64,000 nt of DNA, taken from positions 930,001-994,000 of the forward strand of contig NZ_CP043430.1 in the NCBI RefSeq assembly GCF_008271365.1, in the 5' to 3' direction. The position numbers and the translations under genes were made by a program. Each line of letters opens with the position of its first letter. Position 1 is the stretch's first letter. This DNA comes from Microbacterium sp. 1S1. Lineage in GTDB: Bacteria; Actinomycetota; Actinomycetes; Actinomycetales; Microbacteriaceae. Positions 1-64,000 of this stretch are shown in pieces. The notes under the pieces are model-generated. The model was not told the DNA's origin. It searched no databases and was given only the letters and a program-made list of their open reading frames with translations.

Positions 1-1160
1 CGCAGGTCGGGAGTGGAGGCGGGGATGGCCTGGACGCCGTCGGCGAGGCCGTCCCGCAGCTCCGCGGTTCCGGAGGACAGGGTTTGCAGGCCGTCGCGCA
101 GCTGGGCCGCGCCGGTGTTCGCCGCGGCGGCGCCGGTGGCGAGGGTGCCCGCGCCGCTGGCGAGCTCGCTCGCTCCGGACGCAACGGACGCGGAGCCGGC
201 GGCGAGCTGATCGACCTTGTCGACGGCGTCCTGCACCTGCGCGTTTCCCTCCTCGATCCGAGTGCCCAGCGGATCCAGGCGGGCGAGCACCTCGTCGATC
301 TCCTCCGGCGTGAGTCCCCGCTGCGTCAGGAGGTCGGCGATGTCCGACCGCACCTGCGGGAGAGCGTTCGTCGCCTCCTGCACCGCGGCTCCCGCGCGGT
401 CGGCGACGTCGGCGAGCTGGCGGTTGCCTGCGCTCACCTGCTGGGCGCCGTCGGCGAGCGTCCGGGCGCCCGAGGCGAGCTGAGCCGAGCCGTCGGCCAG
501 CTTCGCGGTCCCGTCGGCCAGGGTGGTGCTGCCGGAGGCGGCCGTGCTCGCGCCGTCGGCGAGCTGGGTGGCACCGTCGGTGGCCGAGACCAGGTTGTCC
601 CGCACCTCGCTGAGGCCGGTCAGCAGTCGTTCCGCGGCCTCGCTGCCGACCATCTCGGCGACGGAGCTGCGGATCTTCTCGACGGCCTGCGATCCCATCG
701 ACGAGGCGAGGTAGTTGTTCGCGTCGTTGGTCTCCAGCTCGATGCGGGCCTGATGCGGATCGTCGCCCGCGGCGGACGTGAGCGCGGCGGAGAAGTCGGC
801 GGGAATGGTCACGGTGAAGTCGACGTCGCCGTGACGCAGCGCGTCCGCCGCCTGGTCCTCGTCCATCCGCTGCCAGTCGAAGGCGTTCCCCTCGATTAGA
901 TTCTCCGCGACGTCCTCGCCGTAGTTGACGGTCTCGCCGCTTGCGGGCTCGGTTCCGGTCGTGGGGGCGGGCGCGCCCTCGTCGTCCACGACGAGGGCCA
1001 CGGGGACCTCGGAGAACTTCGCATACGGGTCCTGGTTCGCCCAGAGGTAGAGGCCGCCATAGAGGATGGGCACGCAGATGAGGGCCACGAGGGCGAGGAT
1101 GCCCATGCGGCTCGCGGTCAGGCGGCGGAGTTCGGCGGCGATCATGGCGGGAACCTTCAT
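1..1160 (-). CDS. YhgE/Pip family membrane protein, C-terminus outside window
   Basis: This reads from an ATG at 1160 leftward off the window edge, so about 386 N-terminal residues are visible and the C-terminal membrane half is missing. The start MKVPAMIAAELRRL is followed by one transmembrane helix, ending in the VPILYGGLYLW motif typical of the YhgE/Pip family. A long extracytoplasmic part follows, made of many short coiled-coil-like repeats of the type LADGAxxLAxGA and LASGAxxLADGA. Family members are multi-pass proteins of the phage-infection-protein/ABC-2 class, thought to act in export or envelope processes. The ATG overlaps the stop of the upstream degenerate ATPase gene by 4 nt (ATGA), so the two are translationally coupled in a TetR-headed operon. 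The family call is secure; the substrate is unknown. Confidence 0.85.
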   Translation of the reverse strand, partial: MKVPAMIAAELRRLTASRMGILALVALICVPILYGGLYLWANQDPYAKFSEVPVALVVDDEGAPAPTTGTEPASGETVNYGEDVAENLIEGNAFDWQRMDEDQAADALRHGDVDFTVTIPADFSAALTSAAGDDPHQARIELETNDANNYLASSMGSQAVEKIRSSVAEMVGSEAAERLLTGLSEVRDNLVSATDGATQLADGASTAASGSTTLADGTAKLADGSAQLASGARTLADGAQQVSAGNRQLADVADRAGAAVQEATNALPQVRSDIADLLTQRGLTPEEIDEVLARLDPLGTRIEEGNAQVQDAVDKVDQLAAGSASVASGASELASGAGTLATGAAAANTGAAQLRDGLQTLSSGTAELRDGLADGVQAIPASTPDL

Positions 1161-1963
1161 CGCACTTCTCCTTCCTCGCCGGTGCCGGCGGTTTCGTCCT
1201 GGGAGTCCTCGGAGTCCTCGGACTCCTCGGGTGCCTCGGATTCGTCGGGGTCGGCGACGTCTTCGGGGTCGGCGACGTCTTCGGGGTCGGCGTCCTCTTC
1301 GGGGTCGGCGTGAGCGGGGCGCTCGAGGACGAGCGGCTCGATCGGGCCGGAGGCGTTGATCGCGTCGAACTCGTGCATGCGCTCGAGGGCGACCGCAGCC
1401 GAGCCGCCGACGATCACGAGCATCGCGTAGCCACGGTCAGCGAACTCGGCCGCGATGCGCCACCAGCCGTCCGGGCTGCCGCCGTGGCGGTCCGGGGCGA
1501 CGAGCACGATGCCGCCGACGCCCTCGCGGAGGACCGCAAGCTCACAGAGGATGCGCACGCGCGCGGCCGGGTCGACCGAGCCGATCGGCACGGCAGCGAG
1601 TTCCTCGAAGCCCATGCGGCCGAGCCAGCGGCGGGCGTGGAGCGGCGTCGCCCCGCGGCCCGCGAACATCAGCTCCTCGCCCACGACCCCCGCGAGGGTG
1701 ATGTCCGGGTGCGGGTCACTGACGTCCGGGGCGTCCACGAGGGCGACGCGACGGCGCAGCTCTTTCGGGCTCGCGGCGGCGTCGATCGTGACGCGGCCGG
1801 TGTCCGGGCGCATCCGCCCGCTCGCGATGAGGCCGAGGACGGTCGGTCGCTGCTCGGTCTCCGCGAGCGCGTACCGGACGGCGCCCGAATGGAACTCGAG
1901 ACTCATCGCCGGGAGCGCCTGGCCGGAGCGGCCCTTGCTCACGTCGTGCAGGGCGATCCTCAT
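1157..1963 (-). CDS. Degenerate ABC-ATPase-like protein with acidic C-terminal tail
   Basis: This 268-residue protein follows the outline of an ABC nucleotide-binding domain, but the Walker A loop is gone. Where GPNGAGKTT is expected, before a well-kept MRPDTGRVTID strand, it reads AETEQRPTV. A canonical LSGGQ signature and Walker B are also not evident; the matching area reads PAARVRILCELAVLREGVGGIVLVAP. The last ~60 residues are an acidic repeat (DPEEDADPEDVADPEDVADP). It overlaps both neighbours by 4 nt, between a TetR regulator and a YhgE/Pip protein, so it is probably a non-hydrolysing partner or scaffold of that membrane protein. ABC ancestry is inferred from order and spacing of elements, not from catalytic motifs. 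Confidence 0.6.
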   Translation of the reverse strand: MRIALHDVSKGRSGQALPAMSLEFHSGAVRYALAETEQRPTVLGLIASGRMRPDTGRVTIDAAASPKELRRRVALVDAPDVSDPHPDITLAGVVGEELMFAGRGATPLHARRWLGRMGFEELAAVPIGSVDPAARVRILCELAVLREGVGGIVLVAPDRHGGSPDGWWRIAAEFADRGYAMLVIVGGSAAVALERMHEFDAINASGPIEPLVLERPAHADPEEDADPEDVADPEDVADPDESEAPEESEDSEDSQDETAGTGEEGEVR

Positions 1964-2586
1964 GCGGGCACCTCCTGCTCCTCGGCCACGAGGTCGGGAT
2001 GGGCGGCGAGGAGGTCGTCCGCCTCCCGCCAGGAGAGCCCGGCGATGCTGAGCACGGCGCGGACGGCGATGTTCTCTGCGCCGCTGCTCTGCGCATCGGT
2101 CCGGGCGACGACGGTGCGGGCCATCTCCTCGATCAGGCGCGCGAGCGTGGGCGCCGTGAGGTCCGTGCGGAAGCTGCCGTCCTGCTGCCCCCGCCGTACG
2201 AGTGCAGCGACGCTTCGGCGCAGCGGGGCGAGGGCATCGGCGGTGTGCTGGACGTGCGTCTCATCGAGAGCGAGGGCGGCGGCAACCTGGATGTGCGCGG
2301 CCTCATCCCAGAGCCGTGCGGCGAGACGGGCGAGGGCGAGGCGGGCGTCCGGGTCGTCGATCGAGGCGGCGATGGCGTTGAAGCGCTGGGCGCCGGTGGA
2401 GACGAGCTCGCGGATCAGGGCGTCGCGATCCTCGAAGTGGCCGTAGAGGGTGCGGCGGGAGAGGCCGGCGGTCCGGGCGATCGCGTCGATCGAGGCGTGG
2501 GGGTCGGAGGCGAGGGCGGCGCGGGCCGCGGACAGGATGCCGGCGCGGTTCTCCACGGCGTCGCGACGAAGAGCACGAGGAGTCAT
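1960..2586 (-). CDS. TetR/AcrR family transcriptional regulator
   Basis: This 208-residue protein has an N-terminal TetR helix-turn-helix at about residues 12-58 (ENRAGILSAARAAL, then SIDAIARTAGLSRRTLYGHF), followed by an all-helical ligand-binding and dimer domain. It heads the operon with the degenerate ATPase and YhgE/Pip genes and overlaps the next gene by 4 nt. A 16-bp palindrome 18 nt before its start codon is a likely autoregulatory operator. The inducer is unknown; in this arrangement TetR regulators commonly repress a transport or envelope-stress operon. Confidence 0.88.
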   Translation of the reverse strand: MTPRALRRDAVENRAGILSAARAALASDPHASIDAIARTAGLSRRTLYGHFEDRDALIRELVSTGAQRFNAIAASIDDPDARLALARLAARLWDEAAHIQVAAALALDETHVQHTADALAPLRRSVAALVRRGQQDGSFRTDLTAPTLARLIEEMARTVVARTDAQSSGAENIAVRAVLSIAGLSWREADDLLAAHPDLVAEEQEVPA

Positions 2587-2604
2587 CCCTTCATCGTAAT
2601 AACC

Positions 2605-2620
2605 TGCACATCAATGTGCA
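2605..2620. promoter_or_regulatory. Candidate TetR operator palindrome
   Basis: TGCACAT-CA-ATGTGCA is a perfect inverted repeat with 7-bp arms, upstream of the TetR start at 2586 in an AT-richer stretch. Size and position fit a TetR-family autoregulatory operator. Binding is inferred. Confidence 0.55.
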
Positions 2621-2781
2621 AGATCACTCGGCAACCTCTCAGCGCCCCCGCGAGGCCCTCGGCTGCTCCACAGCCAGAAGTGTTATGTTACGCGTCGCGC
2701 TACGGCGCATTTCTCAGTGGAGAGACCGGTCCGAGCCGGGCGCTCCGGTGAGATCGGTCCAGTGATCGGCGGGGGGACGCC

Positions 2782-3486
2782 ATGATCGAGACGAACGACG
2801 ATACGCGCGCGTGCAGCGGGGCATCGGGGGACGCGAACGCACACCGCGTCCTGCAGAGCCGGCTGGCCGACGCCATCCTGACGGGCGAGCTCGCTCCGGC
2901 GGCACGTCTGGACGACGCACGGCTCGCGGCCGCTTTCGGCGCGGCGAGACCAGAGGTCCGCCGCGCGCTGGACGGGCTCGCCGCGGCCGGGCTGATCGCG
3001 GTGCGCCGAGACGGCACGCGATCGGTGACCGTGCTGGACGGCGACCGCGCGCGGGACGTGGTGGCGATGTTCGGCGACGTCTGGATCGGTTCCGTCCGAC
3101 ACGCGATGAGCCTGCTCCACGCCGACGATGTCGCCTATCTGCAAGAGCTCATGGACGACGTAACGCTCGCGGTCGGGGCCAGGGACGTCGCTGCCTTCGC
3201 GGCGGCGGTGCGCGTCTTCGCGGTCGCATTCGCCCGGATCGAGGGGAACACGGAGCGTGCGGAGCTGCTCGCGAGTCTGGGGGCGCTCCTCGGGTGCATC
3301 ACCCGGCGCGCGGGAGGGTCCTTCGACTGGTCCGACGTGAGCGCGGCGGTCGCACGGATCGCGGCTGTCCTGCCCGACCGCGACGCCGCGGCGATGCGCG
3401 CCGCTCTCATCGCCCTGTTCGACGACGTGCTGCCGAGCATCGTCGACCACGCGGTGGCGCAGGCGCGTCCCCTCGCCGCGGCCTGA
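2782..3486 (+). CDS. GntR family transcriptional regulator
   Basis: This 234-residue protein has a winged helix at about residues 22-75: VLQSRLADAILTGELAPAARL, then LAAAFGAARPEVRRALDGLAAAGLIAVRR. A helical effector domain resembling FCD follows, although the metal-binding histidines of that domain are not obvious. It starts at the ATG after a GGGGGGA-type ribosome-binding stretch. It is transcribed alone, convergent with argG and separated from it by a hairpin. Targets are unknown. HTH assignment is sure; subfamily is not. Confidence 0.8.
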   Translation: MIETNDDTRACSGASGDANAHRVLQSRLADAILTGELAPAARLDDARLAAAFGAARPEVRRALDGLAAAGLIAVRRDGTRSVTVLDGDRARDVVAMFGDVWIGSVRHAMSLLHADDVAYLQELMDDVTLAVGARDVAAFAAAVRVFAVAFARIEGNTERAELLASLGALLGCITRRAGGSFDWSDVSAAVARIAAVLPDRDAAAMRAALIALFDDVLPSIVDHAVAQARPLAAA

Positions 3487-3504
3487 CGACCGCAGAGCGC
3501 GAAA

Positions 3505-3525
3505 CGGGCACCGGGCGCGTGCCCG
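3505..3525. terminator. Hairpin between convergent GntR and argG genes
   Basis: CGGGCAC and GTGCCCG form a perfect 7-bp stem with a 7-nt loop in the 49-nt gap between two convergent genes. It may serve as a bidirectional terminator. There is no U-tract, as is common in high-GC genomes. Confidence 0.5.
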
Positions 3526-3535
3526 AACCGTGCTC

Positions 3536-5804
<2,269 letters not shown>

Positions 5805-5825
5805 GCGCCGCCGCCGTGCGACGGG

Positions 5826-6233
5826 TCAGACGCCGCCCTCGCGGGCGTCGCGTCGAACGCTGCGCCCCGTGATGCTCTCGATGCGGAACGACAACGGAAG
5901 GTCGCGGTCGTCCCCGGCCCACGGGTTCACGCGCGCCGCGGCGCCCGCTGCCCTGTCGTCCGCCACCCGGGCGAGGGTGCCGTGCATCAGCACGCTCCAG
6001 CCCAGACCGCCGATCGGATCGTGGTAGTCCACCTCGAACGACACCTCGGCCGGTTCGACGGAGAGAGCCGCCAGCCGGCCGTCTGCAGACGTGCGCAGGA
6101 GCAGCTCCTGACCCGAGACCGCGAAGTTCACCGGATGGATCTGCACCCGACCGCCGTCGAGGTACCCGATCCGGCCCACTGTCGTGGTCGCCAGCAGCTC
6201 GTAGGACTGTTGTTCGTCGAGTTCGTGGATCAC
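5826..6233 (-). CDS. Pyridoxamine 5'-phosphate oxidase family flavin-binding protein
   Basis: This 135-residue protein starts with GTG at 6233, behind a strong GGGAGGGAG site. The fold signature VGRIGYLDGGRVQIHPVNFAV, the LLLRTSADGRLAAL strand pair and VSFEVDYHDP are typical of the split-barrel FMN- or F420-binding family often annotated as nitroimidazole-resistance-like or PPOX. It probably uses a flavin cofactor in a small redox reaction, substrate unknown. It stands alone, convergent with the ZIP-like gene. Confidence 0.82.
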   Translation of the reverse strand: MIHELDEQQSYELLATTTVGRIGYLDGGRVQIHPVNFAVSGQELLLRTSADGRLAALSVEPAEVSFEVDYHDPIGGLGWSVLMHGTLARVADDRAAGAAARVNPWAGDDRDLPLSFRIESITGRSVRRDAREGGV

Positions 6234-6319
6234 GCGGACACTCCCTCCCCTGTGCGGCCAGTGTAGCCGCGACGAAGGCGGTCATCGAGGGCCGCGAGGC
6301 GGAATCACCCGGTGAGGAC

Positions 6320-7018
6320 TCAGGCCCGCCAGGTCGTCAGCTCGGCGGTGAGCTGAGCGAGATACTCGGCGGGGCCGGCCTCCGCGAACCACAGCCACAG
6401 CTCCGCCGCGTGGATCGGGTACCACGCCCGGACGCGGGCGGCATCGGCGCCGTACCCGTCGATGAGCGCTCGCTCGCTCCGCGGATCCTTCCGGGCGGCG
6501 CCCCACGCGGCGCGCGCCAGCTCGCGCAGCGGATCTCCGCGGTGGGCAGCCTCCCAGTCCACGACCCCGGTGATGCGTCCGTGCTGCCCGAGCAGGTTTC
6601 CGTCGGTCCAGTCGCCGTGGCAGAAGACGCTCCCGGAGGCCGCGGGGATGGTGAGCGGGAGGGCCGGAGCGTCGGAGGTGCGGTAGCGCTCGATGATCGC
6701 GGCATCGTCGGGCGCGGGAAGGAGGTCGTCCGGAGCGTCGAGCCGATGAAGTGCGCGGAGCAGCGGCGCCGAGGCTCGGAGAGTCGCGATCCGGGTGTCC
6801 GCGTCGGCATCGTCCAGGCGCGATCCGGGGAGTGCGGTCATGAGGATCATGCCCGGTCGTTCCTCGATCACCTCGGGCACGGGGAGTCCGGAGCCCGCGA
6901 GAGCGCGCAGTGCCCGCAGCTCGTTGCGGTGCCGCGCGGGGTCGGACAGACGCTTCTCGACCAGCCGCTGCCCCCCGCGCTCGACGAGCCGCACCGCGCC
7001 GACCGCACCCTGCCTCAT
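6320..7018 (-). CDS. Aminoglycoside-phosphotransferase-like kinase
   Basis: This 232-residue protein has the APH/choline-kinase fold. A short N-lobe (RLVEKRLSDPARHRNELRAL, with the ATP-binding lysine) is followed by the catalytic loop HGDWTDGNLL (Asp and Asn) and the metal-binding GVVDWEAAHRGDPLRELA. It is shorter than true aminoglycoside kinases, and its end resembles fructosamine-kinase/phosphotransferase-like small-molecule kinases. Resistance should not be assumed. It is probably a single gene. Confidence 0.82.
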   Translation of the reverse strand: MRQGAVGAVRLVERGGQRLVEKRLSDPARHRNELRALRALAGSGLPVPEVIEERPGMILMTALPGSRLDDADADTRIATLRASAPLLRALHRLDAPDDLLPAPDDAAIIERYRTSDAPALPLTIPAASGSVFCHGDWTDGNLLGQHGRITGVVDWEAAHRGDPLRELARAAWGAARKDPRSERALIDGYGADAARVRAWYPIHAAELWLWFAEAGPAEYLAQLTAELTTWRA

Positions 7019-7048
7019 CCCGTCATCCTCGCACCCGGGCAGGCACGG

Positions 7049-8152
7049 TCACTCGAAACCGGGGTAGTCTCGCAGTCGCTCCTCGAACTCGGCGCGGTCG
7101 GCCTCGCTCAGCACCTTGCCGGCGATGACCACGAGCTGCAGTCCCTCGATCGGCTCGCCGGTGCGAGCGCTCTGCGCTTCCCGCGACGTGCGGAATCCGC
7201 CATCAGCGTCGTTGGACAGGTCGTAGATGTTCGCGTAGAAGCGCAGCGGGTCGGGGTAGTTCTCGGTGTAGTACTCCCACGTCGTCTGCGCGCGTGGGTC
7301 GTCGCTGCCGTACAGCTTGGCGATCATGGACGGGTCGATGCCGGAGTTCGTCGGATCGTTGAACGAGTAGAGGTTCCACAGCCCATGCTCGACCACGACC
7401 TCGTCGATCGCCGCCATGACCTCGGACTTGCGTGCGTAGCCCTGCAGCGGCTGCTCGGTCGCCCAGGCCGGTGAGGTGTACTCCGACAGCATCGACTCGC
7501 CGCCGTAGCCGTTCCGCTCCGGCCGCAGGTCCTCTTCCCCGACCTGGACCCATGTGAACCCGAAGTCCGCGGTCAGCCGGTCCCGGATATCGGAGAACAG
7601 TGCGTCGGCTTCGGCGCGCACTTCCTCGATCGACTGCTGGGTGAGCGCCTCCTGCGGATCGGTGCCTTTGATTCCGGGGTAGGCCTCCGCATGGCGCTGC
7701 TCCGCCGTCTTCGCCCCCTCGTAATCCCCTGACGCCGACGTGCGCAGCGCGCTGAGGGCACCGACGGTGGCGACGTTGAACAGGAGGGTGAGGGCGAGGG
7801 CGATGACGCCCAGGCGCCGTCCTCCGGGGACGAAGAGCGCGGCGACGATCAGTCCGAGCACCACGAGCTGCAGCGTGATCATCGTCACTCCGTACAGCAG
7901 ATCGGTCCCGCCGACCACGAGCGTGCCGAACAGGATGAGCACGAAGAGGATCGCGGAGACCAGGGCGATCCATCCCAGCGCGTTGGTCGGCGCCTTCGAC
8001 TCATCGACGGGCGGAGCGGGAAAGGCGGGCGGCGTGAGGTCGACCTGCTGCTGCCGACGCGCCCCGCGGTAGCCGCCGGGCGGAGGGACGGGAGGCGCTC
8101 CCTCGGTGCCGCCGATGTAGCGGGCACGCTGCCGCTCGCGGTCGCTCACCAC
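7049..8152 (-). CDS. Membrane protein at end of Bat-type locus
   Basis: I do not recognise a named family for this 367-residue protein. The first ~55 residues are polar and proline-rich. About four hydrophobic helices follow (near residues 57-140: GWIALVSAILFVLILFG and VIALALTLLFNVATVGAL among them). A ~220-residue hydrophilic C-terminal domain rich in acidic residues comes last, probably extracytoplasmic. The GTG start overlaps the end of the upstream TPR-like gene by 7 nt, so the two are coupled. By position it belongs to the end of the MoxR-DUF58-VWA operon. Confidence 0.6.
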   Translation of the reverse strand: MVSDRERQRARYIGGTEGAPPVPPPGGYRGARRQQQVDLTPPAFPAPPVDESKAPTNALGWIALVSAILFVLILFGTLVVGGTDLLYGVTMITLQLVVLGLIVAALFVPGGRRLGVIALALTLLFNVATVGALSALRTSASGDYEGAKTAEQRHAEAYPGIKGTDPQEALTQQSIEEVRAEADALFSDIRDRLTADFGFTWVQVGEEDLRPERNGYGGESMLSEYTSPAWATEQPLQGYARKSEVMAAIDEVVVEHGLWNLYSFNDPTNSGIDPSMIAKLYGSDDPRAQTTWEYYTENYPDPLRFYANIYDLSNDADGGFRTSREAQSARTGEPIEGLQLVVIAGKVLSEADRAEFEERLRDYPGFE

Positions 8153-8898
8153 GGCTTGTCCGTCCCCGTGCCGCCGGGCTCGTCGCCCTGCCGCTGATCG
8201 CGTTCCTGCGTGCCCTGCTCGAGCTTGTCCTGGAGGTCCTGCAGCTTGTCGTCCGACGGCTGCGGCTGTTCCTCCTCGTCCTGCGGCTCCTGCGGCTGCT
8301 CCTGCTGTTCCTGTTCCTGCTGCTTCTGCTTCAGGCGGTCCTCGGTGTTCTGGAGCGTGTCCGACATGTCGCGCTCGGGGTCGGGGGACTGCTGCTGCGC
8401 CTCGTCACTGTCGCACTCTTCGGGGGTCTCGACGGTGACGGTCAGCGCCTCGCCGTAGAGGGCGGTCGCGGCTGCTCCGTCGCCGTCCGCGCGTGCCGCG
8501 TCACCCAGGCGCTCGATGACGAGGGCGAGGTTGATCCGGACGGCGCACACCTCGAGGCCGCTCGCGAGATCAAGGGCCCGCTCCAGTTCGACGCGGGATT
8601 CGGCGAGCTGCTCGGCGCCTGCGAGGGCCGTGCCGACGTTGTACGGCGCTTTGTAGGGCTCGAACCAGTTCAGGACGTCTTGCCCGCGTGCGGATGCCTC
8701 GGAGCCCGCGAAGTCGTCGACGACATAGGCGGTGATGGCCTGGTGGGCGAACGCGTACATGCTCAGGAGCTTGCCGACGAAGAGCAGGGCCGCGAGGGTG
8801 AGCGGGATCGTGCCGATCACGACCCAGCGGCGGATCAGACGGCGACGGCGGTTCGCGTGGAGGAGGGCTGCGGCGGCGTCGTCCTGCGCAGGCGTCAC
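8146..8898 (-). CDS. TPR-like, Gln/Glu-rich membrane protein (BatC-like)
   Basis: The best start is GTG at 8898, with GGAGGAG upstream at good spacing; an ATG at 8934 lacks this. The 250-residue product has one transmembrane helix near the N-terminus (WVVIGTIPLTLAALLFVGKLL) and a helical repeat region (PYNVGTALAGAEQLAESRVE; TALYGEALTVTVET). A very Gln/Glu-rich tail (QKQQEQEQQEQPQEPQDEEE) ends it. Short TPRs plus a Q/E-rich tail are the hallmarks of BatC-type proteins in Bat operons, which fits the MoxR, DUF58 and VWA genes nearby. The secreted-protein gene at 9026-12526 separates it from them. Confidence 0.6.
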   Translation of the reverse strand: MTPAQDDAAAALLHANRRRRLIRRWVVIGTIPLTLAALLFVGKLLSMYAFAHQAITAYVVDDFAGSEASARGQDVLNWFEPYKAPYNVGTALAGAEQLAESRVELERALDLASGLEVCAVRINLALVIERLGDAARADGDGAAATALYGEALTVTVETPEECDSDEAQQQSPDPERDMSDTLQNTEDRLKQKQQEQEQQEQPQEPQDEEEQPQPSDDKLQDLQDKLEQGTQERDQRQGDEPGGTGTDKPW

Positions 8899-8966
8899 GA
8901 CGCTCCTCCTCCCCTGTCGTCGGCGTCTGAACATCCTATCCGCGACGGCGGAGCGCGACGCCGTGT

Positions 8967-9009
8967 GCGATGAACGCCGGCCCCGGAGGTCGAGGCCGGC
9001 GTTCGTCGC
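8967..9009 (-). terminator. Strong hairpin after the secreted propeller/PKD gene
   Basis: Two 16-nt arms (core GAACGCCGGCC / GGCCGGCGTTC) with one mismatch and an 11-nt loop lie 16 nt beyond the stop of the minus-strand gene at 9026. The form is a classic GC-rich intrinsic terminator without a clear U-tract. It would separate that gene from the BatC-like gene. Confidence 0.7.
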
Positions 9010-9025
9010 GGTGGAACCGGTTCGG

Positions 9026-12000
9026 CTACTGCGCCGCCGTGACGCGGAACGTGTCAAAGGACACGTCGAGCGGCGCGGTCGCACTGGCCGAGCGACTGCC
9101 GCTCAGCCCCACGCCTCCTGCGGGCAGGGGAGCCGTGTCGGTCGCCCGCAGTTGCCAGTCGGCGGGCTCGGTCGTCTCCGTCGCCCACAGCTTCGCGACG
9201 AGCGAGGTCTTGTCCGCCCCCGTCACGGCGACCTTGAGCGTGTAGGCGGTGCCCGGCGTGACGGCGACGCCGCTCAGCGCCCGGGTCGCGAGGACCGTGC
9301 CGTCGCGGTGCGCCACGAGCCAGACGGTGCCGTCCGGGCGGAGCCACGCGCGGACGAGATACCTGCCGGCCGACGAGTCGCGGGCGATGACCCCGATGTA
9401 GGAGCCTCCGGTGCTCGCGGGCTGGTCGATGCGGAAGGTCGTCTCCAGGGCGGGGTCGGGCACCGACGGCGCGTTCAGCGTCGCGTGACGGGTGTCGCCT
9501 GCCGGCAGCTTCAGTCGGCCGAACCCGTCGGCGCCGGTGGCCGCGGCGGCGGAGCCGCCCGCGATCTTCCAGGCGCCGCCCGCGGGGGCCTCGCCCCAGC
9601 CGGGACCGGCGGTGCGGTCGAAATCGTCGCCGGCGAGCGGGGCGGGCTCGGTCGTCACGACCTCCCGAGTGGTGCTCGCCGAGCCACCGCCGTCATCGGT
9701 CACCGTGAGGGTGACCGTGCGCGTCCCCGCCGTGGCGTAGGTGTGGCTGGTGGTCGCACCTTCACCTGTCGTGCCGTCGCCCCAGTCCCAGCGGTAGCTG
9801 CGGAGGGTGCCGTCGTCGTCCGACGATGCCGAGGCGTCGGCCGACACCGTCAGCCCCGACGCGGCGACCGTGAACGATGCCGTGGGGAGCGCATTGGCTC
9901 CCTGTACCGTGACGGTCTTCGCAGCGGATCCCACGAGATCCTGACTGTCGGTGACCGTGAGCTTGACCTGATACGTGCCGGGCTTGGCATACGTGTGCTT
10001 CGGCGTCTTGCCGGTGCCCGTCGAACCGTCTCCGAAGTCCCAGCGGTATCCCGAGATCGTGTTGTCACCCGGCGGCACCGAGGTGCTCTCGAAGGTCGCA
10101 TCGAGCCCGTCGGTCGTCGCCGTGAAGGCAGCAGCCGGCGTGGCAGAACCCGTGCCGACCGCGTAGTGGGTCTTGACCTGTCCCTCGGTCAACCCGGAGG
10201 AGTACACGGCGAACTCGTCGACGTTCCCGGTGAAGGAGGTCGTCTTCGGCACGTTCGGCCAGTTGGCGAGCTTGCCGCCGCCGATCTTCCAGAAGCCGGC
10301 GTAGTCCTGTGCGTTCGTCACGCCGGAAAGCTGCTCCTCGAGCCGCCCGTCGACGTAGAGCTTCATGCCGTCAGGGCTCACCGATGCGACGACATGGTGC
10401 CACTTGTTGTCGTTGTAGGCGGCTTTCGTCGTGATGACCTTGGTGCCGTTGCTATAGACCCCGAAGTTCAGCCGACCGTCGGCGGACATGTAGACGTTCC
10501 GGTCGTAGTTCCTCGACACACCGGCGGCGTTGCTCTCGAAATCGAACAACAGACCGCCCGTCGTGGTCGACGTCTGGAACCACAGCTCGGCGGAGGAGGC
10601 GGACGGCGCCGCCAGCTTCGTGGTGGAGTCGATCCGGCCGGTCTGGGTGCCGTCGAGGGCGGTGGCGCCCGCCACGCCCTCCGGCACGCCGGCTGTCAGA
10701 GGCTTCGTCCCCGCCCGGAAGATCGGACTGTTCGTGCCGGCCACATCCTGCGCGATGGTTCCCAGCGGGTAGTAGAGCTGGGGTTCGTCGGCGAGGACGG
10801 CGTCGGCATACGGCGGAGCGGTCCCGGCGACGGTGACGGTCGCCGTCTTGCTCGAGACGGTGTTGCCGTCGCCGTCCGTGGCGGTGAACGTGTAGTCCTG
10901 CTGCGAGCCGACCGGAGCCGTCGTGTCCTCGAACGTCACGGCGGGCAGGTTCCACCAGGTGGAGTCCATCGTCGTGGTGAACAGCGGCGTCTTCGAGTCG
11001 CCGCGGCGCAGTTCGTAGGTGAGGCTGAGGTCGTCACGATCCCAGTTGGCGGGGATCGTGACCTTCACGCGACCCGGGACGAGGGATGTCGCGGTGGGCG
11101 CCCATCTATCGCCGGAGAGGCGTGGTCCGTCCTTCGGCCCACCGGGAGGAGCCGTCGAGAATCGCACGAGTCCTTCGAACCGGCCGTTGTTGACCGAGCG
11201 GAACTCGCCGCCGATCGAGATCATGTCGCCCGTCCCCGTGATGGACAGGCCCGCCTGACCGAGACCGGTGGTCACGCCCACAGCCCAGTCCGGCGTCCAC
11301 GCGTACGGCGACGGGGCCGGGCTCCCGCCCCAGTCCTTGCGGCCCGGCGCGCCCGGCTGGGGAGCCAGGGTTCCCCGGGCGTCGGCGGTGTAAGCCTCGG
11401 AGTAGCGGTGCACCCGCGGAGCCTGCTCCGGGTGGAGGCCTAGCGTCTCGCAGGTGTGGGTGTGGCTGGTCGTGTAGACCACCTTCCCGGTGGAGTAGAC
11501 GCCGTAGTGATCGCCGATGCAGTCCGCGATCCAGCGGACCTTGCCGGTGCCGGCTTCGGCCGCGAAGGTGCCCTCGAGGGTGCCCGTCGCCGCGTCGGCG
11601 TAGCCCCACCCGGTGCCGTACACCCCCGTGGCGTCGGTGGCGAGCCCGAAGGTCCCGGCCTTGCCGGCATAGATGCCGGATCCGGCGCCGTTCTTGACGG
11701 TCTTGGCCAGCTCCCAGTCCGTGTTCAACTCGCCCGTGGTCTTGTCGACGGAGGCGCTGCCACGCATCTCGGTGTTGCCGTTGACCTGGGAGAAGCGCCC
11801 ACCGATGATGGTGTCCTCCCCCGCGGGGTCCATCACCATGGCGTCGACCTGGAGGTCGGTCCGCGGTGCCCAGGGCAGCAGCGCACCGTTCGTGGTGTCG
11901 AACGCGGAGAGGTTCTTCCGCGGCGTCCCGTTGGCCTGCGTGAAGAGACCGCCGGCGTAGACGGTCGTCCCGGACGTCGCCAGGGCGTAGACGCCGGATC

Positions 12001-12526
12001 CACCGATCGACGGGACGAATCCGGGGACGAGCTCGCCGGTCTTCGCGTCGACCGCGGCAATGTTCCAACGGTCCTTGCCGTTGACCTTGTTGAAGGAGCC
12101 CCCGATGTAGATGCGGCTGCCGTCGGGTGAGGCAGCCACGGCCTTGATGACACCGTTGACCGTCGGCGCGAACGGCAGCAGCGCACCGGTCTCGATGTCG
12201 TAGGCGAGCACGTTGGACCGTGCCGTCAGAGCTGTACCGGGGGCGGCCTTCGGTTCGCGAGCGTTGTCGAACTTGCCGACCGCGTACACCGTCGAACCGA
12301 TGGTGGTCTGCGCCCAGACGTAGCCGTTGTCGATCTGCACGGTCGGAATCGGGTCGGAGGTGACCACGTTCTCGTCGCGTTGGAGCAACGGCGGCAGGGT
12401 GTCCGGCTCCTCGGCCGCCGCGGCGGCGCCGCCTCCCAGAGCGACCAGCCCCGTTGCGACCATCACCCCCGCAATCACTCCGGCGACGCCCGTGCGGGCG
12501 CGCTTCCAGACGCGTCTGTTCCCCAT
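9026..12526 (-). CDS. Secreted beta-propeller / LamG / PKD multidomain protein
   Basis: The ATG at 12526 follows GGGGAAG and gives 1166 residues; the open frame runs further up, but only this start gives a signal peptide (MGNRRVWKRARTGVAG, hydrophobic core, AAAAAEE). Residues ~45-440 contain repeated GGxFxxVNG strands (YIGGSFNKVNG, YAGGLFTQANG, IIGGRFSQVNG, SIGGEFRSVNN), a propeller-like array. An Ig-like segment follows, then a LamG/concanavalin-like domain (~590-800; WHHVVASVSPDGMKLYVDG), two PKD domains (WDFGDGST, WDWGDGTT) and a C-terminal beta-sandwich (~985-1166). No sortase motif or final membrane helix is seen, so it is probably released or sugar-bound. The carbohydrate-binding role is inferred. 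It sits between Bat-type genes with its own terminator; the 203 nt upstream hold only a possible promoter. Confidence 0.85.
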   Translation of the reverse strand: MGNRRVWKRARTGVAGVIAGVMVATGLVALGGGAAAAAEEPDTLPPLLQRDENVVTSDPIPTVQIDNGYVWAQTTIGSTVYAVGKFDNAREPKAAPGTALTARSNVLAYDIETGALLPFAPTVNGVIKAVAASPDGSRIYIGGSFNKVNGKDRWNIAAVDAKTGELVPGFVPSIGGSGVYALATSGTTVYAGGLFTQANGTPRKNLSAFDTTNGALLPWAPRTDLQVDAMVMDPAGEDTIIGGRFSQVNGNTEMRGSASVDKTTGELNTDWELAKTVKNGAGSGIYAGKAGTFGLATDATGVYGTGWGYADAATGTLEGTFAAEAGTGKVRWIADCIGDHYGVYSTGKVVYTTSHTHTCETLGLHPEQAPRVHRYSEAYTADARGTLAPQPGAPGRKDWGGSPAPSPYAWTPDWAVGVTTGLGQAGLSITGTGDMISIGGEFRSVNNGRFEGLVRFSTAPPGGPKDGPRLSGDRWAPTATSLVPGRVKVTIPANWDRDDLSLTYELRRGDSKTPLFTTTMDSTWWNLPAVTFEDTTAPVGSQQDYTFTATDGDGNTVSSKTATVTVAGTAPPYADAVLADEPQLYYPLGTIAQDVAGTNSPIFRAGTKPLTAGVPEGVAGATALDGTQTGRIDSTTKLAAPSASSAELWFQTSTTTGGLLFDFESNAAGVSRNYDRNVYMSADGRLNFGVYSNGTKVITTKAAYNDNKWHHVVASVSPDGMKLYVDGRLEEQLSGVTNAQDYAGFWKIGGGKLANWPNVPKTTSFTGNVDEFAVYSSGLTEGQVKTHYAVGTGSATPAAAFTATTDGLDATFESTSVPPGDNTISGYRWDFGDGSTGTGKTPKHTYAKPGTYQVKLTVTDSQDLVGSAAKTVTVQGANALPTASFTVAASGLTVSADASASSDDDGTLRSYRWDWGDGTTGEGATTSHTYATAGTRTVTLTVTDDGGGSASTTREVVTTEPAPLAGDDFDRTAGPGWGEAPAGGAWKIAGGSAAAATGADGFGRLKLPAGDTRHATLNAPSVPDPALETTFRIDQPASTGGSYIGVIARDSSAGRYLVRAWLRPDGTVWLVAHRDGTVLATRALSGVAVTPGTAYTLKVAVTGADKTSLVAKLWATETTEPADWQLRATDTAPLPAGGVGLSGSRSASATAPLDVSFDTFRVTAAQ

Positions 12527-12729
12527 ATCGCTTCCCCAGTCTTTTCGATGGCCGACCCCACGTCGGCACGACATCGCCGGGCGACCGCTCGCGAATGCTC
12601 CCCCAGAGAGCGTTCGAATCGCGACGGAACGCGCCGGCGAACCCCCGTCGGCGACACGAAAGCCTCCGACCGGTAACACAATACCATCCGAAACGGTCGC
12701 GACACGCCGCCGCGAGTCGACGCGCCAGG

Positions 12730-13782
12730 TCAGAGGTTGTCGGAGCGGGGAGACCGACCGGTGCCGGGGGAACGGAGGCCGCGAAGGCGTGCGAGCAGGG
12801 TCGCACCCCGGGCCAGTTCGATGCCGAGGGCGCAGAGGACGACGAGAGCGGCGATCCAGGAAAGCTCGGTGACATCACCCACCTCGCCGGCGTCGGCGTA
12901 GGCGGTCGTGCTCGACGGAGCCTCGGGAAGCCTGGGTGCGGTGCCGGCCTCGCGGTGCTCGTAGTCGACGCCGAGCTGCCCGGCGATCGTCTCGAGGTTC
13001 CCCTCGTCGATGACCGAGAGCGCGCTCCCACCCTCGTATTGGATGTACTCCGAGCCTCCCTCGCCGAGACCCCCGGTCGTCACGCGCATCGGCCCGCCCT
13101 CGGCCGTGCCGTAGCCGAAGACCGCGCCGGCGTCCGTGTAGCGCGCACTCTCGGCGAACGACTCCGGCGTGGAGCCGGTCGTCTGCTCGCCGTCGCCGAA
13201 GTAGAACACCATGCGCGAACGGTCCGGTGACGACTCGGCGGCCGAGGCGAGCGTCTCCCGGAGCAGCGGTGCCGCGACACCGATCGAGCTGCCGCGTGAC
13301 TGGCTCGTCACCTCGGGCCGCAGGACATCGAGGGATCCGAGGAGGGCGGTCGTGTCCGTCGTCAGCGGCATCCGCACCTCCGCCGCCGCATCCGACGTGA
13401 GGAGGGCGAACCGGGCTCCCGGGTACTCCTCCACGAGGGCACGCACGTCGGCCCGTACGCCCTCGAGCCGAGGAGCATCGTCGTCCCAGTCTTCCGCCAC
13501 GATGCTCGCCGTGGTGTCGACGACGAGCACGATGTCGGTGTCGGTCGCCAACGTCTGCGTCGTCCCGCCGGGGAGACCGGGCCGCAGCAGCATCGTGGCG
13601 CAGGCGAGGACCATCACGAGCCGCAGGACCCAGAGGGACCGGTGGACGGCGAGGGTTCGACGATCGGTCACGACCTCGCCGCCGACACGAGGCGCCCGCA
13701 CGAGCATCGCCACGGCGACGGCAGCCACCCCCGCGCACAGCAGCACGATGAGGAGAGGGGGCACGACGGGCTGGAAGATCAC
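12730..13782 (-). CDS. VWA-domain membrane protein (second Bat-type VWA)
   Basis: The GTG at 13782 overlaps the preceding stop as GTGA and gives 350 residues; a longer ATG start at 13845 would run well into the neighbour. Two N-terminal helices (LLIVLLCAGVAAVAVAML; LVMVLACATMLLRPG) precede a von Willebrand A domain whose MIDAS reads DTTAS instead of DxSxS, so metal binding may be weakened. A C-terminal helix (LSWIAALVVLCALGIEL) and basic tail follow. BatA/BatB-like pairs act with MoxR ATPases in envelope-associated complexes. It is the last of the tightly packed Bat-type genes before the secreted-protein gene. Confidence 0.85.
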   Translation of the reverse strand: MIFQPVVPPLLIVLLCAGVAAVAVAMLVRAPRVGGEVVTDRRTLAVHRSLWVLRLVMVLACATMLLRPGLPGGTTQTLATDTDIVLVVDTTASIVAEDWDDDAPRLEGVRADVRALVEEYPGARFALLTSDAAAEVRMPLTTDTTALLGSLDVLRPEVTSQSRGSSIGVAAPLLRETLASAAESSPDRSRMVFYFGDGEQTTGSTPESFAESARYTDAGAVFGYGTAEGGPMRVTTGGLGEGGSEYIQYEGGSALSVIDEGNLETIAGQLGVDYEHREAGTAPRLPEAPSSTTAYADAGEVGDVTELSWIAALVVLCALGIELARGATLLARLRGLRSPGTGRSPRSDNL

Positions 13783-14765
13783 AGGCGCACCCTCCACACC
13801 AGGATGACGAAGCCGAGCGCGAGGACCGACAGCACGGCGATCCACAGGTTCGGGGTGTCGGTCCAGACGACCTGCGCCTCACCACGCAGCACCGTGGCCT
13901 CCTGCTGCTGCACCTCGTCGACGATGTCGCCGACCGTGGTCGTGTCGCGCAGTCCGTAGGCGGCGCCACCGGTCGCCTCGGCAGCAGCCGCGAGCTCCGC
14001 GCTGACGTCGGTGTCCTTGCCCTCGACGGGATTGATCGCGAACACCCGGACGCCCTTCGACGCCGCATAGGCCGCGGCCTCGTCGAGCGTCACGATCGAG
14101 GCGCCGTTGATCTCGTTGTCCGTGGCGAAGATCACCGAGCGCGACCGATCGTCGTTCGGGTGGTCGAAGCCCATCGTGCACGCCGCGAGGCCGTCGCCGA
14201 TCAAGGACGCGCCGTCGCCGTTGAGCGTGCCCAGCCAGTGCTCGGGAACCTCGTCCACATAGTCGAAGCTCGACATCATGCTCGCGAGGTGCTCGCGGAT
14301 GAAGTCGTAGTCGTCGGTGAGCGGGAAGATCTGCACGGGCGAGCTGTTGAAGATCGTCAGGCCGATGCGCTCGCCCTCGAAACCGTCGAGGAGTTCGTCG
14401 AACACGGACAGCACCTCCACGTCCACCTCCGACATCGAACCGGAGACGTCCAGACAGAGCATGATGTCGCGGCTCGTGTTCACGGGCTGGACGGTCTGCG
14501 CAGACATCGGGCGGGCGGCCACGACGCCGGCCACGAGCGCGGCTCCCGCGCCGAGGGCGACGACCCCGGTCAGCGCCAGGAGGCGACGGGACAGCGCCTG
14601 ACGGAACGCGGGCAAGGCGCGCAGCCGCTCGGCCCTGGCGACGCGGGCCGTGTCGCCGGCGTGACGGTCTCGATGACGGCGCAGTCCGACCACCAGTCCG
14701 ATCACGATGGCCACGACGACCACGGCGGCGGCGAGGACCAGCATCCACACGTTGGCTAGTGCCAT
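13779..14765 (-). CDS. VWA-domain membrane protein (first Bat-type VWA)
   Basis: The ATG at 14765 gives 328 residues and overlaps the upstream gene by 10 nt; the much longer open frame above it is non-conserved. Two N-terminal helices are followed by a VWA domain with an intact MIDAS (CLDVSGSMSE), conserved SxVIFATDNE, and a C-terminal helix (LWIAVLSVLALGFVILVW). This resembles BatA/BatB proteins that work with MoxR chaperone-like ATPases. Gene order is MoxR - DUF58 - small membrane protein - VWA - VWA. Confidence 0.88.
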   Translation of the reverse strand: MALANVWMLVLAAAVVVVAIVIGLVVGLRRHRDRHAGDTARVARAERLRALPAFRQALSRRLLALTGVVALGAGAALVAGVVAARPMSAQTVQPVNTSRDIMLCLDVSGSMSEVDVEVLSVFDELLDGFEGERIGLTIFNSSPVQIFPLTDDYDFIREHLASMMSSFDYVDEVPEHWLGTLNGDGASLIGDGLAACTMGFDHPNDDRSRSVIFATDNEINGASIVTLDEAAAYAASKGVRVFAINPVEGKDTDVSAELAAAAEATGGAAYGLRDTTTVGDIVDEVQQQEATVLRGEAQVVWTDTPNLWIAVLSVLALGFVILVWRVRL

Positions 14766-15244
14766 GCGCGCACCACCGTCCGGGCGGCCGCGGCGCCGGC
14801 GACCGGGTCGATCGCGGGTCCCTGCCGGAAGATGCTCGGGTAGTAGTGGCGTCCCATCGCGTCGATGAGGGCGGGATGCACACCGCGAGCGATGAGGTCG
14901 TCGAGCGCGAGCACGGGCGCCTCCAGCCCGCTGTACTCGTTGACGAAGGTGCGCACGACGCGGCTCAGCTCCAGGTTGGCCTGGCGGGCCGAGAGGCGCC
15001 GGTCGCGGTAGTCGTGCTCGACGCGATCGATGCGTTCGAGGTACTCGGAGCGCAGGGCGGACAGCACGTCGAGGGTGGACGGGCGACCGCCGTCCTCCCG
15101 CGCTCCCGTCCCGGCGGGGCGCGGTCGGGTGAGCCGGAACAGCAGCCAGGCGCCGAGGATGAGCAGCGCCAGGATGCCGAGGGCGAGCAGCATCCATCCC
15201 CACCCGTACTGCGTCGGGGGGTAGAGCTCGTCAGAACCGGGCAT
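14756..15244 (-). CDS. Small membrane protein of the Bat-type operon
   Basis: This 162-residue protein has one strong transmembrane helix near the N-terminus (GWGWMLLALGILALLILGAWLLF), then a basic stretch and a cytoplasmic helical domain (RSEYLERIDRVEHDYRDRRL; QANLELSRVVRTFVNEYSG). It overlaps the DUF58 gene by 14 nt upstream and the VWA gene by 10 nt downstream, so it is translationally coupled to both. Proteins of this size and topology between DUF58 and VWA genes are common in actinobacterial Bat loci; the function is not known. Confidence 0.75.
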   Translation of the reverse strand: MPGSDELYPPTQYGWGWMLLALGILALLILGAWLLFRLTRPRPAGTGAREDGGRPSTLDVLSALRSEYLERIDRVEHDYRDRRLSARQANLELSRVVRTFVNEYSGLEAPVLALDDLIARGVHPALIDAMGRHYYPSIFRQGPAIDPVAGAAAARTVVRAWH

Positions 15245-16118
15245 CGGACCTCCGGTTCAGCAGTCGCAGGAGCTGGGGGACGGCGTCCTCCTGGCCGTCG
15301 AGCGCGGTGTGGCTGATCTCCATCCGCGTGAGCAGATCGGCGAGGCGCGCGGAGTCGGCCTCCCGCTGTGCGGTGAGCTCGCGCACGATGGCGCGGTCGC
15401 CCTGCACGAAGTCCGGCACCTCCCAGAGGCTGTCGACGTCGGCCCGCCGCCGGGTGGAGCGACGGTCCAGCACGGGTTCTGCGTCGCGCAGAGTGAGCCA
15501 CAGCAGGTCGTGCTGCACCCGCAGCCGTCGCAGCAGCCGCTCGGTCTCGGTCGACACGGGCGCTTCATCGGTGAGGATCACGACGATCATCCGCCGCGCG
15601 ATGGTCCGTGTGACGAAGGAGAGCAGAGCATCGCGGTCGCTCGGAGCCGCGGCGTCGTCGACGGCGCGGTCGATCGTCCGCAGCGCGTGCTCGAGGGCGC
15701 CCTCACTGCGTCCCGGCGCCAACCGACGGACGCGGGAGGAGTCGCCGTACACGACCGTGAAGTCGTCGCCGTGACGGAGTGTGAGGACGCCGAGCGCTCC
15801 GGTCGCCAGGATCGCCAGCTCCTTCTTCGACCGCTCGTCGGCGGCGAGGGCGGTCATCGAGCGGCCGGTGTCGACGACGAACAACACCGTGTGCATGCGA
15901 GTCGCCCGCGATCTCTTGACCAGCGGCGTACCGAGGCGGGCGGTCGCTCTCCAGTCGATGTCACGCACCTGATCGCCGTACTCGTACTTCCGCAGGTCCT
16001 CGAAGTCGAGGCTCCGCCCGTGCAGCAGCGACGCGTACGCGCCGTCGAGCGCGTGCAGCGACTTGCGGTTCGAGTGGATGAAGAGCTTGCTCTTCACCTG
16101 TGTGATGAGGCTGGGCAT
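15231..16118 (-). CDS. DUF58 domain-containing protein
   Basis: This 295-residue soluble protein carries the DUF58 signature YEYGDQVRDIDWRATARLGTPLVKR near residues 45-70. A VWA-like half follows (VLFVVDTGRSMTALAADE). It is the usual partner of the MoxR ATPase encoded 32 nt upstream and probably bridges it to the VWA membrane proteins. No transmembrane segment is seen. The start is the ATG at 16118. Confidence 0.9.
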   Translation of the reverse strand: MPSLITQVKSKLFIHSNRKSLHALDGAYASLLHGRSLDFEDLRKYEYGDQVRDIDWRATARLGTPLVKRSRATRMHTVLFVVDTGRSMTALAADERSKKELAILATGALGVLTLRHGDDFTVVYGDSSRVRRLAPGRSEGALEHALRTIDRAVDDAAAPSDRDALLSFVTRTIARRMIVVILTDEAPVSTETERLLRRLRVQHDLLWLTLRDAEPVLDRRSTRRRADVDSLWEVPDFVQGDRAIVRELTAQREADSARLADLLTRMEISHTALDGQEDAVPQLLRLLNRRSDARF

Positions 16119-16149
16119 TCGGCGCGTGATCCCTGAGCGTGTGGACGGA

Positions 16150-17229
16150 TCAGGGGGTGGGCACGGCGGCGAAGATCTGGTCGATGATCTCCTCGCTGCG
16201 GATGCCCTCGGCGTCGGCCTCGAACGTCAGCAGCACGCGGTGGCGCAGCACGAGGTGGCGGAGGGCGCGGATGTCCTCTGGCAGGACGTGGGTGCGGCCG
16301 CTGAGGAGGGCGAGGGCACGGGAGGCCTGCAGGAAGGCGATGCTCGCTCGCGGGCTGGCGCCGTACTTGATGTACCGCGCGCGCTCCTCGCCGATGTACG
16401 GCGCCGGATTGCGGGTCACGTAAGCCAGCGACACGATGTAGTTGCGGATCGCCGGGTCGACGTAGATCCGGCTCGCGACGTCCTGCAGCAGATGCACGTC
16501 GTCCAGCGTGACGGCGCTGTGCACGTGCCGGTCCGGGTCGAGCACGCCGGAGTCGATGCGGCTGAGGATCTCGAATTCCTCCGCCGGGCTCGGGTATTCG
16601 ACGATCTCCTTGAGCAGGAACCGGTCCATCTGCGCCTCGGGGAGCTCGTAGGTGCCCTCCTGCTCGATGGGGTTCTGCGTCGCGATGACGAGGAACGGCT
16701 TCGGCAGCGGGTGGATCTCGCCGCCGATGGTCGTCTGGTGCTCCTGCATCGCCTCGAGCATGGCGCTCTGGGTCTTGGCGCTGGAGCGGTTGATCTCGTC
16801 GAGCAGCACGAAGTTCGCGTGCACGGGACCGAGCACCGTGCGGAAGCTGCCCGTCGCGGCGTCGTAGATCTGGTTGCCCGTGATGTCGCTCGGGAGGAGG
16901 TCGGGCGTGCACTGGATGCGCTTGAACTTCGCCTTCACGGTGTCGGCGAGCGTGCTGGCCGCGGTGGTCTTGGCGAGGCCGGGCACGCTCTCCAGGAGAA
17001 TGTGGCCGCCGGCGATGAGCGCCACGAGCAGGCTGGTGCGCAGACGCTCCTGGCCGACCATCTTCGCGGAGTACGCGTCCGAGATCGTCTGGAGCACGGC
17101 GGTGGCTCGCGCCAACTCGGCATCGGTCGGCGCAGGCTTCGCGGCGGCGGGTGCCGGAGCTGCGGTCGGCGCGGGGGGCGGCGGGGGCGCGGAGATCGTC
17201 GGCGGGGTCTGCGCGTCGGCGTCGGTCAT
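16150..17229 (-). CDS. MoxR family AAA+ ATPase
   Basis: The ATG at 17229 gives 359 residues beginning [12 protein letters not shown] proline/alanine-rich linker of ~30 residues precedes the AAA+ core. Walker A reads SVPGLAKTT, Walker [10 protein letters not shown], sensor 1 ATQNP, and the MoxR-type [13 protein letters not shown] segment is present. MoxR ATPases act as chaperone-like activators for VWA proteins. It heads the Bat-type operon. The longer open frame to 17721 overlaps the next gene and is not coding. Confidence 0.95.
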
Positions 17230-17333
17230 CGGTCTTCGTCTCCCTCGGTCACACGCGGGCCCGCACGGCGCGCCCCTCCGCCGACCAGCGTAATCGCATC
17301 CGCGCGGACCGACCTGGAGGGTGGGCGGCGCGC

Positions 17334-18269
17334 TCAGCGCGAGTGCCGCCCACGCAGACGCGTGATGAGCACGCCGAGCAGGCACAGTGCGCCGCCGACG
17401 AACATGAGCGGAGTGGGGACCTCCCCGAGGATCAGCCACGACAACAGGATCGCGAGGGCCGGGACCACGTACGTCGTCGCGGACGTCTTCCCGGCGGTGC
17501 TGCGCTGCAGCACGTAGGCCCAGGTGGTGAAGGCGACGGCGGTGGGGAAGATGCCGAGGTAGACCACCCACAGTGTCGCGTCGAGGGGCGCCGTCTGCAC
17601 GTCCGCGATCAGCGCGCCGAGCCAGGGAAGCAGGGCGATCGTGCCCGCGGCCGCCCCGAGCCAGGTCAGCGTGGTGGCGTCGACACCCGAGGTGAGCAGG
17701 TGTTTCTGCAACAGGGTGCATCCGGCGTACATGACCGCGGCGAGAAGAGCCAGCAGGAGGCCGGTGATGTCGGGGCCGGTGCTGCTGGTGGAGTTCATGC
17801 CGATGAGGACCACGCCGAGGAAGGCGATGGGGGCGCCGATCACCAGGGGTCGCGGGAATCCCTCTCGAAGGAAGAGACCGCTGAAGACGACGACCATGAG
17901 CGGCGCCAGGTTCACGACCATCGCGGCGGTCCCGGCGTCGAGTGTCCGTTCGGCGCTGTTGAGGGCCAGGTTATAGATGCAGAACCATCCGACTCCCCAC
18001 ACGGCGATCATCAGCCAATGGCGGCGCTTCGGGAGCCGGATGCCGTGCCGCAGCGCGATGATCGTCAGCACGAGGGTGCCCACCGCCATGCGCAGCAGCG
18101 CCAAGGCCCCGGGGTCGTAGTGCGGCCCCGCGCCACGGATCCCGATGAAGGCCGAGGCCCAGAGCACGACCGTCACCGCGGCGGCGAGCAGGACCAGTGC
18201 GCCGTGCGATCGCGCCGGCGAGCCCTGTGGGTCGAGCCGCTCCAAGGCCCCGATGTCCTGTCTCACCAT
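17334..18269 (-). CDS. EamA/DMT family transporter
   Basis: The ATG at 18269 gives 311 residues with ten hydrophobic helices in two EamA halves, for example [21 protein letters not shown] at the start and [23 protein letters not shown] near the end. DMT-superfamily members export or exchange small metabolites; the substrate is not readable. The C-terminus is short and basic. It ends 104 nt from the MoxR start. A palindromic element lies 90 nt upstream of its start. Confidence 0.88.
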
Positions 18270-18359
18270 CCGATCCTGGCACCGGCCGCCGACATCGGCG
18301 ATGCGCGGAAGCGACAGCCCTCGTCGCATTCCCGCCACCATGCGCTCCCCCCGCGTGGT

Positions 18360-18413
18360 GCGGGATCGAAAACGCCCCTCCCTGGGCGCGCGGAGGGAAA
18401 CTTTCGATCCCGC
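18360..18413. repeat. Palindromic intergenic element, family C, copy 1
   Basis: Perfect 12-bp outer arms GCGGGATCGAAA / TTTCGATCCCGC enclose a middle with a second CCCTCC/GGAGGG stem; total 54 nt. It lies between the Pr6Pr gene and the DMT gene. The GTGCGGGATCGA end is shared with elements at 19169, 23739 and 62984. Confidence 0.75.
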
Positions 18414-18430
18414 GTTCGGTGTCCGAGTAG

Positions 18431-19123
18431 TCAGGCCGTCCGGGGTGCGGCACGACGCCGCCCGGCGCCCACGACGAGGGCGGCGGTGGCGAGGATGATC
18501 GCGGCGATGAGGAGCACCCAGAGCGCGACGCCGCCGTAGCCGCCGTTCAGCGCGGGATCGAGGAAGGGGTACGGGTACCACCACGGGTTCCCGGTCGCGG
18601 GAGCGATCACGAGGTTCGCACGGAGGAGTGTGTAGACGACCCAGACGATCGGGAAGATCGCGGCGATGGCCACGGTGCCCCAGCCGAGCGCGCGACGGCG
18701 CGGGGCGACCAGCACGTCGGCGAGCAGGACGAGCGGGATCACGACGTGCAGCACCTCGTTCGACCAGGCGACCGTGGCACCTTGCGGCAGCGCGATCCCG
18801 CGGAGCAGCGTGTTGTAGACGACGCCCGTGACGATCATGTAGGTGCTCGCGCACACGAGCAGCGTCGCCAGCCAGGTCGGCTCCACCCTCGCGTCGCGGT
18901 GCCTCAGCCCCCTGATCCCGCCGATGGCCAGCACCACCGCGGCGAGCACGTTGGAGAGGATGGTGAAGAAGCTGAAGAAGTTCGCGGCCACGGTGGGCAG
19001 GTGCCCGCCCCACGCGGTGTCTGCGGCGAGGGCGATCTCCAGTGTGCGCACGAGCTGCGCCACGATCGCCGCCGTCGCGAGCGCCGCCGCCGTGAGCCGG
19101 ACGTAGGGCCACCACCGCCTCAT
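18431..19123 (-). CDS. Pr6Pr family membrane protein
   Basis: The ATG at 19123 follows GGAGGTGGCG and gives 230 residues with six hydrophobic helices. The pattern [50 protein letters not shown] and NPWWYPYPFLDP matches the Pr6Pr (FAR-17a/AIG1-like) integral membrane family. Its role in bacteria is not known. A TACAGT box lies 16 nt before the start. Longer upstream frames run through a palindromic repeat and are rejected. Confidence 0.85.
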   Translation of the reverse strand: MRRWWPYVRLTAAALATAAIVAQLVRTLEIALAADTAWGGHLPTVAANFFSFFTILSNVLAAVVLAIGGIRGLRHRDARVEPTWLATLLVCASTYMIVTGVVYNTLLRGIALPQGATVAWSNEVLHVVIPLVLLADVLVAPRRRALGWGTVAIAAIFPIVWVVYTLLRANLVIAPATGNPWWYPYPFLDPALNGGYGGVALWVLLIAAIILATAALVVGAGRRRAAPRTA

Positions 19124-19139
19124 CGCCACCTCCGCCGCC

Positions 19140-19145
19140 ACTGTA
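19140..19145 (-). promoter_or_regulatory. Candidate -10 box of Pr6Pr gene
   Basis: On the minus strand TACAGT lies 16 nt before the ATG at 19123 and directly ahead of GGCGGCGGAGGTGG, leaving a short leader with a ribosome-binding site. It supports the chosen start. Confidence 0.4.
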
Positions 19146-19168
19146 GCGGGCGGCGCGCCCGTCGCGCC

Positions 19169-19228
19169 GGTGCGGGATCGAGATGGTGCCTCCCGAGACC
19201 CGAGCAGGCGCGTATTCCGTCCCGTACC
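19169..19228. repeat. Palindromic intergenic element, family C, copy 2 (left border of island)
   Basis: This 60-nt imperfect palindrome runs from GGTGCGGGATCGAGATGG to GTATTCCGTCCCGTACC. Its left 22 nt match the element at 23739 except for one base, and the 21-nt stretch AGGCGCGTATTCC...CGTA of the right half is identical; only the middle differs. Both copies point the same way, 4570 nt apart, and enclose the toxin/immunity/pseudoprotease genes. Confidence 0.8.
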
Positions 19229-19517
19229 GCGATCCTCCTGCCAAGGAGGGCGCTCGCCCTTCCATTCTCCACGCGTTCTTCGCCACGAACGAGGGCGTTG
19301 AGCTCTCAAAGTATGTCAACGTGATCCCCTTCACTTGCGGGTATCGGCGTCAAGTAGGCCGTTTGGGGGACAGACAGAATCCACAGCTCACCGATAGAGT
19401 CCGAGCGAGTACCGCCGCAAGCCCTCGGTCGAAGCGTGACGGTCCCGTTCGATCTCCGGCATGCAGGCGTGATGTGATGGCGCGCGCTCGCTCGCTGTGT
19501 TCGTCGGGACGACGTGA

Positions 19518-20018
19518 TCCGACCGCTGCGCACCCCGATTTAGCGTCCACCAGCTCGGACAATGGGCGGAGCGTCAGGTCGGGATCAAGCCTGGAGCGCC
19601 CATCAACCAGATCGAGTCGCTGGGGGGCACCGCACAGTATCGGAAACCTGACCTCTTGACAGACTGGAAGAGCTTCGATGAGACTCCGGGCGCATCCGTG
19701 ATCGCGGACGTGAAAAACGTCGCAGTCGTGAGGGACTCCAAGCAGTGGGACGACTACATTCTCTACGCCGAGCGGATGGCAGCCAAGAAGCGGGAAGCGG
19801 CTGCTGCCCTCTCCGAGGCGGATCGCGCAAAGCTCACGCCGGAGGACATGGTGGTCGAGCTCGGTGTGGTGATGAGGGACAACGGCGACAAGAGCAAGAT
19901 CTCCGCGAGCCTGCTCGAGAAGCTATGTAACCCGGAGGAGGGAGTGACGGTGTTCATTCAGTACCATCCTTCGGCGAACGGAGGCGGTCTCTCCGGGAAC
20001 GTGGTCAAAGAGTGGTGA
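19518..20018 (+). pseudogene. Orphan C-terminal tip of a polymorphic toxin, PD-(D/E)XK nuclease-like
   Basis: An open frame without an ATG begins after a stop at 19515-19517. From about 19545 it reads like a complete toxin module: VHQLGQWAERQVGI, KPGAPINQIESLGGTAQYRK, PDLLTDW, then IADVKNVAVV and QWDDYILYAERM. A PD...DxK arrangement followed by Q-x-DDYxxYA is typical of restriction-endonuclease-fold toxin tips of polymorphic toxin systems. No trafficking domain or signal precedes it. A TTG at 19656 could start a 120-residue product, but that would omit part of the nuclease core. It is best read as a 5'-truncated gene or displaced toxin cassette, kept next to its putative immunity gene 14 nt downstream. 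Confidence 0.6.
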
Positions 20019-20032
20019 GGGTGAGGTAGTCA

Positions 20033-21172
20033 ATGTCGTACGACATTCAGGTATATGGAAGTTCCCGGCTCGCACCGTCGGACGTGCAGACGAGGGTGCA
20101 ATCTCTCGAAGTGGGCGAGACCTCTGGCGGTGGGCTCGTCCAGGTCTTCACTCATCGTTCAGGGGAGTACTGCTTCGTCGTCGACGGGCCGCACGACGTC
20201 GGAGGCGAGGACATGGACAGTGTTCCCACCGGTCTCCCCGACAACGTGCGCTTCTGGTACACAGTCATCGTCGAAGGCTCTGCGCAGCCCCATATCGGAC
20301 ATGCGCTGCGTTTCGCGGATGAGCTAGCCGGGGCGGTGGGAGGGATCGTGCACGATCCACAGGTCGTCGTGGAGGAGACGTCCGACCCTCGATACGTGTC
20401 AAGGAAGACCGGGCCCAGCCGCGAGAAGTTCCTGCACGTCGAGTGGTTCCGGCACTTCGACGAGAAAAGCCCTTCGCTTGCCCAGATGTATCTCGAATCA
20501 GCGAAGGAGCATCTTCCGGCCGCGCTGCCCACCGTGTTCGGGGTCACCGAGCCACTACGGGGAAAGCTCGCCGAGGACGGGGCTCAAGGGGTCGACCGCA
20601 TCTACCGAGATGATGGTCACCGCAGCAGACTGGTCCTCCGGGGGCGAAAGCCGCTCGTTTCGGGATTTATTAGTGGGTGGTCCGATCAGTCCATCGCTGA
20701 ACAGCAGCGCGTCCGGCTCGTCTTCGATGCGTCGGCGCTCTCCAAGCCTCAATTCGTGAGCGCCTTCGAGAGCTTCTTCGTCGATTTCGCACAGCGTTCG
20801 AGCAGCTTCTTCTCGTACGCCGAGGTCACGCAGTCCCGCTTCTCACCGACGATGGCGCTGCCGCAACGGGGTGAGTGGCCCGGCCTGCCGCAGAGCCCTC
20901 CGTGGCTGAGCTGGTTCTCCACGGAGTACGCCGACCTCGTCCGCCCGCATCTGACCGCGGGTGAGCATCGCGAGCTGAGGGGTGGCATGCTCTATCGCTC
21001 GAACATGCCTGCGACGAGCGTCAGCGCTTCATGGACGGAGCCGGGGGCCTGGGTCCCCTCCGAGTTCGTTCCTGTTCAGGCGGATCCTGACAATCACCGC
21101 AAATCCACGGCTCGCGCAAGTGAGATGCCCGCCCCCCTGCGGTCCTCAGACTATTTCGTCAAGGTTCGGTGA
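20033..21172 (+). CDS. Putative immunity protein for the adjacent nuclease toxin tip
   Basis: This 379-residue soluble protein starts with ATG at 20033, fourteen nt after the toxin frame, behind GAGGGTGAGG. No signal or membrane segment is seen. Residues 1-115 (MSYDIQVYGSSRLAPSDVQ...) look like one alpha/beta unit. Residues ~130-379 form a second, with FLHVEWFRHF, FVSAFESFFVDFAQ and WLSWFSTEYADLVRPHL, a style I associate with Imm52-type immunity proteins. That family link is a tentative resemblance; the immunity role rests mainly on position. Base composition seems lower in GC than core genes, fitting acquisition by transfer. Confidence 0.5.
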   Translation: MSYDIQVYGSSRLAPSDVQTRVQSLEVGETSGGGLVQVFTHRSGEYCFVVDGPHDVGGEDMDSVPTGLPDNVRFWYTVIVEGSAQPHIGHALRFADELAGAVGGIVHDPQVVVEETSDPRYVSRKTGPSREKFLHVEWFRHFDEKSPSLAQMYLESAKEHLPAALPTVFGVTEPLRGKLAEDGAQGVDRIYRDDGHRSRLVLRGRKPLVSGFISGWSDQSIAEQQRVRLVFDASALSKPQFVSAFESFFVDFAQRSSSFFSYAEVTQSRFSPTMALPQRGEWPGLPQSPPWLSWFSTEYADLVRPHLTAGEHRELRGGMLYRSNMPATSVSASWTEPGAWVPSEFVPVQADPDNHRKSTARASEMPAPLRSSDYFVKVR

Positions 21173-21257
21173 CTTCTCGGATCCGAGGAGCGACACCTGC
21201 CATTCATACTCCGCCCCTTTGAAAGGAAGTACACGTCCTCGTTGAATTCGCCGCCGG

Positions 21258-23675
21258 GTGCGCGCCGGCGCGGCCGGCGTCGCGGCCACATTAGCGGCGG
21301 CGCTCTTGGTGAGCGTGCCGATGTCGCCAGCGGTCGCCGCCGACGCGCCGGGGTACCTGGTCGAGAGCGGAGCCTATCCGGACGGGGCAGCCGTGGGCGC
21401 CGCGAAAGGGATCGTCTTGAAAGACGGCAACGGCGGCCTGCAGGTCGTGGATTGCGTGCCGCGGACAGGGCAGGTCGAAATGGAGAGCAATCAGAACGGG
21501 AAGAGGGCGACGGTCTGTTTCGAGCCGGTGTTCCGACCGGCCATCCTGAACCTCGAGATCACGAGCTCGTTCGGCGTGAAGGCGGGCGCGCAGCCGATGG
21601 AGGTCACCTACTCGATCGCCGCAGGTGACGAAAAGAAGGAGCTCGTTCCGGCGGGCGGCCGTCGTAGCGTCGACACGCCGTTCACGGGCCAGTCGACGAT
21701 CCTCGTCATCGAGGTGAAGTCGGATCCCGCCGTCGATGTGCCTGCCACCACGGCGACGCATCCGCGCACAGCAGTCACGAAGGTCCGGACGGGGCTGGGC
21801 TCTTGCACGGGCACGCTCGTGGATCGCTCCTGGGTCCTCACCGCGGCGAGTTGCTTCGCCTCGCAGCCTGCCGCTGTCGTGGCGGGTGCTCCTTCCTCAC
21901 CAGCGCGCGTTCTCTTCGGGCCGGACGCGGCCAACGATCGCACGGCGAGCGGCTCCGGTGAGCTCGGTGTGAAGATCACGCAGCTCCAGCCGGCGGGCGA
22001 CGGCAGCGACATCGTTCTCGCCAAGCTGGAGACGCCAGTCGATGACGTCACGCCGATGCCGATAGCGACGGCAGCGCCGTCAGGCGGAGAGCACGTGTCG
22101 TTCACCGGCTTCGGTCGTACCGACTCCGTGTGGGTCCCGCTGGTCTCTCGCACGCAGACCTACCCGATCACCGCTGTGGCCCAGAAGACGCTGACGGCGT
22201 CGTCGTCGGCTGCCGCCCTGTGCGTCGGCGACGGCGGCGCTCCGGGCGTCCGCGACATCGATGGGACGGACACCCTCGTCGCAGTCGCGTCCCGCTCCTC
22301 TCAAGCGGGCTGCTTCGGATCGGGAGTGCCTGCCGGATTGGCGGAGGTGACGGCGACGCGCGGAGATGCGATCGCCGGATGGGTCGCCGCCACCGTGCAG
22401 AAGGCTCTGGACACGACACCGGTCGCTGCGGCGGATCAGGACCTCGCCCAGCAGATCATCGCGAGCGGCCGTGTCTCCGGCGGTGAAGCGGTCGCGCAGA
22501 TCCGGGCGTATGCCGACGGCTTCAAGCGGGGGCATCTGATCGACGGGCAGGTCCGCGACTGCACCATCGATCCCGTGATCCTCACAGCACTGAAGACGGT
22601 CGTCGTGGATAAGGGCTTCTCCCTCACGATCTCGGCACTCAATGAGTACTGCACGACGGCCACTCCGTCTGCGACGAGCTACCACGCGAAGAACAGCGGA
22701 GGTCACGCGGTCGACATCAGCGCAGTCAATGGCGTCCCTGCCAGCGGCGACACGAGCGAGGACAAGGCTCTCGCGGCGGCTATGTTTGCGGCGCTCCCTG
22801 CGCCGGCCGGGATCGGACAAGTCACTTGCCGCGCGGCGCTCACGGTGCCCAGCGGCTGGGCGCAGACCGAGGAAGATTGCAGCCACAATCACTTCGAGTA
22901 CCACGGCACACCGCTGACGCCGACGAAGCCCTCCTTCGACCTCAACAGCGACGGTAAGGCAGATGTGATCGGTATCAGCTCGACCCACGCGCTCAACATC
23001 TACCACGGCAACGGTCGCGGTGGCTGGGCCGGGCAGACCGTTGTCAGCCAGGGGTGGAGTGCGGCGAAGACAGTCATCCACGGGGATTACAACGGCGATG
23101 GCAAGGGCGACATGATGGTCATCAACACCGACGGAACGCTGTGGTATCACGAGGGTAACGGGGCGCTCGGGTTCCCCACCAGGGCCCTGGTCGACCGCGG
23201 TTGGGAAACGAAGGGATTGATCACGGGAGGCGTCGATTTCAACGGCGACAAACGCGCTGATCTCGTCGCGCGCGAGTCCGATGGGAATCTGTATGCGTAC
23301 CCGGGGAATGGGAATGGGACCTTCGGACAGAAGATGCGGATCGGCGTCGCGTGGGGTTCGGTTACCCGCGTGCTCGCGGGTGACTTCACGGGCGATGGCA
23401 AGGGCGACATCCTGGCTGCCAACACGGCCGGGTACCTCAACATCTACCCGGGAACGGGCACGGTGGTGACCTCGGGCCCGCGCGTCGGCAATGGCTGGAA
23501 CGGCATCACAGCAATTACGGGAGGTGTCGACTACACGGGTGACGGGAAGGCCGATCTGTTCGGCCGGAGCGCCGCGGACAATGCTCTCTATCTCTACGCA
23601 GGGAACGGCGTGAGCGGATTCGCCGCCTCTGTTCGCGTCGGCCAGGGATGGAACTCGCTCCGCACCTTCAGCTGA
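21258..23675 (+). CDS. Secreted trypsin-like pseudoprotease with M15-like domain and FG-GAP repeats
   Basis: This ~805-residue secreted protein has four parts: a signal peptide (ending SPAVAADAP), a beta-rich linker, a chymotrypsin-fold domain (~165-390), and a D,D-carboxypeptidase M15/LAS-like domain (~395-560) with [15 protein letters not shown] and HNHFEYHG, giving His, Asp and His ligands. Five FG-GAP/VCBS repeats follow ([50 protein letters not shown]). In the protease part VLTAAHC has become VLTAASC and GDSGGP has become GDGGAP, so both catalytic His and Ser are lost; only the Asp (GSDIVLAKL) remains. The start is uncertain: GTG at 21258 is listed, but the codons just upstream read ATT CGC CGC CGG, suggesting a lost ATG or an ATT start at 21246. 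Cell-wall substrate is inferred. Confidence 0.75.
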
Positions 23676-23707
23676 GGAATGAGGGGGCATCCGTGCCCCC
23701 TCATTCC
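23676..23707 (+). terminator. Perfect hairpin terminator after pseudoprotease gene
   Basis: GGAATGAGGGGGCA and its exact complement form a 14-bp stem with a 4-nt loop, directly after the TGA stop. It is the strongest intrinsic terminator-like hairpin in the window, although no U-tract follows. Confidence 0.75.
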
Positions 23708-23738
23708 GGTGCAGGACCGAAACCACGTCATCGCTCGC

Positions 23739-23798
23739 GGTGCGGGATCGAAATGGTGCCGTCGACGCCCCCGGAAGGCGCGTATTCCGTCCCGTATC
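23739..23798. repeat. Palindromic intergenic element, family C, copy 3 (right border of island)
   Basis: This 60-nt copy, from GGTGCGGGATCGAAATGG to GTATTCCGTCCCGTATC, matches the 19169 copy in both halves and in orientation. It lies between the terminator of the pseudoprotease gene and purA, marking the right edge of the accessory segment. Confidence 0.8.
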
Positions 23799-23905
23799 GC
23801 GCTTCCGAGGGTGTCGGAGGCCTGCCGATAGGATGGGAGCGCCCGATCGGGCCAGCTCATCCGCCGGTGGAATCCCGGCGAGAGGCATCATCCAGGGGGT
23901 TTCCC

Positions 23906-25192
23906 ATGCCAGGAATCGTGATCGTCGGCGTGCAGTGGGGCGACGAAGGAAAGGGCAAGGCCACCGATCTGCTCGGTGAGCGCACCGACTGGGTGGTGAA
24001 GTTCAACGGCGGCAACAACGCCGGGCACACCGTGGTCGTCGGCGACGAGAAGTACGCGCTGCACCTGCTGCCCTCCGGCATCCTCTCGCCCGGTGTGAAC
24101 CCGGTCATCGGCAACGGCGTGGTCATCGACCTCGAGGTGCTCTTCTCCGAGCTGGAGGCGCTGTCCGCCCGCGGCATCGACGTCTCGCGGCTCAAGGTCA
24201 GCGCCAACGCGCACATCATCACCCAGTACCACCGCACGCTCGACAAGGTCACCGAGCGCTTCCTCGGCAAGCGCAACATCGGCACCACCGGCCGCGGCAT
24301 CGGTCCGGCCTACGCCGACAAGATCAACCGCGTCGGCATCCGCGTGCAGGACCTCTTCGACGAGAACATCCTGCGGCAGAAGGTGGAGGGCGCCCTCGAC
24401 CAGAAGAACCACCTCCTGGTGAAGGTCTTCAACCGTCGTGCCGTCACCTGCGACGAGATCGTGGAGGACCTGCTCTCCTACGCTGAGCGGCTGCGGCCGA
24501 TGGTCGCCGACACCGGCTACCTCATCGACCAGGCCTTGAGCCGCGGCGAGGTCGTCGTGTTCGAGGGCGGCCAGGCCACGATGCTCGACATCGACCACGG
24601 CACCTACCCGTTCGTCACCTCGTCCTCGGCCACGGCCGGCGGCGCCTCGACCGGCTCCGGAGTCGGCCCCGGTGCACTCGACCGCATCGTCGGCATCGTC
24701 AAGGCGTACACGACCCGCGTCGGGTCCGGGCCGTTCCCGACCGAGCTGTTCGACGAGCAGGGCGAGTGGCTGCGCAAGCAGGGCTTCGAGTTCGGCACCA
24801 CCACCGGGCGCCCGCGCCGGGTGGGCTGGTACGACGCGCCCATCACCCGCTACGCCACGCGCATCAACGGCATCACCGACCTCGTGCTCACCAAGCTCGA
24901 CATCCTCACCGGGCTCGAGAAGATCCCGGTGTGCGTGGCCTACGACGTCGACGGCGAGCGCTTCGACGAGGTGCCGGTGAACCAGACCGACTTCCACCAC
25001 GCGAAGCCGATCCTGGAGTACTTCCCGGGCTGGAGCGAGGACATCTCGACCGCCCGCACCTTCGAAGACCTGCCGCAGACGGCGCAGGACTACGTGCTCG
25101 CGCTGGAGAAGATGAGCAACACGCGCATCTCGGTCATCGGCGTCGGTCCCGAGCGCGACCAGGTGATCGTGCGCCACGACCTGCTCGACTGA
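23906..25192 (+). CDS. purA: Adenylosuccinate synthetase
   Basis: This GTP-dependent cytoplasmic enzyme joins IMP and aspartate to adenylosuccinate, the first committed step to AMP. The ATG at 23906 gives 428 residues, the usual length. The start [23 protein letters not shown] (P-loop with catalytic Asp), [11 protein letters not shown] (catalytic His), [14 protein letters not shown], the [19 protein letters not shown] segment and [11 protein letters not shown] are all present. An upstream in-frame extension to 23648 runs across a palindromic element and is non-coding. A TAGGAT sequence near 23830 may be the -10. A lactonase gene follows 5 nt downstream. Confidence 0.98.
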
Positions 25193-25197
25193 CCGGC

Positions 25198-26301
25198 ATG
25201 ACGCGTTTCTGGCTCGGGGGCTACGGCCCGGCGATGGAGGGCTCCGCCGAGGGGATCGGCGTCCTGGCGGGTGACGAGGGCCGTGAGGCCACGACACTCG
25301 CCTACCGCGGACCGGTGACGCAGACGCCGTCGCCGTCGTGGCTCGCGGCGCATCCGTCCCTCGACGTCGTGTACGCCGCGCTGGAGGGCGATGCCGCCGT
25401 GCAGGCGTTCGTGCGCTCGGGGGAGATGGCGCTGACACCGCTCGGCGACCCGGTCCCGGCGGGCGACGGCGTGTGCCATGTCGCGGTGTCCGGCGATGGA
25501 CGGACGCTCATCGCGAGCTGCTATGGCGACGGACGGGTCGTGCGTTTCGGGCTCGCCGCGGACGGCCACCTCGTACCGGCGAAGGAGGACGCGGCCGCCG
25601 CGCTCCGAGCCGCCCTCTTCGGCGACGGTGACCCGGATGCCGCGCCGGCGACTCCCGCCGGAGACGGCATCGCCGCGGTCGACCCGTACGGGGACGCGGA
25701 CCGCGCGTCCCATGCACACGCGGCCGCGTTCCTGCCGGACGGCCGCGTGGTCACGACCGATCTCGGCTTCGATCTCGTCCGGTTCTGGCGTCTGCAGGGC
25801 AGCGGGCTCACCCTCGACCAGGAGGTCGTGCTCCCGCGCGGAACCGGCCCGCGGCACATGGTCGTGCATCCGAGCGGCCACCTGCACGTCGTCACCGAGT
25901 ACTCGTGCGAGGTCTTCACGCTCGCGGCGGCCGCCGACGGCACCTGGAGCGTCGTCTCCGCGGCGCCGGCGAGCCCCATCGCGCAGGTCGGCGTGGACTT
26001 CCCCGCCGAGCTCGCCCGCACCAAGGACGGCCAGTTCCTCTACACCGCCCTCCGTGGCAGCAACACGATCGCGGCGCTGCGGGTCCGCGGCAGCGGCGGG
26101 ACGCTGGAGCCGGTCGCCCTCGCCGACTCCGGAGTCGACTGGCCGCGGCACCACCTGGTCTATCAGGGCAAGCTCCTCGTCGCCGGACAGCGCTCCGACA
26201 CCGTGACGCTGCTCGACCTCGATGAGAGGACGGGAGCACCGCTCGGAGTCCGGCACGAGGCGCAGGCTCCGGCGCCGACGAGCATCCTCCCGCTCCGCTG
26301 A
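25198..26301 (+). CDS. Lactonase family protein (6-phosphogluconolactonase-like propeller)
   Basis: The ATG at 25198, five nt after purA, gives 367 residues. Repeated propeller-blade motifs are visible: SPSWLAAHPSLDVVYAALEG, HVAVSGDGRTLIASCYGDG, SHAHAAAFLPDGRVVTTDLG, GPRHMVVHPSGHLHVVTEY and FLYTALRGSNTIAAL. These match the YbhE/Pgl-type seven-bladed lactonase family, including the conserved PRH and RGSN stretches. It could hydrolyse 6-phosphogluconolactone, but no pentose-phosphate genes are near, so substrate assignment stays open. It is probably cotranscribed with purA. Confidence 0.85.
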   Translation: MTRFWLGGYGPAMEGSAEGIGVLAGDEGREATTLAYRGPVTQTPSPSWLAAHPSLDVVYAALEGDAAVQAFVRSGEMALTPLGDPVPAGDGVCHVAVSGDGRTLIASCYGDGRVVRFGLAADGHLVPAKEDAAAALRAALFGDGDPDAAPATPAGDGIAAVDPYGDADRASHAHAAAFLPDGRVVTTDLGFDLVRFWRLQGSGLTLDQEVVLPRGTGPRHMVVHPSGHLHVVTEYSCEVFTLAAAADGTWSVVSAAPASPIAQVGVDFPAELARTKDGQFLYTALRGSNTIAALRVRGSGGTLEPVALADSGVDWPRHHLVYQGKLLVAGQRSDTVTLLDLDERTGAPLGVRHEAQAPAPTSILPLR

Positions 26302-26369
26302 CGTTCAGCGAGCAGGCGGCGTTCGCCTTCGCCGCGGTGGAGTGATTTGCCCCGACGCGTCGGCGCCCC

Positions 26370-26405
26370 TACTCTGATGAACGGTGTTCAGGTGAACACC
26401 GTTCA
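26370..26405 (+). promoter_or_regulatory. bioY promoter with tandem BioQ-like operators
   Basis: A TACTCT -10 box at 26370-26375 is followed by two 13-bp sites, TGAACGGTGTTCA (26378-26390) and TGAACACCGTTCA (26393-26405), separated by GG. Each is TGAAC-N3-GTTCA, and together they form one large perfect inverted repeat. The half-site resembles the TGAAC-N3-GTTAC box described for the actinobacterial biotin repressor BioQ. Location across the expected transcription start fits repression of bioY by biotin status. Confidence 0.75.
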
Positions 26406-26418
26406 GGAAGGACGAACC

Positions 26419-26997
26419 ATGGCTCCCACGACCCGCGACACCTCGGCGGCCCTCGGTCGAGTGGCCGTGTCCGCCGCACTCATCATCGTCCTGGGCACGG
26501 TCGTCGTCCCGCTCCCGGGCGGCGTCCCCATCACCGGACAAACGCTCGCGGTCATGCTGGCGGGTCTCGTCCTCGGGCCGCGGGTCGCGCCGTGGTCCGT
26601 CGCACTGGTGCTCCTGCTCGCCGCGATCGGACTCCCGGTCCTCGCGGGAGGTCGCGGAGGGCTCGGGGTCTTCGTCGGTCCCACGGCGGGCTACCTGCTC
26701 GGCTGGGTCGCCGGCGTCGTCGTCATCGGACTCGTGATGCGTACCGGTCGGCCCACCTGGTGGCGCGTCGCGCTCGCCGCGTTCGTCGGCGGCGTGCTGG
26801 TGGTCTACGCTTTCGGCATCCCCGTGCAGGCCCTGGTCACCGGCGTCCCCCTCGACCTCACGGCGCTCTCCACTCTGGCCTTTCTCCCCGGCGACCTCAT
26901 CAAGGTGACCGCGGCCACCCTTGTCGTGCTCGCCCTCCGCCGTGCCTACCCCCGGGCGTTCGCCGATCAGCGTCCCGCCCGTCCCGCCGTCGCCTGA
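26419..26997 (+). CDS. bioY: Biotin transporter BioY (ECF S-component)
   Basis: The ATG at 26419 gives 192 residues with about six membrane helices. The BioY signatures PLPGGVPITGQTLAVMLAGLVLGPR and GGLGVFVGPTAGYLLG are intact, as is FLPGDLIKVTAATLVVLALRR at the end. BioY binds biotin in the membrane, alone or with shared ECF energising subunits; bioM/bioN homologues are not present here. A longer in-frame start at 26347 lies upstream of the operators and is unlikely. Regulation by a BioQ-type repressor is suggested by the tandem sites. Confidence 0.95.
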   Translation: MAPTTRDTSAALGRVAVSAALIIVLGTVVVPLPGGVPITGQTLAVMLAGLVLGPRVAPWSVALVLLLAAIGLPVLAGGRGGLGVFVGPTAGYLLGWVAGVVVIGLVMRTGRPTWWRVALAAFVGGVLVVYAFGIPVQALVTGVPLDLTALSTLAFLPGDLIKVTAATLVVLALRRAYPRAFADQRPARPAVA

Positions 26998-27031
26998 CCC
27001 TCCTCCCCGGCTTCCCCGCCGACTCTGCTCC

Positions 27032-27106
27032 GGATGCACGACCCGAAAACGTCTGCCGGCAGATGACCCCTTCAACGTCGTGCGGCCGTCCTCGGGCCGT
27101 GCATCC
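27032..27106. repeat. Palindromic intergenic element, family B, copy 1
   Basis: This 75-nt element has 15-nt arms GGATGCACGACCCGA and TCGGGCCGTGCATCC with a single mismatch. Its right half is nearly the same as the right half of the copy at 27195 (GCCGTCCTC...CGTGCATCC). Confidence 0.75.
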
Positions 27107-27194
27107 GTATCGTGGGACTCGACTCCGAACCCGAACTGCAGTCGGCCGCCTGACGCCCGAGCGTGTCGAGACCATCGCCGCCGGCTCCGGCCCG

Positions 27195-27268
27195 GGTGCA
27201 CGACCGGATCACGCCGGGCGGCCGATCGTGCTGTTCGGGTCGTGCAGCCGTCCTCCGGTCGTGCATCC
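27195..27268. repeat. Palindromic intergenic element, family B, copy 2
   Basis: This 74-nt element has arms GGTGCACGACCGGA and TCCGGTCGTGCATCC. It is arranged in tandem with copy 1, 88 nt away, in the same orientation. The TGCACGACC end is shared with the copies at 39741 and 39925. Confidence 0.75.
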
Positions 27269-27288
27269 GGACACGGCATCCGACGGCG

Positions 27289-27319
27289 GTTCCCGGCCGG
27301 CATATCGGCGGTCGGGAAC
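27289..27319. repeat. Intergenic hairpin
   Basis: GTTCCCGGCCG pairs with CGGCGGTCGGGAAC with one mismatch over a short AT-containing loop. It is not obviously related to the repeat families, and could be a terminator remnant or a diverged element. Confidence 0.45.
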
Positions 27320-27342
27320 AAGACGCCCGTGACTCGACGTTC

Positions 27343-27356
27343 GTCTTGAGCAAGAC
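27343..27356. promoter_or_regulatory. Candidate operator before the disulfide oxidoreductase gene
   Basis: GTCTTG-AG-CAAGAC is a perfect 14-bp palindrome 33 nt before the ATG at 27390. Its position suits a repressor or redox-sensor site. The regulator is unknown. Confidence 0.35.
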
Positions 27357-27389
27357 TTGCCCTGACACGGGCGACGGAGAGGGGCGAGC

Positions 27390-28826
27390 ATGACTGCTGC
27401 CGACAAGACCGACGACTACGACCTCATCGTGCTGGGCGGTGGTCCTGTCGGGGAGAACGTGGCCGACCGCGCGGTGCAGGGCGGGCTGACCGCCATCATC
27501 GTGGAGAGCGAGCTGGTGGGCGGCGAGTGCTCCTACTGGGCGTGCATGCCGTCGAAGGCGCTTCTCCGGTCGGCGCAGGCGCTGCGCGCGGCCCAGCACG
27601 TGGCCGGGGCGTCCCAGGCCGTGACCGGGACCCTCGACGTGCGCGCCGTGTTCGAGCGCCGCGACTCCTTCACCAGCAACTGGTCCGACGACGGACAGGT
27701 GAAGTGGCTGGAGTCCGCCCACATCGACCTCGCCCGGGGCCACGGCCGGCTCACGGGCGAGCGCGAGGTGACCGTGACCGACCCGGAGGGCGGCACCCGC
27801 GTGCTGCGCGCCCGTCACGCCGTCGCGATCAGCACCGGCTCGGATGCGGTCATCCCGCCGATCGAGGGTCTGCGCGAGGCCTCGCCCTGGACGAGCCGCG
27901 AGGCGACCAGCGCCGAGGAGCTGCCGGAGAGTCTCGCGGTGATCGGCGGCGGCGTGGTCGCGGTCGAGATGGCCACGGCGTACGCGGCCCTCGGCTCGCG
28001 CGTGACCCTGCTCGCACGCAGCGGGCTGCTGGGCGGCATGGAGCCCTTCGCCGGGCAGCGCGTGGCGGCGGGCCTGGAGGACCTCGGCGTCGACGTGCGC
28101 ACGAACACCGGCACCACGGCCGTCCGCCGCGGCGACGACGGAGTCACCATCACTCTCGACAGCGGCGAGACGGTGACCGCGGCGGAGGTCCTCGTCGCGA
28201 CCGGCCGCTCTCCGCGCAGCGCCGACATCGGGCTCGACGTGGTCGGGCTCGAACCGGGCGGCTGGATCGAGACCGACGACACCCTCCGCGTTCCGGACGT
28301 CGACTGGCTCTACGCCGTGGGCGACGTTAACGGCCGCGTGCTGCTCACGCACCAGGGCAAGTACCAGGCGCGCGCGGCCGGCGACGTCATCGCCGCCCGA
28401 GCGAAGGGCGAGGCGGTGCACGACGGGCCCTGGGGTCGGCATGCCGCCACCGCGGACCACGCCGCCGTGCCCCAGGTCACCTTCTCGATCCCCGAGGTCG
28501 GGTCGGTGGGACTCACGGAGGCGTCGGCACGGGAGGCCGGCATCTCCGTCCAGGCCGTCGACTACGACCTGGGCTGGGTGGCGGGTGCGAGCCTGTACGA
28601 GGACGGCTTCGCCGGCCAGGCGCGGCTGGTGATCGATACCGACCGCGACGTCGTGGTCGGTGCGACGTTCGTCGGCCCGGAGGTCGCCGAACTCGTGCAG
28701 GCGGCGACCATCGCGGTCGTCGGCGAGGTTCCGATCGCCCGACTGTGGCACGCGGTGCCGTCGTACCCCACGATCAGTGAGATCTGGTTGCGACTCCTGG
28801 AGGGATACGGGCGCGACTCGGCCTGA
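27390..28826 (+). CDS. FAD-dependent pyridine nucleotide-disulfide oxidoreductase
   Basis: This 478-residue class I disulfide oxidoreductase has an FAD-binding GGGPVG near residue 17 and a redox-active CSYWAC pair (Cys-x4-Cys) in GGECSYWACMPSKALL. An NAD(P)-binding GGGVVAVEMA, a second FAD motif LYAVGDVNG and a dimerisation domain with LWHAVPSYPTISEIW follow. It is close to the lipoamide dehydrogenase, mercuric reductase and mycothione reductase group, but no lipoyl or mercury genes adjoin it, so the physiological disulfide or quinone substrate is open. The ATG follows GGAGAGGGGCGAGC. Confidence 0.92.
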   Translation: MTAADKTDDYDLIVLGGGPVGENVADRAVQGGLTAIIVESELVGGECSYWACMPSKALLRSAQALRAAQHVAGASQAVTGTLDVRAVFERRDSFTSNWSDDGQVKWLESAHIDLARGHGRLTGEREVTVTDPEGGTRVLRARHAVAISTGSDAVIPPIEGLREASPWTSREATSAEELPESLAVIGGGVVAVEMATAYAALGSRVTLLARSGLLGGMEPFAGQRVAAGLEDLGVDVRTNTGTTAVRRGDDGVTITLDSGETVTAAEVLVATGRSPRSADIGLDVVGLEPGGWIETDDTLRVPDVDWLYAVGDVNGRVLLTHQGKYQARAAGDVIAARAKGEAVHDGPWGRHAATADHAAVPQVTFSIPEVGSVGLTEASAREAGISVQAVDYDLGWVAGASLYEDGFAGQARLVIDTDRDVVVGATFVGPEVAELVQAATIAVVGEVPIARLWHAVPSYPTISEIWLRLLEGYGRDSA

Positions 28827-28961
28827 GCCGGGCAATCCGTTCCCGCGGCGGCACCGAACAGCCCTCGAATTGTTTCCCCTCTTGACGACTCCGCGCGGAT
28901 ACCGCTGCGGATGTCACACCCGTCTTATACGCTCGAACCCGCATCCGAGGAGGCAGGACCC

Positions 28962-29264
28962 ATGAAGGCTGTACTCGCAGGAAACGTCATCGCCGAGGCC
29001 GACCAGGACGACCTCATCCGTATCGAGGGAAACTGGTACTTCCCTCCGGCAGCGGTCACGCCCGACGCGCTCGTCGAGAGCCCCACCCCCTACACCTGTC
29101 CGTGGAAGGGGGAGTGCCAGTACTACTCCGTCCAGGTCGACGGGGAGCTGCACAAGGATCTCGCCTGGTCGTACCCGCACCCGTATCCGTCGGCGTTCGA
29201 CCGCGTCGGCAAGGACTTCTCCGGCTACGTCGCCTTCGCCCCGGGCGTCGAGGTCTCGGCCTAG
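28962..29264 (+). CDS. DUF427 domain protein
   Basis: This 100-residue protein begins MKAVLAGNVIAEADQDDLIRIEG at the ATG after GAGGAGGCAGG. The DUF427 core motifs IEGNWYFPPAAV, YTCPWKGECQYYSV, DLAWSYPHP and YVAFAPGVEV are intact, and it is full length for the family. Its biochemical role is not established; the Cys/Trp-rich motif suggests a small ligand or metal site. It sits 135 nt after the oxidoreductase and 45 nt before the osmoprotectant ABC operon. Confidence 0.93.
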   Translation: MKAVLAGNVIAEADQDDLIRIEGNWYFPPAAVTPDALVESPTPYTCPWKGECQYYSVQVDGELHKDLAWSYPHPYPSAFDRVGKDFSGYVAFAPGVEVSA

Positions 29265-29309
29265 TCCCGCACGAACGCACGAACGCACGACCGTCGGAGA
29301 ACACCCCTC

Positions 29310-30170
29310 ATGATCGAGTTCCGCAACGTCACGAAGCGCTTCCCCGACGGGACGCTCGCCGTGAACGACTTCAGCCTCGTGCTGCCCTCTCGCAAGACCA
29401 CCGTGTTCGTCGGATCGTCCGGCTGCGGCAAGACCACGCTGCTGCGCATGATCAACCGCATGGTCGAGCCGACGTCGGGCGAGGTCGAGATCGACGGGGA
29501 GAGCGTCCTGTCCGGCGACCCGGTCGCCCTGCGCCGGAGCATCGGGTACGTGATGCAGAACTCCGGGCTCATGCCGCACTTCACGGTGATCGACAACGTC
29601 GCGACGGTGCTGCGCCTCAACGGGGTGAAGAGGAAGCCCGCGCACGAGCGCGCGCGTGAACTGCTGACGACGGTGGGACTCGACCAGGCGCTCGCCGAGC
29701 GGTACCCGAGCCAGTTGTCGGGCGGCCAGCAGCAGCGCGTCGGGGTGGCGCGGGGCCTCGCCGCCGACCCGAACATCCTGCTCATGGACGAGCCGTTCGG
29801 CGCGGTCGACCCCATCGTGCGGGCCGATCTCCAGCAGGAGACTCTGCGACTGCAGCACGAGCTCGACAAGACCGTCGTGTTCGTCACGCACGACATCGAC
29901 GAGGCGTTCCTCCTGGGCGACCAGGTCGTCATCCTCGACAAGGGCGCGCGGATCGTGCAGGTGGGCAGTCCGAGCGAGATCATCGAGAACCCGGCCGATG
30001 ACTTCGTCTCCTCGTTCATCGGCGCCGACCGGGGCCGCCGAGCGCTGCACCTCAAGCAGACGCCGCGGGGGACCGTGGTCGTCGACTCCGAGGGCCGCAC
30101 GCAGGGCGCGATCGTCGATGCGCCGGAGGGCGTGGTCGACGGCGCCGACGCGATGAAGGCGGCTCCGTGA
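29310..30170 (+). CDS. Osmoprotectant ABC importer, ATP-binding protein (OpuCA-like)
   Basis: This 286-residue ATPase drives uptake of quaternary amines such as glycine betaine, choline or carnitine. Walker A GSSGCGKTT, Q-loop YVMQNSGLMPH, signature LSGGQQQR, Walker B ILLMDEPFGAVD and the H-loop FVTHDIDEA are intact. Only ~55 residues follow the NBD, so the tandem CBS domains of many OpuCA proteins are absent or reduced. The ATG at 29310 follows GTCGGAGAAC. The stop overlaps the next gene by 4 nt (GTGA). Confidence 0.93.
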   Translation: MIEFRNVTKRFPDGTLAVNDFSLVLPSRKTTVFVGSSGCGKTTLLRMINRMVEPTSGEVEIDGESVLSGDPVALRRSIGYVMQNSGLMPHFTVIDNVATVLRLNGVKRKPAHERARELLTTVGLDQALAERYPSQLSGGQQQRVGVARGLAADPNILLMDEPFGAVDPIVRADLQQETLRLQHELDKTVVFVTHDIDEAFLLGDQVVILDKGARIVQVGSPSEIIENPADDFVSSFIGADRGRRALHLKQTPRGTVVVDSEGRTQGAIVDAPEGVVDGADAMKAAP

Positions 30171-30859
30171 ACTGGGTGGGTGACAACCTCGGGCTGATCC
30201 TCGATCTGACCGCGGCTCACCTGCGCCAGAGCGTCATCCCGATCGTCCTCGGGTTCATCCTGTCCCTTCCTCTCGGCTGGGTGGCGTGGCGCTATCGGCT
30301 GGTCCGGGGGCCGATCATCGCGCTGACCGGCCTGCTGTACACGATCCCATCGCTCGCGTTGTTGATCCTCCTGCCCGCGGTGCTCGGCTATTCCGCGATC
30401 AACGAGCCGAACCTCATCGTCGCGCTCACGATCTACGCGATCGCGATCCTCGTCAGGGCGGTCGCCGACGGGCTGGACTCGGTCGATGACGACGTCCGCC
30501 AGGCCGCGACCGCGACCGGCTTCGCCGCCTTCCGGCGCTTCTGGGCCGTGGAGTTCCCGCTCGCCGGACCCGTGATCCTCGCAGGGCTCCGTGTGACCGC
30601 CGTCAGCACGATCTCGCTCGCGACGGTCGGTGTGCTGATCGGGGTCAGGAATCTCGGCTACCTCTTCACCGACGGCCTCCAGCGTCGCATCATCGAGGAG
30701 GTCTTCGCGGGCGTGGTCGCCGTGGTGGTCATCGCGCTGATCGTCGATCTCCTGCTGGTGGTGGCGGGGCGGGCCCTGATGCCGTGGACGCGCACCACCA
30801 CCAAGGTGGCGACCAAGGCCGCGGTGAGCCGTACGGCGGCGATGGGGTCGGCCGCATGA
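30167..30859 (+). CDS. Osmoprotectant ABC importer permease (OpuCB-like)
   Basis: This 230-residue inner-membrane protein starts with GTG overlapping the ATPase stop. About five to six helices surround the permease loop DDVRQAATATGFAAFRRFWAVEFPLAGPVILAGL, the EAA motif that contacts the ATPase. Together with the second permease and a single binding protein it matches the OpuC/OsmU layout. It overlaps the next permease gene by 4 nt (ATGA). Confidence 0.92.
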   Translation: MNWVGDNLGLILDLTAAHLRQSVIPIVLGFILSLPLGWVAWRYRLVRGPIIALTGLLYTIPSLALLILLPAVLGYSAINEPNLIVALTIYAIAILVRAVADGLDSVDDDVRQAATATGFAAFRRFWAVEFPLAGPVILAGLRVTAVSTISLATVGVLIGVRNLGYLFTDGLQRRIIEEVFAGVVAVVVIALIVDLLLVVAGRALMPWTRTTTKVATKAAVSRTAAMGSAA

Positions 30860-31572
30860 ACCTCTTCACCGACGCTTTCGCCTGGCTCGTCTCCCCCGAC
30901 CGTTGGACGGGCCCCTACGCCCTGCCGGTGCTGTTCGGGCAACACATCTTCTACACGGTCGTCTCGGTGGCGATCGCCGCGATCATCGCCGTTCCGCTCG
31001 GGTGGCTCATCGGGCACACGGGCCGGGGACGCGAGGTCGCCGTGGCGATCTCGGGTGCCGCGCGCGCCATCCCGTCCTTCGGCCTCCTCATCCTCCTGGT
31101 ACTCCTGCTCGGCGTCCTGCGCACCCCGCTCGCCGCGGTGATCACGTTCGTGCTCCTGGCGATCCCGTCACTGCTGGCGGGTGCCTACACCGGACTGGAG
31201 GCGATCGATCGGCGAGTGCTGGACGCCGCCCGCGCCATGGGCATGACGGAGTGGCAGGTGTTCTGGAAGGTCGAGGTGCCGCTCGGCCTCTCGCTCCTCG
31301 TCGGTGGGCTCCGTTCCGCGCTGCTGCAGGTCATCGCGACCGTGACGATCGCCGCGTACGTGAACCTCGGTGGCCTCGGCTGGCCGATCATCCAGGGTCT
31401 TCCGCTCCGCCGCTTCGACCAGGTCCTCGGCGGAGCGATCCTCGTCGCGGTGCTCGCGCTCCTCGTCGACCTCCTGCTCGCCCTGGCTCAGCACGCCGCG
31501 GTCCCGCGCGGCGTCCGTACCCGCCCACAGAACCGCCGCGCGCGCCTCGCGCCCTCAGCCACGCCCGCCTGA
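30856..31572 (+). CDS. Osmoprotectant ABC importer permease (OpuCD-like)
   Basis: This 238-residue permease starts at the ATG at 30856. Helices include FYTVVSVAIAAIIAVPLGWL and FGLLILLVLLLGV; the EAA loop reads DAARAMGMTEWQVFWKVEVPLG. It is the second membrane subunit of the importer, and its Arg-rich C-terminus is cytoplasmic. The binding-protein gene follows 35 nt later. Confidence 0.92.
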   Translation: MNLFTDAFAWLVSPDRWTGPYALPVLFGQHIFYTVVSVAIAAIIAVPLGWLIGHTGRGREVAVAISGAARAIPSFGLLILLVLLLGVLRTPLAAVITFVLLAIPSLLAGAYTGLEAIDRRVLDAARAMGMTEWQVFWKVEVPLGLSLLVGGLRSALLQVIATVTIAAYVNLGGLGWPIIQGLPLRRFDQVLGGAILVAVLALLVDLLLALAQHAAVPRGVRTRPQNRRARLAPSATPA

Positions 31573-31607
31573 CTCACAGCATCGTCCCCCAGAGAAGAGG
31601 AAGTCCC

Positions 31608-32525
31608 ATGTTCACCGCACGCACCTCACGCTTCGCCCTTGCTGGCGCCGCCGGGCTCACCGCCGCCCTCGTTCTGGCCGGCTGCTCCAGCAGCAACCCG
31701 CTCGACACCCCGACGGAGGAGTCCGGTTCGGGCGGAGGAGAGACGATCGTCATCGGCTCCCAGGCCTATTACTCCAACGAGATCATCGCCGAGATCTACT
31801 CCCAGGCGCTCACCGCCGCCGGTTTCGACGTTGAGGAGAAGTTCAGCATCGGCCAGCGCGACGCGTACATGCCCGATGTCGAGTCCGGGGCGATCGACCT
31901 GTTCCCCGAGTACACGGGCAACCTGCTCGAGTACCTCGACAAGGACGCGACCGCCACCAGCCCGGAAGACGTCTACGCCGCGCTGCAGGACGCGCTGCCG
32001 GAGGGCCTGACCGCGCTGGACTACGCGGACGCGTCCGACCAGGACACCTACACGGTGCTGAAGAGCTTCGCCGAGGAGAACGACCTCACCTCGATCGCGG
32101 ACCTCGCGGACGTGACCACCCCGGTGACCATCGGTGCAGCGCCCGAGTTCGAGCAGCGTCCGTACGGCCCGGCCGCGGCCAAGGAGGTCTACGGCGTCGA
32201 CCTGGCGTTCTCGGCGACCGGCCCCACGACCCTGGAGTCGCTGCTCGCCGGCGAGATCCAGGTCGCGGACATCTACTCGGCCGACCCGGCCTTCCAGACC
32301 GAGGACATCGTGGCCCTGGAGGACCCGGAGAACATCATCCTCGCCTCGAATGTCGTGCCCATCGCGTCGAGCGATGTGGCCGACGAGATCGCCGACGTCA
32401 TCAACGGCATCAGCGCCAAGCTGACCGCTGAGGAGCTCGTCGCCCTCAACGTCCAGAGCACGGTCGACCAGAAGTCGGCCGAGGACATCGCGAAGCAGTG
32501 GCTGACGGACAACGACCTCGTCTGA
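31608..32525 (+). CDS. Osmoprotectant ABC importer substrate-binding lipoprotein (OpuCC-like)
   Basis: The ATG at 31608 follows AGAGAAGAGGAAG and gives 305 residues with a lipoprotein signal ending in LVLAGC. The mature part has the type II OpuAC/OpuC fold with ETIVIGSQAYYSNEIIAEIYSQ, DLFPEYTGNLLEYL and FEQRPYGPAAAKEVYG. It delivers quaternary ammonium osmolytes to the two permeases from the outer face of the membrane. A hairpin terminator follows. A second, ProVWX-type betaine importer lies at 60.6 kb. Confidence 0.94.
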   Translation: MFTARTSRFALAGAAGLTAALVLAGCSSSNPLDTPTEESGSGGGETIVIGSQAYYSNEIIAEIYSQALTAAGFDVEEKFSIGQRDAYMPDVESGAIDLFPEYTGNLLEYLDKDATATSPEDVYAALQDALPEGLTALDYADASDQDTYTVLKSFAEENDLTSIADLADVTTPVTIGAAPEFEQRPYGPAAAKEVYGVDLAFSATGPTTLESLLAGEIQVADIYSADPAFQTEDIVALEDPENIILASNVVPIASSDVADEIADVINGISAKLTAEELVALNVQSTVDQKSAEDIAKQWLTDNDLV

Positions 32526-32536
32526 GCCGTCTCCTC

Positions 32537-32573
32537 ACGAAGCGCCCGGCCCCCCAGGGGTCGGGCGCTTCGT
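32537..32573 (+). terminator. Terminator of osmoprotectant operon
   Basis: ACGAAGCGCCCG and CGGGCGCTTCGT form a perfect 12-bp stem around a C/G-rich loop, 11 nt after the stop codon of the binding-protein gene. A short T-rich tract (TCGTTCCT) follows. Confidence 0.75.
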
Positions 32574-32589
32574 CGTTCCTGCTCGCCGC

Positions 32590-32675
32590 GTGCACAACTC
32601 CGGAGATCTCGTCCGACACGCCGCCGGACCGCCCAGGACGACGGCGTGTCGTTCCGGATCTCCGAAGTTGTGTAC
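32590..32675. repeat. Palindromic intergenic element, family A, copy 1 (86 nt)
   Basis: This imperfect palindrome is exactly 86 nt long. Its arms begin GTGCACAACTCCGGAGATC and end GATCTCCGAAGTTGTGTAC, with an inner CGACACGCCG/GGCGTGTCG pair at positions 25-34 and 53-61. Copies at 58988 and 59774 have the same length and register. It lies between the osmoprotectant terminator and the AI-2E family gene. Confidence 0.85.
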
Positions 32676-32687
32676 AGCCGAGGGGTG

Positions 32688-33917
32688 TCAGGTGCGGGCG
32701 TCCTGCTTGGGGACGACGACCTGCTTGATGATGATGAGGATCGACGCGGTGACGGGCACCGCCACGAGAGCGCCGAGCAGGCCGAGGAGCGTGCCGCCGG
32801 CGAGAGCGCCGATGACGACGAGCGAGCCCGGCACAGCCACCGCCTTGTTCATGACTCGCGGCGTCAGGACGTACGCCTCGATCTGCATGTAGACGAGGTA
32901 GATCGCGGCGAAGATGAGTGCCGCGATCGGGTTCGTGAACAGGGCGAGGGTGGTGCCGATCATCCAGAACAGCACCGAGCCGACGAGCGGGATGAGCGTG
33001 ACGCAGAACGCGATCGCCCCCATGAGCGGCGGGAACGGCAGGCCGAGCACCGAGTAGAGGATGAGGGCGAGGGTCGCGTTGCAGAATGCGAGGATCACCA
33101 TCCCCATGACGTAGCCGCCGACGGAGTCGGTGATCTGCTGCGAGATGTCGCCGGCGCGGTCGCGGTCGCGGGCCGGGACGAGACGCAGCATGCCCTGGCG
33201 CATGGACGGGAGGGTCGCGAGGAAGTACAGGGTCAGCACGAGTACGACGATGGCGCCCGAGATGCCGCTGGCGATGGACGCACCGACCTGGAGCGCTCCG
33301 CCCCCGATCGTCGCGAGGTTGCCGAAATCGGACAGGAACTTCTGCACCTCCGACACGAGGTCCTGGAACTGGTCGCCGAACTGGTCGTCGAGGGTCGCGT
33401 AGAGGTCGGTCTTCGTGAAGTCCTGGATCATCCCGGGGACCGACTTCACGAAACTCGCGATCTGGTCGACCACGATCGGCACGATCATCCACAGGACGAG
33501 AGCGACGACGACGATGAGGGCCAGGATGGTCACCACGACGGCCAGGGGACGGGACAGGCCGCGTCGCTCGAGGAACCGGACCGCGGGGTCGAGGCCGAGG
33601 GCGGCGAACAGGGCGAGCGCGATGTAGATGAGGACGGTGGAGAGGTTCGACAGGGCGACGCCGATCACGATCGCGCCCAGACCGCCGAGGGTCACGAGGA
33701 ATCCGAACACGAACGGCCGATCGATCCGGGTCCAGAAGGAGCGGCTCGGCGTGGTCGGTTCGATCACCACGGGCCGCGCAGGACCGGAAGCGCCGGTGCC
33801 GGGAGCCTCCACGGCGGCGCCCTCGAGCGCCGCGTCGACGGGCGCGGGCGCGGTGTCCGCGGCGCGGGTGCCCCGGCCGTCGTGCGGAGCGGAGGCGGGC
33901 GACTCGTCGTTGTTCAT
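32688..33917 (-). CDS. AI-2E family transporter
   Basis: This ~409-residue membrane protein belongs to the AI-2E/PerM superfamily. A disordered N-terminal 80 residues precede about eight helices (FVFGFLVTLGGLGAIVIGVAL, LAVVVTILALIVVVALVLWMI, ALIFAAIYLVYMQIEAYVLTP). The long extracytoplasmic loop and the final VPVTASILIIIKQV are characteristic. Members export varied substrates or act as antiporters; autoinducer-2 transport should not be assumed. ATG at 33917 is used, but a GTG two codons upstream (33923) is equally possible. It is divergent from chorismate mutase. Confidence 0.9.
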   Translation of the reverse strand: MNNDESPASAPHDGRGTRAADTAPAPVDAALEGAAVEAPGTGASGPARPVVIEPTTPSRSFWTRIDRPFVFGFLVTLGGLGAIVIGVALSNLSTVLIYIALALFAALGLDPAVRFLERRGLSRPLAVVVTILALIVVVALVLWMIVPIVVDQIASFVKSVPGMIQDFTKTDLYATLDDQFGDQFQDLVSEVQKFLSDFGNLATIGGGALQVGASIASGISGAIVVLVLTLYFLATLPSMRQGMLRLVPARDRDRAGDISQQITDSVGGYVMGMVILAFCNATLALILYSVLGLPFPPLMGAIAFCVTLIPLVGSVLFWMIGTTLALFTNPIAALIFAAIYLVYMQIEAYVLTPRVMNKAVAVPGSLVVIGALAGGTLLGLLGALVAVPVTASILIIIKQVVVPKQDART

Positions 33918-33967
33918 GAGCACACGATAGCGGTGCCTCTCGACGGAAGCCGGGTGATCCGCGGCTC

Positions 33968-33973
33968 TAGAGT
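33968..33973 (+). promoter_or_regulatory. -10 box of leaderless chorismate mutase gene
   Basis: TAGAGT ends 6 nt before the ATG at 33980, which places the transcription start essentially on the start codon and leaves no ribosome-binding site. No -35 element is evident. Confidence 0.55.
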
Positions 33974-33979
33974 AGGGGC

Positions 33980-34279
33980 ATGACTGCCGCAGAGGACCCG
34001 AAGGCCGAACTGCTCCGCCTGCGCGCGAGCATCGACAACATCGACGCGGCGCTGATCTTCCTGCTCGCCGAACGGTTCCGCGCCACCCAGCAGGTCGGCC
34101 ACCTCAAGGCCGAGCACGCGATGCCCCCGTCCGACCCGAATCGCGAGGAGCAGCAGGTCGCGCGGCTCCGTGCGCTGGCGGAGGACGCGCACCTCGACCC
34201 GGAGTTCGCGGAGAAGTGGTTCAACTTCGTCGTCGCCGAGGTCATCCGCCACCACACGGAGGCCGCCGAGGGCCGCTGA
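33980..34279 (+). CDS. Chorismate mutase (AroQ type)
   Basis: This 99-residue all-helical enzyme converts chorismate to prephenate for phenylalanine and tyrosine synthesis. LLRLRASIDNIDAALIFLLAERFRATQQVGHLKAEHAMPPSDPNREEQQ carries the AroQ active-site residues: N-terminal Arg, the KxE-type KAEH and the downstream REEQQ. No signal peptide is present, so it is the cytoplasmic monofunctional type seen in actinobacteria. The gene appears leaderless. Confidence 0.92.
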   Translation: MTAAEDPKAELLRLRASIDNIDAALIFLLAERFRATQQVGHLKAEHAMPPSDPNREEQQVARLRALAEDAHLDPEFAEKWFNFVVAEVIRHHTEAAEGR

Positions 34280-34287
34280 GTCGGTCG

Positions 34288-35994
34288 TCAGGCTCCTCGC
34301 TCGGCAAGGAGCCGGTCCCGCACCTCGCGCCGCAGGACCTTGCCGATGAGGGACCGCGGGAGGTCGTCGACGACGGTGATGCGCCGCGGCACCTTGTAGG
34401 CGGTCAGTCGCGTGCGGCAGAAGTCGCGCAGCCCCTCCCTGTCATCCGCGGCTCCTTCTCTGAGCACCACGGCCGCCGCGACCTCCTCGCCGCCGCTCGA
34501 TCGGGGCAGCCCGACGACGGCCGCCGCCACGACGTCCGGGTGGGCTTCGAGGGCGTTCTCCACTTCGCTGGGGGAGACGTTGAACCCCCCGGTGATGATG
34601 AGCTCCTTGCGGCGGTCGACGATGGTGACGAAGCCGTCGGCCGAGACCTCGGCGATGTCCCCCGTGCGGAGCCACCCGCCCGGGAGCAGGGCCTCGGCCG
34701 TCTCCCCGGGGCGACCCCAGTACCCCCGGAACACCTGCGGCCCTCGCAGCAGGAGTTCGCCGGGCTCGCCCGCGGCCACATCGACCTCGGGGTCGTCAGG
34801 GTCGACGACGCGGATCTCGGTGCTCGGGAACGGTACGCCCACGGTGCCGGGACGGCGCGTGGGACCCATGGGGTTGCCGAGCGCGACGGGGGACGCCTCG
34901 GTCATCCCGTAGCCCTCGACGAGCAGTCCGCCCGTGGCCTCCTCCCACCGCCGGACGGTCTCGACGGGAAGGCTCATGGCCCCGGAGATCGCGAACCGGA
35001 CACTCGACAGGTCGACCGTCCCACGGCTCGCCGCCCGCGCCAGCTGGTCGTAGATCGGCGGGACGGCCGGGAGGAAGGTCGGCGGACTCGTGCGAGCGGC
35101 GTCGGTCACCAGGCCGAGATCGAACGCCGGGAACAGCACGACCTTCGCGCCGATGCTCAGCGCGAACGTGAGGCACAGGGTCAGGCCGTAGGCATGGAAC
35201 AGCGGGAGCACGGCGTAGAAGGTCTCTTCACCGTCGCGGAGGCCCGGCACCCAGGCGCGGCCCTGCATCGCGTTCGCCCGGAGGTTCGCGTGGGTGAGGA
35301 TGGCGCCCTTCGGAATCCCGGTCGTTCCACTCGTGTACTGCAGGACGGCCGTGTCGCCGAGGGACGGCGCCGGCGTGCGGCGGGGAAGCCGGCGATGCGC
35401 GACGAGCTTCTTCCAGGCTGTCAGGTGCCGGGTGTGCGGAGTGCCGGTCAGCTTCGCGCGCGACGCCCTCGCCTTCGGCAGCGGCAGCCGAAGCAGCAGG
35501 CGCTTCGACAGCGGCATCGCGGTCGTGAGGTCGACGCTGACGATGTGATCGACGCGCAGGTCGTCGGGGAAGCCCGCGACGGTGTCGGCGACCTTGTCCC
35601 AGACGATCGCGACGCGGGCCCCGTGGTCCTCGAACTGGTGCCGCAGCTCGCGCGCCGTGTAGAGCGGGTTGTGTTCGACGACGATCGCGCCGAGGCGCAG
35701 GGCCGCGTAGAAGGCGACGACGTGCTGCGGACAGTTCGGCAGCACCAGCGCGACCCGGTCGCCCTTCGTGACCCCGAGATGGCGGAGTCCTTCCGCGGCG
35801 CGGTCGACGAGTTCTCCGAGCTCCCGATAGGTCGTGACGGCACCGAAGAAGTCGAGCGCGGGGCGCCTTCCGTAGGTCCGCACGCTCGCGGCCAGCATCT
35901 CGGGCAGCGTCTGCGTGGGCTCTTCGATGTCGGCGGGCACGCCCTGGGCGTAGGAGCGCAGCCAGGGGCGGTTCGACGCAGGAGAGACAGCCAT
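34288..35994 (-). CDS. Long-chain fatty acid-CoA ligase (AMP-binding)
   Basis: This 568-residue acyl-CoA synthetase activates fatty acids via acyl-adenylate. The P-loop LQYTSGTTGIPKGAILTHANL, A5 motif EGYGMTEASP, A7 TGDIAEVSADGFVTIVDRRKELIITGG and the C-terminal lysine in RSLIGKVLRREVRD are intact. The ATG at 35994 follows GGAGAGACAG; the longer frame up to 36669 overlaps an opposite-frame acetyltransferase gene and is not coding. It is convergent with chorismate mutase. Chain length preference cannot be read. Confidence 0.94.
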   Translation of the reverse strand: MAVSPASNRPWLRSYAQGVPADIEEPTQTLPEMLAASVRTYGRRPALDFFGAVTTYRELGELVDRAAEGLRHLGVTKGDRVALVLPNCPQHVVAFYAALRLGAIVVEHNPLYTARELRHQFEDHGARVAIVWDKVADTVAGFPDDLRVDHIVSVDLTTAMPLSKRLLLRLPLPKARASRAKLTGTPHTRHLTAWKKLVAHRRLPRRTPAPSLGDTAVLQYTSGTTGIPKGAILTHANLRANAMQGRAWVPGLRDGEETFYAVLPLFHAYGLTLCLTFALSIGAKVVLFPAFDLGLVTDAARTSPPTFLPAVPPIYDQLARAASRGTVDLSSVRFAISGAMSLPVETVRRWEEATGGLLVEGYGMTEASPVALGNPMGPTRRPGTVGVPFPSTEIRVVDPDDPEVDVAAGEPGELLLRGPQVFRGYWGRPGETAEALLPGGWLRTGDIAEVSADGFVTIVDRRKELIITGGFNVSPSEVENALEAHPDVVAAAVVGLPRSSGGEEVAAAVVLREGAADDREGLRDFCRTRLTAYKVPRRITVVDDLPRSLIGKVLRREVRDRLLAERGA

Positions 35995-36056
35995 GCGTTC
36001 ATCCTGCAGTCGGAGCGCGCGATCCGCCTCCCCCTTGCGCTCAGCCGGGTGGAGCG

Positions 36057-36599
36057 TCAATCGTCCGCGAGGACGCCCATCACGATCGCGTCGATCCACT
36101 GGCCGTCCCATCGGAGCGCGTGCCGGCGTCGCCCTTCGACCGTGAAGCCGGCCTTCTCGTACGCGCGCTGCGCCCGCGGGTTGAACGCATACACCTCGAG
36201 CTCCACCCGATGCAGCCCCACGGTGTCGAAGGCGTGACGGAGCACCGCGCGCGTCGCCTCCGTCCCGTATCCGGCTCCGAACCACCGCGGAGCCGCGAGA
36301 GCGATGCGGAATCCGGCGGAGGCGTTGTCCTCGTCCAGGTCGCTGAGCACCACCTCGCCGATGTGGATGCCGTCGTCGCGACGCAGGATCGCCCAGTCCG
36401 CCCGGTCGTCGCGCTCGGCGAGGGTCCGGAGCCACGACTCCACGCCCTCGCGGGTGAAGTGCGCGTGCGTGCCGGTCAGCCGGAGCACCTCGGGCTCTTG
36501 CAGTGCGCTCCAGGTGCCGTCGAGATGTTCCAGACCGAGGGGAACGAGCTCCAGCCGCTCGGTGGACAGCACAGGAACGGGAGTGAGGGCGAGCGCCAT
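36057..36599 (-). CDS. GNAT family N-acetyltransferase (RimJ/RimL-like)
   Basis: This 180-residue protein has the RimJ/RimL-type GNAT fold: TERLELVPLGLEHL at the start, acetyl-CoA loop RWFGAGYGTEATRAVLRHAF, and LHRVELEVYAFNPRAQRAYEKAGF at the end. It probably acetylates a protein or small-molecule amine in the cytoplasm. Its start ATG overlaps the stop of the SDR gene by 1 nt, so the two are coupled. Confidence 0.9.
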   Translation of the reverse strand: MALALTPVPVLSTERLELVPLGLEHLDGTWSALQEPEVLRLTGTHAHFTREGVESWLRTLAERDDRADWAILRRDDGIHIGEVVLSDLDEDNASAGFRIALAAPRWFGAGYGTEATRAVLRHAFDTVGLHRVELEVYAFNPRAQRAYEKAGFTVEGRRRHALRWDGQWIDAIVMGVLADD

Positions 36600-37192
36600 C
36601 AGACGGTGAGCACGCGACCCGTGACCACGCCTTCGACGGCGCGCACATACGCCCGGCCGACCTCCTCATCCGAGACCGGGCGGTGGCCGGGGAAGGTCGA
36701 GAAGTAGTCGGGGGAGTTCGCCAGCACGTCCGGGGAGACCGCGTTGATGCGGATGCCTCGCGGCGCCTCGGCTGCCGCCGTCACCACGAACGCCTCCAGG
36801 GCGCCGTTGGCCATCGCGGCCGCCGCGCCGGTGGCGATCGGTTCCCGGGCCAGCACGCCGCTGGTGAGGGTCACGGAGCCGCCATCCGTCACGTGATCGA
36901 GGGCTGCGCGAACCACGTCGAGCTGCGCGAGGGTCTTCCCGGTGAACGCAGCCAGGTAGTCGTCACGGTCGAGGTCGACGAGCGGCTTGAACGGCACCGA
37001 CCCGACGGCGACGACGACCGCGTCGAGGGGTCCCACCCGTTCGAACAGACTGCGGATCGACGCCGGATCGGTCACGTCCACGCTCTGTTCGCCGGAGCGG
37101 GACGCCCGCACGACCTCGTGCCCCCGGACGTCGAGGGTGGCGGCGACGACTCCGCCGATGCTGCCGGTCGCGCCGATCACGAGTGCTTTCAT
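36599..37192 (-). CDS. Short-chain dehydrogenase/reductase
   Basis: This 197-residue protein is a short classical-like SDR with an N-terminal NADP-binding GATGSIGG motif, TLTSGVLA (where the catalytic Ser region lies), and an end RINAVSPDVLANSP. The usual YxxxK is not obvious; MANGALEAFV occupies that place, so catalysis may be altered. The family is known for small NAD(P)-dependent oxidoreductases of unknown substrate. The ATG at 37192 gives an operon with the acetyltransferase gene. Confidence 0.85.
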   Translation of the reverse strand: MKALVIGATGSIGGVVAATLDVRGHEVVRASRSGEQSVDVTDPASIRSLFERVGPLDAVVVAVGSVPFKPLVDLDRDDYLAAFTGKTLAQLDVVRAALDHVTDGGSVTLTSGVLAREPIATGAAAAMANGALEAFVVTAAAEAPRGIRINAVSPDVLANSPDYFSTFPGHRPVSDEEVGRAYVRAVEGVVTGRVLTV

Positions 37193-37297
37193 GCGGATTC
37201 CTCTCCCAGGACGGACCGGAGCGGCGGAACGGCCGCCCCGTGGGATCGAGTCTTCCATCCCGGTCCGGGCACGGGTCGACGGATGGCGGGTGGGTCG

Positions 37298-38395
37298 TCA
37301 GTGCGGGCCGAACGCGGCAGCCACCACGCGGGTCGCAGCGCCCAGCAGGACGGCGTCGTCGAGGACGCTCGGCACCACGGCGGGTCCGAGGGAGGGGTGC
37401 GAGGCGGCGCGGACCGCAGCGGCCGCTGCGTCCACCAGTCCGGCCCCGACGATGTCGGCCGGGCCGCTCAGCACGATCGTCGGCAGGTCGACGGCGGCGG
37501 CGATGACCGAGAGCGACGTGCCGAGGCGGGCGCCCGCGGCGGAGAGCACGGCGTCGCGGTCGCCCCCTGAGTCGTTCAGGCGCCTGGTCAAGGCGGGCGC
37601 GGAGGCCCACGCGTGGACGCAGCCCGCACGGCCGCAGAGGCAGACATCGCCCGGGTCGCCACCCGCGTCGACGTGGGCGAGCTCGCGAGCGCCGATGGAT
37701 CGTTCGACCGGGGCCCCGTCGTCACCGACCACGCGGATGGCGGTGCCGATGCGGGTACCCACGCGGACGAGGAGGAAATCGGTGCCGACGGCGCCGAAAC
37801 GCAGTTCGGCATCCGCCACGAGATCGGCGTCGTCGAAAAGATGGACCGGGGCCCCGACGACATCCGCGAGCCGCGGACCGAGACCGAGCAGGGCGGACGA
37901 GCCGGTGGGGGCGCCGATACCGACACCGAGCGCGGGGCCGTCGGCGACGCTCTGCAGTTCGGCGACGAGACGGGAGATGACGTCGGCGGCGTCGGCGGTG
38001 CGGGGGCGGCGGAGACGGTGCGCGATGCGACCGTCGGGCGAGGCCAGCGCCCCGACGACCTCATCGGGCGCGGAGAGGTCGAGGGCGATCACCTGCACAG
38101 CGCGCCGGTCGAACTCGAGCATCACCGCGGGCTTGCCGGGACGGGTCTCCTGACTGGGTCCGCTCTCCCGGATCACGCCGTCGGCCAGCAGGTCGCGCAC
38201 GACCTCCGAGACGGTGGGGCGGGCCAGGCCGGTGAGGCGGGAGAGGTCGGCGCGGCTGAGGGCCGCCTGCTCCATGAGCGTACGCAGTACGAGGGCGCGG
38301 TTGCGCTCGCGGATGCCGCGGGCGTGACCGTTGGTCGAGGGCTGCGCGGCTCGTGCCCGATCGTCGGGGCGCTCTAGGATCTGGGGGTAGCGCAC
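37298..38395 (-). CDS. ROK family transcriptional regulator
   Basis: This 365-residue repressor starts with GTG at 38395, five nt after GGGAGGAG. The winged helix RALVLRTLMEQAALSRADLSRLTGLARPTVSEVVRDLL precedes a ROK sugar-binding domain with CLCGRAGCVHAWAS, the zinc-binding CxCGxxGC motif. The kinase ATP loop is weak (DLSAPDEVVGAL), as in repressors. It is divergent from a second ROK gene across a 122-nt AT-richer spacer. A role in sugar-responsive control of nearby import genes is inferred. Confidence 0.88.
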   Translation of the reverse strand: MRYPQILERPDDRARAAQPSTNGHARGIRERNRALVLRTLMEQAALSRADLSRLTGLARPTVSEVVRDLLADGVIRESGPSQETRPGKPAVMLEFDRRAVQVIALDLSAPDEVVGALASPDGRIAHRLRRPRTADAADVISRLVAELQSVADGPALGVGIGAPTGSSALLGLGPRLADVVGAPVHLFDDADLVADAELRFGAVGTDFLLVRVGTRIGTAIRVVGDDGAPVERSIGARELAHVDAGGDPGDVCLCGRAGCVHAWASAPALTRRLNDSGGDRDAVLSAAGARLGTSLSVIAAAVDLPTIVLSGPADIVGAGLVDAAAAAVRAASHPSLGPAVVPSVLDDAVLLGAATRVVAAAFGPH

Positions 38396-38428
38396 GATGC
38401 TCCTCCCGATCGTCGCTCGGGCCGACTA

Positions 38429-38445
38429 AGTTCAATGAATAAACT
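38429..38445. promoter_or_regulatory. Candidate operator between two divergent ROK genes
   Basis: AGTTCAATGAATAAACT is an imperfect palindrome (AGTT....AACT ends) in the most AT-rich spot of the divergent spacer. It resembles AGTTTATT-type operators known for XylR/ROK repressors. Binding is inferred. Confidence 0.45.
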
Positions 38446-38517
38446 AACGAACCGAGCGTACGGAGCGGTACCCGTGCTGTCAATCGACGGACCTCGGCCC
38501 CGAGAAGGATCTCGCAG

Positions 38518-39681
38518 ATGTTCACCCACGACGACGCGCTGGACACCCAGGCGGCGGTCCGGCGAGCGAACCTGCGACGGGCGCTCCAGCTCGTGTTCCA
38601 GGCCTCCGGGTCGCAGACCCGCGCCGGCATCGCCCGTGCGACCGGGCTTACCGCGGCGACCGCCTCGTCCCTCGTCGCGGAGCTCATCGAGAACCGGCTG
38701 ATCGCGGAGGGCGAGCAGGCGGTGAGCACGGGAGGCAAACGGGCGACGACGCTCAGCATCGACGCGGAGCACCACCTGATCCTGGTGCTCGTGGTGCAGC
38801 CGACGAGTGCCTACCTCGCGCTCGTCGCACTCGACGGCTCCGAGGTCGCCCGACGCACCGTCTCCTACACGACGGACACCCGCGACCGCGTGCTGGACGA
38901 GACCGTCGCGGAGGTCGCTGCGGCACACGGGGAACGGCTGCTGGCGGTCGGGGTGCAGGTCCCCGGCACGACCGACGGCCGCACGGTGCTCGAGAGCGTT
39001 CAGCTCGAGTGGCACGACGTGGCGCTGGCAGACCGCTTCGAGGGCATCGCCGGAGTCCCCGTCCTCCTCGTCAACGACGTCGACGCCGAGGCCATCGCGG
39101 AGGCCGGCCTGGACGCCGCCCCTTCGGGGTACCGGTTGTTCATCCACAGCGGCGGGGGGATCGGCGCCGCGGTCACCCTCGACGGTGAACTCGCGCCCGG
39201 ACCCCGTGATCGCGCCGGGGAGATCGGCCACGTGCAGGTGGTGTTCGGCGAGGCCGCGCGCCCCTGCCGGTGCGGCCGCCACGGGTGTCTGGAGTCGGCG
39301 GCGGCGATGGGCGCGATGCTGGGCGAGGAGTTCTCGGACGCGCTGGACGTGCCCGCCGTCCGCACCCTCGTCTCCCGCGCGGATCAGGCGCTGATCGACG
39401 ACGGGGCGCGCGCGTTGGCCCGTGCCATCAAGCTCATCGGCGCCTTGCTCGACCCGATCGAGGTCGTCATCGGCGGGCCCGCGACGGAGCTCGGCCCCCG
39501 CTTCCTGGAGCGGGTCCGCGCCGAGAGCGGCTATCCCGCCCGCGGCACCGCCGACGTCCCGATCCGGTATGCCGATCCGCGCGTCAGCCCGTCGGCCGGA
39601 GCCGCGCAGGCCGCCCTCACCGCCGTCCTCGGCGTCCGGTGGAGTCCCGAGCAGCTCCGCTCCGGCAGCCCGCGCCCCTGA
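38518..39681 (+). CDS. ROK family transcriptional regulator
   Basis: This 387-residue ROK protein has an N-terminal winged helix (LRRALQLVFQASGSQTRAGIARATGLTAATASSLVAELIE), then a ROK domain. VGVQVPGTTDGRTV and the zinc motif CRCGRHGCLESAAAMGAM are present, and IKLIGALLDPIEVVIGGPA lies near the end. The canonical DxGGT kinase loop is replaced, so it is a repressor rather than a kinase. The ATG follows AGAAGGATCTCGCAG. Its likely targets are the sugar ABC operon downstream or the catabolic operon at 43.5 kb; this is inferred from proximity. Confidence 0.88.
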   Translation: MFTHDDALDTQAAVRRANLRRALQLVFQASGSQTRAGIARATGLTAATASSLVAELIENRLIAEGEQAVSTGGKRATTLSIDAEHHLILVLVVQPTSAYLALVALDGSEVARRTVSYTTDTRDRVLDETVAEVAAAHGERLLAVGVQVPGTTDGRTVLESVQLEWHDVALADRFEGIAGVPVLLVNDVDAEAIAEAGLDAAPSGYRLFIHSGGGIGAAVTLDGELAPGPRDRAGEIGHVQVVFGEAARPCRCGRHGCLESAAAMGAMLGEEFSDALDVPAVRTLVSRADQALIDDGARALARAIKLIGALLDPIEVVIGGPATELGPRFLERVRAESGYPARGTADVPIRYADPRVSPSAGAAQAALTAVLGVRWSPEQLRSGSPRP

Positions 39682-39740
39682 TCCGACCCCGGCTCCGCCC
39701 CATACCCCGGCCTGGTTCCCGGCCCCCGACAGGTTCCGGT

Positions 39741-39808
39741 TGCACGACCGGAGCACGGGCGCACGACCGAACCCACCCACGGGCCCGCCACCGTGCCGCG
39801 GTCGTGCA
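39741..39808. repeat. Palindromic intergenic element, family B, copy 3
   Basis: This 68-nt element starts TGCACGACCGGAGCACGG and ends CCGTGCCGCGGTCGTGCA, pairing at 16 of 18 arm positions. An internal GCACGACCG lies near position 20. The sequence before (GGT) and after (GGCGTGCGGGGCCGGA) is shared with the copy at 39925, so the repeat unit is longer than the palindrome. Confidence 0.75.
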
Positions 39809-39924
39809 GGCGTGCGGGGCCGGACCGGAGCCCCGACCCCGACCCGACCCCCGGCCCCAACCCCAACTCCGGCTCCGACCTCGGCGTGACTCCGGCTCCG
39901 TCCCGGACTCTCCGACGTTTCGGT

Positions 39925-39993
39925 TGCACGACCCGGGAACGGGTGCACGACCGGATCCATCCACGGGCCGGGCACACGTGCCACGGTCGTGCA
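39925..39993. repeat. Palindromic intergenic element, family B, copy 4
   Basis: This 69-nt copy starts TGCACGACCCGGGAACGGG and ends with CCACGGTCGTGCA. It is collinear with copy 3, including an internal GTGCACGACCGGA and the GGCGTGCGGGGC 3' flank. Confidence 0.75.
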
Positions 39994-40079
39994 GGCGTGC
40001 GGGGCCGGAACGGCAGGCGTGCTGGCGTGCGGGGCAGGAACGACCGGGGACCCGGGGGCGGAACGAAGCGGGGATCGGG

Positions 40080-41006
40080 CTACTTCACGCTGCCGGCGGT
40101 GAGGCCGCCCACCAGACGCTTCTCGATGAGCATGAACAGGATGATGACGGGCAGGATCGCGACGATGGAGACGCCGAACACGTACTGCCAGCTCGTCTCG
40201 TACTGACCGACGAACTTCGTGAGCGCGACCGACAACGGCTGGTTCTTGTCGGTGGAGAGGATCACGAGCGACGCCGCGAACTCGTTCCAGCACGCCACGA
40301 ACGTGAACACGATCGCGGTGACGATGCCGGGCCACACGAGCGGGAGGTTGATGCGGAACAGCACGGTCAGGCGACCGGCGCCGTCGATCTGCGCCGCCTC
40401 GTCAACCTCCTTGGGGATGCCGGCGAAGAACGAGTGCATGATCCACACGGCGAACGACAGGTTGAAGGCCGCGTTGATGAAGATCATGGCCGTCCAGGTG
40501 TCACCGAGGCCGAGGACGGTGAACTGCCGGAAGAGGCCCGAGGTGAGCACGGCGGGCTGCAGCATCTGCGTCACGATCACGAGGAACAGGAACACCATGC
40601 GCCCGGGGAACCGGAACCGCGCCGTGTAGTAGGCGGCGGGGAGCGACACGAGCAGCACGAGGAGGGTCGCGAACACGGAGATCACGATGGTCGAGACGAG
40701 GTTGTACGGCAGTGGCGTCTCGGGCGTCGACCACATCGTGAGGTAGTTCTCCCAGTGCCACTCCACCGGGAGGTAGGTCGGGTCGACCGAGCGGATCTGT
40801 GCCTTCGTCTTCACCGATCCGAAGAACATGATGAGGTACGGCAGCACGAAGATCGCGAGGACGAGGAATCCGGCGGCGGTGCGCAGGATCACCCGGGGCA
40901 GCGTCACCTGGTCGGCGGTGTAGCGGCGACGGCGCCCGGGCAGCGGCGGGGTCCGCCGCCCCCGGGAGTCGGCGGTGGTCACGAGGGCGGTCTCGGTCAC
41001 GGTCAT
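40080..41006 (-). CDS. Carbohydrate ABC importer permease (MalG-like)
   Basis: The ATG at 41006 follows a GGAGGT site and gives 308 residues with six helices. The permease EAA loop reads EVDEAAQIDGAGRLTVLFRINLPLVWPGI and the C-terminus GGLTAGSVK is typical of MalG/LacG proteins. It pairs with the permease encoded 2 nt upstream and the binding protein before it. No ATPase gene is present, so a shared MsiK-type ATPase elsewhere is expected. Confidence 0.93.
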   Translation of the reverse strand: MTVTETALVTTADSRGRRTPPLPGRRRRYTADQVTLPRVILRTAAGFLVLAIFVLPYLIMFFGSVKTKAQIRSVDPTYLPVEWHWENYLTMWSTPETPLPYNLVSTIVISVFATLLVLLVSLPAAYYTARFRFPGRMVFLFLVIVTQMLQPAVLTSGLFRQFTVLGLGDTWTAMIFINAAFNLSFAVWIMHSFFAGIPKEVDEAAQIDGAGRLTVLFRINLPLVWPGIVTAIVFTFVACWNEFAASLVILSTDKNQPLSVALTKFVGQYETSWQYVFGVSIVAILPVIILFMLIEKRLVGGLTAGSVK

Positions 41007-41008
41007 GA

Positions 41009-41980
41009 TCAGACCTCCTTCATGGGCTTGACGATCTTGACGTAGGCCGCGACGATCGCGATCACGATGAGGAAGGCCACGACCGACAGGGCGCTCGCGA
41101 CGTCGACCTTCTTCTGCAGCTCGATGTACTTGAAGATGAGCGTCATGATCGTGTCGGCGCCGTAGCCCGGGATCGACCCGGTCATCACCTTGAGGATCGG
41201 CAACGAGTTGAAGACGTTGATGATGTTGATGAGGATCGCCACGGCGAGGGCGCTCCGCAGCTGCGGCAGGACGATCGACCAGTAGGTGCGGGCCGCTCCG
41301 GCGCCGTCCATCTTCGCGGCTTCGATCGCATCGGCCGGGACCGACTGGAGCCCGGCGAGGATCGTGTAGGTCGTGAAGGGGAGGGACACGAAGACGGCGA
41401 TGACGATGGACCACACGAACGCCGTACTGGGGTTCTTGGTCCAGCCGTAACCCACCGCGTCGTCGGAGAGCCCGATGTCGTAGAGGAACTTGTTGAAGAC
41501 CCCGAAGTACGGCTCGAGGCTGTAGTAGAAGACCATGGTCGTCATCACCACGGACGCGGCCCACGGCACGATGACGGCCATCCGCACGAGCTGGCGGCCC
41601 GGGAACGCCTTGTTGAGGATCTGGGCGAGGCCGAGCGAGATGACGACCGTGAAGAGCACGACCGACACGACCCAGACGATCGTCCGGACGAAGATCGGCC
41701 AGAACTCCGGGAACGTGAAGACGGTCACGAAGTTGTCGAAGCCGACCGAGCCCTTGTCCAGCCCCGAGAGGGAGATGTCCCGGGTGGAGTTGAAGAACAT
41801 CACACCGGCGGGGAACAGCACGACGCCGATGATGAGCACCAGCGCGGGGGCGATCCACGGCAGCGCCTGGAGAAGGTCCCGCCCGCCGGGGCGACCGCGC
41901 ACGGCCGCTCCGGCGTCCGGGGTGCGGGGGCGGCCGGGGGCCCCCCCCCCGAGGTTCGAGGATTCTGTCGTCTGGCTCAT
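41009..41980 (-). CDS. Carbohydrate ABC importer permease (MalF-like)
   Basis: The ATG at 41980 gives 323 residues with six to seven helices and the EAA loop DAIEAAKMDGAGAARTYWSIVLPQLRSAL. Codons 11-13 lie in a run of ten G (coding strand), encoding NLGGGAPG ahead of the first helix; slippage there would disrupt the protein. It sits between the binding-protein gene and the second permease of one operon. Substrate is inferred to be a sugar or amino sugar from the divergent catabolic operon. Confidence 0.93.
   Translation of the reverse strand: MSQTTESSNLGGGAPGRPRTPDAGAAVRGRPGGRDLLQALPWIAPALVLIIGVVLFPAGVMFFNSTRDISLSGLDKGSVGFDNFVTVFTFPEFWPIFVRTIVWVVSVVLFTVVISLGLAQILNKAFPGRQLVRMAVIVPWAASVVMTTMVFYYSLEPYFGVFNKFLYDIGLSDDAVGYGWTKNPSTAFVWSIVIAVFVSLPFTTYTILAGLQSVPADAIEAAKMDGAGAARTYWSIVLPQLRSALAVAILINIINVFNSLPILKVMTGSIPGYGADTIMTLIFKYIELQKKVDVASALSVVAFLIVIAIVAAYVKIVKPMKEV
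41936..41950. repeat. G5C10 homopolymer tract in permease gene
   Basis: Five G followed by ten C on the plus strand (ten G then five C on the coding strand) lie close to the 5' end of the MalF-like gene. Such tracts are prone to slipped-strand change or to sequencing error. Confidence 0.6.
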
Positions 41981-42012
41981 GGGGGGATTCCCGAACCTCT
42001 CCGTTCCGCGGG

Positions 42013-43263
42013 TCAGCCCGCGTCCACCTGGTCCTGGATCTGCTTCAGCACGTCGGCCGCCGGCTGATCCTGGATCTGCCCGAACAGCGACTTGAAGGCG
42101 CCGTCGGCGGCCGACCACTTCGGGTTCGTGGACGGGTAGAACTGCGCGTCGGGCAGCACGTCGAGGAACGGCTTGAGGGCCTCCTCACCGGACAGCTCCT
42201 CGGCGCCGGACTTCGTGACGGGCAGGAAGCCCTCCGCCTGCACCCACGGCACGTAGACCTCGGGCGAGTAGAAGTAGTCGAGGAACTTCGTGATCGCCTC
42301 CTGCTTGTCGCCGTCGTTCTCGAAGGCCATGAGCTGGTCCATGACGCCGAGCGTGAACGGCGAGCCGTCCTTCGTCGGGATCGGGACGATCGAGTAGTCG
42401 AGCTCGGGGTTGTTGTCGGCGATCTGGCCGACCGTCGGCGGCAGGCCGACCTGCATGCCGATCTTGCCCTGGATGAAGATGTCCATCAGCGGGGAGCGTT
42501 GCGTCGAGCCGGGGTCGGCCTGGGTGGCTCCGGCGTCGATCATCTTCTTGATCTGCTCGGCTCCTACGAGGTTCTCCGGGGTGTCGATCGTGATCTCCGA
42601 CGCGTCGCCGAAGGATCCGCCGCCGCCCCAGAGCCAGACGGCGGCCTCGGCCTGGGCCTCCTCCGAGCCGAGCGGCATGCCGTAGCCCGCCACACCGCCG
42701 CCGAGGGCGGACACCTTGGTGGCGGCGTCGAGCAGGGAAGCCCAGTCGGTCGGCGCCTCGACGCCGGCCTCGGCGAGCAGGGCGTTGTTCACGAACAGGG
42801 CGCGGGCCGAGGCGATCATCGGCAGGGCGTAGGCGGTGCCGTCGACCTCGGCGTTCGCGAGGAAGGAGTCCTGGAAGTCGGAGTAGACGTCGTCGGACAC
42901 GACCTCCTCGACCGGGTAGAGCAACTCGTCCTCGACGAAGCCGGCGAAGGGGCCGCCGTTGTAGATGTCAGGCGCCTCCCCGGCCTGGACCTTCGTGGAG
43001 ATGACCTTCTCGAGGTTGTCCCACGACTGCACCTCGAGGTTGACGGTGATGTCGGGGTTCTCCTCGGTGAACCCGTCGATGACGTCTTCCCAGAGGCCCT
43101 TCGTGGCGTCGGAGTAGCTGGGGACGAGGAGGTCGAGCGTGTTGGCGTCGTCGCCGCCGCCGCTGTCCCCTCCCGATCCACCGAAACCGCAGGATGCGAG
43201 CGACAGCGTGGCGACGGCCGCGACCGCAGCGGCTCCGTATCGCCGTGACTTGTTCATGGGCAT
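42013..43263 (-). CDS. Carbohydrate ABC importer substrate-binding lipoprotein
   Basis: The ATG at 43263 has GAGG at 6-nt spacing and gives 416 residues (MPMNKSRRYG...). A lipoprotein signal ends in LSLASC, followed by a Gly/Ser/Asp linker and a family 1 extracellular binding domain. Motifs include LEVQSWDNLEKVISTKVQAGEAPDIY, FVNNALLAEAGVEAPTDWASL and FLDYFYSPEVYVPWVQAEGFLPV. It delivers a sugar to the two permeases. It is divergent from the SIS/ROK/PfkB/aldolase operon, so both may answer to the same inducer. Confidence 0.94.
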   Translation of the reverse strand: MPMNKSRRYGAAAVAAVATLSLASCGFGGSGGDSGGGDDANTLDLLVPSYSDATKGLWEDVIDGFTEENPDITVNLEVQSWDNLEKVISTKVQAGEAPDIYNGGPFAGFVEDELLYPVEEVVSDDVYSDFQDSFLANAEVDGTAYALPMIASARALFVNNALLAEAGVEAPTDWASLLDAATKVSALGGGVAGYGMPLGSEEAQAEAAVWLWGGGGSFGDASEITIDTPENLVGAEQIKKMIDAGATQADPGSTQRSPLMDIFIQGKIGMQVGLPPTVGQIADNNPELDYSIVPIPTKDGSPFTLGVMDQLMAFENDGDKQEAITKFLDYFYSPEVYVPWVQAEGFLPVTKSGAEELSGEEALKPFLDVLPDAQFYPSTNPKWSAADGAFKSLFGQIQDQPAADVLKQIQDQVDAG

Positions 43264-43425
43264 TGCATTCCTCACTGTGGGTGCTGCTCCAGCGGGCGGG
43301 ATCCGCTCTCCGGAGAGGGGGGTGGTGCACAGTCGCAGAACACTCCACGCGACGGTGCGTGCTGATCGCGCCGCCGAGGTGGTCGCGATCGTCCGAGCGG
43401 GGGCTCGGGGGAACTCGTCCCGATT

Positions 43426-43448
43426 ATTTGTCAGGCAAACAAACAAAT
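43426..43448. promoter_or_regulatory. Candidate operator in sugar operon divergent region
   Basis: ATTTGT and ACAAAT flank a 11-nt centre (with TTTGTC..CAAACAAA within) in the AT-rich part of the 276-nt spacer between the ABC and catabolic operons. DeoR and LacI family sites often look like this, and a DeoR gene ends the adjacent operon. A TACTAT box near 43476 may be the -10 of the rightward operon. Binding is inferred. Confidence 0.4.
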
Positions 43449-43539
43449 CAAGATGTTGCTCTCTTGGGACGAAATACTATGATCGGATAACGCCTGAAAC
43501 AATCACAAGTACGCAACATCTCGTCTGAAAGGCCCTCTC

Positions 43540-44439
43540 ATGACCGATTCGCTGCCCGGCGCGCACATGCGCGAAGAGCTCCGCTCCCAGCCGCAGATGT
43601 GGGCCACCGCCGCCGAGCTCACCGCCGAGCAGGCCCTGCTGCCGGCCCGCGGATCACGGGTCGCGGTCGTCGGCTGTGGCACCTCGTGGTTCATGGCCCA
43701 GTCGTACGCCGCGCTGCGCGAGTCGTCCGGTCAGGGCGAGACGGACGCGTTCGCGGCCTCCGAGGCCTTCGTCGACCGTGGCTATGACGCCGTCGTCGCG
43801 CTCACCCGCTCCGGCACCACGACCGAGGTGCTGGAACTGGTCGACCGCATCAAGGGGCGCACCCGCACGATCGGCGTGATCGGCGACCCCGACTCGCCGC
43901 TCGTCTCGCTCGTCGACGATGCCGTGCTGCTGCCGTTCGCGGACGAGCAGTCGGTCGTCCAGACCCGCTTCGCCACGACCGCGCTCGCCCTCTTCCGCGC
44001 GTCGCTGGGCGAAGACCTCTCCGGGGCGATCGCCGACGCGGCGGCCGTGCTCGCAGAGGACAGCGATGACACCGACCTGCGCGATGCCGAGCAGTACACG
44101 TTCCTCGGACGGGGATGGACGATCGGCCTAGCGCACGAGGCAGCGCTCAAGCTGCGCGAGTCGTCGCAGTCGTGGACCGAGGCCTATCCGTCGATGGACT
44201 ACCGCCACGGTCCGATCGCCATCGCCGCTCCGGGCCGGGTGACCTGGCAGTTCGGGGAGGCGCCGGAAGGACTGGCCGCGGAGGTGCGCGCCACGGGTGC
44301 CCGCTTCGAGCACCGCGCGATCGACCCCCTCGCCGACCTCGTGCGCCTGCACCGCACGGCCCTCGACCGGGCCGTGGCCCGCGGGCTCGACCCCGACCAG
44401 CCGCGCAACCTCACGCGATCCGTCATCCTGGATGCATGA
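43540..44439 (+). CDS. SIS domain protein, probable amino-sugar-phosphate isomerase/deaminase
   Basis: This 299-residue protein has two SIS domains. GSRVAVVGCGTSWFMAQSYAALRESSGQGE and ALTRSGTTTEVLELVDRIKGR form the phosphosugar site; YTFLGRGWTIGLAHEAALKLRESSQSWTEAYPSMDYRHGPI forms the second. The layout matches AgaS/GlmS-isomerase-like proteins that convert an aminosugar-6-phosphate to a keto-sugar-6-phosphate and ammonia. It heads the operon with kinases and an aldolase, consistent with the first intracellular step after phosphorylation. AAAGG precedes the ATG. Confidence 0.88.
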   Translation: MTDSLPGAHMREELRSQPQMWATAAELTAEQALLPARGSRVAVVGCGTSWFMAQSYAALRESSGQGETDAFAASEAFVDRGYDAVVALTRSGTTTEVLELVDRIKGRTRTIGVIGDPDSPLVSLVDDAVLLPFADEQSVVQTRFATTALALFRASLGEDLSGAIADAAAVLAEDSDDTDLRDAEQYTFLGRGWTIGLAHEAALKLRESSQSWTEAYPSMDYRHGPIAIAAPGRVTWQFGEAPEGLAAEVRATGARFEHRAIDPLADLVRLHRTALDRAVARGLDPDQPRNLTRSVILDA

Positions 44440-44464
44440 CGCCAGCGATCCCCGGAGCCGAGCG

Positions 44465-45457
44465 ATGAGCCCGAACGACGCGGCGGACGCGGTCCCCGAC
44501 GCGGCGAGGGACGAGACCGGCGACACGCTCGCCGCAGTGCGCACGCTCGGCGCCGGGGCGCCCGTCCTCGCCTTCGACGTCGGCGGGACCGACATCAAGT
44601 CGGCGCTGTTCGATGCGGACGGACGGGCGCGCGGACTCCGCCGCACGCCGACCCCCACCGCGGACGGCGATCGCACGCCCGCGCTGCTCGACCGGCTGGA
44701 GGTCCTCGCCGCGCAGCTCCGCGACGAGCATCCCGATGTGACGCCCCGCGCCGCCGGGCTCGTGGTGCCCGGCATCGTCGACGCCGCCGCGGGGGTCGGC
44801 GTGTTCGCGAGCAACATGGGCTGGCGGGACGCACCGCTCCGCGCACTCGCCTCGGAGCGCCTCCGCCTCCCCGTCGCCTTCGACCACGACGTCCGCGCCG
44901 CGAGCTGGGCGGAGCACGAACTGGGTGGCGCGCGGGCCTACGACGACGCGGTGATCCTCGTGATCGGCACCGGCATCGCCGGGGCCCTGCTCGTCGGGGG
45001 GCGACCATACACGGCCGGAGGCTATGCCGGTGAGATCGGGCACTCCCCGATCGCCGACGGTCCGGTCTGCCCCTGCGGTGCCCGCGGGTGCCTGGAGGCC
45101 GTGGCGTCGGCGGGAGCCATCGCGCGCCGTTACCACGAGGCCACGGGGACGGCTCCGGACGGGGCCAAGGACGTCATCGCCCGGGCGGCCGCCGGGGATC
45201 GGATCGCCGCAGGCATCTGGGATTCCGCGCTGGACGCTCTCACCCTGTCGCTCGCGCAGCTGACCGCCGTCGTCGCCCCCGAGGCCGTCGTGATCGGCGG
45301 GGGGCTGTCGCGGGCGGGCGGTGCGCTCTTCGACGAACTGCGCACCCGCCTCGCCGCCCGCCTCAGCTTCCACCGCCTCCCCGCGCTCGTCCCCGCCGAG
45401 CTGTCCGGCAACGCGGGACTGATCGGCGCCGCCCTCCGCGCCCGGGAGCTCGCATGA
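44465..45457 (+). CDS. ROK family sugar kinase
   Basis: The ATG at 44465, behind CCGGAG, gives 330 residues; a GTG- or ATG-type start up to 31 nt earlier is possible. DVGGTDIKSALFD is the ATP loop, FDHDVRAASWAEH holds the catalytic Asp, and CPCGARGCLEAVAS is the zinc motif. Because the kinase loop is intact and no HTH is present, it is a true kinase, likely phosphorylating the imported sugar at O6. The stop overlaps the PfkB start by 4 nt (ATGA). Confidence 0.9.
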   Translation: MSPNDAADAVPDAARDETGDTLAAVRTLGAGAPVLAFDVGGTDIKSALFDADGRARGLRRTPTPTADGDRTPALLDRLEVLAAQLRDEHPDVTPRAAGLVVPGIVDAAAGVGVFASNMGWRDAPLRALASERLRLPVAFDHDVRAASWAEHELGGARAYDDAVILVIGTGIAGALLVGGRPYTAGGYAGEIGHSPIADGPVCPCGARGCLEAVASAGAIARRYHEATGTAPDGAKDVIARAAAGDRIAAGIWDSALDALTLSLAQLTAVVAPEAVVIGGGLSRAGGALFDELRTRLAARLSFHRLPALVPAELSGNAGLIGAALRARELA

Positions 45458-46398
45458 TCCTCACCGTCACCCCGAACCCCGCGCTCGACCTCACCTGGCA
45501 CGTCGATCAGCTCGTCGTGGGCGGGACGCACCGCGCCGACACCGGGGCGTCCCGCGCCGGCGGCAAGGGTCTCAACGTCGCCAGGGTCGCCCACGCCGAG
45601 GGGGCCTCCGTCCTCGCGCTGACCACGGCCGGCGGTCCCGTCGGCGCGGAGTTCGCCGCGGAACTCACGGCCAGCGGCGTGCCCCATGTGCTCGTGCCCG
45701 TCGCGGCCGATACCCGTCGGAGCATCGCTCTCGTCGACGAGGCCGCGGGCGACACCACGATCGTCAACGAGCGCGGGGTCAACCCGACCGATGCCGAGTG
45801 GGGCGGCCTCCTCGCGGAGGTCGTCGACCGGCTCCCCGGTGCCGGGGCCCTCGTCGTCTCCGGCAGCATCCCGCCGGGGGCGCCGGAGTCGCTCGTCCCG
45901 ATGCTCGTCGCGGTGGGCGCCGACGCCCGGGTCCCCGTGATCGTGGACACCTCCGGTCCGTCGCTCCTGCGCGCCGCCGACGCCGGTGCGACCGTGCTCA
46001 AGCCCAACGCCGCGGAGCTCGCGGAGGCCACCGGCATCGCCGATCCCGTGGAGGGCGCGCGGTCGCTCCTGGCTCGAGGTTCGGAGCTCGTGCTCCTGTC
46101 GCTCGGGGCCGAGGGGATGCTCGCGGTCACCGCGACCGATCTTCTGCACGCCCGGCTCGACGAGCCGCTCGCCGGCAACCCGACCGGGGCGGGAGACGCC
46201 GCGGTCGCAGCCTGCGCCGTGCTCACGGCGGAGGGCGAGCGCGACCCCGAGCTCATCCTCCGTCGCGCCACCGCGTGGTCGGCGGCCGCCGTGCTCATGC
46301 CGCTCGCCGGCGACATCTCCCCCCGCTGGCGCGCGCTCGAAGAGCAGCTCCACGTCTCCCGTCCCGACCCCGCCTCCTTCCGGAAGGACCCCTCGTGA
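45454..46398 (+). CDS. PfkB family hexose-phosphate kinase (1-phosphofructokinase/tagatose-6-P kinase type)
   Basis: This 314-residue PfkB kinase starts at the ATG overlapping the ROK kinase stop. TVTPNPALDLTWHVDQL and GGKGLNVARVA are the sugar-binding start, and NPTGAGDAAVAACAVL carries the catalytic Asp and anion hole. This subgroup phosphorylates fructose-1-P, fructose-6-P or tagatose-6-P to a bisphosphate. Between a SIS isomerase and a class II aldolase, tagatose- or fructose-6-phosphate is the likely substrate. It overlaps the aldolase gene by 4 nt (GTGA). Confidence 0.92.
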   Translation: MILTVTPNPALDLTWHVDQLVVGGTHRADTGASRAGGKGLNVARVAHAEGASVLALTTAGGPVGAEFAAELTASGVPHVLVPVAADTRRSIALVDEAAGDTTIVNERGVNPTDAEWGGLLAEVVDRLPGAGALVVSGSIPPGAPESLVPMLVAVGADARVPVIVDTSGPSLLRAADAGATVLKPNAAELAEATGIADPVEGARSLLARGSELVLLSLGAEGMLAVTATDLLHARLDEPLAGNPTGAGDAAVAACAVLTAEGERDPELILRRATAWSAAAVLMPLAGDISPRWRALEEQLHVSRPDPASFRKDPS

Positions 46399-47327
46399 CC
46401 CTCGTCTCCGCTCGGGAGCTCGTCTCCGCGGCTGCCGCCGCCGGCACCGGCATCGGCGCCTTCAACGTCATCCACCTGGAGACCGCGGAGGGTCTCGTCC
46501 GGGCGTCCGCGCTCGCACAGCTCCCCGTGATCCTGCAGATCTCGCAGAACTGCGCCGACTACCACGGCGGTCTGGAGCCCATCGCCCTCGCGACGCTCGC
46601 CGCGGCGCGACGCGCGGAGACACCGGTGGCGGTGCACCTCGACCACGCGGAGCGACCGGAGCTCGTCGATGAGGCCGTCGCCCTCGGCTTCGGCTCGGTC
46701 ATGTTCGACGGCGGCGCGCTGCCTTACGACGAGAACGTGGCCGTGACCGCAGAGGTCGCCGCCCGTGCCCGCGCCGCGGGGGTCTTCGTGGAGGGCGAGC
46801 TCGGCGAGGTGGGCGGGAAGGACGGTGCCCACGCTCCCGGTGTCCGCACCGATCCCGACGAGGCGCGGGCGTTCGTCGCCGCGACCGGGGTGGACGCGCT
46901 CGCCGTGGCCGTGGGGTCATCGCACGCCATGACCGACCGCACCGCCTCGCTCGACCTCGACCTCATCGCCCGACTGCGCGCGGCCCTGGGGGGTGCCGCC
47001 GCAGACGGGAGCGACGTGCCCCTCGTGCTGCACGGATCCTCGGGGGTGGCCGACGCCGTGATCGCCGACGCGGTGCGCGCCGGGATGACGAAGATCAACG
47101 TCTCCACCCACCTCAACGGGTTCTTCACGCGCGCGGTCCGGGAGGTGCTGGCCGCCGACGAGCGCCTCGTCGACTCCCGCAAGTACATCGCCCCCGCTCG
47201 CACCGCGCTGGCGGATGAGGCCGCCCGGCTGCTGCGGCTGTTCGCGCTGCAGCCGTCGCAGAATCCCACTCCGGTCGCAGAGGATCCGGGGAAGGCTGCG
47301 ACCTCGACGCGAAACGACGACCGGTGA
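46395..47327 (+). CDS. Class II fructose/tagatose-bisphosphate aldolase
   Basis: The GTG at 46395 gives 310 residues. Zinc-ligand and catalytic motifs AVHLDHAERPE, VEGELGEVGGKDG, VGSSHAM and LHGSSGV are present, and KINVSTHLNGFFTRAVREVL follows. It cleaves a ketose-1,6-bisphosphate to DHAP and glyceraldehyde-3-P. GatY/KbaY-type tagatose aldolases and FbaA-type enzymes share these motifs, so the stereochemistry is not decided by sequence. Next in the operon is the DeoR regulator, overlapping by 4 nt. Confidence 0.93.
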   Translation: MTLVSARELVSAAAAAGTGIGAFNVIHLETAEGLVRASALAQLPVILQISQNCADYHGGLEPIALATLAAARRAETPVAVHLDHAERPELVDEAVALGFGSVMFDGGALPYDENVAVTAEVAARARAAGVFVEGELGEVGGKDGAHAPGVRTDPDEARAFVAATGVDALAVAVGSSHAMTDRTASLDLDLIARLRAALGGAAADGSDVPLVLHGSSGVADAVIADAVRAGMTKINVSTHLNGFFTRAVREVLAADERLVDSRKYIAPARTALADEAARLLRLFALQPSQNPTPVAEDPGKAATSTRNDDR

Positions 47328-48100
47328 AGCGCGCGGCCCGACTGCACGCGATCCTCGACCTCCTCGCCGCGGACGGGGAGGTGACGGTGGAGGAGCTGGT
47401 GGAGCGGTTCGGGGCCTCCCCGGCCACCACGCGCCGCGACCTCGACTCCCTCGCCGAACAGCGCCTCCTCACCCGCACGCACGGCGGTGCCGTGGCGCAG
47501 ACCGTCGCCTACGAACTGCCCCTCCGCTACAAGAGCCACCTCCGCACCCACGAGAAGGAGAGCATCGCGCAGGCGGCGGCGGCTCTCGTCACCCCCGGGA
47601 TGGTGGTCGGCCTCTCCGGCGGGACGACGACCACGGCCATCGCCGCCGCGCTCGCTGCCAGTGAAGACCTGGCTGCGGACGGCGGGATCACCGTCGTGAC
47701 GAACGCCGTGAACATCGCCGCGCAGCTGGCCACCCGCCCGGAGATCAAGGTCGTCGTCACGGGCGGCGTCATCCACTCGCGTACGTACGAGCTCGTCGGC
47801 CCGTTCGTCGAGCAGCTGCTCCGCGGTGTGCGGCTCGACATGGCCTTCATCGGCGTGAACGGGATCGACGCGACCGCCGGCGCGACGACCCAGGACGAGC
47901 GCGAGGCAGCCGTGAACCGGATGATGGCGGAGCGGGCACGGCGCGCCGTGGTCGTGACGGATGGCAGCAAGCTCGGCGCTGAGGCCTTCTCCGTGGTCGG
48001 CGGGCCGGACCTCTTCGGCACGATCATCACCGACCGCGCAGCGGATTCGGCCGCCGTGACCGCGCTGCGCGCGGCCGGCTACACGGTGATCCTCGCCTGA
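47324..48100 (+). CDS. DeoR family transcriptional regulator
   Basis: This 258-residue regulator starts with GTG in a GTGA overlap with the aldolase. The N-terminal HTH (RLHAILDLLAADGEVTVEELVERFGASPATTRRDLDSLAEQRLLTRTHGGAV) is followed by the DeoR sensor domain with VGLSGGTTTTAIA, VVTNAVNIAAQL and VVVTDGSKLG, which binds phosphosugars. As the last gene of the operon it is probably an autoregulatory repressor, released by a phosphorylated intermediate. A hairpin terminator follows. Confidence 0.93.
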   Translation: MKRAARLHAILDLLAADGEVTVEELVERFGASPATTRRDLDSLAEQRLLTRTHGGAVAQTVAYELPLRYKSHLRTHEKESIAQAAAALVTPGMVVGLSGGTTTTAIAAALAASEDLAADGGITVVTNAVNIAAQLATRPEIKVVVTGGVIHSRTYELVGPFVEQLLRGVRLDMAFIGVNGIDATAGATTQDEREAAVNRMMAERARRAVVVTDGSKLGAEAFSVVGGPDLFGTIITDRAADSAAVTALRAAGYTVILA

Positions 48101-48130
48101 GGTCGGCAACCGCGCCCTCCCCACGCCCCG

Positions 48131-48163
48131 AGGGCCTCGGCGTCCCCAGATCGCCGAGGCCCT
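48131..48163 (+). terminator. Terminator of the sugar catabolic operon
   Basis: AGGGCCTCGGCG and CGCCGAGGCCCT form a perfect 12-bp stem with a 9-nt loop, 30 nt after the DeoR stop. No U-tract follows. Confidence 0.7.
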
Positions 48164-48306
48164 GCAGGAACGGCGCGGCTGCATACCGCGACCCCCTGAG
48201 CAGATGGTGTCCGTCTCGTCTTCGCGCTCCCCAGCGGCGTTTCCCAGATCCGACGGCGCCTCCCTCGCGCCTCTCCCTTCGAGGCCATTCGCCCGACACC
48301 TTCCGA

Positions 48307-48333
48307 AGAACAGGAGAGAGCGCCCCCTGTTCT
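48307..48333 (-). terminator. Terminator of the CHAT operon
   Basis: AGAACAGG and CCTGTTCT form a perfect 8-bp stem with an 11-nt loop, 24 nt beyond the CHAT stop on the minus strand. A T6 tract (minus strand) lies between the stop and the hairpin rather than after it, so efficiency is uncertain. Confidence 0.5.
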
Positions 48334-48356
48334 GATACCTCGACGCGGGAAAAAAG

Positions 48357-50801
48357 TCAGAATCCGTTGCCGTGACACTGGAATGGGGCGGAAACCCCCG
48401 TCACCGATCCTGCGCGCGCCAGCGCCTCGGCGGGTGAAACCCCCGCAGCGAGCCCCCCGTGCACGGCCGTGAGGAGCTCGCACGCGTCGTCATCGGGCAC
48501 CGAGACCGGGGCCGCGATCACGCAGTCGGTGCCGGCGTGCAGCCACACGCGCGTCATCCCCAGCGCCTCCTCGCCCCAGCGCACCGACGATCGCCCCAGC
48601 TCGCACGCGGACAGCACCACGGTGGGCGGGACGCGGGGGATGAGGTCGACGTCGTAGCCGAACAGGATCCCGTCGGCGAGCTCGAACCCGGAGAAGAGGG
48701 GGTTGTCGACCGCGTGGCGCCCGTGTGCGGCGATGTGGAGGACATCGACGGAGCGCGCAAGGTCCGTGACCGCCGTGACGGTCGCTTCCGAGCCCTGCAG
48801 TGCGCGAGTCGTCCCCCGTCCTTCCCACGGCCCTGCGGCGCGCTCGACCTCCTCGACCGCGCGGGGAACCCGGGGTCCGGCCGCGAATCCCACACGCGGC
48901 GTCGTGACCGTGGCACTCGTGCCGTCGAACCAGCGCGAGGCCGAGGTCGCGAGCGTGAACGGCACCCCGTGCATGCCGGGCATCATCCCCCACGGCACGC
49001 CGCCGAGGATTCCCGGAACGGTGAGGACCAGCCGTCCGGCGCCCCCCGTCGCGCGGCGCATGGGGCCGAGCAGTTCGTCGTCGAGGACTGACAGGCGCGC
49101 CGCCAGCGTGCGTGCGGTCACCGGGCCCATGGCACCGCCGCGGGTGAGCGCAGCCATGTCGAGGTCGGCGCGGAGGCCGTCGAGGGCAGCCCGCACGCGC
49201 GGCCAGGCGAGGTCGACGACGACCGCCCCCTCCGGCTGCACCACGACCCCGTGCAGCCCGGTGCCGGTGTAGACGTACGCCAGCACCGCCGTGTCCGGCG
49301 GGAGGAGCGCGGTCGCCTCCGCCAGTGTCCGGCGCTCTCTCGTCGCCCCGGAGCCGGTGGCGGACCACTGCCGCTCCCGCACCCGGTCGCGGAGCGCGCG
49401 AACCGTGGGATCCGTCGTCCAGTCCGCCCCCGCGAGGTCGGCGCGCAGCATCCGCAGCTCGGCGAGGTCGGCGGCGAGCGCCTCGTCGTGCGGCGGCCGG
49501 ACCGGGGCGACCTGCTGACTGAGGTGCCGGGCGCGCTCGGACCACTCGAAGAGCGTCGCCGGGTCGCGGCGGCGGACGGCCGCGGCGAGTCCCGTGAACA
49601 CGAGGTCGCTGGCGTGCATGGCGACGGACGCTTGCAGATCGAGGGCGCCGAACGATCGCTGCCAGGCGGCCAGCAGGTCGAGCCCGGTGGCAGCGGCCCG
49701 CAGCGCTTCCCCGTCCCGACCTCGCCGCGCTGCCCGGACGGCGCGGACCTCGTGCGACCGGAGGCGCAGCGGCGTCGGGTCGGAGGCGGAGACGCGGGGG
49801 AGGCGCCCGGTACCGTCCCGGCGGGCGCTCAGGCGCAGGGCGGTGGCCTCGGTGCGGAAGCCGCTCCGGTCGAGCTGTTGCGCCACGCGTTCGAACGCCG
49901 CCGCGTCCGCGGGGCGATCGGGACGGAGCCGCTGCCGGGCCTCGAGCTCCACCGCCGCGGCGCGGGCCGCCCAGCCGCTGCTGCCGAGCGCGGTGAAGCG
50001 GCGGGCGGCCGTCCGGGCCGCGCGCTCAGCGGCCCGGGGGTCGTGGCGGACGAGGGAACGGGCGAGGTGGAACTCCGCCTCACCGCGTGCCTGGCGCATC
50101 CGCTGCGCGCCGAACTGCACGGCCACGCGGGCGAGCAGGGCCTCCGCCTCGGTCGTCAGTCCGGCATCGCGAAGCACCTCCGCGCGGTCGAGGTCGCTGA
50201 TGGCGGTGGCGAGGGCACTGGTGGCCGCGAACGTCGGACGGGACTGGGCCATGAGGCGCAGGGCCGACACGAGGTCGCCTCCGAGGAGGGCTGCGTAGCC
50301 GAGATTGTGGGTGGCCTCGGCGAGGGAGTCGTGGTCTTCGTGCGCCTCGTAGATCGCGATCGCCCGTCGGAGGTCGGCCGTGCAGGTCTCCAGACGGTGA
50401 CGCTGCATCCGCACCACCGCCCTGTTCATCAGGCAGTTCGCGAGCGCGGTGGTCTCGGCGCCGGTGGCGGCGAGAGCGTCGATCGCGGCGGTCAGGCACC
50501 CCTCGGCCTCGTCCAGCCGTCCGCCGTGCATGAGGAGGGCGCCGAGCTGGCCGCCGAGGAGGGCCACGGTCTCGGCCTGCAGCCCGTCCCTGCCCAGCGC
50601 CTCGCGGCACAGCGACTCCGCTGCCGCGGGCTCTCCGATCTGCGCGAGCACGTACGCGGTGGTGCCGTCGATGCGCGCGCGGAGGTCGGCGTCGTCGGTG
50701 CGGGCGGCGGCCTTCTCCAGTTCCCGCCGGGCGCGCGTGAACTGTCGGGCGTTCGCCGCCTCGACGCCGCGCCGATGCAGCGCGCTCGCGGACAGGGGCA
50801 T
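48357..50801 (-). CDS. TPR-CHAT caspase-like protease
   Basis: This 814-residue soluble protein has an N-terminal helical repeat array (~residues 1-300, TPR-like: RRGVEAANARQFTRARRELEKAAA, ATHNLGYAALLGGDLVSALRLM) and a central helical region. A C-terminal CHAT protease domain (~510-810) has the His in VLHIAAHGRHAV and the Cys in TVVLSACELGRSSVRWGEEALG. Both catalytic residues are present, so it should be an active caspase-clan cysteine peptidase. No signal peptide is seen. It is the last gene of a unit with a subtilase, a small beta-domain protein and a sigma factor, 48 nt after the subtilase. CHAT proteases with repeat arrays often execute regulated cleavage in conflict or stress systems; that role here is inferred. 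Confidence 0.88.
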   Translation of the reverse strand: MPLSASALHRRGVEAANARQFTRARRELEKAAARTDDADLRARIDGTTAYVLAQIGEPAAAESLCREALGRDGLQAETVALLGGQLGALLMHGGRLDEAEGCLTAAIDALAATGAETTALANCLMNRAVVRMQRHRLETCTADLRRAIAIYEAHEDHDSLAEATHNLGYAALLGGDLVSALRLMAQSRPTFAATSALATAISDLDRAEVLRDAGLTTEAEALLARVAVQFGAQRMRQARGEAEFHLARSLVRHDPRAAERAARTAARRFTALGSSGWAARAAAVELEARQRLRPDRPADAAAFERVAQQLDRSGFRTEATALRLSARRDGTGRLPRVSASDPTPLRLRSHEVRAVRAARRGRDGEALRAAATGLDLLAAWQRSFGALDLQASVAMHASDLVFTGLAAAVRRRDPATLFEWSERARHLSQQVAPVRPPHDEALAADLAELRMLRADLAGADWTTDPTVRALRDRVRERQWSATGSGATRERRTLAEATALLPPDTAVLAYVYTGTGLHGVVVQPEGAVVVDLAWPRVRAALDGLRADLDMAALTRGGAMGPVTARTLAARLSVLDDELLGPMRRATGGAGRLVLTVPGILGGVPWGMMPGMHGVPFTLATSASRWFDGTSATVTTPRVGFAAGPRVPRAVEEVERAAGPWEGRGTTRALQGSEATVTAVTDLARSVDVLHIAAHGRHAVDNPLFSGFELADGILFGYDVDLIPRVPPTVVLSACELGRSSVRWGEEALGMTRVWLHAGTDCVIAAPVSVPDDDACELLTAVHGGLAAGVSPAEALARAGSVTGVSAPFQCHGNGF

Positions 50802-50849
50802 CCGTCCAGGATGCCGTGCCGCGGTGGTCGCACGGAAGGGCGCGAGACG

Positions 50850-52421
50850 TCAGGTCCTCTCGTGCGGAGTCGGCAACGCCGACAGGACCGCCGCAACCGC
50901 CTTCGCGGCGACGGCCGGTGTCACCCCCACGGCGGGGACGGCACCGAGCTGAGCCGCGACGCGGCCGGCGATGAAGGGAGCGGCGAACGACGTACCGCTC
51001 CACACCGCGAAGCCGCCCCGGTAGTCGTCGGGATCGAGGGTCTGGCGGGGCAGCCCGTCGATGTCCGCGCGGGTGGCCGCCTGCGCGCCGCCGACGAAGG
51101 CCGGCGACGTGCTGACGACGGCGGCGCCCGGGGCGTAGACCTGCACCCACGGGCCGACGTTCGAGAACAGGGCGACGGAGCGTGCCGACGGGTTCAGGGC
51201 GCCGACCGACACGTGCGGGGCGCCGTCGTCGGACGGCAGCCCGTTGTCGGCGCCGGGCCACGGCCAGAGCGACGCCGGGAAGGACGGGCGGTCGATCGCG
51301 TCGTTGCCCGCCGAGCAGACCACCACGCAGCCCAGCTCCCTGGCCTTCGCGAGCAGCTCGTACAGCGTCGTGCTGAACAGTCCGTCAGTCGGCGTCTCGT
51401 GGTAGTAGCTGAGGGACAGGTTCAGCACGTCGATCGGGAAGCCGGTCTTCGGGTTCTCCCGGTGCCGTCGGAGCAGTTCCACGACCTGCGCCACGGTCTC
51501 CAGGAGGGTGCTCTCGTCGACCACGCCCAGCGCCCCGGCGACGCGGATCGAGAGGATGTCGGCGTCCGGAGCGGCCTGACGCACGATCCCGGCGATGAAC
51601 GTGCCGTGCCCGGCGACCGCGTCGATCTCGCCGTCGAGCTGGCCGTACAGGTCCGGGTAGCGTTCGGGATCGGCGTCGTCCGTGAAGCCCACAGGGACGC
51701 CGTCGAGCTCGACGTGCCGGGTGACGATGTCGGACGGCAGCCATGCGTGCTCGCCGCAGCCCGTGTCGAGGATCGCCACGACGGGCCGCCGTCCCCTCCT
51801 CGGAGCGGCCGCGCGCGCCGGGGCAGGGCCGAGCCAGGTGACCGGCTGCCGCGCCCCGCGTCCGGGCTCCAGATAGTCGTCGCTGCCGCCGCCACCCGGT
51901 GCCGCGCCGCGGACGGGGTTCGTCCGGGTGAACGGGTTCGTCCGGGTGAACGGGTTCGTCCGGGTGAAGGGATTGAGCCCGACCGGATCGATCGACAGCA
52001 CGTGCTCGAGGCTGGTCCGCGGCATCGTCGAGCGGGACAGGCGCCGCGCGCGCTGCAGCACACGCCACGCGTCCGGAGCCACGGGGGACTCCCCGCGGGT
52101 CGGCTCATCCGGCGTGGTCAGGCGCGCCCGGAGGAACCCCGCTACGCCGGGCACGAGCTCGCCGTTGCCGACCGCTCGCTCCCGGTCTTCGATCTCCAGC
52201 CGCCAGCCGAAGGAGTCGGCGGCGTCCCGCAGGGCGCGCAGTTCGCGGTCGTACGCCTCCTGCTCGTCGAGGGCGCGTGTGATCAGCAGGCGCTCCGGCA
52301 GGTACGCGGTGGGGAACGCTCGGATCCCGTCCACCGGTTCCGTACTCGGGTCGAGGGCGGTGCCGCGGCGGATCGACCCCTCCGCGCGGTCCTGCCAGGT
52401 CCATCCCTCGGGCTGCTCCAT
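50850..52421 (-). CDS. Cytoplasmic S8 family serine peptidase (subtilase)
   Basis: This 523-residue subtilase lacks a signal peptide and opens MEQPEGWTWQDRAEG. An N-terminal ~140-residue helical part and a linker with three NPFTRT repeats precede the catalytic domain. The triad is intact: Asp in VVAILDTGCGEHAW, His in GHGTFIAG, and Ser in WSGTSFAAPFIAG; the oxyanion Asn lies in VVCSAGNDA. The last helices are Ala-rich. It is in one unit with an ECF-like sigma factor upstream and the TPR-CHAT protease downstream. Lack of secretion suggests an intracellular processing role, possibly for the CHAT protein; this is inferred. Confidence 0.9.
   Translation of the reverse strand: MEQPEGWTWQDRAEGSIRRGTALDPSTEPVDGIRAFPTAYLPERLLITRALDEQEAYDRELRALRDAADSFGWRLEIEDRERAVGNGELVPGVAGFLRARLTTPDEPTRGESPVAPDAWRVLQRARRLSRSTMPRTSLEHVLSIDPVGLNPFTRTNPFTRTNPFTRTNPVRGAAPGGGGSDDYLEPGRGARQPVTWLGPAPARAAAPRRGRRPVVAILDTGCGEHAWLPSDIVTRHVELDGVPVGFTDDADPERYPDLYGQLDGEIDAVAGHGTFIAGIVRQAAPDADILSIRVAGALGVVDESTLLETVAQVVELLRRHRENPKTGFPIDVLNLSLSYYHETPTDGLFSTTLYELLAKARELGCVVVCSAGNDAIDRPSFPASLWPWPGADNGLPSDDGAPHVSVGALNPSARSVALFSNVGPWVQVYAPGAAVVSTSPAFVGGAQAATRADIDGLPRQTLDPDDYRGGFAVWSGTSFAAPFIAGRVAAQLGAVPAVGVTPAVAAKAVAAVLSALPTPHERT
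51916..51969. repeat. Triple 18-bp tandem repeat in subtilase gene
   Basis: Three consecutive 18-nt units (GGGTTCGTCCGGGTGAAC; the last ends AAG) encode the NPFTRT repeats in the linker before the subtilase domain. Near-identity of the units suggests recent slippage expansion. Confidence 0.85.
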
Positions 52422-52469
52422 CGATCATCCTCTCCATCGTGACGCCGGCGACATCGTCGGCGTCGAGGG

Positions 52470-52925
52470 TCACAACTCGAACTGCGGCGTCTCGAGGGTG
52501 CGGGTCTCGTCGCCGACCGTCGCCGTCAGGCGCACCCGGCTCATGCCCGGCGGCACCTCGTCGAACACGAATCGACCGGTCTCCGCCGGTGTCGTGCGAC
52601 GTTCCCGCTTGCCTTGCCGCAGCACGATCTCCGCGGCGGCGGTGTCCACCCAGCCGTCCACCCGCCGCCGTCCGGAGGCGGTCGTCGTGACGTGGAGGAG
52701 GACGCTGGTGCCGCCGTCGCTGAACTGGAGCGTCAGGGCGTCCGTCTCGCCGCGGATCGCGCCGAGCGGCCCTTCCACGAGGGTGAGCAGGGCGTACTCG
52801 CGGTTGAGCCCGTCCGCCGCGACCGCCGCGACCATTCGATCGATCAGTCCGGCAGGAACAGGGTCGACCGCTCCCCAGAGGCTGCGCAAGCGCGCGAACA
52901 GCCGGGCGTCGTCTTCATCGCTCAT
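52470..52925 (-). CDS. Small beta-domain protein coupled to the sigma factor
   Basis: This 151-residue soluble protein overlaps the sigma factor gene by 4 nt (ATGA) and precedes the subtilase by 48 nt. Its N-terminal ~45 residues are helical (RLFARLRSLWGAVDPVPAGLIDRMVAAVA), in the place of an anti-sigma-like segment. The C-terminal part is beta-rich, with GRFVFDEVPPGMSRVRLT resembling carboxypeptidase-regulatory/CnaB-like domains. No zinc HxxxCxxC motif of classical anti-sigma factors and no membrane helix is seen. A sensor or modulator role for the sigma factor is inferred from position. Confidence 0.65.
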   Translation of the reverse strand: MSDEDDARLFARLRSLWGAVDPVPAGLIDRMVAAVAADGLNREYALLTLVEGPLGAIRGETDALTLQFSDGGTSVLLHVTTTASGRRRVDGWVDTAAAEIVLRQGKRERRTTPAETGRFVFDEVPPGMSRVRLTATVGDETRTLETPQFEL

Positions 52926-53554
52926 GATCGTCCCTCCGTCCGGGTGGCCGGGGTGTCGAGGAGGTCGCGAAGCTTCGCGAGGCAGCGGCTCCGGGTCGGG
53001 CCGATGCTGCCGACGGGCATGGACAGGTCGCGAGCGAGGCGGGCGTAGTCAGGGCGGTCCTCGAAGGCGATCACGCGGAGGAGGCGCTGGCATCGCTCGG
53101 CGAGACGACGGACGGCGGCCCAGAGCCGGCGGTTCTCATCGTCGAGCGTGGCGTGCTCCTCCGCGGACGCCTGCTCGGGAAGGAGCACGTCGAGGTCGTC
53201 GGATTCCGCGGTGTCGATGCGCCCGTGCGCTTTGCCGACCTTCCAGGCTTCGCGGCGAGCCGTGGTCGTCAACCAGGCGGAGACGGCGCGCGGATCGGCG
53301 ATGGCCCCGTGGCCGCGCACGAGCTGGAGCCAGGTGGTCTGCACGACGTCCTCCGCGAGGGTGCGTTCGAGGCCGTAGGCGCGCACGACGTGCCACAGCA
53401 CGGGGGTCATGAGCCGCACCAGTTCGTCCATCGAGCGGCCGTCGCCATCGCGCCAGGCATCGAAGAGGTCCGCGGCGCGTTCCCAGCGTGCGCGCCCGTC
53501 GTCGGATGCCGGATCGGAGGCGGCGCCGGGGGCACCGTCGATCATGAAGCCCAT
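52922..53554 (-). CDS. ECF-like RNA polymerase sigma-70 factor
   Basis: The ATG at 53554 gives 210 residues; the open frame continues up to 53611, but that part is hydrophobic and not sigma-like. Region 2 is visible as ELVRLMTPVLWHVVRAYGLERTLAEDVVQTTWLQLVRGHGAI, and region 4 as RRLAERCQRLLRVIAFEDRPDYARLARDLSMPVGSIGPTRSRCLAKLRDLL. It opens the four-gene unit with the beta-domain protein, the subtilase and the TPR-CHAT protease. A perfect TGTGATCACA palindrome (53555-53564) abuts the start codon. Autoregulation is plausible, but no clear GGAAC/CGTC promoter pair is seen. Confidence 0.9.
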   Translation of the reverse strand: MGFMIDGAPGAASDPASDDGRARWERAADLFDAWRDGDGRSMDELVRLMTPVLWHVVRAYGLERTLAEDVVQTTWLQLVRGHGAIADPRAVSAWLTTTARREAWKVGKAHGRIDTAESDDLDVLLPEQASAEEHATLDDENRRLWAAVRRLAERCQRLLRVIAFEDRPDYARLARDLSMPVGSIGPTRSRCLAKLRDLLDTPATRTEGRS

Positions 53555-53662
53555 TGTGATCACACCCACCAGGAGCACGGCAAGAGCCCCGTGATACATG
53601 GCGCGGTCCAAGAATTCCGACGGCCGTTCCGTGGACCCGCGATGCCGTCGCTAGTCTCCACC

Positions 53663-54961
53663 TCAGTCCGCCTCGTACCGGGCGGCGTGCGCGGCCCATC
53701 GTGACTCGACCGGGAGGCTGCGGAGGGCGCGGTTCCCGATCGCGAGGACGGCGGCCACCACGCACAGGGCCGCGCAGATGAGGATGGTGCCCTGTCGTCC
53801 GAGCCCGGCCAGGCCGAAGCCGGCGATGAGCGGGGCGAGCGGCATCGCCCCCATCGCGAGGACCCCCATGGCGCTGTTCGCGCGTCCCAGCAGACGTGAC
53901 GGCGTGGCCACCATGAAGTAGCCCATCATCCCGGCGTTGAGGGCGGGGACGAGAAGCACCGTGGCACCGAGGACGACGGCGACGGCCCACGGCGCCGACA
54001 CGGACGAGAGCACGATGGTACCGAGGGCGACGACCGTCAGCCCGACGATCGTGAGTGGCCCCGCCGGGATCCGCGGGACGAGCAGCGGGGCGACGATCGC
54101 ACCGGCGAGCATCACCGCGCCGATGGCGGCGCTGACCGTCCCGATGAGCAATTCCGAGTGGCCCGCCTGCTGCAGCGCGTAGACGGCGGTGGTGATCGCG
54201 GCATTGAAGCCGAGATTGACGATGGTCATGATGAGCATCACGCCGCCGAGGTCGGGGCGCGACAGCAGCCAGCCGAACCCTTCGCGGAGTTCCCGCCGGG
54301 CGTTCGGGCGAATCGCGGGTGCGTCGAGGCCCGCGTCCTCCTCGGCGCCGGTGTCGGTGATGCCCGCACGTCTGGTCTGGCGGCCGAGCAGCCCGGCGGT
54401 CACGGCCGCGACGAGGTGGCAGGCGGTCATGACGACGCCGACGAGCCAGCCGCCCACGCCGAGCAACAGCCCGCCGAGCGGCCCTCCGGCGAGCTGGAGG
54501 GCCGCATCGCGCCCCTGGTTCGCGGCCTGCGCGCGCCCCATCGCGTCGTCCGGGACGATCTCCTTCAGCGCGCTCTCCCCGGCGACGTCGAACAGGCCGC
54601 TCCGGGCCGCGAGCAGCACGTCGATCACGAGGAGGGTGGCGAAGGTGAGGGATCCGCTGACGGCGAGCAGCGTGAAAGCCCCGGCCAGCACGATGCCCAG
54701 GAGCGAGCCGACGAGCATGAGCACGATGCGCCGATGCCGGTCCGCGAGGATCCCGCCCCAAACGGTGAGCAGCACGCGCGCGACCATCCCCGCCCCCGCG
54801 ATGATGCCGGCCTGCGCGGGATCGTTCGTGACGATGAGGGCGAGGAGCGGGACGGCGAACCCGAACAGTGCGGAGGCGAGTCCCTTGCTCGTATCGCTGA
54901 CGAGCCACGTGAGGTAGCGCGTGTTTCGCCACAGGCGGTGGGGGGTCGTCGTCGTGCTCAT
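53663..54961 (-). CDS. MFS transporter
   Basis: The ATG at 54961 gives 432 residues with about twelve helices. The MFS loop motif GGILADRHRRIVLML, VLLAARSGLFDVAGESALKEIVPDD and QAANQGRDAALQLAGGPLGGLLLG mark it as a MdfA/enterobactin-exporter-type (MFS_3) drug or siderophore exporter. It is divergent from an ArsR-like regulator, with an inverted repeat between, and is probably its target. A TATCGT box ends 6 nt before the ATG, which suggests a leaderless transcript. Confidence 0.9.
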   Translation of the reverse strand: MSTTTTPHRLWRNTRYLTWLVSDTSKGLASALFGFAVPLLALIVTNDPAQAGIIAGAGMVARVLLTVWGGILADRHRRIVLMLVGSLLGIVLAGAFTLLAVSGSLTFATLLVIDVLLAARSGLFDVAGESALKEIVPDDAMGRAQAANQGRDAALQLAGGPLGGLLLGVGGWLVGVVMTACHLVAAVTAGLLGRQTRRAGITDTGAEEDAGLDAPAIRPNARRELREGFGWLLSRPDLGGVMLIMTIVNLGFNAAITTAVYALQQAGHSELLIGTVSAAIGAVMLAGAIVAPLLVPRIPAGPLTIVGLTVVALGTIVLSSVSAPWAVAVVLGATVLLVPALNAGMMGYFMVATPSRLLGRANSAMGVLAMGAMPLAPLIAGFGLAGLGRQGTILICAALCVVAAVLAIGNRALRSLPVESRWAAHAARYEAD

Positions 54962-54967
54962 GGCTCG

Positions 54968-55025
54968 ACGATAGTTCCGCAAGATAAATTGCGCAAGGAT
55001 TCGTGCGGAATTCGCCGACTAGGAT
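54968..55025. promoter_or_regulatory. Divergent leaderless promoters with inverted-repeat operator
   Basis: TATCGT (minus, complement 54968-54973) and TAGGAT (plus, 55020-55025) each end 6 nt from their start codons. Between them, TTCCGCA (54975-54981) and TGCGGAA (55004-55010) form a perfect inverted repeat, with an inner GCAA-N6-TTGC (54979-54992). This is a likely operator for the ArsR-like regulator, able to block both promoters. Confidence 0.55.
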
Positions 55026-55031
55026 CAGGGA

Positions 55032-55622
55032 ATGGCCGACGATGCGGAAAAGACCTCCCGGGAGGACGCCGCCTTCATGACGTCGGCCATGCTCAAGGCC
55101 TACTCCCACCCGCTGCGCCGCCAGATCCTCCGCCTCATCGCGCGCCGTGGCTTCCTGCGCGCGGCGGACGTCGCGAGCGACCTCGACGTGCCGGCCAACA
55201 GCGCCAGCTTCCACTTGCGGACCCTTGCCGACGCCGGGCTCATCGAGGAGGCGCCTGACCAGGCCAGGGACCGCCGGGATCGGGTCTGGACGGGGCGGAA
55301 GGGTGCCCTCACCGTCGGCGGCCCCGAGAACCCGGTCGCCGACGAGGCGCTCGGCGGGGCGGTCGTGACCGCGCTCGCCGAGGATCATCAGGAGCTCGTG
55401 CGGCGCGTGATGGCCTGGACGCCCGAGTACGTGTCCGGTCGCACCGCCGAGGTGCACGCGTCGTTCGTGCAGCGGACCATCCGGCTGACCGAGAGGGAGT
55501 TCGAGGATGTGATGCGCCGGATCAACGACGTCCTCTCCGCGGCCGACGCGGCGCACGACGACGCCGACCCCGCGGGCCGTTACTGGCAGCTGGACATCGT
55601 CGTCGCCGACGACACCATCTGA
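55032..55622 (+). CDS. ArsR-like winged-helix transcriptional regulator
   Basis: This 196-residue protein has an ArsR/HTH_20-type winged helix at ~20-85 (MLKAYSHPLRRQILRLIARRGFLRAADVASDLDVPANSASFHLRTLADAGLIEEA). A helical C-terminal part follows. No metal-binding cysteines are seen. It is divergent from the MFS exporter and overlaps an operator candidate, so it probably represses that gene. The message looks leaderless. It ends one nt before the convergent FUSC gene's stop. Confidence 0.88.
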   Translation: MADDAEKTSREDAAFMTSAMLKAYSHPLRRQILRLIARRGFLRAADVASDLDVPANSASFHLRTLADAGLIEEAPDQARDRRDRVWTGRKGALTVGGPENPVADEALGGAVVTALAEDHQELVRRVMAWTPEYVSGRTAEVHASFVQRTIRLTEREFEDVMRRINDVLSAADAAHDDADPAGRYWQLDIVVADDTI

Positions 55623-55623
55623 A

Positions 55624-56742
55624 TCACTCGCCCTCGTCGTCGGGGCGCTCGCCGCTCAGGATGAGGATACGGCGCAGATGCATGGCCGTCAGCACGCCGG
55701 GCCCCATCGAACTGCGGGCGTCGAACGTGCGATCGTCGACGCGCTCCAGCAGGAGCCGGATCGCTCGCGCGGCCTCCCCGCGGCGGCGATGCGCTGCGCT
55801 CGAGGCGGGGTCGTCCTCGGCGATGACGTCGGCGACGGCGTGGCAGGCCGCGGACAACGGCTCGGGCAGCGCGGGGTCCAAGGGCATGGCGGCCGGGCGC
55901 TCCCAGATCGTGTCGGCGGTCGCGTCGGCGATGTCACGGATGAGATGCGCGATGCGGTCGAGCGTGGAGAGCTGATCGTGGACGTGGGCGGTGCCGGCGT
56001 GGCGGCGGCGCGCCCGAGGGTTGTAGCGGACGCTCTCGTCGGCCTCCGCCAGGGCCGAACGGAGGTCGGCGGTGGTCTCGGCGAGGGCGGCGGCATCGTC
56101 CGCCCACTGGGCGGTCTCCGGGGGCCAGGACTCCGACACCGCGGAGCCGATGTCGTGCAGGTGTCCCGCGAGCTGCCGTCGGAACTGCTCCACCCGCGCC
56201 TCGGCGGACCCGACGAGCGGCGCGGGAGCGATCAGGAGGTTGACCGCCAGCCCGATCACGACCCCGACCCCCATCTGGGCCAGGTAGCCCAGGGAGTAGT
56301 CGTCCGCGTTCTGACCGCCGATGATGAGCACGAACAGCGCCGCCATCGGGACGTACTCTTTCCCGGCGCCGAACCACCCGGTGCCGGAGACGAGGACGCC
56401 GAGGCCGACCACGAGGGGGATCGTCCACCACGTCGGTCCGACCGTGAGCACGACCACCGTGGCCAGACCGATACCGGTGGCGAGACCGAACAGGGTCTGC
56501 AGGCTCGACCGCATGGACCCCATGAGCGTCGGATACATGCTCACCAGTGCCCCGAGGGGCGCGTAGTACGGATACTCGTCGGTGACCCCCGGCATGTGCG
56601 GCGCGATGGTCCACGCCAGCGCGACGGCGAGCGCGGTCTTGGCGACGAGGAGCAGGCGGCCCGGCCGCACCGCGTCGTGGAGGGTCCGGGCGAGGTATGA
56701 GCGGCGCTCGCGCAGGCGCAGCCGCGGGTGGTCGGGCGTCAC
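55624..56742 (-). CDS. FUSC family membrane protein
   Basis: The GTG at 56742, close behind GAGAGGAT, gives 372 residues. About six helices in the N-terminal half (LLLVAKTALAVALAWTIAPHM; YAPLGALVSMYPTLMGSMRSSLQTLFGLATGIGLA; MAALFVLIIGG) carry the FUSC/ArAE motif. A long cytoplasmic helical domain follows (EQFRRQLAGHLHDIGSAVSE). Related proteins export aromatic acids or fusaric acid. The substrate is unknown. It is convergent with the ArsR-like gene. Confidence 0.88.
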   Translation of the reverse strand: MTPDHPRLRLRERRSYLARTLHDAVRPGRLLLVAKTALAVALAWTIAPHMPGVTDEYPYYAPLGALVSMYPTLMGSMRSSLQTLFGLATGIGLATVVVLTVGPTWWTIPLVVGLGVLVSGTGWFGAGKEYVPMAALFVLIIGGQNADDYSLGYLAQMGVGVVIGLAVNLLIAPAPLVGSAEARVEQFRRQLAGHLHDIGSAVSESWPPETAQWADDAAALAETTADLRSALAEADESVRYNPRARRRHAGTAHVHDQLSTLDRIAHLIRDIADATADTIWERPAAMPLDPALPEPLSAACHAVADVIAEDDPASSAAHRRRGEAARAIRLLLERVDDRTFDARSSMGPGVLTAMHLRRILILSGERPDDEGE

Positions 56743-56854
56743 GTCATCCTCTCGTCGCCGCGATCGGGTGGTCCTGACTGGCGAGGATAGGCGCCGCGAC
56801 GGCGTGCGGCCACCCGGTTGCCCCGGGCGGGGTCGGAGGGTAGGGGCGGGAAGA

Positions 56855-56899
56855 CGCGGATGCCGCGGCCGCGCGTCCTGCGCAGCCGCGGCATCCGCG
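56855..56899 (-). terminator. Terminator of the GntR-ABC operon
   Basis: Perfect 15-bp arms (core GCGGATGCCGCGGC / GCCGCGGCATCCGC) with a 15-nt loop lie 17 nt downstream of the membrane-subunit gene stop on the minus strand. Confidence 0.75.
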
Positions 56900-56916
56900 G
56901 ATCCCGACGGCTCCCG

Positions 56917-57603
56917 TCAGGGGGTGGCCCGCCGGAAAGCGAGGAAGGAGACGACGCTGAGGACGGCCACGATCACGAGCCCCCAGAGGGCGAGGCCCAC
57001 GGCGCCGAGGTCGAGGATGCCGAGCCACACGTCGCCCCACAGCTCGAGTCGCGTCACGAGGAAGACGACCGCCACGAGGAGGAGAGCCAGTCCGACGCCC
57101 ACGATGGTGAGCACCATCGGACCCCAGCTCTTGTAGATCGTCGCGCCGGTGAAGCCGACCACGAAGAAGAACAGGGCGAGGGTGAAGTAGACGATGAAGG
57201 CGCCGAGCGGTCCGGCCTCCCACAGCCACGGCAGGTGGAACACCCAGCCGTTCACGCCGTAGCCGTTCGTGGCCAGCTCGATCCCGCCACCAACGATGAA
57301 CAGGAGGCCGAGCAGCGCGCTGCCGAGGGCCGCGGTGAGGAGCGTCCCGATGAAGAACTCGCGTCGGGTGACGCTCATCGCCTGCGAGAACGGGAAGGTC
57401 ATGGTCATGGCCGACAAGCCGATCGCGAAGAAGTACCAGAGCGGCGCCTGGCCGCCTCCTCCGTACTTGGGGGCGTCGCCGGGGATCATCGCGTAGATGA
57501 GGACCGAGATCACCACCGCCGAGCCGAGGATGATCAGCGGCACCCAGACGAACGTCTGCCGGTTGATGAGCTGCAGACGGATGACGTTGAGCGTGCGTCG
57601 CAT
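56917..57603 (-). CDS. ABC-associated membrane protein
   Basis: This 228-residue protein starts MRRTLNVIRLQLINRQTFVWVPLIILGSAVVISVLIYAM and has about six helices, in the style of ABC-2/YtrC-type permeases. The ATG overlaps the ATPase stop by 1 nt. With the YtrA-type GntR and ATPase genes upstream it forms an operon resembling ytrABC, whose export substrate and cell-wall-stress role in Bacillus are only partly understood. Family match is by context and topology rather than a diagnostic motif. Confidence 0.8.
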   Translation of the reverse strand: MRRTLNVIRLQLINRQTFVWVPLIILGSAVVISVLIYAMIPGDAPKYGGGGQAPLWYFFAIGLSAMTMTFPFSQAMSVTRREFFIGTLLTAALGSALLGLLFIVGGGIELATNGYGVNGWVFHLPWLWEAGPLGAFIVYFTLALFFFVVGFTGATIYKSWGPMVLTIVGVGLALLLVAVVFLVTRLELWGDVWLGILDLGAVGLALWGLVIVAVLSVVSFLAFRRATP

Positions 57604-58520
57604 CAGCGGACTCCTTCCTTCGGGGCATCGGCTCTCGTCCCGGTGTGGGCCTCGGCCTTCTGGGTGAGACGGACGATGAGCTGCTGCAGTGAGACGGGGG
57701 CGAGGTCGAGGCCCGCAGCCCGCACCTCGGCCCGGTCCTCGGCGGTGAGCGCACCGAGCACGGTGACCGAGGCGACCCGTCCGAGCTCATCGCGGTGCAG
57801 GACCTCCCGGCCTGTGGTCCAGGCGTCGACCTTGGCGGCGTCGCCCACGACGGTCACGGCGCGGTCGCGGACGGCGTCCGTGTCCTCGTTGAGGAGGATC
57901 TGCCCGTTGTCGATCACGATGACCTTCTCGATGAGGTTCGCGACCTCGTCGATCAGGTGCGAGGAGAGGATGATCGTACGGGGGTGCTCCGCGTAGTCCT
58001 CAACGAGCCGGTCGTAGAAGATCTGCCTGGCGACCGCGTCGAGTCCGAGGTACGGCTCGTCGAAGAACGTGATCTCGGCGCGGGAGGCGAGGCCGATGAT
58101 GACGCCCACCGCGGAGAGCTGGCCACGGGACAGCTTCTTGATGGCCTGCTTCATCGGCAGCTGGAACTCTGCGATGAGCTCGTCCGCGAGATCCTGGTCC
58201 CAGTGCGGGAAGAACAGGCGCGCGGCGGCGAACGCATGCCGCGGGGTGGCGTCGTCCGGGTACTTCTGGCTCTCCCGGACGAAGCAGATCCGGCCGAGCA
58301 CATGAGCGTTCTCGTACGGGTGCTCCCCGAACACCTTCACGGTGCCGGACGACTCGAAGTTCTGCGCCGTGAGGATCGACATGAGTGTCGTCTTCCCGGC
58401 ACCGTTGCGGCCGAGGAGCCCGTAGATCGAGCCTCCCTCGAGCGAGAGCGACACGTTGTCGAGTGCCCTCTTCTCCTTGTAGCGCTTGGTGAGGTTCTGC
58501 ACCTCGATGACGGCGGTCAT
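57603..58520 (-). CDS. ABC transporter ATP-binding protein (YtrB-like)
   Basis: This 305-residue ATPase has Walker A GRNGAGKTT, Walker B ITFFDEPYLGLD and an H-loop ending IILSSHLIDE. The signature reads LSRGQ rather than LSGGQ, the form usual in YtrB-type exporters. A ~90-residue C-terminal domain follows the NBD. It overlaps the GntR gene by 4 nt and the membrane gene by 1 nt. Confidence 0.92.
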   Translation of the reverse strand: MTAVIEVQNLTKRYKEKRALDNVSLSLEGGSIYGLLGRNGAGKTTLMSILTAQNFESSGTVKVFGEHPYENAHVLGRICFVRESQKYPDDATPRHAFAAARLFFPHWDQDLADELIAEFQLPMKQAIKKLSRGQLSAVGVIIGLASRAEITFFDEPYLGLDAVARQIFYDRLVEDYAEHPRTIILSSHLIDEVANLIEKVIVIDNGQILLNEDTDAVRDRAVTVVGDAAKVDAWTTGREVLHRDELGRVASVTVLGALTAEDRAEVRAAGLDLAPVSLQQLIVRLTQKAEAHTGTRADAPKEGVR

Positions 58521-58906
58521 GCGGGGTTCTTCCCTTCTGGGGTGGGGGCGAGTGCGGCGCGCTGCCGGAGCAGGTCCGCGAGGTCTTCCGCGCCGAGGCC
58601 CAGCGTGCGGGCCTCCGCGAGGAGCGGGTCGATGTAGCGGTCGGCGAAGGCGGCGCGGCGCTCGCCGAGGAGCAGGCTTCTGGCGCCTTCCGAGACGAAC
58701 ATGCCGATGCCTCGGCGCTTGTGGAGCACTCCCTTGTCGGTGAGCATGGCGACTCCCTTGGCGGCGGTAGCGGGGTTGATGCGGTAGAACGCGGCGAGCT
58801 CGTTCGTGGAAGGGGCCTGTGCCTCCTCGGCCAACGAGCCGTCGAGGATGGAGTCCTCGATCTGCTCGGCGATCTGGAGGAAGAGCGGCTTGCCTTCTTC
58901 GATCAC
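58517..58906 (-). CDS. GntR family regulator (YtrA subfamily)
   Basis: This 129-residue regulator has the short YtrA layout: a winged helix (PLFLQIAEQIEDSILDGSLAEEAQAPSTNELAAFYRINPATAAKGVAMLTDKGVLHKRRGIGMFV) and a ~50-residue dimerisation helix pair. It heads the ABC operon and overlaps it by 4 nt. A perfect 9-bp inverted repeat 20 nt before its start is the likely operator, so it should autorepress the whole operon until a cell-envelope signal or ligand is met. Confidence 0.92.
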   Translation of the reverse strand: MIEEGKPLFLQIAEQIEDSILDGSLAEEAQAPSTNELAAFYRINPATAAKGVAMLTDKGVLHKRRGIGMFVSEGARSLLLGERRAAFADRYIDPLLAEARTLGLGAEDLADLLRQRAALAPTPEGKNPA

Positions 58907-58926
58907 GAGTCCTCCATGGTTGCTGG

Positions 58927-58950
58927 GTTACTTACTTGACTAAGTAACCA
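58927..58950. promoter_or_regulatory. YtrA-type operator
   Basis: GGTTACTTA-N6-TAAGTAACC is a perfect inverted repeat with 9-bp arms upstream of the GntR/ABC operon. The half-site contains TTACTTA, within an AT-rich island. The form and position fit a YtrA-subfamily operator overlapping the promoter. Confidence 0.7.
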
Positions 58951-58987
58951 CGGAACCGCGAGTGATGTCAACCCCGGTCTCGCGCCC

Positions 58988-59073
58988 GGGCACAGCTTCG
59001 GCGATGTCCATCGACACGCCGTCGCGGGGTCGAGCCCGGCGGCGTGTCGGCCGCCAGCTCCGAAGCTGCGCCC
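58988..59073. repeat. Palindromic intergenic element, family A, copy 2 (86 nt)
   Basis: This 86-nt palindrome begins GGGCACAGCTTCGGCGATG and ends CCAGCTCCGAAGCTGCGCCC, with CGACACGCCG at positions 25-34 and GGCGTGTCG at 53-61, the same register as copy 1. It lies between the GntR operator and the rsmC-like promoter. Confidence 0.85.
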
Positions 59074-59094
59074 AGGGCGGGGCGGGCGGCCGCG

Positions 59095-59100
59095 TACAGT
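59095..59100 (+). promoter_or_regulatory. -10 box of leaderless rsmC-like gene
   Basis: TACAGT ends 6 nt before the GTG at 59107, so the message is probably leaderless. This supports the GTG start over longer frames that begin inside the palindrome. Confidence 0.5.
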
Positions 59101-59106
59101 GGGCTG

Positions 59107-60303
59107 GTGCCGGAGTTCCCCTACAGCCGTCTGCGTCGCTGGCCTGACGTCGAAGCGGACAACCTCCAGGCGCACGATGCGACCGACCTGCTGCTCGTGG
59201 AACGGGCGCTCGCGCTCGACGTGCCAGGGCCCGAGACGGTCGTGATCGGGGACGAGTACGGTGCCATCACGCTGGCTCTCACGGCTGCCGGGCGGAACGG
59301 GATCCGGGTGCATCAGGACCTCGCGACCGGTCGGCGGGCTCTGCAGCGCAACGCGGAGGAGCTCGGGCTCGACGGCTTCCACCCGCACGACCTGGAGGAG
59401 AGCCTGCTCACCGGCGCCAGACTGGTGCTGCTGCAGTTGCCGAAGGCCCTCGCCGAACTGGAGGAGATCGCGGATGCGGTCGCCCGGTGGGCGGCCCCCG
59501 ACGTGGTGCTCGTCGCCGGAGGGCGGGTGAAGCACATGACCCTCGCCCAGAACGAGGTGCTGGGGCGGAGCTTCGCGCGGGTGCAGGCCCAGCGTGCCGA
59601 GCGGAAGTCGCGACTGCTCGTCGCCACCGAGGCCCTCCCCGTACCCGAGTCCCCGCCGTTCCCGGTCTCCGCGCGGCACGGCAGCCTCGTCCTCGTCGCC
59701 CACGGCGGCGCATTCGCCGGGCCCCGTCTCGACATCGGCACCCGCGTCCTGCTCGAGGTGCTCGACCTCGACGGTTCACAACTCAGGAGAACACAGACGA
59801 CACGCGCCGAAAATGCGCCGAACGGCGGCGAGAGCGCCCGTTCTTCCGGAGTTGTGAACACCGACGGTCGCCGCATCCTCGACCTCGGCTGCGGAACCGG
59901 TGCGCTCGCCGTGTCCTGGGCGCTCGCCCAGCCGGGGGACCGGGTCACCGCGACGGATCGCTCGGCCGCGGCCGTGGCCTCCGCCCGTGCCACCGCGGCC
60001 GCGAACGGTGTGGGCGACCGGGTTGTGGTCACCCACGACGACGCCGGTTCGGAGCTGCCGGACGGGAGCTTCGACGCGGTGCTCCTGAACCCGCCGTTCC
60101 ACCTCGGCACGAGCGTGCACACCGGTGCCGCGAGTCGGCTGTTCGAGGCCGCGGCGCGGCTGCTCCGGCCCGGCGGAGAGCTCTTCACGGTGTACAACTC
60201 GAGCCTCGGCTACCGGGCCGAGCTGACCCGGCTGATCGGTCCCACGGAGCAGCTCAGACGGACTCCGAAGTTCACCGTGACCCGCACCCTCCGGCGCCCG
60301 TGA
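59107..60303 (+). CDS. RsmC-like 16S rRNA (guanine-N2) methyltransferase with in-frame 31-residue insert
   Basis: This 398-residue protein has two methyltransferase-fold halves, as in RsmC. The N-terminal half (residues ~1-215: EADNLQAHDATDLLLVERAL, LLQLPKALAELEEIADAVA, GRVKHMTLAQNEVLGRSF) is non-catalytic. The catalytic half has SAM loop ILDLGCGTGALAVSWAL and NPPF in AVLLNPPFHLGTSVH. RsmC methylates G1207 of 16S rRNA; that specificity is by homology. Between the halves LDLDG and RRILDLG are separated by 31 extra residues, encoded by a family A palindrome (59774-59859) with GACGGT at both ends. The insert keeps frame, so activity may be retained. Confidence 0.87.
   Translation: MPEFPYSRLRRWPDVEADNLQAHDATDLLLVERALALDVPGPETVVIGDEYGAITLALTAAGRNGIRVHQDLATGRRALQRNAEELGLDGFHPHDLEESLLTGARLVLLQLPKALAELEEIADAVARWAAPDVVLVAGGRVKHMTLAQNEVLGRSFARVQAQRAERKSRLLVATEALPVPESPPFPVSARHGSLVLVAHGGAFAGPRLDIGTRVLLEVLDLDGSQLRRTQTTRAENAPNGGESARSSGVVNTDGRRILDLGCGTGALAVSWALAQPGDRVTATDRSAAAVASARATAAANGVGDRVVVTHDDAGSELPDGSFDAVLLNPPFHLGTSVHTGAASRLFEAAARLLRPGGELFTVYNSSLGYRAELTRLIGPTEQLRRTPKFTVTRTLRRP
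59774..59859. repeat. Palindromic element, family A, copy 3 inside the rsmC-like gene
   Basis: Its arms begin GTTCACAACTCAGGAGAAC and end GTTCTTCCGGAGTTGTGAAC. The length is 86 nt, as in copies 1 and 2, and CGACACGC sits at the same position 25-32. Direct repeats GACGGT at 59770-59775 and 59863-59868 flank it; their 93-nt spacing is 31 codons. Removal of one GACGGT plus the element would give LDLDG-RRILDLG, an uninterrupted domain boundary. Confidence 0.85.
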
Positions 60304-60633
60304 AGCCGGGGTGCCGAGATTGCTAGACGCTCGTACTATCCCCCGGTCAGCCGCGGAAACCCGGGCACGTCGCCGAGGCAGGATTTGCCGCTGACCGGCC
60401 ATTTCGTTACGTTGGGAGTCGGGCCTGACGGCCCGAAGACCAGTCCGCGGTCGCGTCCTTCCTTCGATGAGCTGTGCGGCGAAGAGGCGTGGGCGTATGG
60501 TCGATCCCCTCTGCGACGGATCCGAAATCCGACGCCTGTGCCGCCACAGCGAAGATGTCGAACGGCCTCGTGAGGATCACCCGGGCGTGACCGAAGCAGG
60601 CTCGGCCACCCGAGGCCGAGCCGCAGGGGAAAC
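60304..60633. other. Long structured leader before the betaine importer operon
   Basis: This 330-nt gap carries no gene. It holds a perfect TCGGGCC-TGAC-GGCCCGA hairpin (60419-60436), other G/C-rich inverted segments, and a terminator-like hairpin (60599-60622) ending 11 nt before the GTG start. The layout would suit an attenuator or an osmolyte- or nucleotide-sensing leader RNA, but I cannot match it to a known riboswitch consensus. Confidence 0.45.
60599..60622 (+). terminator. Hairpin just before betaine importer start (attenuator candidate)
   Basis: GGCTCGGCC and GGCCGAGCC form a perfect 9-bp stem with a 6-nt loop. It overlaps the region just upstream of the ribosome-binding AGGGGAAAC and could block initiation or end transcription early. 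Confidence 0.5.
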
Positions 60634-61977
60634 GTGTCCGAAACAGCACTCGAAGCGCGCCATCTGTACAAGGTGTTCGGGAGGAATCCGAGCACCGCCG
60701 TCCGCCGACTGAAGGCCGGGGAGAGCCGTGCCGCCGTCGCCGAGGCGGGCACCGCCGCCGTCATCGACGCCAGCTTCACCGTCAACCGCGGTGAGATCTT
60801 CGTCATCATGGGCCTGTCTGGATCGGGCAAGTCCACCATCATCCGCATGCTCAACGGGCTGCACGACATCACGGACGGCACCGTCACCGTCGGGGGCGAC
60901 CCGATCACGGGCATCCCCGCCGGGCGGCTGCGGGAGATCCGCCGCGACCGCATCTCGATGGTGTTCCAGCACTTCGCCCTGCTGCCGCACCGCACGGTCG
61001 CCGCCAACGTCGCCTACCCGCTCGAACTCAAGGGCGTCGGCAAGGCCGAGCGCCAGGCGAAGGCCGAGGAGATCCTTGCGCTCGTCGGGCTCGAGGGCCA
61101 GGGCGACAAGCTCCCCTCCGAGCTGTCCGGTGGGATGCAGCAGCGCGTCGGCATCGCCCGTGCCCTCGCGGCCGACAGCGACATCCTGCTCATGGACGAG
61201 GCCTTCAGCGCCCTCGATCCGCTGATCCGCCGCGAGATGCAGGAGCAGCTCCTGGAGCTGCAGCAGAAGCTCCAGAAGACCATCGTCTTCATCACGCACG
61301 ACCTCAACGAGGCCATGTTCCTCGGCGACCGCATCGCCGTCATGCGCGACGGTCGGATCGTCCAGATCGGCACGCCGGAGGACATCCTCATGGACCCGGC
61401 GAACGACTACGTCGAGCAGTTCGTGCAGGACGTCGACCGCGCGCGTGTGCTCACGGCCGCGAACGTCATGGAGCGTCCGCGCCCGGTCGTGGCCGAGTCG
61501 GCAGGGCCCCGAACGGCGCTGCGTCAGATGCGCGATGCCTACATGTCCGCGACGTACGTGGTCGGCAAGGACCGCCAGCTCGTCGGTGTCGTCACCGACC
61601 GCGACGCCGTCAAGCTCGTCCGTCAGGGCGCCACCCGCCTCGACTCCATCATCAAGCCGGTGCTGCAGAGCGTTCGCGAGGACGAGGTCCTCATGAACCT
61701 GTTCGTGCCCGCCGTCGAGTCGCCGCTTCCTCTCGCGGTGGTCGATGCCGACGGCCGACTCGCGGGCGTGATCCCGCGCGTCACCCTGCTCGCGGCGCTC
61801 GGTCCCGGGCCCGGAGCGACCGAGGAGATCCTGCTGCCGATGGCCCCCATGCCCCAGGCGGAGATCGACGCCGTGCTCGACGACGGGTGGACGGCCGAGC
61901 CAAGCCCTTCGACGAGCTCAGGGACCCAGGGCGGGTTCGGCTCAGGGACCCAGGCCGAGGCGGAGGGGGTGCGCTGA
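60634..61977 (+). CDS. proV: Glycine betaine/proline ABC importer ATPase (ProV-like)
   Basis: The GTG at 60634 follows AGGGGAAAC and gives 447 residues. Walker A LSGSGKST, signature LSGGMQQR, Walker B ILLMDEAFSALDPL and H-loop FITHDLNEA are intact. A C-terminal CBS pair (~270-400; YVVGKDRQLVGVVTDRDAV; VVDADGRLAGVIPR) is the usual osmosensing/regulatory part. The last ~25 residues are encoded by a repeat-bearing segment (61905-61954) and look like an added tail. It drives osmolyte uptake with the permease and binding protein that follow. Confidence 0.95.
   Translation: MSETALEARHLYKVFGRNPSTAVRRLKAGESRAAVAEAGTAAVIDASFTVNRGEIFVIMGLSGSGKSTIIRMLNGLHDITDGTVTVGGDPITGIPAGRLREIRRDRISMVFQHFALLPHRTVAANVAYPLELKGVGKAERQAKAEEILALVGLEGQGDKLPSELSGGMQQRVGIARALAADSDILLMDEAFSALDPLIRREMQEQLLELQQKLQKTIVFITHDLNEAMFLGDRIAVMRDGRIVQIGTPEDILMDPANDYVEQFVQDVDRARVLTAANVMERPRPVVAESAGPRTALRQMRDAYMSATYVVGKDRQLVGVVTDRDAVKLVRQGATRLDSIIKPVLQSVREDEVLMNLFVPAVESPLPLAVVDADGRLAGVIPRVTLLAALGPGPGATEEILLPMAPMPQAEIDAVLDDGWTAEPSPSTSSGTQGGFGSGTQAEAEGVR
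61905..61954. repeat. REP-like CCCTTCGACGAGCTCAGGG element in 3' end of proV
   Basis: The first part (61905-61923) is CCCTTCGACGAGCTCAGGG, a partly palindromic word of the kind often repeated in actinobacterial and other genomes. Then the 15-nt unit GCTCAGGGACCCAGG occurs twice (61916-61930 and 61940-61954) with a 24-nt period. They encode the tail SSGTQGGFGSGTQAE of ProV in frame. Confidence 0.6.
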
Positions 61978-62936
61978 TGGACGGTTTCCGCATCCCGGTA
62001 GGCGACTGGGTCGCCGCCGGCGTCGACTGGATCACCGCCAACCTCGACGGCCTGCTCGACGCCGTGTCGTTCGTCGTGAGTTTCCTCGTCGACGGCCTCA
62101 CGCGCCTCCTGCTGACGCCGCACTTCGCCGTCATCATCGTGATCGCGGCACTGATCGCCTGGACCGTGCGCTCGTGGCAGCTCGCGATCGGCACGATCCT
62201 GTCGTTCGGGCTGATCGTCGCCATGGACCTCTGGGTCCCGGCGATGCAGACGCTCGCCCTCGTGCTCGTCGCCGCCGTCGTGGCCGTGCTGATCGCGGTG
62301 CCGCTCGGCATCTGGTCGGCCCGCAACGCGACGGTACGCGCGACGCTGAAGCCGGTGCTCGACTTCATGCAGACGATGCCGGCCTTCGTGTACCTGATCC
62401 CCGCGATCGTGTTCTTCGGCATCGGGGTGGTGCCCGGCCTCGTGGCCACCGTGATCTTCGCGCTGCCTCCGGGCGTGCGCCTGACCGAGCTGGGCATCCG
62501 CGGCGTCGACGCGGAGACCGTCGAGGCCGGGCACGCGTTCGGCGCGACCCCGGGGCAGATCCTCCGCGGGATCCAGTTGCCGCTCGCGATGCCGACCATC
62601 ATGGCGGGCGTCAATCAGGTCATCATGCTCGCCCTGTCCATGGCCGTCATCGCCGGCATGGCCGGTGCCGACGGGCTCGGGAAGATGGTGGTCGAGGCGA
62701 TCTCGACGATCAACATCCCCAAGGGTGTCGAGGCCGGACTGGGCGTCGTGCTCATCGCCGTCTTCCTCGACCGGGTGACCGCGGCTCTGGGCGCGCCGGG
62801 CGAGAACCGCTCGTCGCTGCTCGGGATGCTGAAGCGTCGCGGTTCGTCCCGGCCCTCCGCCCCCGTGGCGTCGGAGCCCGCAGCCGCCGCGCCCGCCGAG
62901 TCCGCGCCGACCGAGTCCGAGCTCGCCCGCGCCTGA
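61977..62936 (+). CDS. proW: Glycine betaine/proline ABC importer permease (ProW-like)
   Basis: The ATG at 61977 overlaps the ATPase stop (TGATG) and gives 319 residues with about seven helices. The permease loop ETVEAGHAFGATPGQILRGIQLPLAMPTIMAG and GLGKMVVEAISTINIPKGVEAGLGVVLIAV are ProW-like. A disordered Ala/Pro/Ser-rich C-terminal ~40 residues follows. It is the membrane subunit for betaine or proline-betaine uptake. The binding-protein gene lies 166 nt downstream, beyond a family C palindrome. Confidence 0.95.
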   Translation: MDGFRIPVGDWVAAGVDWITANLDGLLDAVSFVVSFLVDGLTRLLLTPHFAVIIVIAALIAWTVRSWQLAIGTILSFGLIVAMDLWVPAMQTLALVLVAAVVAVLIAVPLGIWSARNATVRATLKPVLDFMQTMPAFVYLIPAIVFFGIGVVPGLVATVIFALPPGVRLTELGIRGVDAETVEAGHAFGATPGQILRGIQLPLAMPTIMAGVNQVIMLALSMAVIAGMAGADGLGKMVVEAISTINIPKGVEAGLGVVLIAVFLDRVTAALGAPGENRSSLLGMLKRRGSSRPSAPVASEPAAAAPAESAPTESELARA

Positions 62937-62983
62937 GCGCCCCTGTCCCGCGCCCCCGTCTCCGTCCCACCCCCTTATGCCCG

Positions 62984-63041
62984 GTGCGGGACGGAAAAGG
63001 GGCGCGGGCGCCGGGATCCCGGCACTGTTTCGATCCCGCAC
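62984..63041. repeat. Palindromic intergenic element, family C, copy 4
   Basis: This 58-nt element has arms GTGCGGGACGGAAA and TTTCGATCCCGCAC, pairing at 12 of 14 positions, and an inner CGCCGGGATCCCGGC palindrome. It separates the permease from the binding-protein gene, so it may tune their relative expression. Confidence 0.75.
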
Positions 63042-63102
63042 GCCTGTCCCGCGGCCTCGGCCGCACCTCCGGAATCACATACGGAACGCAAGAGAGAGTC
63101 AC

Positions 63103-64000
63103 ATGACGAAGAAGATCCTGACCATCACCGCCCTCGGAGCGGCCGCAGCGCTCACCCTCGCCGGATGCAGCGGCGACGGTGCCGGCGGCACGAGCGGCGG
63201 CGGAGACGGCGCCGAGGACAAGGGCACCATCACCCTCGGGTTCCTGCCCTCCTGGACCGACGGCCTCAGCACCGCCTACCTCCTGCAGGACCAGCTCGAG
63301 AAGATCGGTTACACGGTCGAGATGAAGACGCTCACCGAGGCCGGCCCGCTCTACACCGGACTCGCGCAGGGCGACGTCGACATGTACCCGTCCGCCTGGC
63401 CGGAGCTCACCCACGCCGAGTACATGAAGAAGTACGGCGACGACATCGACGACCTCGGCGCGTACTACGAGAACGCGAAGCTCACCCTCGCGGTGCCGGA
63501 GTACTCCGACCTCACCTCGATCGAGGACCTCGCGGGCAAGGGTGCCGACTTCGACGGCAAGATCTACGGCATCGAGCCCGGTGCCGGACTCACCGCTCAG
63601 ACCCAGAAGATGATGCCCGAGTACGGTCTCGACGGCGAGTACGAGCTCGTCACCTCGTCGACCGCGGCGATGCTCACCGAGCTCAAGACCGCGACCGACA
63701 AGCAGGAGGACATCGTCGTCACGCTATGGCGTCCGTTCTGGGCCAACGACGCCTTCCCCGTGAAGGACCTCGAAGACCCGAAGGGTGCCATGGGCGAGGC
63801 CGAGGGCCTGCACTTCCTGGGCACCAAGGGTTTCGCGGACGAGTTCCCCGAGGCGGCGGAGCTGATCGAGAAGATCAAGCTCGACGACGAGCAGTACGGC
63901 GCGCTCGAAGACCTCGTGGTCAACGAGTACGGCGAGGGCAAGGAAGCCGACGCGGTCGACGCGTGGCTGGAGGAGTACGGCGACCAGTTCGACTGGACCG
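63103..64000 (+). CDS. proX: Glycine betaine-binding lipoprotein (ProX-like), C-terminus outside window
   Basis: The ATG at 63103 follows AGAGAGAG and opens a lipoprotein signal ending LTLAGC. A Gly/Ser linker and the OpuAC-type binding fold follow: TITLGFLPSWTDGLSTAYLLQDQLEKIGY, DVDMYPSAWPELTHAEYMKK, GIEPGAGLTAQTQKM and VVTLWRPFWAND with the ligand-cage aromatic residues. About 299 residues are visible; the stop lies beyond the window. It works with the ProV and ProW proteins encoded just upstream. Confidence 0.95.
   Translation, partial: MTKKILTITALGAAAALTLAGCSGDGAGGTSGGGDGAEDKGTITLGFLPSWTDGLSTAYLLQDQLEKIGYTVEMKTLTEAGPLYTGLAQGDVDMYPSAWPELTHAEYMKKYGDDIDDLGAYYENAKLTLAVPEYSDLTSIEDLAGKGADFDGKIYGIEPGAGLTAQTQKMMPEYGLDGEYELVTSSTAAMLTELKTATDKQEDIVVTLWRPFWANDAFPVKDLEDPKGAMGEAEGLHFLGTKGFADEFPEAAELIEKIKLDDEQYGALEDLVVNEYGEGKEADAVDAWLEEYGDQFDWT

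Follow-up and report, generated by a model that had tools for sequence, protein, structure and literature searches.

A candidate protease-gated ECF54-type sigma switch in Microbacterium with a recurring promoter motif and a structured RNA

The window, which is the whole 64,000-nucleotide stretch of Microbacterium sp. 1S1 DNA that we analyzed, contains four minus-strand genes—for an ECF-type sigma factor, a 151-aa small protein, an S8 subtilase and a TPR-CHAT protease—together with two copies of a promoter motif and a structured RNA behind the CHAT gene. We consider it reasonably likely (probability roughly 0.6) that this locus is a protease-gated, self-amplifying ECF54-type transcription switch, with the RNA as its dedicated output in Microbacterium. 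The computed basis for this reading is a conserved gene unit, unchanged active-site residues, two motif copies, and a covarying RNA that mostly lacks a co-directional gene behind it. The gene association itself is not new, because this gene set has already been published as the context of ECF54 (PMC8999054); what is more novel is the pair of promoter copies and the RNA.

A conserved unit of four genes

Profile searches and gene calls confirmed each of the four closely packed minus-strand genes reported by the first-pass annotation. The sigma factor (52922..53554, minus strand), which had been described as ECF-like, is of ECF type by its matches to TIGR02937 (E 1e-14, over residues 61-217) and Sigma70_r2 (PF04542, E 3e-7). 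Its start lies either at 53554, as annotated previously, or at 53545, an alternative we include because relative L016 lacks the first ATG. The adjoining small protein (52470..52925, minus strand) is soluble and resembles CarboxypepD_reg weakly, at an E of 6e-4 that falls under Pfam's cut-off, with 18 of its 28 relatives matching the same family at E up to 1. Its AlphaFold model (mean pLDDT 72, with residues 31-61 under 50) combines a helical N-terminus with a beta-sandwich. Searches with the small protein against solved chains (E up to 1) and folds (E up to 0.001) returned no match, and we rejected its identification as a known anti-sigma factor after finding no anti-sigma match by sequence or fold; we regard it as a candidate inhibitor or substrate.

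Both proteases were annotated earlier as having intact catalytic residues, and this held throughout the relatives compared. The 523-aa S8 subtilase (50850..52421, minus strand; PF00082, E 7e-24) had been described as unsecreted, and by eye we saw no signal peptide. Its predicted triad D219/H272/S478 is free of substitution from genus to class level (101/101 D, 103/103 H and 105/105 S, among 106 distinct pieces of which 5, 3 and 1, respectively, had no readable letter). A linker within the subtilase carries an (NPFTRT)x3 repeat, encoded by a perfect 18-bp tandem repeat of 2.9 copies (51916..51968, minus strand), whose unit varies among species. The TPR-CHAT protease (48357..50801, minus strand; 814 aa) matches PF12770 at E 1e-23 and TPR_12/TPR_2 weakly, and over the same taxonomic range its predicted dyad His693/Cys733 is likewise unsubstituted (126/126 for each residue, among 133 distinct pieces of which 7 had no readable letter at each residue). 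For both proteases, the unreadable positions stem from cut or frameshifted frames or from failed pairwise alignment. By sequence, the TPR-CHAT protein matched none of the solved chains; its AlphaFold model (pLDDT 82.7) has separases as its best Foldseek matches, with E from 2e-12, and also resembles Csx29 (Foldseek E about 4e-10 and weaker), a likeness seen with VIA-align as well.

The four genes form one conserved unit. They occur in identical order at 41 of 46 Microbacterium-group loci, and the other five are accounted for by truncation at contig ends (four loci) and by an insertion (one locus). The CHAT-bearing locus is found in 43 of 89 genus genomes, and at the level of the class, relatives of its TPR-CHAT protein are commonly found (109/296 genomes). 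The S8 gene is absent from the locus of genome G032; a second apparent case, L015, was rejected as a subtilase-less locus, since its contig carries the S8 gene ~13 kb upstream. The first-pass annotation had proposed a joint system and held that genes seldom found as neighbours, or active sites lost in most homologues, would speak against it. The genes are in fact neighbours in related genomes, and the catalytic residues are unchanged wherever they could be read; the proposal that the genes belong together is supported.

A predicted two-box promoter and a structured RNA behind CHAT

Upstream of the sigma factor gene we identified a predicted operon promoter, TGTATCA-N16-CTCCT (53571..53598, minus strand; exact two-box match, spacing 16), which is among the most conserved blocks in this upstream region. 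A second copy, GGTATCA-N16-CTCCT, with G for the first T, lies behind CHAT (48312..48339, minus strand) and has homologous copies in the genus, where it usually sits about 20 bp past the CHAT stop and ahead of the RNA. The shared two-box form, TGTATCA-N16-CTC, appears to be new. It gave 117 matches in 83 CHAT-selected loci, many of them sharing ancestry, compared with 0-6 matches at other spacings and 0 in a scrambled control. In 40 of the 43 CHAT-bearing genus genomes the motif is found downstream of CHAT (two are without it and one could not be assessed), as it is in both genus genomes drawn later. Within the Microbacterium sp. 1S1 genome, a stricter motif scan returned the sigma promoter as its only match, while a one-mismatch scan returned 270 matches vs. 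352 for a reversed control and is therefore uninformative about a wider regulon.

The second promoter copy leads into a structured noncoding RNA, whose core (48164..48311, minus strand) scores 133.8 bits against covariance model R1, built from 21 copies with the window copy among them. An extra 3' hairpin (48131..48163, minus strand), a perfect inverted repeat with a AUCUGGGGA loop, is similar in close relatives and likely marks the RNA end, and the RNA as a whole spans ~150-180 nt in Microbacterium. Covariation was detected at 17 of 30 pairs in the first alignment, at 14 of 32 pairs in a further test (0/500 shuffles), and at 12 of 23 pairs in a diverged group; a mixed alignment of 25 RNA copies was poor. 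R1 finds a single match in its own genome, at the locus, and matches in 16 of 148 relatives, 15 of which bear CHAT and have the RNA downstream of it. The one match that R1 gave outside the genus, a marginal one (E 7e-4) in a genome with no CHAT, was taken as chance. Of the 43 CHAT-bearing genus genomes, R1 thus detects the RNA in 15 only, and in the rest the promoter is found with a diverged RNA. Rfam gave no match at the RNA (47000-54500 of the window, E up to 5), nor did five loci of relatives give one at gathering scores. The Microbacterium RNA, too, appears to be new.

We had at first guessed at an open reading frame behind the second promoter, and dropped the protein-gene reading because the distance between two conserved anchors ignores frame (modulo 3, the 38 rows that contain both anchors split 14/12/12) and the structure covaries. 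A short peptide may still be encoded, since in many rows the first 155 nt retain open frames of ~47 codons and a GTG that is conserved. We infer that the RNA is transcribed; CUGGGGA loops recur in it, suggesting a regulator that binds protein or acts as an antisense RNA.

A proposed switch and its alternatives

In the switch that we favor, the sigma factor of a resting cell would be held inactive; the small beta-sandwich protein, turnover by the subtilase, or the two together are the most likely means. The CHAT protease would meet its trigger through its TPR array, upon which it and the subtilase may lift the block, probably through cleavage of the small partner; the protein cut and the signal are what we infer here. 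The freed sigma factor would then transcribe its own operon, giving positive feedback, and also the structured RNA behind CHAT, both from the same promoter type. Several observations weigh against this switch: the small protein has no anti-sigma match, the locus of G032 is without S8 and its motif behind CHAT runs into a gene, the downstream promoter is missing from two genus genomes, a co-directional ORF follows in some rows, and the RNA is diverged in much of the genus and is not seen behind CHAT in some genomes of other lineages. The link between proteolysis and sigma control, anticipated by the first-pass annotation, had already been proposed for ECF54 (PMC8999054), and a two-protease circuit controlling cell fate is possible. 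Our literature search found no experimental study of an ECF54-type locus. A concrete readout of switch firing is offered by the promoter and RNA. Were the targets of the sigma factor mainly its own operon and one RNA, its regulon would be unusually private, with an RNA as the product.

This scheme presumes that the ECF54-type sigma factor reads the motif, as we think probable. It is very doubtful that another sigma factor reads it, or that a regulator binds it, with the ECF54-type sigma factor controlling other genes: 22 strict matches in CHAT-bearing genus genomes do sit elsewhere or on other contigs, but the strict motif is rare without CHAT (37 of 43 CHAT-bearing vs. 3 of 46 CHAT-less genus genomes), and outside Microbacterium it precedes sigma or S8 genes in other families and another order. 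Nine other-family and four stray genus matches, viewed by eye, had no product in common. As for the RNA, it seems unlikely to be a partner of CHAT rather than an output, binding the TPR-CHAT protein to activate or restrain it and closing a loop on the protease, much as target RNA acts with Csx29 in Craspase. Such a role would fit the position of the RNA, which stays downstream of CHAT despite intervening genes (three loci, and two genomes at distances of 7.7 kb and 10.4 kb); it would also fit a locus with two CHAT genes, one full and one partial, each followed by the promoter and an RNA-like copy, the excess of CUGGGG loops (113 observed vs. 13.3 expected, 59 rows), and the fold likeness to Csx29. 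Against it, a profile search found no RNA-binding domain in the TPR-CHAT protein, and other lineages differ: in three genomes from another order CHAT is not followed by this RNA, and two further ones (L215 and L216) have in its place a gene for a 105-aa protein that weakly resembles ORF126-like proteins (PF22425, E 0.0012 and 0.016). A bolder version, which we hold to be highly improbable, is a non-CRISPR RNA-coupled caspase/separase-like protease, in which the CUGGGGA-looped RNA binds TPR-CHAT and tunes its activity; the sigma output would in this way feed back on the sigma-freeing protease, and an older sigma-TPR-CHAT regulatory circuit would have given rise to the RNA-activated proteases of Csx29 type as its CRISPR offshoot.

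Quite unlikely, too, is a reading of the RNA as part of neighbouring genes, as their leader or 3' element—an attenuator, terminator or mRNA-stability element with no role of its own. Its strong terminal hairpins would suit such an element, as would the motif behind CHAT in G032, which leads into a gene 142 nt on, and the co-directional ORF that comes next in 8 of 59 rows. The RNA, however, has its own promoter motif, is kept as far as 10 kb from CHAT, and is followed by a convergent gene in 40 of the 59 rows and by no called gene in 11. CHAT and subtilase domains also occur in defence systems, and the two proteases could destroy host proteins in an anti-phage or cell-suicide response. The presence of the locus in just 43 of 89 genus genomes agrees with this, as does a weak PADLOC similarity, in which S8 alone among the four proteins matched (IetS at E 7e-7 and a generic subtilase at E 1e-6, with partial profile cover; the NCBIfam IteS score was 21.5 bits against a cut-off of 900). 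One gene order is nonetheless kept across genera, seven of nine neighbours scanned match sugar-metabolism, transport or regulator families (two match none), and plasmids and phages yielded no relative that spans 80% of the CHAT protein. We judge a defence function to be very improbable, and the comparison with defence islands suggested earlier yielded nothing that marks the locus as a mobile one, so the island reading was rejected.

Comparison with known systems

Separases cleave cohesin, an activity with no counterpart at the Microbacterium locus; they share with the TPR-CHAT model a helical-repeat arm joined to a caspase-like protease, at TM-scores of 0.3-0.5 and 9-13% identity. The closest described context is that of ECF54, an ECF sigma factor with conserved carboxypeptidase-like, subtilase and CHAT neighbours and a proposed proteolytic control (PMC8999054, drawing on Casas-Pastor 2021 and Huang 2015). 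Our assignment to ECF54 rests on gene context: S8 and CHAT genes identified by Pfam, and a small protein weakly similar to CarboxypepD_reg, beside the sigma factor gene in the 41 ordered loci. The sigma factor also has the minimal architecture of regions 2 and 4 (TIGR02937) ascribed to ECF54. A further trait of ECF54 is that a cognate anti-sigma factor is absent; the small protein here, which may yet act as an inhibitor, matched no anti-sigma family. The ECF54 passages of PMC8999054 describe neither a promoter motif nor an RNA, whereas the Microbacterium locus has both.

Compared by description, the EACC2-caspase systems likewise place a caspase-type protease with ECF sigma and TPR neighbours, with transcription as the proposed output; they differ in their adaptor domains, and the word "subtilisin" is absent from the portion of PMC8195603 consulted. 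A further precedent is the Csx29-Csx30-sigma module of type III-E CRISPR Craspase, whose sigma component is CASP-sigma (PMC10028731). Csx29 and the locus protein appear, from the predicted model, to have the TPR-CHAT protease fold in common. Neither Cas7-11 (gRAMP) nor another Cas gene was found among the nine neighbours scanned; the small protein here has 151 aa, whereas residues up to 565 are mentioned for Csx30 in the Craspase passages of PMC10028731; and an S8 protease and a locus-encoded RNA distinguish the Microbacterium locus. RNA-gated CRISPR proteases may have been drawn from a regulatory background of this kind; the likeness to the Csx29/Csx30/CASP-sigma module makes the locus a candidate for it and turns the matter into a question that can be tested.

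Conservation of the four-gene unit

The first-pass annotation described four closely packed minus-strand genes in this window (GC 66-75%), which lies in a genome of 3.40 Mb assembled as a single contig, and our analysis confirmed their coordinates and strand: a TPR-CHAT protease (48357-50801), an S8 subtilase (50850-52421), a small protein of 151 aa (52470-52925) and an ECF sigma factor (52922 to 53554, or 53545). Family assignments are supported by Pfam/NCBIfam for the sigma factor, the subtilase and both the CHAT and TPR parts of the protease, which is the only CHAT match in the genome; the small protein has a sub-threshold match to CarboxypepD_reg only.

That annotation had tied a joint system to the four genes being neighbours in related genomes and to the CHAT and subtilase active sites being kept in most homologues. 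Among 46 Microbacterium-group loci collected by searching with the CHAT protein, 41 carry all four genes on one strand in the same order, a count that takes in three loci despite broken frames (a frameshifted CHAT in L033 and L039, several broken genes in L047), some of which, in complete or draft assemblies, may be sequencing errors. Contig ends cut the incomplete loci L026, L032, L040 and L041, and L015 carries its subtilase ~13 kb upstream, still within one contig; a re-check of four genomes (L015, L026, L040 and L041) found S8 in each. Unrelated genes were also seen to interrupt the stretch from S8 to CHAT, or from CHAT to the downstream RNA (L015, L103, L011, L005, L009, L113), despite which unit order and RNA are retained.

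For the active sites, we aligned every readable open frame with the proteins of the window, and identical regions entered the count only once. CHAT His and Cys were each kept in 126/126 pieces, and the S8 triad in 101/101 (Asp), 103/103 (His) and 105/105 (Ser); no letter could be read in 7 of 133 CHAT pieces and in 5, 3 and 1 of 106 S8 pieces, respectively, owing to cut or frameshifted frames or failed local alignment. No substitution was found in any readable piece, and a count from a multiple alignment agrees, though it includes some genomes twice. Neither of the two observations that would have spoken against a joint system was therefore made.

CHAT homologues occur in 63 of 148 relatives (43/89 within the genus) and in 109 of 296 genomes at class level, and the named records that hold a close relative of the CHAT protein come almost entirely from Microbacterium, with one Microbacteriaceae. 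Outside the genus, gene order and strand vary: L086 and L087 read S8-sigma-small-CHAT, several loci have CHAT and S8 divergent, and neither S8 nor sigma was seen in the 13.4 kb of L092. Five genomes from a different taxonomic order (L212-L216) share the Microbacterium gene order.

A short tandem repeat (NPFTRT x3, 51916-51968) lies between the N-terminal part of the subtilase and its catalytic domain. The repeat units are identical inside one protein and differ from species to species, such as NPHGMT, NPFKG, NPFKM, GYGDGV and PYTQPH (L038, L087, L097, L109, L111); the repeat may be a site of docking or processing for the TPR protein. Separately, a Foldseek search with the TPR-CHAT model (P0001) placed the transmembrane anti-sigma factor DdvA (8rw5, 8rot) in the top 20 at low TM-score, a predicted likeness that may be confined to the repeat arm.

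A promoter motif before sigma and behind CHAT

Aligning the DNA upstream of sigma revealed a strongly conserved block. A scan of both strands of 83 CHAT-selected loci (1.25 Mb) gave 117 matches to TGTATCA-N16-CTC, not independent because many share ancestry. Other spacings, from 8 to 26, gave 0-6 matches each, and a scrambled control motif gave none in the same loci. One copy precedes sigma and, in Microbacterium, another follows CHAT. Other families of the order have the motif ahead of sigma (L078, L080, L085) or of S8 (L083, L086, L089, L091, L100), and similar motifs occur before sigma in L212-L214 and before S8 in L218 and L219. Within the genus, the strict form TGTATCA-N16-CTCYT was found in 37/43 CHAT-bearing genomes vs. 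3/46 others, and from the pairing we infer that the ECF54-type sigma factor of the locus reads this motif.

In the window's own genome the strict motif occurs once only, before sigma, the copy behind CHAT having G for its first T. A hand-compiled downstream scan, allowing this G and leaving the last bases free, placed the motif on the CHAT strand in 40/43 CHAT-bearing genus genomes: 18-36 bp past the CHAT stop in 32, at 54-485 bp in G034, G012, G049, G032 and G008, and farther off in G005 (1.5 kb), G001 (7.7 kb) and G066 (10.4 kb). No motif was found on the CHAT strand of G014 or G038 within the stretch examined, and the contig of G023 ends inside CHAT. Two genus genomes drawn later (G401, G377) both carry the downstream motif. 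In L105 (genome G068), a full CHAT and a downstream partial CHAT of 387 residues each have a promoter and an RNA-like copy behind them.

A putative structured RNA and other possible outputs behind the second promoter motif

The DNA after the second promoter (core 48164-48311, minus strand) has no conserved reading frame but folds. RNAalifold on 38 sequences gave 30 pairs, 17 with double changes. A structure named by hand for 21 sequences has 92.4% paired cells, both sides having changed in 14/32 pairs and in 33 cells; its covariation was matched by 0/500 shuffles, and slid versions gave 2-6 pairs, though the latter comparison is biased towards it, since it was named from one of the 21. A diverged group of 11 copies, aligned separately, gave 12/23 pairs; 25 diverged copies aligned poorly as a mixed set, which leaves their architecture less certain. 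Single-strand folding z-scores for three copies were -2.7, -3.7 and -1.7. Across 59 rows, CTGGGG and TGGGGA were seen 113 and 115 times (13.3 and 8.6 expected), with six or so rows lacking them, and Rfam had no match in the window RNA region (E up to 5) or, at gathering scores, in five relatives' loci.

The covariance model R1, built from 21 copies, matched 44/83 sources, including the 21 copies it was trained on, with E values no higher than 8e-11. Weak matches at the promoter-defined place occurred in L111 (E 0.01), L104 (E 0.11) and L037 (E 0.41); most of the remaining weak rows reflect the same hairpin in reverse orientation, or chance. Matches were found in 16 of 148 relatives, namely 15 CHAT-bearing genus genomes, all downstream of CHAT on the same strand, and G115, which is marginal; R1 misses 28 CHAT-bearing genus genomes. 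The window's genome has one match, and a second weak match within the window (18542-18684, plus strand; 21.3 bits, E 0.024), absent from the whole-genome search (E up to 0.001), is probably chance. The next called ORF after the RNA is convergent in 40 of 59 rows and co-directional in 8, with none called in 11; in the window, sugar-metabolism genes (SIS, ROK, class II aldolase and a DeoR regulator ending at 48100; plus strand, 43540-48100) converge on it.

The variant locus of G032 (L167, L108) has no S8. Its motif copy downstream of CHAT leads into a gene which, judged by eye, encodes a polysaccharide flippase, and two further nearby copies precede genes among which a glycosyltransferase was recognised by eye, hinting at other outputs of the proposed switch; one G032 promoter copy has a CTGGGG-containing leader. 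In another order, a 105-aa protein stands behind CHAT after a similar promoter, where Microbacterium has the RNA (L215:4579-4896 and L216:4417-4734, minus strand), and was found in 8/59 genomes of that genus. The output seems exchangeable and, in Microbacterium, would be the RNA.

A proposed protease-gated sigma switch

We propose a protease-gated, self-amplifying sigma switch in which the small protein would likely block sigma, the subtilase would act as a second protease or keep sigma levels low, the promoter before sigma would provide positive feedback, and the RNA would be the dedicated output in Microbacterium. We give this model as a whole a probability of about 0.6, with higher confidence in the parts shown by computation and lower confidence in the order of cleavage. 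The first-pass observation of the four genes holds, and its interpretation as a two-protease switch controlling transcription or cell fate is partly supported.

According to a review (PMC8999054), proteolytic control has been proposed for group ECF54 on the ground that its gene neighbourhoods conserve carboxypeptidase, subtilase and CHAT proteins. This combination of genes is therefore not new; the literature searched, which covers few subscription papers, yielded no experiments on an ECF54-type locus. The promoter pair and RNA appear to be new within the literature and databases searched. In Craspase, according to PMC10028731, the TPR-CHAT protease Csx29 cleaves Csx30, which inhibits an ECF sigma factor; binding motifs for this sigma factor lie within the locus that encodes it. 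The logic proposed here would be alike, but without CRISPR.
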